NCBI GenBank assembly: GCA_002068815.1 | Contig: MWAC01000170.1 | Coordinates: 1 to 11,050, forward strand | Source: Firmicutes bacterium ADurb.Bin467 | GTDB lineage: Bacteria; Bacillota; Clostridia; Christensenellales; Aristaeellaceae | Length of the DNA: 11,050 nucleotides | Reading direction: 5' to 3' | In this document: positions 1-11,050 of the stretch, in pieces | How the letters are laid out: every line of letters begins with the position of its first letter | Numbering within the stretch: position 1 is the first letter of the stretch | The notes under the pieces: model-generated | Databases searched by the model: none | Told to the model about the DNA's origin: nothing | What the model saw: the letters and a program-made list of their open reading frames with translations, nothing else | Made by a program: the position numbers and the translations under genes

Positions 1-672
1 GGGCTGTTCAACGACATGGCGGGCGAGCCTGTATCGACCGAGGAATGGCTCGGCTGGATCGAGGAGGGCGGCGAATACGGCGATGCGGGCGAGGCGGAGA
101 TGCTCGTCCCGATGCCGGACGGCTGGAAGCACGCGCCGATCGGCGGGGAGCTGCCGTTTTTCGCGACCGCGGAGGACCTGCTCGGCGAGAACTTCGAGCG
201 GACGCTTAAGCTGTTTGCGCGCTCGCACGCGAGCTGGATCGCTCCGCACAGCTTCGCCGATTCGGTCGAGCCGGGCGGCCCGTATCAGGCGGCGTATGAC
301 GAACTGAACCGCGCGCTCGGCTATAGGCTGCGCGTGTCGGAGGCGGAGTGCAGTTGGGAAAACGGGCGATGGGCGGTGTCCGTGACGTTGGAAAACGACG
401 GCTGCGCGCCTCTGTACTTCGACTGGCGGCCGTATCTGCGCCTGACGGACGCGGCCGGGAATATGCAGACGATTCCGCTCGAAACCGACCTTCGGACCGT
501 GCTTCCCGGCGAACCGGCCGAGGCCGCGGCGGAGCTTCCCGACCTCGCGCCGGGCGAATACCTCGTCGAGATCGGGATCATCGACCCCGCGACCGGCGCG
601 CCCGGCATCGCGCTCGCGATGGACGCGCCGGAGAGCGGGCTGTGGTATGCGCTGTTTTCGATCCGCCCGTGA
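1..672 (+). CDS. DUF4832-type domain protein, C-terminal part (5' end outside window)
   Basis: The reading frame is open from base 1 (first residues GLFNDMAG) and ends at TGA 670-672, so this is the last 223 residues of a longer protein. The ATG at 16 is internal to the domain and unlikely to be the start. The visible part resembles the C-terminal region of DUF4832 proteins: an FND motif, a Gly-Glu (GGELPF) element, a helix with an Ala-Arg-Ser-His segment, an LGYRL strand, then a beta-rich half (VTLENDG, LRTVLPGEP, GEYLVEIGIIDP) that looks like an immunoglobulin-like carbohydrate-associated fold. DUF4832 proteins often accompany or form part of glycoside-hydrolase-like proteins, but no catalytic activity can be assigned here. 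No signal peptide can be judged because the N-terminus is missing. Its stop codon directly abuts the stop codon of the convergent DUF503 gene. The family call rests on pattern recognition. Confidence 0.65.
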   Translation, partial: GLFNDMAGEPVSTEEWLGWIEEGGEYGDAGEAEMLVPMPDGWKHAPIGGELPFFATAEDLLGENFERTLKLFARSHASWIAPHSFADSVEPGGPYQAAYDELNRALGYRLRVSEAECSWENGRWAVSVTLENDGCAPLYFDWRPYLRLTDAAGNMQTIPLETDLRTVLPGEPAEAAAELPDLAPGEYLVEIGIIDPATGAPGIALAMDAPESGLWYALFSIRP

Positions 673-954
673 TCACCGGTATTCCGCGGAGACGGACAGC
701 AGCTCCGCGTCGGTGTTCGCCTCGACGAACGCCGCGACGCGCTCCACGATGCTGTCCGCCTGCGCATGGTCGAACGCGAGCGCGGCGACGCCGAGCTCGA
801 TCAGCGTGAGCATGTCCTGCCGCCCGGTCTCGCAGGCGCTCGCGTTGAACTGGCTCCGGAGCCGGGCGATCAGCCTCTTGACCTCCGATCGCTTGTCCTT
901 CAGCGACAGGCACCACGGCGCGCGCAGCGTCAGCGTCAGGAGGAGCACCGTCAT
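673..954 (-). CDS. DUF503 (YlxP-like) family protein
   Basis: A 93-residue protein. The start is the CAT at 952-954 on the plus strand (ATG on the minus strand), which overlaps the stop of the upstream ybjQ-like gene by ATGA (951-954), a translational-coupling arrangement. The N-terminal strand followed by LSLKDKR (residues 17-22 contain the SLKDKR core), RLRSQFN and a C-terminal [17 protein letters not shown] segment matches the DUF503 family, which is usually 90-100 residues. These small ferredoxin-fold-like proteins are widespread in Bacillota, where the B. subtilis relative YlxP lies in the nusA-infB-rbfA region. A ribosome-related role has been suggested for relatives; function here is unknown. 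The usual nusA/infB neighbours are absent; the partner here is a YbjQ protein. It is probably transcribed only from the promoter upstream of the YbjQ gene. An alternative upstream start in the same frame would run across the YbjQ gene and is unlikely. Confidence 0.8.
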
Positions 955-1268
955 TGGCAGACGACGGCCGTGCCCGACGCGGTGACCATCAGCATGCCGT
1001 TGTTCGCGCCGAGCACCTCGTAGTCGATGTCCACGCCGACGACGGCGTTCGCGCCGACCTCGCGCGCGCGCTGCTCCATCTCGCGAAGCGCGTTCTCCCG
1101 CGCGGTGATCAGCTCCTCGTAGCTCGCGGAGCGCCCGCCGAAGAAGTTCGACAGCCCCGCCGCGAAGTCCTTGATGAAGTTGACGCCGGAGATGACCTCC
1201 CCGAACACGATGCCCCTGTACTCGACGATGTGCTTTCCCTCGATGGAAGGCGTTGTCGTGACGATCAT
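951..1268 (-). CDS. YbjQ / UPF0145 family protein (DUF74, putative heavy-metal-binding domain)
   Basis: A 105-residue protein with the hallmarks of the YbjQ family: [14 protein letters not shown] at the N-terminus, [14 protein letters not shown], a helix with the [22 protein letters not shown] pattern, the VDIDYEV strand and a C-terminal VTASGTAV strand. Family members are about 100-110 residues and form oligomeric rings in crystal structures. They are often annotated as heavy-metal-binding, but their role is not established. The start at 1266-1268 (minus strand) is supported by a purine-rich ribosome site (AAAGGGG on the minus strand, near 1274-1281) and by a well-placed promoter at 1299-1327. 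It is the first gene of a two-gene operon with the DUF503 gene. No signal peptide or membrane segment is seen, so it should be cytoplasmic. The family call is firm; the function is unknown. Confidence 0.9.
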
Positions 1269-1298
1269 TTTTTTGCCCCTTTCTTTTCATCCGCTCCG

Positions 1299-1327
1299 AG
1301 TATACCATGCCCCGGCCGGCGCGTCAA
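1299..1327 (-). promoter_or_regulatory. Sigma-A type promoter for the ybjQ-DUF503 pair
   Basis: Read on the minus strand: a -35 TTGACG (complement of 1322-1327), a 17-base spacer and a -10 TATACT (complement of 1299-1304), preceded by TG one base upstream (extended -10, TGGTATACT). The expected start point near 1291 leaves a leader of about 22 bases before the ATG. This is close to the vegetative consensus and the best promoter in the window. Confidence 0.8.
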
Positions 1328-1335
1328 AATGGAAA

Positions 1336-1364
1336 TTGCGAATTTTTCCAAAGTGTGCTATAGT
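1336..1364 (+). promoter_or_regulatory. Promoter for the esterase-acyltransferase-DUF6320 operon
   Basis: A -35 TTGCGA (1336-1341), a 17-base spacer and a -10 TATAGT (1359-1364) with an upstream TGC making an extended -10 (1356-1358). The expected start falls around 1370-1372, at an 8-base palindrome GTACGTAC (1372-1379) that could be an operator. The two -35 boxes of this divergent pair are only eight bases apart (1328-1335), so the two polymerases would compete for the site. Position and sequence fit; no direct proof. Confidence 0.7.
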
Positions 1365-1402
1365 AGTGTCCGTACGTACAAACGCATGGAAAGGACGTCC
1401 CT

Positions 1403-2281
1403 ATGCCAAAACTGGTGTCGACACTCGTGCGCGCGCAGATCGCGCTTTTGAAGCCGGTGATCGAGCGGATGAACCTGAAGTCGCTGCGCAAGCTCCAGGA
1501 CGCGCTCGGAAAGCTCGGGACAAAGGCGCTGGTCGCAAACGTCTGCTACATCGACGAGTTTTTCGAGGAATTCGAGGCCGCCTGGGCCCGGCCGACGGAG
1601 CCCGTGCCCGGGAAGGCGATACTGTATCTGCACGGCGGCGCGTACACGGCCGGGACGCTCAGCTACGCGAAGGGCTTCGGCGGGATGCTCGCCGAGCAGA
1701 CCCGGCGCGAGGTGCTCTGCGTCGGCTACCGGCTCGCGCCGGAGTACCCGCATCCCGCCGCGCTCGAGGATGCGCTCGAGGCGTACCGGAGGATGCTCGA
1801 GCGGTTCTGCCCGGAGGACATCGCCTTCGTCGGCGAATCGGCCGGCGGGGGGCTGTGCTACTGCCTGTGCCTGAAGCTCAAGGAGCTCGGGACGCCCCTG
1901 CCCGGCCGGATCGTCGCGCTCTCGCCGTGGACCGACCTCTCGATGGAGTGCGCGCGGGGCGCGGACGAGCTGACCGACCCGATTTTGAGCAAGGCGAGCC
2001 TCCGCTACAGCGCGTTGAAGTACGCGGCGGGGCGGCTCACGGACCCGCTCGTCTCGCCGCTGTTCGGCGACCTTCGCGGGCTGCCGGAGTCGCTGATCAT
2101 CGCGGGAACGGACGAAATCCTCATGAACGACTCCGTCGAGATGGCGAAGAGTCTCTGCGAGGCGGGGTCGCCGTGCGAGCTCATCGTCGAGGAGGACATG
2201 TGGCACGTATTTGTGCTCTACGGAATTCCCGAGGCAAAAGAGGCGCTGGAGCGCATCCGCGCGTACGTCGCGGGCGGATGA
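1403..2281 (+). CDS. Alpha/beta-hydrolase esterase/lipase, HSL (hormone-sensitive lipase-like) family
   Basis: A 292-residue serine hydrolase with all HSL-family landmarks. The oxyanion-hole motif HGGA is at 77-80, followed by YRLAPEYPHPAALEDA from 109, the nucleophile elbow GESAGG at 144-149 (Ser146), Asp237 in the GTDE context, and His268 in MWHVF. It should hydrolyse short-chain carboxylic esters; the substrate cannot be read from sequence. The N-terminal 70 residues are helical and may form the cap. No signal peptide is visible, so it is probably cytoplasmic. The start is supported by a GGAAAGGA ribosome site at 1388-1395, seven bases before ATG 1403. It is the first gene of a tight three-gene operon, with the acyltransferase 15 bases downstream. 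Pairing an esterase with an acyltransferase suggests the two make and break, or edit, the same ester-linked product; this is inference. Confidence 0.9.
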   Translation: MPKLVSTLVRAQIALLKPVIERMNLKSLRKLQDALGKLGTKALVANVCYIDEFFEEFEAAWARPTEPVPGKAILYLHGGAYTAGTLSYAKGFGGMLAEQTRREVLCVGYRLAPEYPHPAALEDALEAYRRMLERFCPEDIAFVGESAGGGLCYCLCLKLKELGTPLPGRIVALSPWTDLSMECARGADELTDPILSKASLRYSALKYAAGRLTDPLVSPLFGDLRGLPESLIIAGTDEILMNDSVEMAKSLCEAGSPCELIVEEDMWHVFVLYGIPEAKEALERIRAYVAGG

Positions 2282-2296
2282 CGAGGTGAGGCGGTC

Positions 2297-3592
2297 ATGG
2301 CGAAAAAGACGGTCGGCGGGGCGGTCCCCGCGTGGCTGAAGCTCGACAACGCGGCGAAAATCTATCCGCCCGCGCGCTCGCACGGCTGGGCGCCGATGTT
2401 CAGGCTGTCCGTGACGCTCGCGGAGCCGGTCGACCCGGAGGCGCTCGCGCGCGCGCACCGCACGGTGCTCAGGCGCTTTCCGACGTTCGGCTACCGGCTG
2501 CGCCGCGGGCTGTTCTGGTATTACCTCGAGCGGATGAACGGCCAGCCGGAGCTCCAGCAGGACGTCGGAAACCCGCTCGTCCGGATGGACCTGCGCGAAA
2601 ACGGGCGGTTCATGTACCGAATCCGCTACCACGGCCGCAGGATCGCGGTCGAGTTCTTCCACGCGCTGACGGACGGCACCGGCGGGCTGAGCTTTCTCTT
2701 GACGCTCGCCGCCGAGTATCTGCACGTCAAAAAGGGGCTTCACATCCCGTGCACGGACAGGATACTCAACTGCCGGGAGGCGCCGCGCGGCGAGGAGATC
2801 GAGGACAGCTTCTTAAAACACGCGCGCGGGCAGGGCAAGAGCCGGTTTGAAAAGCCCGCCTATACGATCTCCGGCACGCCCGAGCGCCGCTATTTTCTGA
2901 ACATCACGACCGGCATCATGCCCGCGAAGGCCGTGATCGAGAAGGCGAAGTCGCTCGGCGTCAGCGTCTCGGCGTTCCTGACGTCGGTGTTGATCGGCTG
3001 CTTCCAGGAGATGCAGCAGAAGGACCCCGTCCGACGCAAGCGGCGCATGCCGGTCAAGGTGTCGCTGCCGATCAACCTGCGGCGGTTCTACGGCTCGACG
3101 ACGCTTCGGAATTTCTCGTCGTATCTCAACGTCGGCATCGACAGCGCGTACGGCCGGTACACGTTCGAGGAGATTCTGAACCTCGTCAAGCACACGCTCG
3201 GGCTCGAGATTTCCGAAAAGGGGCTCAACGCGCGCATGTCCGCGAACGTCAACTCCGAGAAGAACTTCGCCGTGCGCGCGATGCCGCTGTTCGTCAAGTC
3301 GCCGTTTATGAAGGCGATGTTCATGCTGCAGGGCGACCGCTACTGCTCGACGACGTTCTCAAACCTCGGCGAGGTCGTGCTCCCGGAGGAGATGCGCCCG
3401 CACGTCACGCGGATGGACTTCCTGCTGGGCGTGCCGTACCGCAACCCCGTCGTCGCGGCGTGTGTCAGCTACGGCGGGAACATGTACATCAGCTTCTCGC
3501 GGGTGATCCGCGAGCCCTATATCGAACGCGCGTTCTTTACGTCGCTTGTCAAGATGGGAATACCCGTCCGGGTGGAAAGCAATCAGAGGTGA
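2297..3592 (+). CDS. HxxxD-motif acyltransferase (condensation-domain / alcohol acetyltransferase-like)
   Basis: A 431-residue protein with the fold signature of the CoA-dependent acyltransferase / NRPS condensation superfamily. The active-site motif is FHALTDG at 121-127, giving His122 and Asp126 in HxxxD with the usual following Gly. A second-half motif, VSLPINLRRF (about 255-264) followed by LRNFSSYLNVGI, matches the conserved strand that crosses between the two subdomains. A TTFSNLGEV segment near 355 lies where the family has its second structural motif. The length fits a stand-alone two-lobed enzyme of about 430 residues. Related proteins are annotated as alcohol acetyltransferases, but donor and acceptor are unknown. 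Start ATG 2297 follows a GAGGTGAGG ribosome site (2283-2291), 15 bases after the esterase stop. The DUF6320 gene starts four bases after its stop, so the three genes are surely co-transcribed. Cytoplasmic or peripheral; no membrane segments. Confidence 0.8.
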   Translation: MAKKTVGGAVPAWLKLDNAAKIYPPARSHGWAPMFRLSVTLAEPVDPEALARAHRTVLRRFPTFGYRLRRGLFWYYLERMNGQPELQQDVGNPLVRMDLRENGRFMYRIRYHGRRIAVEFFHALTDGTGGLSFLLTLAAEYLHVKKGLHIPCTDRILNCREAPRGEEIEDSFLKHARGQGKSRFEKPAYTISGTPERRYFLNITTGIMPAKAVIEKAKSLGVSVSAFLTSVLIGCFQEMQQKDPVRRKRRMPVKVSLPINLRRFYGSTTLRNFSSYLNVGIDSAYGRYTFEEILNLVKHTLGLEISEKGLNARMSANVNSEKNFAVRAMPLFVKSPFMKAMFMLQGDRYCSTTFSNLGEVVLPEEMRPHVTRMDFLLGVPYRNPVVAACVSYGGNMYISFSRVIREPYIERAFFTSLVKMGIPVRVESNQR

Positions 3593-3596
3593 GGTT

Positions 3597-4304
3597 ATGT
3601 CGTATTGCGTGCATTGCGGCGTGGAGCTCGCGCCGTCGGAGGAGAGCTGCCCGCTGTGCAAGACGCCGGTGCTCGACCCGAACCAGCCGTGGAGCGAGCC
3701 GGAGGAGAGGCCGTATCCGGAGCGGCTCGAGGTCGTACCGACGAAGATCGACCATCGCTACGGGGCGAAGCTCGCGTCGCTGTTCTTGCTGATCCCGATG
3801 GCGGCGGTGCTGTTCAGCGACCTGATACTCGACCAGCACATGACCTGGTCGGCCTACGTGCTCGGCGCGTGCGGCTGCGCGTTTTGCTGGGTCATTTTGC
3901 CGTTCTGGCTGAACGTCGAGCGGCCGTACCTCTACATCGCGCTGAACACGCTGTCGTCCGCGCTCTACCTCGCGCTCGTCGCGTGGATGTCCGGCGGCTT
4001 TGCGTGGTTTCCGGCGCTCGCGCTCCCGCTGACCATGCTCGCGGGCTGCTCCGCGATGATCTCCGTCTACGTCTGCCGGCGCAGCCGCATGCCGGCGCTC
4101 GACAAGGTGTCGATCGTCTTTTTGATCGCCGCCGCGGTGCTCGCGGGGCTTGAATCGCTGATCGATCTGTGGATCGACGGGGAGGTGCGGCTCGTGTGGT
4201 CGCTGTACGCGCTGCTCCCGCTCGCGGCGCTGAGTGCGGTGTTCCGCATCATCGAGCGCAGGCCGAAGCTCAAGGAAAACATCCTGAAGAGGCTGTTCCT
4301 CTGA
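3597..4304 (+). CDS. Zinc-ribbon integral membrane protein, DUF6320 type
   Basis: A 235-residue protein beginning with a compact zinc ribbon: CxxC at Cys4/Cys7 and CxxC at Cys18/Cys21 (MSYCVHCG ... CPLCKTPVLDP), then a Pro/Glu-rich linker to about residue 55. About six hydrophobic helices follow, roughly 57-77, 84-106, 110-131, 136-159, 170-190 and 198-217, with a basic tail (RRPKLKENILKR). The zinc ribbon at the N-terminus probably faces the cytoplasm. The layout matches proteins annotated DUF6320, often found next to an esterase and an acyltransferase of the kind seen here; function is unknown. I chose ATG 3597 because it follows the ribosome site GAGGTGAGG (3586-3594) and opens directly on the zinc ribbon. 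A longer frame from 3546 overlaps the acyltransferase and adds no conserved residues. The membrane anchor suggests the operon product is handled at the membrane. Confidence 0.75.
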   Translation: MSYCVHCGVELAPSEESCPLCKTPVLDPNQPWSEPEERPYPERLEVVPTKIDHRYGAKLASLFLLIPMAAVLFSDLILDQHMTWSAYVLGACGCAFCWVILPFWLNVERPYLYIALNTLSSALYLALVAWMSGGFAWFPALALPLTMLAGCSAMISVYVCRRSRMPALDKVSIVFLIAAAVLAGLESLIDLWIDGEVRLVWSLYALLPLAALSAVFRIIERRPKLKENILKRLFL

Positions 4305-4354
4305 CGTCCGTAATCAAATATTCACGCAAACTACGGCGGGGAGCCCCGGAAACG

Positions 4355-4363
4355 TGCTATACT
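4355..4363 (+). promoter_or_regulatory. Extended -10 promoter element for the DEAD-box helicase
   Basis: TGC followed by TATACT (4358-4363) forms a perfect extended -10. No good -35 lies 16-18 bases upstream (the region is GGCGGG-like), so the TG extension probably substitutes. The 12-base block GTGCTATACTAG at 4354-4365 differs by one base from the esterase promoter block at 1355-1366. The leader before ATG 4398 would be about 28 bases. Confidence 0.6.
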
Positions 4364-4397
4364 AGCGGGAGGGAACGAAATTAGACAGGAAGAACAC

Positions 4398-5690
<1,293 letters not shown>

Positions 5691-5721
5691 TTCCGCGATT
5701 TGGCAACAGAATAGATGGGGA

Positions 5722-5754
5722 AAACGCCTTCCTTCGGAGGGCGTTTCGCTTTTT
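5722..5754 (+). terminator. Intrinsic terminator after the helicase gene
   Basis: An 11-base-pair inverted repeat, AAACGCCTTCC (5722-5732) and GGAGGGCGTTT (5736-5746), pairs with one G-T wobble around a TTC loop and is followed by TTTTT at 5750-5754. It lies 31 bases after the helicase stop. It isolates the helicase from the hydrogenase operon. The short CGC between stem and T-run is slightly unusual, but the stem is strong. Confidence 0.85.
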
Positions 5755-5782
5755 GGAACTTGTACGCCCCGTTTCGGGCAAC

Positions 5783-5804
5783 ATGTGATCGGAATGTGAT
5801 GGAA
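5783..5804 (+). repeat. Tandem 11-base direct repeat upstream of the hydrogenase operon
   Basis: ATGTGAT occurs at 5783-5789 and again at 5794-5800, giving two imperfect 11-base units (ATGTGATCGGA, ATGTGATGGAA) one helical turn apart. The pair lies about 70-85 bases upstream of the TTGACA box at 5869. Two same-face direct repeats at this distance could be a binding site for an activator, but no regulator is identified and chance is possible. Confidence 0.35.
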
Positions 5805-5868
5805 ATCTTCGCAGATTCGGCTCTGTCGCACAAATAATTCCCCCGGAAGCGGTCGCCCTCATACATCC

Positions 5869-5900
5869 TTGACAACTCCGTGATAAAATTCCGTTAACGG
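5869..5900 (+). promoter_or_regulatory. Candidate promoter and palindromic operator of the hydrogenase operon
   Basis: A perfect -35 TTGACA (5869-5874) is followed 17-18 bases later only by a weak -10-like stretch (CGTTAA/GTTAAC, 5892-5898). That stretch lies inside the perfect 10-base palindrome CCGTTAACGG (5891-5900). A better-looking TAAAAT (5884-5889) is only nine bases from the -35 and cannot pair with it. A consensus -35 combined with a poor -10 embedded in a palindrome suggests a regulated promoter, perhaps repressor-controlled or needing an activator. The leader to ATG 5961 is about 55-60 bases. Confidence 0.45.
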
Positions 5901-5960
5901 GAGGATTTCCGTTCCGACCGACAGGACCAACGACCGAGGCGAGAGGAGGGAATCTCGAGT

Positions 5961-6449
5961 ATGCAAGCGAAATGCACATGTCCGGGCACCGATCACGAGA
6001 AGGCACTGGCCCAGATCGCGAACGTCATCGACCTCTACAGGGGCAAGGACGGGAGCCTGATCCAGGTATTGCACCTGGCGCAGCAGATCTACGGCTGCCT
6101 GCCGCTGGAGGTGCAGATGTTCATCTCCAGGGAGATGGGGATACCGCTGTCGGAGATTTCTGGCGTGGTGTCGTTCTATTCGTTCTTCTCGACGGTGCCG
6201 CGCGGCGAGCACACGATACGCGTGTGCCTGGGAACCGCCTGCTACGTGCGCGGAGGCAAGCGAGTGCTGGAGGGGCTGATGCAGCGGCTGGGCGTCGAGC
6301 TCGGCGGCACGACGCAGGACGGCAAGTTCACGCTGGAGGTCGCGCGCTGCATCGGCGCGTGCGGGCTCGCGCCGGCGATGCTGATCGACGACGAGGTGTT
6401 CAAGCAGGTCAACGTCAACAAGCTGGAGAGCATTCTCACGAAATTCTGA
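5961..6449 (+). CDS. hydC: HydC/NuoE-like thioredoxin-fold [2Fe-2S] subunit of the hydrogenase
   Basis: A 162-residue subunit matching the 24-kDa NuoE/HydC family. An N-terminal helical region contains LIQVLHLAQQIYGCLPLEV and the ISGVVSFYSFF motif (67-77). The C-terminal thioredoxin-like domain carries the four [2Fe-2S] ligands Cys89 and Cys94 (CLGTAC) and Cys130 and Cys134 (CIGAC). In trimeric [FeFe]-hydrogenases and in complex I, this subunit sits beside the FMN site of HydB/NuoF and holds the N1a-type cluster. The start at ATG 5961 is supported by AGGAGG (5944-5949), about 11 bases upstream, and the length is normal. It is the first gene of the hyd operon; the HydB gene starts 20 bases after its stop. 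Without HydA in the operon it could equally be a formate dehydrogenase or Nuo subunit; the downstream hydrogenase decides the assignment. Confidence 0.93.
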   Translation: MQAKCTCPGTDHEKALAQIANVIDLYRGKDGSLIQVLHLAQQIYGCLPLEVQMFISREMGIPLSEISGVVSFYSFFSTVPRGEHTIRVCLGTACYVRGGKRVLEGLMQRLGVELGGTTQDGKFTLEVARCIGACGLAPAMLIDDEVFKQVNVNKLESILTKF

Positions 6450-6469
6450 GCCTGAGGAGGTGAGGGGAC

Positions 6470-9400
6470 ATGAAGGTTACGGGTCTTCCGGAGCTTAAAA
6501 TCATACGCGACGACTACCTCGCGAAGCTGAACGCTTACAAGTACCACATTCTGGTCTGCGGCGGCGCCGGCTGCGTCTCATCGGGCTGCCAGGACGTTGA
6601 GAAGGCGCTTCTCGCGGCGCTCGAGCAGCACGGGCTCAGGGATCAGGCGCTCGTTCTCGAGACCGGCTGCATAGGCACCTGCGCGGTCGGGCCGGTCATG
6701 CTGATCGAGCCGGACGGCGTGTTTTACACAAAGCTCACGCCCGACTCGGCGAAGGAGATCGTGCAGGCGCACCTGGTCAACGGCGAAATCCTCAAGCAAT
6801 ATACGTTCTACGACCATTCGCTTAGGAAGCACGTGCCGAAGATCGAGGACATCAACTTCTTCCGCGAGCAGGTCAAGATCGCGCTTCGCAACTGCGGCGC
6901 GATGGAGCACGCGCGCATCGAGGCGTACATCGCCCGGGACGGATATCAGGCTGCGGCAAAGGCGCTCACCGGCATGACTGGCGCGGACGTCGTCAACGAG
7001 ATCAAGGCGTCCGGGCTGATGGGGCGCGGCGGCGCGGGCTTCCCGACCGGCGTCAAGTGGGAGGCCGGGCTCAAGGCCCCGGGGCCGATCAAATACATCG
7101 TCTGCAACGCCGACGAGGGAGACCCCGGCGCGTTCATGGACCGCTCGATCATCGAGGGCGACCCGCACTCCGTGGTCGAGGGCATGCTGATCGGCGGATA
7201 CGCGATCGGCGCGCATCTGGGCTATGTGTACGTGCGCGCGGAGTACCCGCTCGCGATCGCGCGGCTCGAAAAGGCGCTGGAACAGGCGCGCGAGATGGGG
7301 CTTCTGGGCAAGGACATCTTCGGAAGCGGCTTCGACTTCGACATCGAGATACGCATCGGCGCCGGCGCGTTCGTCTGCGGCGAGGAGACCGCGCTCATGA
7401 ACTCGATCGAGGGCGAGCGCGGCGAACCCCGGCAGAAGCCGCCGTTCCCGTTCCAGAACGGCCCAGCGTGGTACGCGGGCTTCGGAACCGAGAAGAGCAA
7501 GGGCACGAAGGTGTTCGCGCTCGCGGGCGACATCACGAACACCGGCATCGTCGAGGTGCCGATCGGGACGCCGCTGGGAAACATCTTGTTCGACATCGGC
7601 GGCGGCGTGCCGGGGCGCAAGCAGTTCAAGGCCGCGCAGATCGGCGGGCCGTCCGGCGGCTGCCTGACGCGCGAGAACCTGAACACGCCGACCGACTACT
7701 TAGACATCAAGAAGCTCGGCGCGATCATGGGCTCCGGCGGCCTGATCACGATGAACGAGGACACCTGCATGGTCGATACCGCGCGCTACTTCCTCGATTT
7801 CATCAAGGATGAGTCCTGCGGAAAGTGCGTCTCCTGCCGGCTCGGAACGAAGCGCATGCTCGAGATACTCGAGCGCATCACGCGCGGCGAGGGCGAGGAG
7901 GGGGACATAGAGCTCCTCGAGGAGCTCGGCGAGATCATCCAGGAGACCGCGATCTGCGGCCTCGGCCAGACCGCGCCGAACCCGGTCCTGAGCGCGATCA
8001 AGAACTTCCGCGACGAGTTCGAGGAGCACATCCGCTACAAGCGGTGCCGCGCGGGCGTCTGCTCTTCGCTGTTCATCTCGCCCTGCGAGAACACCTGCCC
8101 GGCGAACGTCAACGTGCCCGGCTATACGTCCTTGATCGCCGAGGGGCGCTTCATCGACGCCTACAACCTGATCCGGCAGGAGAACCCGTTCCCGGCCGTC
8201 TGCGGGCGCATCTGCACCAGGCCCTGCGAGAGCAAGTGCCGCAGAAGGACGCTCGACGAGGCGGTCGCGATCTGCGATTTGAAGAAGTTCGTCGCCGACT
8301 ACGCGCACAAGCATGAAAAGGCGTTCATCAAGGACATCATCTTCCCGAAGAACGGCAAGAAGGTCGCGATCATCGGCGCGGGCGCGGCGGGGCTCACCTG
8401 CGGGCACTATCTCGTGCGCATCGGCTACGAGGTCGACGTCTATGAGGGCGAGGACGTCGCCGGCGGCGTGCTCGCGTACGGCATCCCCGAGTACCGGCTG
8501 CCGATGGAGGTGCTGCAGCACGAGATCAACCTCATCGAGCAGGAGGGCGTCATCGTCCACCTGAACACCGAGGTCGGGCGCGACATCGCGTTCGACTACC
8601 TGCGGAGCGACAGCGACGCGATCTTCGTCTCGACCGGCACGCAGCTCCCGCAGAGGGCCGACATCCCGGGCGAGGACCTGAAGGGCGTCATTCATGGCGT
8701 AGACTTCCTGAAGAAGGTGAAGCTGAACCGCGAGGTCGAGGTCGGCAAAAACGTCGTCATCATCGGCGGCGGCAACACCGCGGTCGACTCGGCGAGAACC
8801 GCGCTTCGCAAGGGCGCGAAGAACGTGACGATACTCTACCGCCGCACGCAGAACATGATGCCCGCCTACGAAAACGAGGTGCACGAGGCGATCGAGGAGG
8901 GCGTCAAGGTCATACCGCTCGCGCAGCCGGTGCGCTTCATCGGCAACAAGGACGGCCACGTCGTCGAGGTCGAGTACAAGAAGATGACGCTCGGCGAGTT
9001 CGACTCGAGCGGCCGGCGCAAGTCCGTGCCGAGCGACAAGCCGACGCAGTTCCTCGAGGCGGACACCGTCATCCCGGCGATCAGCCAGTACGCCGACCTC
9101 CCGTTCATCCCGGTCGGCGAGATCGGCCGCACGCAGTGGGGCACGTTCACCGTCGACCACGACACGATGATGACGACGATGCCCGGCGTGTTCGCCGGCG
9201 GCGACATCGTGCGCGGCCCGGACAGCGTCATACAGGCGATCGCCGACGGCAAGAAGGCCGCGATCGCGATCGACAAGTACCTGGGCGGGCGCGGCGTATT
9301 GAACCGCGGCGAGGAGATCAAGTTCTCCCCGTTCGAGGACGACGACGACGTGATGGAGCTCCCGCGCTATCCCTTGGACATGCTTGAGCTGGAGAAGCGC

Positions 9401-9490
9401 AAGGGCAGCTTCGACGAGGTCGTGCTGGGCTATCACAAGCTCACCGCGATGGCCGAGGCGATGCGCTGTCTCCACTGTGAAAGGAGGTAG
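6470..9490 (+). CDS. hydB: HydB/NuoF-like subunit fused to a GltD/NfnB-like FAD-NAD(P) oxidoreductase
   Basis: A 1006-residue fusion. Residues 25-115 are a thioredoxin-like [2Fe-2S] domain (Cys30, Cys35, Cys67, Cys71). Residues 130-420 are the NuoF FMN/NADH domain and SLBB part (GRGGAGFPTG from 185, NADEGDPGAF from 213, GAFVCGEETAL from 299). Residues 435-515 hold a [4Fe-4S] site (Cys450, Cys453, Cys456, Cys496). The HydB-like linker CRAGVC (526-531) leads into a GltD/NfnB-type module: paired cluster cysteines 539, 543, 578, 582, 586 and 590; FAD motif GAGAAG (636-641); NAD(P) motif GGGNTA (766-771) with YRRT (790-793) and an MPA segment; FAGGD at 908-912; and a CLHC end (1000-1003). HydB of known trimeric bifurcating hydrogenases ends instead in a small 2[4Fe-4S] domain. 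About 24 residues carrying the flavin-site NNVET motif are absent after Gly331. ATG 6470 follows AGGAGGT (6455-6461). The NuoF and GltD calls are firm; the joint role is inferred. Confidence 0.9.
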   Translation: MKVTGLPELKIIRDDYLAKLNAYKYHILVCGGAGCVSSGCQDVEKALLAALEQHGLRDQALVLETGCIGTCAVGPVMLIEPDGVFYTKLTPDSAKEIVQAHLVNGEILKQYTFYDHSLRKHVPKIEDINFFREQVKIALRNCGAMEHARIEAYIARDGYQAAAKALTGMTGADVVNEIKASGLMGRGGAGFPTGVKWEAGLKAPGPIKYIVCNADEGDPGAFMDRSIIEGDPHSVVEGMLIGGYAIGAHLGYVYVRAEYPLAIARLEKALEQAREMGLLGKDIFGSGFDFDIEIRIGAGAFVCGEETALMNSIEGERGEPRQKPPFPFQNGPAWYAGFGTEKSKGTKVFALAGDITNTGIVEVPIGTPLGNILFDIGGGVPGRKQFKAAQIGGPSGGCLTRENLNTPTDYLDIKKLGAIMGSGGLITMNEDTCMVDTARYFLDFIKDESCGKCVSCRLGTKRMLEILERITRGEGEEGDIELLEELGEIIQETAICGLGQTAPNPVLSAIKNFRDEFEEHIRYKRCRAGVCSSLFISPCENTCPANVNVPGYTSLIAEGRFIDAYNLIRQENPFPAVCGRICTRPCESKCRRRTLDEAVAICDLKKFVADYAHKHEKAFIKDIIFPKNGKKVAIIGAGAAGLTCGHYLVRIGYEVDVYEGEDVAGGVLAYGIPEYRLPMEVLQHEINLIEQEGVIVHLNTEVGRDIAFDYLRSDSDAIFVSTGTQLPQRADIPGEDLKGVIHGVDFLKKVKLNREVEVGKNVVIIGGGNTAVDSARTALRKGAKNVTILYRRTQNMMPAYENEVHEAIEEGVKVIPLAQPVRFIGNKDGHVVEVEYKKMTLGEFDSSGRRKSVPSDKPTQFLEADTVIPAISQYADLPFIPVGEIGRTQWGTFTVDHDTMMTTMPGVFAGGDIVRGPDSVIQAIADGKKAAIAIDKYLGGRGVLNRGEEIKFSPFEDDDDVMELPRYPLDMLELEKRKGSFDEVVLGYHKLTAMAEAMRCLHCERR

Positions 9491-9495
9491 GCCAC

Positions 9496-11050
9496 ATGGT
9501 GCAATTGACCATCAACAACCAGTCCTTCGAAGTGGAGGAGGGTATCACGATCATGGAGGCGGCGCGCAGGAACGCGATCAACATCCCGAACCTGTGCTAC
9601 ATGAAGGACATCCACCAGTTCGGCGCGTGCAGAATCTGCGTCGTCGAGGTCGAGGGCTCGAAAAACCTCCAGGCGGCCTGCCTGACGAAGGTCCAGAACG
9701 GCATGGTCGTCAACACCTACTCGAACCGTGTCAACAAGGCGCGCAAGGTCCTCTACGAATTGATGCTCTCCGACCACTCGCAGGACTGCCTGAGCTGCAC
9801 GCGCAACCAGAGCTGCAAATTTCAGGCGCTGGGGAAGCAGCTTGGCGTAGACACCTCGCGCTTTGAGGGCGAGCGGTCGCGCTTCCACATGGACGCCTCG
9901 GTCGCCATCACGCGCGACATGTCGAAGTGCATACTCTGCCGCCGCTGCGTGACCGCGTGCGCGGAGGTGCAGGAGGCCTGCGTGCTCGGCGCGCAAAACC
10001 GCGGCTTCGAGACCGAGATTTCCCCCGCGATGGGGCTTCCGATCGGGACCGTCAACTGCGCGTTCTGCGGCCAGTGCACGGTCGTCTGCCCGGTTGGGGC
10101 GCTGAAGGAGACGAGCGCGAAGCGCGCCGTCTGGGACGCGCTCGAGAAGCCGGGGGTGCGCACCGTCGTGCAGGTTGCGCCGGCCGTACGCGTCGCGCTC
10201 GGCGAGGAGTTCGGCCTCCCGGCGGGCACCCGCGTCACCGGCAAGATGGTCGCCGCGCTTCGCAAGCTCGGCTTCAAGGACGTGTTCGACACGAACTTCG
10301 CGGCGGACCTGACGATCCTCGAGGAGGGCACCGAGTTCCTGACGCGCGTCAAAAAGGCGCTGACCGGCGCAGGCGCGACGCTCCCGATGATCACGAGCTG
10401 CTCGCCGGGCTGGATCAAGTACGTCGAGCACAACTTCCCGGACCAATTGGAGCACCTTTCCACCTGCAAGTCGCCGCACACGATGCTCGGCGCGCTCGTG
10501 AAGTCCTACTACGCGCGAGAGATCGGCGTCGACCCGGCAAACATGTTCGTCGTCTCGGTCATGCCCTGCACCGCGAAGAAGTTCGAGATCGCGCGCGAGG
10601 AGATGAAGAACGACGGCATGCCGAACGTCGACGCGGTGCTGACGACGCGCGAGCTCGCGGACATGATCCGCTCGGCCGGCATCGACTTCGCGTCGCTCGA
10701 TGACGAGGAGTTCGACAGCCCGCTCGGGATGTCCACCGGCGCGGCGGACATCTTCGGCCTGACCGGAGGCGTGATGGAGGCGGCGCTTCGCACCGTCTAC
10801 GAGATCGTCACCGGCCGCGAACTCCCGTTCGACGGGCTGCACGTGAAGCCCATCGTCGGCCTCGACCAGGTCAAGGAGGCCGCGATCACGATCGACAACC
10901 CGGTTCCCGAATATGGATTCCTCGACGGCGTGACGGTGCGCGTCGCCGTGACGAGCGGCCTCGCCGGCGCGAACAAGCTGATGCGCCAGATCGAGCGGGG
11001 AGAGTCGCCTTACCACTTCATCGAGGTCATGGGCTGCCCCGGCGGCTGCA
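9496..11050 (+). CDS. hydA: HydA, catalytic [FeFe]-hydrogenase subunit (3' end outside window)
   Basis: The frame is open from ATG 9496 to the right edge (518 codons). It follows an AAGGAGG ribosome site (9481-9487) that runs into the HydB stop. The N-terminal [2Fe-2S] ferredoxin domain has Cys34, 45, 48 and 62. A His-ligated [4Fe-4S] motif HxxxCxxCxxxxxC uses His94, Cys98, 101 and 107. A 2[4Fe-4S] domain has Cys145, 148, 151, 155 and 188, 191, 194, 198. The H-cluster motifs are L1 TSCSPGW (300-306, Cys302), L2 MPCTAKKFE (356-364, Cys358) and L3 EVMGCPGGC (510-518, Cys514 and Cys518). It should reversibly reduce protons to H2 at the H-cluster in the cytoplasm. The order HydC-HydB-HydA matches trimeric group A enzymes, many of which bifurcate electrons between NADH and ferredoxin. 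Ser303 replaces the second cysteine of the common TSCCP motif. Relatives continue for tens of residues past L3, so the gene is cut off by the window. Confidence 0.97.
   Translation, partial: MVQLTINNQSFEVEEGITIMEAARRNAINIPNLCYMKDIHQFGACRICVVEVEGSKNLQAACLTKVQNGMVVNTYSNRVNKARKVLYELMLSDHSQDCLSCTRNQSCKFQALGKQLGVDTSRFEGERSRFHMDASVAITRDMSKCILCRRCVTACAEVQEACVLGAQNRGFETEISPAMGLPIGTVNCAFCGQCTVVCPVGALKETSAKRAVWDALEKPGVRTVVQVAPAVRVALGEEFGLPAGTRVTGKMVAALRKLGFKDVFDTNFAADLTILEEGTEFLTRVKKALTGAGATLPMITSCSPGWIKYVEHNFPDQLEHLSTCKSPHTMLGALVKSYYAREIGVDPANMFVVSVMPCTAKKFEIAREEMKNDGMPNVDAVLTTRELADMIRSAGIDFASLDDEEFDSPLGMSTGAADIFGLTGGVMEAALRTVYEIVTGRELPFDGLHVKPIVGLDQVKEAAITIDNPVPEYGFLDGVTVRVAVTSGLAGANKLMRQIERGESPYHFIEVMGCPGGC

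Follow-up and report, generated by a model that had tools for sequence, protein, structure and literature searches.

A HydB–GltD fusion encoded between hydC and hydA: a candidate H2/NAD/NADP bifurcating [FeFe]-hydrogenase in which a StnC-type module replaces the ferredoxin arm of HydB

Genes of the locus and domain order of the fusion

The window—by which we mean the whole stretch of 11,050 nucleotides that was analyzed—carries on its forward strand the gene order hydC, fusion, hydA (Table 1). Pfam assigns to the product of the middle gene a thioredoxin-like [2Fe-2S] domain (residues 24–100), a 51K FMN/NADH domain (178–326), an NADH_4Fe-4S domain (436–520), a Fer4_20 domain (528–616), and a Pyr_redox_2 domain (630–927); the GltD-like module comprises approximately residues 533 to 1006. 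In the PDB the chain matched both a HydB chain (E-value 2.2e-197) and a Stn-type chain (E-value 1.6e-120), in each instance far above chance, and no single chain with both halves was found among the 50 PDB matches listed. The first-pass annotation had described a HydB fused to a complete GltD-type FAD/NAD(P) module, with an FMN/NADH site and an FAD/NAD(P) site on one chain beside HydA; the first part is borne out by the single frame, the Pfam order, and the PDB matches, and the second by the H-cluster motifs of the adjoining HydA (TSCSPGW, MPCTAKKFE, and EVMGCPGGC).

Table 1. Coordinates of the genes and features of the window.
Feature	Position	Strand	Remarks
hydC, thioredoxin-like [2Fe-2S] subunit, 162 aa	5961..6449	+	PF01257, 1.6e-46
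HydB-GltD fusion	6470..9490	+	one open frame, 1006 aa
N-terminal thioredoxin-like [2Fe-2S] domain, C30/C35/C67/C71	6539..6769	+	PF01257
FMN/NADH domain, signatures AFM (221-223) and GAGAF (F301)	7001..7462	+	PF01512
Junction of the 72-nt in-frame deletion	7460..7466	+	relative to 48 aligned fusions and P0001
GGPSG motif, residues 392-396	7643..7657	+	alignment
Hinge (B2/Zn) ligand C433	7766..7768	+	49/49; aligns with NiFe-HydB Cys438
[4Fe-4S] cluster B1 ligands C450, C453, C456, C496	7817..7957	+	49/49 aligned fusions
Hinge (B2/Zn) ligands H520, C526, C531, including CRAGVC	8027..8062	+	49/49 aligned fusions
Cluster-binding part of the module: C539, C543, C582, C586, C590, Lys605	8051..8317	+	Cys 49/49
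StnC-type GltD module replacing the HydB ferredoxin arm	8066..9487	+	
FAD Rossmann motif GAGAAG	8375..8392	+	G636, G638, G641 invariant in A1
NAD(P) Rossmann motif GGGNTA and YRR (790-792)	8765..8845	+	G766, G768, A771, YRR 49/49
C-terminal CxxC, residues 1000-1003, permuted cluster ligands	9467..9478	+	49/49
hydA, catalytic subunit of the [FeFe]-hydrogenase, truncated at the contig end	9496..11049	+	PF02906, 1.3e-94

The four H-cluster cysteines are present in the HydA of the window and in all 20 HydA proteins inspected near other fusions. Against the NCBIfam model of group A6 the window's HydA, whose gene is cut by the contig end, scored 755.9 bits, the cut-off being 765. Beyond the third H-cluster motif—before which region the window's HydA ends—the HydA proteins of the 20 relatives continue for 68–152 residues with at most two cysteines, so that those proteins would carry no further [2Fe-2S] domain, in which respect they differ from the HydABC enzymes of the Bfu family. 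No Rex operator was detected in the window with up to three mismatches allowed, an Rfam scan returned nothing at the gathering score, and no relative was found on viral contigs.

The FMN domain is 24 residues short in the window's copy of the fusion, a feature that the first-pass annotation had overlooked. The segment is present in the 48 other fusions of our alignment (the conservation counts out of 49 given here refer to those 48 plus the fusion of the window), and in the near-identical protein P0001 contains the motif PTIINNVET. Either a deletion or an assembly error may have caused the gap; since P0001 possesses the segment and the assembly consists of 320 contigs, the latter is a possible explanation. 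If the deletion were real, this particular copy might be non-functional—an element of the FMN domain being removed, with at most an H2:NADP+ path remaining—and the confidence of the structure model near the pocket (residues 321–330) is indeed lower than in P0001 (37 versus 71). In view of the retained frame and the intact remaining motifs, however, we consider that eventuality unlikely, though not to be disregarded; it would be compatible with any of the mechanisms considered below.

The HydB core, the hinge, and the type of the GltD module

In the HydB half, the N-terminal ligands C30 and C35 are kept in 46 of the 49 aligned fusions, and C67 and C71 in all of them. According to the literature (Losey 2020; Feng 2022; PMC7311640, PMC8880783), the motif AFM, the phenylalanine of GAGAF, and the motif GGPSG are signatures specific to bifurcating HydB proteins. 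The fusions carry these signatures: A221, M223, and F301 are found in 49/49, F222 in 46/49 (with Tyr in the other three), and GGPSG is complete in 48/49, the exception having Ala for S395. The second HydB copies of the tandem loci have TFK and GAGAY instead. The hinge is likewise retained, with H520, C526, and C531 aligning with His525, Cys531, and Cys536 of NiFe-HydB and all four B2/Zn ligands present in 49/49 fusions; position 471 is Thr in 34 and Cys in 13 of the 49, in agreement with the Cys-or-Thr rule. The first-pass annotation had regarded CRAGVC (residues 526–531, nucleotides 8045–8062) as the HydB linker, and the match to HydB holds, but the motif is more than a linker in that it aligns with two of the hinge ligands. 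Its assignment to the clusters of the module was rejected because seven cysteines plus a lysine already complete the eight ligands there and because CRAGVC aligns with the hinge.

Immediately downstream of the hinge, ordinary HydB proteins display the ferredoxin motifs of the C-terminal 2[4Fe-4S] arm (B3/B4), whereas a GltD module occupies that place in all 31 fusions compared. To judge from these alignments the exchange is a precise one, the signatures and the four-ligand hinge being retained and only the 2[4Fe-4S] ferredoxin arm replaced.

The module, with its seven invariant cysteines, is circularly permuted: the C-terminal CxxC of the fusion, which the earlier annotation had recorded correctly as present, corresponds in the alignment to the CxxC at the N-terminus of NfnB and is the permuted piece that completes the cluster ligands. 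Position 605, which is Glu in NfnB, is Lys in 48 and His in one of the 49 fusions. Such a lysine is described in the literature as a cluster ligand of StnC and linked to a non-bifurcating FAD. Since the module is thus of the StnC type—permuted, and with Lys for the Glu of NfnB—its FAD is probably a plain NADP(H) site, with which assignment YRR and the GxGxxA motif also agree, as had been proposed from the first pass. A bifurcating FAD of the NfnB type was held unlikely, K605 and the permuted layout both speaking against it.

Distribution of the fusion and its relation to known systems

The rarity that the first-pass annotation had implied is contradicted by our searches: the best matches listed for the fusion were full-length relatives of 1025–1051 aa in 120 of 120 instances, among the 291 genomes sampled from the class, 21 carry the fusion (that of the window included), and a HydB with GltD architecture was already mentioned in a genome paper of 2018 (PMC6163223). 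The HydB-GltD design is widespread in anaerobes. The annotation had also proposed a search for this domain order with a tabulation of the adjacent HydA, which search, outside the genome of the window, yielded 21 fusions in 20 genomes of the class, every one of them preceded by hydC and followed by a hydA with H-cluster motifs. Of 30 genome loci, nine showed the fusion with another partner or without a HydA in the fetched stretch. Among 11 genomes of the phylum searched with P0001 there was one further full fusion (G348), which was left out of all counts. No report on the biochemistry of any fusion member was found in the open-licence PMC literature.

Neither of two trees supports a single origin. 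In the HydB-core tree of 86 tips the 31 fusions are not grouped alone, their common ancestor spanning 79 of the tips, and they form eight fusion-only groups of mixed support; in the module tree the 49 fusions likewise fail to form one group.

The HydABC bifurcating [FeFe]-hydrogenases (Thermotoga maritima, A. woodii, T. kivui; Bfu family) end in a 2[4Fe-4S] ferredoxin arm, and the fusion in a GltD module. The nearest relative of that module is StnC, as the earlier suggestion of Stn as the closest idea would have it; but in the StnABC/NfnABC transhydrogenases (S. ovata 8oh5; C. saccharolyticus 9bov; T. sibiricus 9n5v) the GltD part lies on the A-type, NuoG-like subunit StnC, no H-cluster is present, and StnB retains its C-terminal arm, whereas here the module is on the HydB chain, the arm is replaced, and the partner is an H-cluster HydA. 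With NfnAB the module shares the GltD fold with FAD, NADP(H), and two clusters; NfnB, however, is unpermuted, with an N-terminal CxxC, a Glu ligand, and a bifurcating FAD, in place of which the fusion has the lysine and the C-terminal CxxC. The genome of the window contains a separate NfnAB-like pair besides the fusion. By its description in the 2018 paper (PMC6163223), the second trimeric hydrogenase of Vallitalea guaymasensis L81 (peg.3894-3896), known from the genome, appears similar, the FMN/NADH domain of its HydB being followed by a GltD domain.

A further comparison is with the proteins we call A2-like, which bear the same permuted, Lys-type GltD module on an NADH_4Fe-4S bundle and, as in the putative glutamate synthase-linked group A2 of HydDB, adjoin HydA, but lack the FMN domain and, within the stretches fetched, have nothing that matches HydC. 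The fusion itself, judged by the rule for group A2 (GltD without NuoF beside HydA), falls outside that group in that it possesses a NuoF-type FMN domain. In all 20 A2-like proteins examined, C531 of the hinge is missing at the aligned place and position 471 is Leu or Ile, so that the full hinge goes together with the FMN/HydC machinery; in five of the 20, a cysteine two residues past C526 might substitute for C531. The fusion (21 genomes) and the A2-like type (17 genomes) shared none of the 291 genomes, but as only about 1.2 shared genomes would be expected, this exclusion carries no weight.

A putative electron route and its alternatives

The mechanism of bifurcation in HydABC and the role of its mobile arm are debated, and the fusion constitutes a natural domain-swap experiment, in which core and hinge are unchanged and the arm is different. 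Sequence and fold establish the domain order, the retained signatures, the hinge, the ligands of the arm, the type of the module, and the H-cluster partner, whereas the electron path, the coupling, the nucleotide specificity, and the direction of the reaction are inferred. We propose a cytoplasmic HydABC-type [FeFe]-hydrogenase whose swinging HydB arm (B3/B4) has been swapped, right past an intact hinge, for the StnC-type module. Electrons from H2 would leave the H-cluster and reach the FMN by way of HydA and B1, and the high-potential branch would form NADH there; the low-potential branch would use the [2Fe-2S] clusters of HydC and HydB, then the pair of [4Fe-4S] clusters in the arm, and finally the arm's FAD, which would reduce NADP+ in the place of ferredoxin. 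The net reaction would be 2 H2 + NAD+ + NADP+ <-> NADH + NADPH + 2 H+, reversible and ferredoxin-free. To this H2/NAD/NADP bifurcating hydrogenase, with a low-potential arm ending on NADP+, we give an even chance. In its favor are the retained signatures and hinge, the lack of C531 in the A2-like proteins, K605, the invariant YRR, and the uniform gene order at 21 loci, as well as a calculation with assumed potentials in which an H2 pressure of 4.4 Pa is sustained by NADH alone and one of 128 Pa by NADH together with NADPH; to be set against it are the Tyr at position 222 in three fusions, the 24 residues missing from the window's copy, the nine loci with another partner or without HydA in the fetched stretch, and the nearby cysteine in the five A2-like proteins. 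Furthermore, the GltD part of Stn delivers its electrons via the NuoG side and not through the HydB arm.

If, alternatively, the FMN (for NADH) and the FAD (for NADPH) both drew on the HydA–B1 chain, the enzyme would be an uncoupled, branched H2:NAD(P)+ oxidoreductase and transhydrogenase. The A2-like enzymes, whose module beside HydA presumably draws directly on B1, suggest that B1 can feed it without FMN and that simple branching is possible; moreover, the S. wolfei HydABC, an enzyme of the non-bifurcating signature type whose HydB is without B3/B4, is described as not bifurcating, so that the loss of the arm could entail the loss of bifurcation. The fusions nevertheless keep the bifurcation signatures and the full hinge, as against the TFK/GAGAY of the second tandem copies and the absence of C531 in the A2-like proteins, and we accordingly regard a branched enzyme as improbable, if a serious contender. 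The broader proposal of the first-pass annotation, an H2-NAD-NADP(-ferredoxin) coupling, survives in its H2-NAD-NADP part; but with the module in place of the ferredoxin arm, NADP+ probably substitutes for ferredoxin rather than being an additional acceptor. An enzyme with three acceptors, with ferredoxin still docking either at HydA or at the cluster domain of the module, would have a precedent in Nfn, where the electrons for ferredoxin exit the GltD-type subunit through its clusters. The cluster ligand of the module, however, is of the StnC and not of the NfnB type, and the ferredoxin-like B3/B4 arm, the proposed ferredoxin site, is absent; that form of coupling we think distinctly improbable.

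A donation of electrons by the GltD part to GltB is suggested by the A2 label of HydDB and by the discussion in the 2018 paper (PMC6163223), and two Lokiarchaeal fusions adjoin a HoxU-like gene, followed, in the one to which Pfam was applied, by a Glu_synthase-domain gene. Yet PF01645 was not found in the window's own genome (74 percent complete) nor above the cut-off in that of a relative, G027, and in four other fusion-bearing relatives with fragmented assemblies it lay on contigs other than that of the fusion; moreover, the permuted layout and the lysine are unlike those of stand-alone GltD/NfnB proteins. A link to glutamate synthase, rejected as the main explanation on that search of the own genome and five relatives, thus seems highly improbable.

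More generally, though with rather less assurance than for the bifurcating hydrogenase proposed here, the low-potential arm of HydABC may be a plug-in part, in this instance an NADP+ reductase, that defines a class of ferredoxin-free bifurcating hydrogenases splitting H2 between NAD+ and NADP+, with the same armed HydBC core serving formate dehydrogenase-like and other partners. If the fusion does couple H2 to NAD+ and NADP+, the low-potential product would be set by the arm alone; a direct link between H2 and NADPH, which current hydrogenase classes may list as ferredoxin-coupled, would then exist in a sizeable share of anaerobes, and metabolic models of anaerobic communities would need to be changed.

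Architecture and distribution of the fusion

The first-pass annotation had described HydB fused to a GltD-type module next to hydA, and rightly so: a single open frame encodes, in Pfam order, a thioredoxin-like [2Fe-2S] domain, the 51K FMN/NADH domain, the NADH_4Fe-4S bundle, Fer4_20 and a two-dinucleotide reductase, while the PDB sequence matches pass from HydB chains (up to ~535) to StnC/NfnB-type chains (from ~536), a split that coincides with the Pfam domain boundary. The window HydA, although its gene is cut by the contig end, reached 755.9 bits with the NCBIfam model for group A6 (cut-off 765). The source genome (1.67 Mb, 320 contigs, 74 percent complete; window on C170) also holds a HydB piece with a Fer4 arm plus HydA (C264) and an NfnAB-like pair (C35).

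Coordinates of the fusion gene and its neighbours in the window
Feature	Position	Strand	Remark
hydC-type gene	5961-6449		upstream of fusion
HydB-GltD fusion	6470-9490	+	single open frame, 1006 aa
hydA	9496 to contig end		downstream of fusion

A protein search gave 7997 candidates, all at E <= 1e-30, fusions and non-fusions mixed; the best 120 of these were all full-length fusion relatives (1025-1051 aa, 67-97 percent identity), under labels that include NADH-quinone oxidoreductase subunit NuoF and FAD-dependent oxidoreductase. Within a class sample of 291 genomes, our own included, the module part was matched (E <= 1e-150) in 21 (16/236 among the best-quality genomes), all 22 hits lying within frames of 1008-1094 aa; in the 20 fusion genomes other than our own a HydC domain preceded the fusion (21/21) and an H-cluster domain followed 668-689 nt downstream (21/21). 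Five of 59 other relatives carried the fusion—whole in G016, G019 and G027, as pieces at contig ends in G055 and G056—with 0/6 among those of the same genus, some with incomplete genomes, versus a separate HydB-type match, whatever its arm, in at least 45 of 60 genomes among the matches listed; the fusion is therefore patchily distributed and usually a second isozyme. The proposed H2-NAD-NADP coupling is plausible and can be stated more sharply: judged by sequence, the fusion is a widespread HydABC-family variant in which a StnC-type module, putatively for NADP(H), has taken the place of the ferredoxin arm.

In PMC6163223 (2018) a GltD domain is noted behind the FMN/NADH domain of a trimeric Vallitalea guaymasensis hydrogenase, an arrangement there taken to suggest a second NAD(P)H site; Kremp 2020 and the 2023 Stn paper place GltD on the other subunit, and the main text of Schut 2022 mentions none of GltD, NfnB, NfnL, glutamate synthase, fused or fusion. 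Purification or assay of a HydB-GltD fusion was not found in the open-licence literature, and as far as our searches of it reach, the variant is uncharacterised.

Retained HydB features and the hinge

Losey et al. (PMC7311640) recognise a bifurcating beta-subunit by GGPSG, by A/E and M close to the NADH site and by F close to FMN; Feng et al. give AFM, F282 and GGPSG. Across 49 aligned fusions the AFM site read A in 49, F in 46 (Y in 3) and M in 49; F301 was present in 49/49 and GGPSG complete in 48/49. Feng et al. also assign Cys438, Cys476 (Cys or Thr), Cys531, Cys536 and His525 to the B2 site, where Furlan et al. locate Zn and suggest that the mobile bridge could be hinged. In the PDB match alignment these residues correspond to C433, T471, C526, C531 and H520 of the fusion; C433, C526, C531 and H520 were kept in 49/49 fusions, and position 471 was T in 34 and C in 13. 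Since its cysteines C526 and C531 align with B2/Zn ligands, CRAGVC belongs to the hinge.

A2-like proteins, which adjoin HydA in 17/291 class genomes, are shorter and combine the NADH_4Fe-4S bundle with the same Lys-type module as the fusions. They resemble HydDB A2 (GltD, no NuoF), by which resemblance, rather than by the HydDB classifier, they were assigned; under the HydDB rule the protein that counts is the one downstream of HydA, whereas the A2-like protein lies upstream. In our 20 loci (L119-L138; two further cases were examined with wider flanks) the protein had no FMN domain and the fetched stretch (~1.5 kb each side, less for L123) no HydC match; in three the HydA match was limited to the N-terminal part. 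All 20 keep C433, H520, C526, the cluster cysteines and the Lys, with L or I at position 471, but C531 is missing at the aligned place in every one (a Cys stands two residues after C526 in 5/20). The complete hinge, present in the fusions, thus goes together with FMN and HydC, and it is chiefly this contrast that supports a moving arm in the fusion. The same proteins keep alive a rather improbable alternative, in which FMN and FAD would both sit on the HydA-B1 cluster chain without bifurcation, since they indicate that the module's wiring does not depend on FMN; it is also favoured by S. wolfei HydABC, which lacks B3/B4 and is non-bifurcating. The A2-like enzymes themselves are perhaps FMN-free H2:NADP+ enzymes and not glutamate synthase partners.

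From assumed cell potentials (-280 mV NADH, -500 mV ferredoxin, -414 mV H2 and -370 mV NADPH, taken from published sources), we computed equilibrium H2 pressures of 4.4 Pa for NADH, 128 Pa for NADH + NADPH, 3.7 kPa for NADPH and 16.6 kPa for NADH + ferredoxin; on these potentials a NADH/NADPH hydrogenase would fall between non-bifurcating and ferredoxin-coupled hydrogenases.

An apparent deletion in the window copy

Compared with P0001, its near-identical 1030-aa relative, the window fusion has exactly 24 codons fewer after residue 330/331 and otherwise three substitutions. The in-frame loss of 72 nt (junction at 7460-7466) removes 24 FMN-domain residues, PTIINNVET among them, that every one of the 48 other aligned fusions has; going by complex I, the lost segment presumably touches FMN. 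P0001 and the 48 other fusions all share P336, N341, V342 and G355 (P0001 numbering). Predicted-structure confidence near the pocket (residues 321-330) was higher in P0001 (71) than in the window copy (37), and in the P0001 model values below 50 never span three consecutive residues. The loss may be either a true deletion or an assembly error; the family-level argument is independent of it.

Partner genes and H-cluster motifs

Outside the class sample, partners were counted at 30 genomic loci that carry a fusion frame, leaving out our own and frames below the length/coverage limits (including L034-L036). A downstream HydA reaching through the H-cluster motifs was present at 18; at one HydA was cut by the contig end, at two the fusion itself ran off the contig, at four HydA was not found within the fetched stretch, and at two the sole partner resembled the HydA N-terminus. 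The partner was a molybdopterin FdhA-type protein at one (L026) and HoxU-like at the two Lokiarchaeal loci (L031 and L032). At L026 (8004-13792) the fusion is followed by a 905-aa molybdopterin protein resembling formate dehydrogenase; at L031 (8245-13664), the locus scanned, L032 being similar by BLAST, the Lokiarchaeal fusion is followed by the HoxU-like gene and a Glu_synthase-domain gene.

All four H-cluster cysteines occur in the window HydA and in 20/20 neighbouring HydA (the 18 complete ones plus those of L034 and L035, whose fusion frames are partial or broken and whose HydA is complete); 20 of these 21 read TSCSPGW and one SSCSPGW, and TSCCP is found in 21 of 41 comparison-set HydA, among which the window's own recurs (L002). 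The Ser of TSCSP we take to sit at the proton-relay Cys position.

Four of the 18 HydA loci (L021, L023, L024, L028) are tandem operons in the order hydC, fusion, another hydC, another hydB with TFK and GAGAY, hydA; each perhaps encodes a single complex that pairs one NADP site with two NADH sites. At L005 (13175-17538) a convergent Stn-like cluster (HydC, HydB, 681-aa GltD protein) adjoins the fusion hydrogenase. A 1778-aa frame at G349:C41:63580-67050, with HydB-like and GltD-like parts separated by a spacer, is perhaps another kind of HydB fusion.
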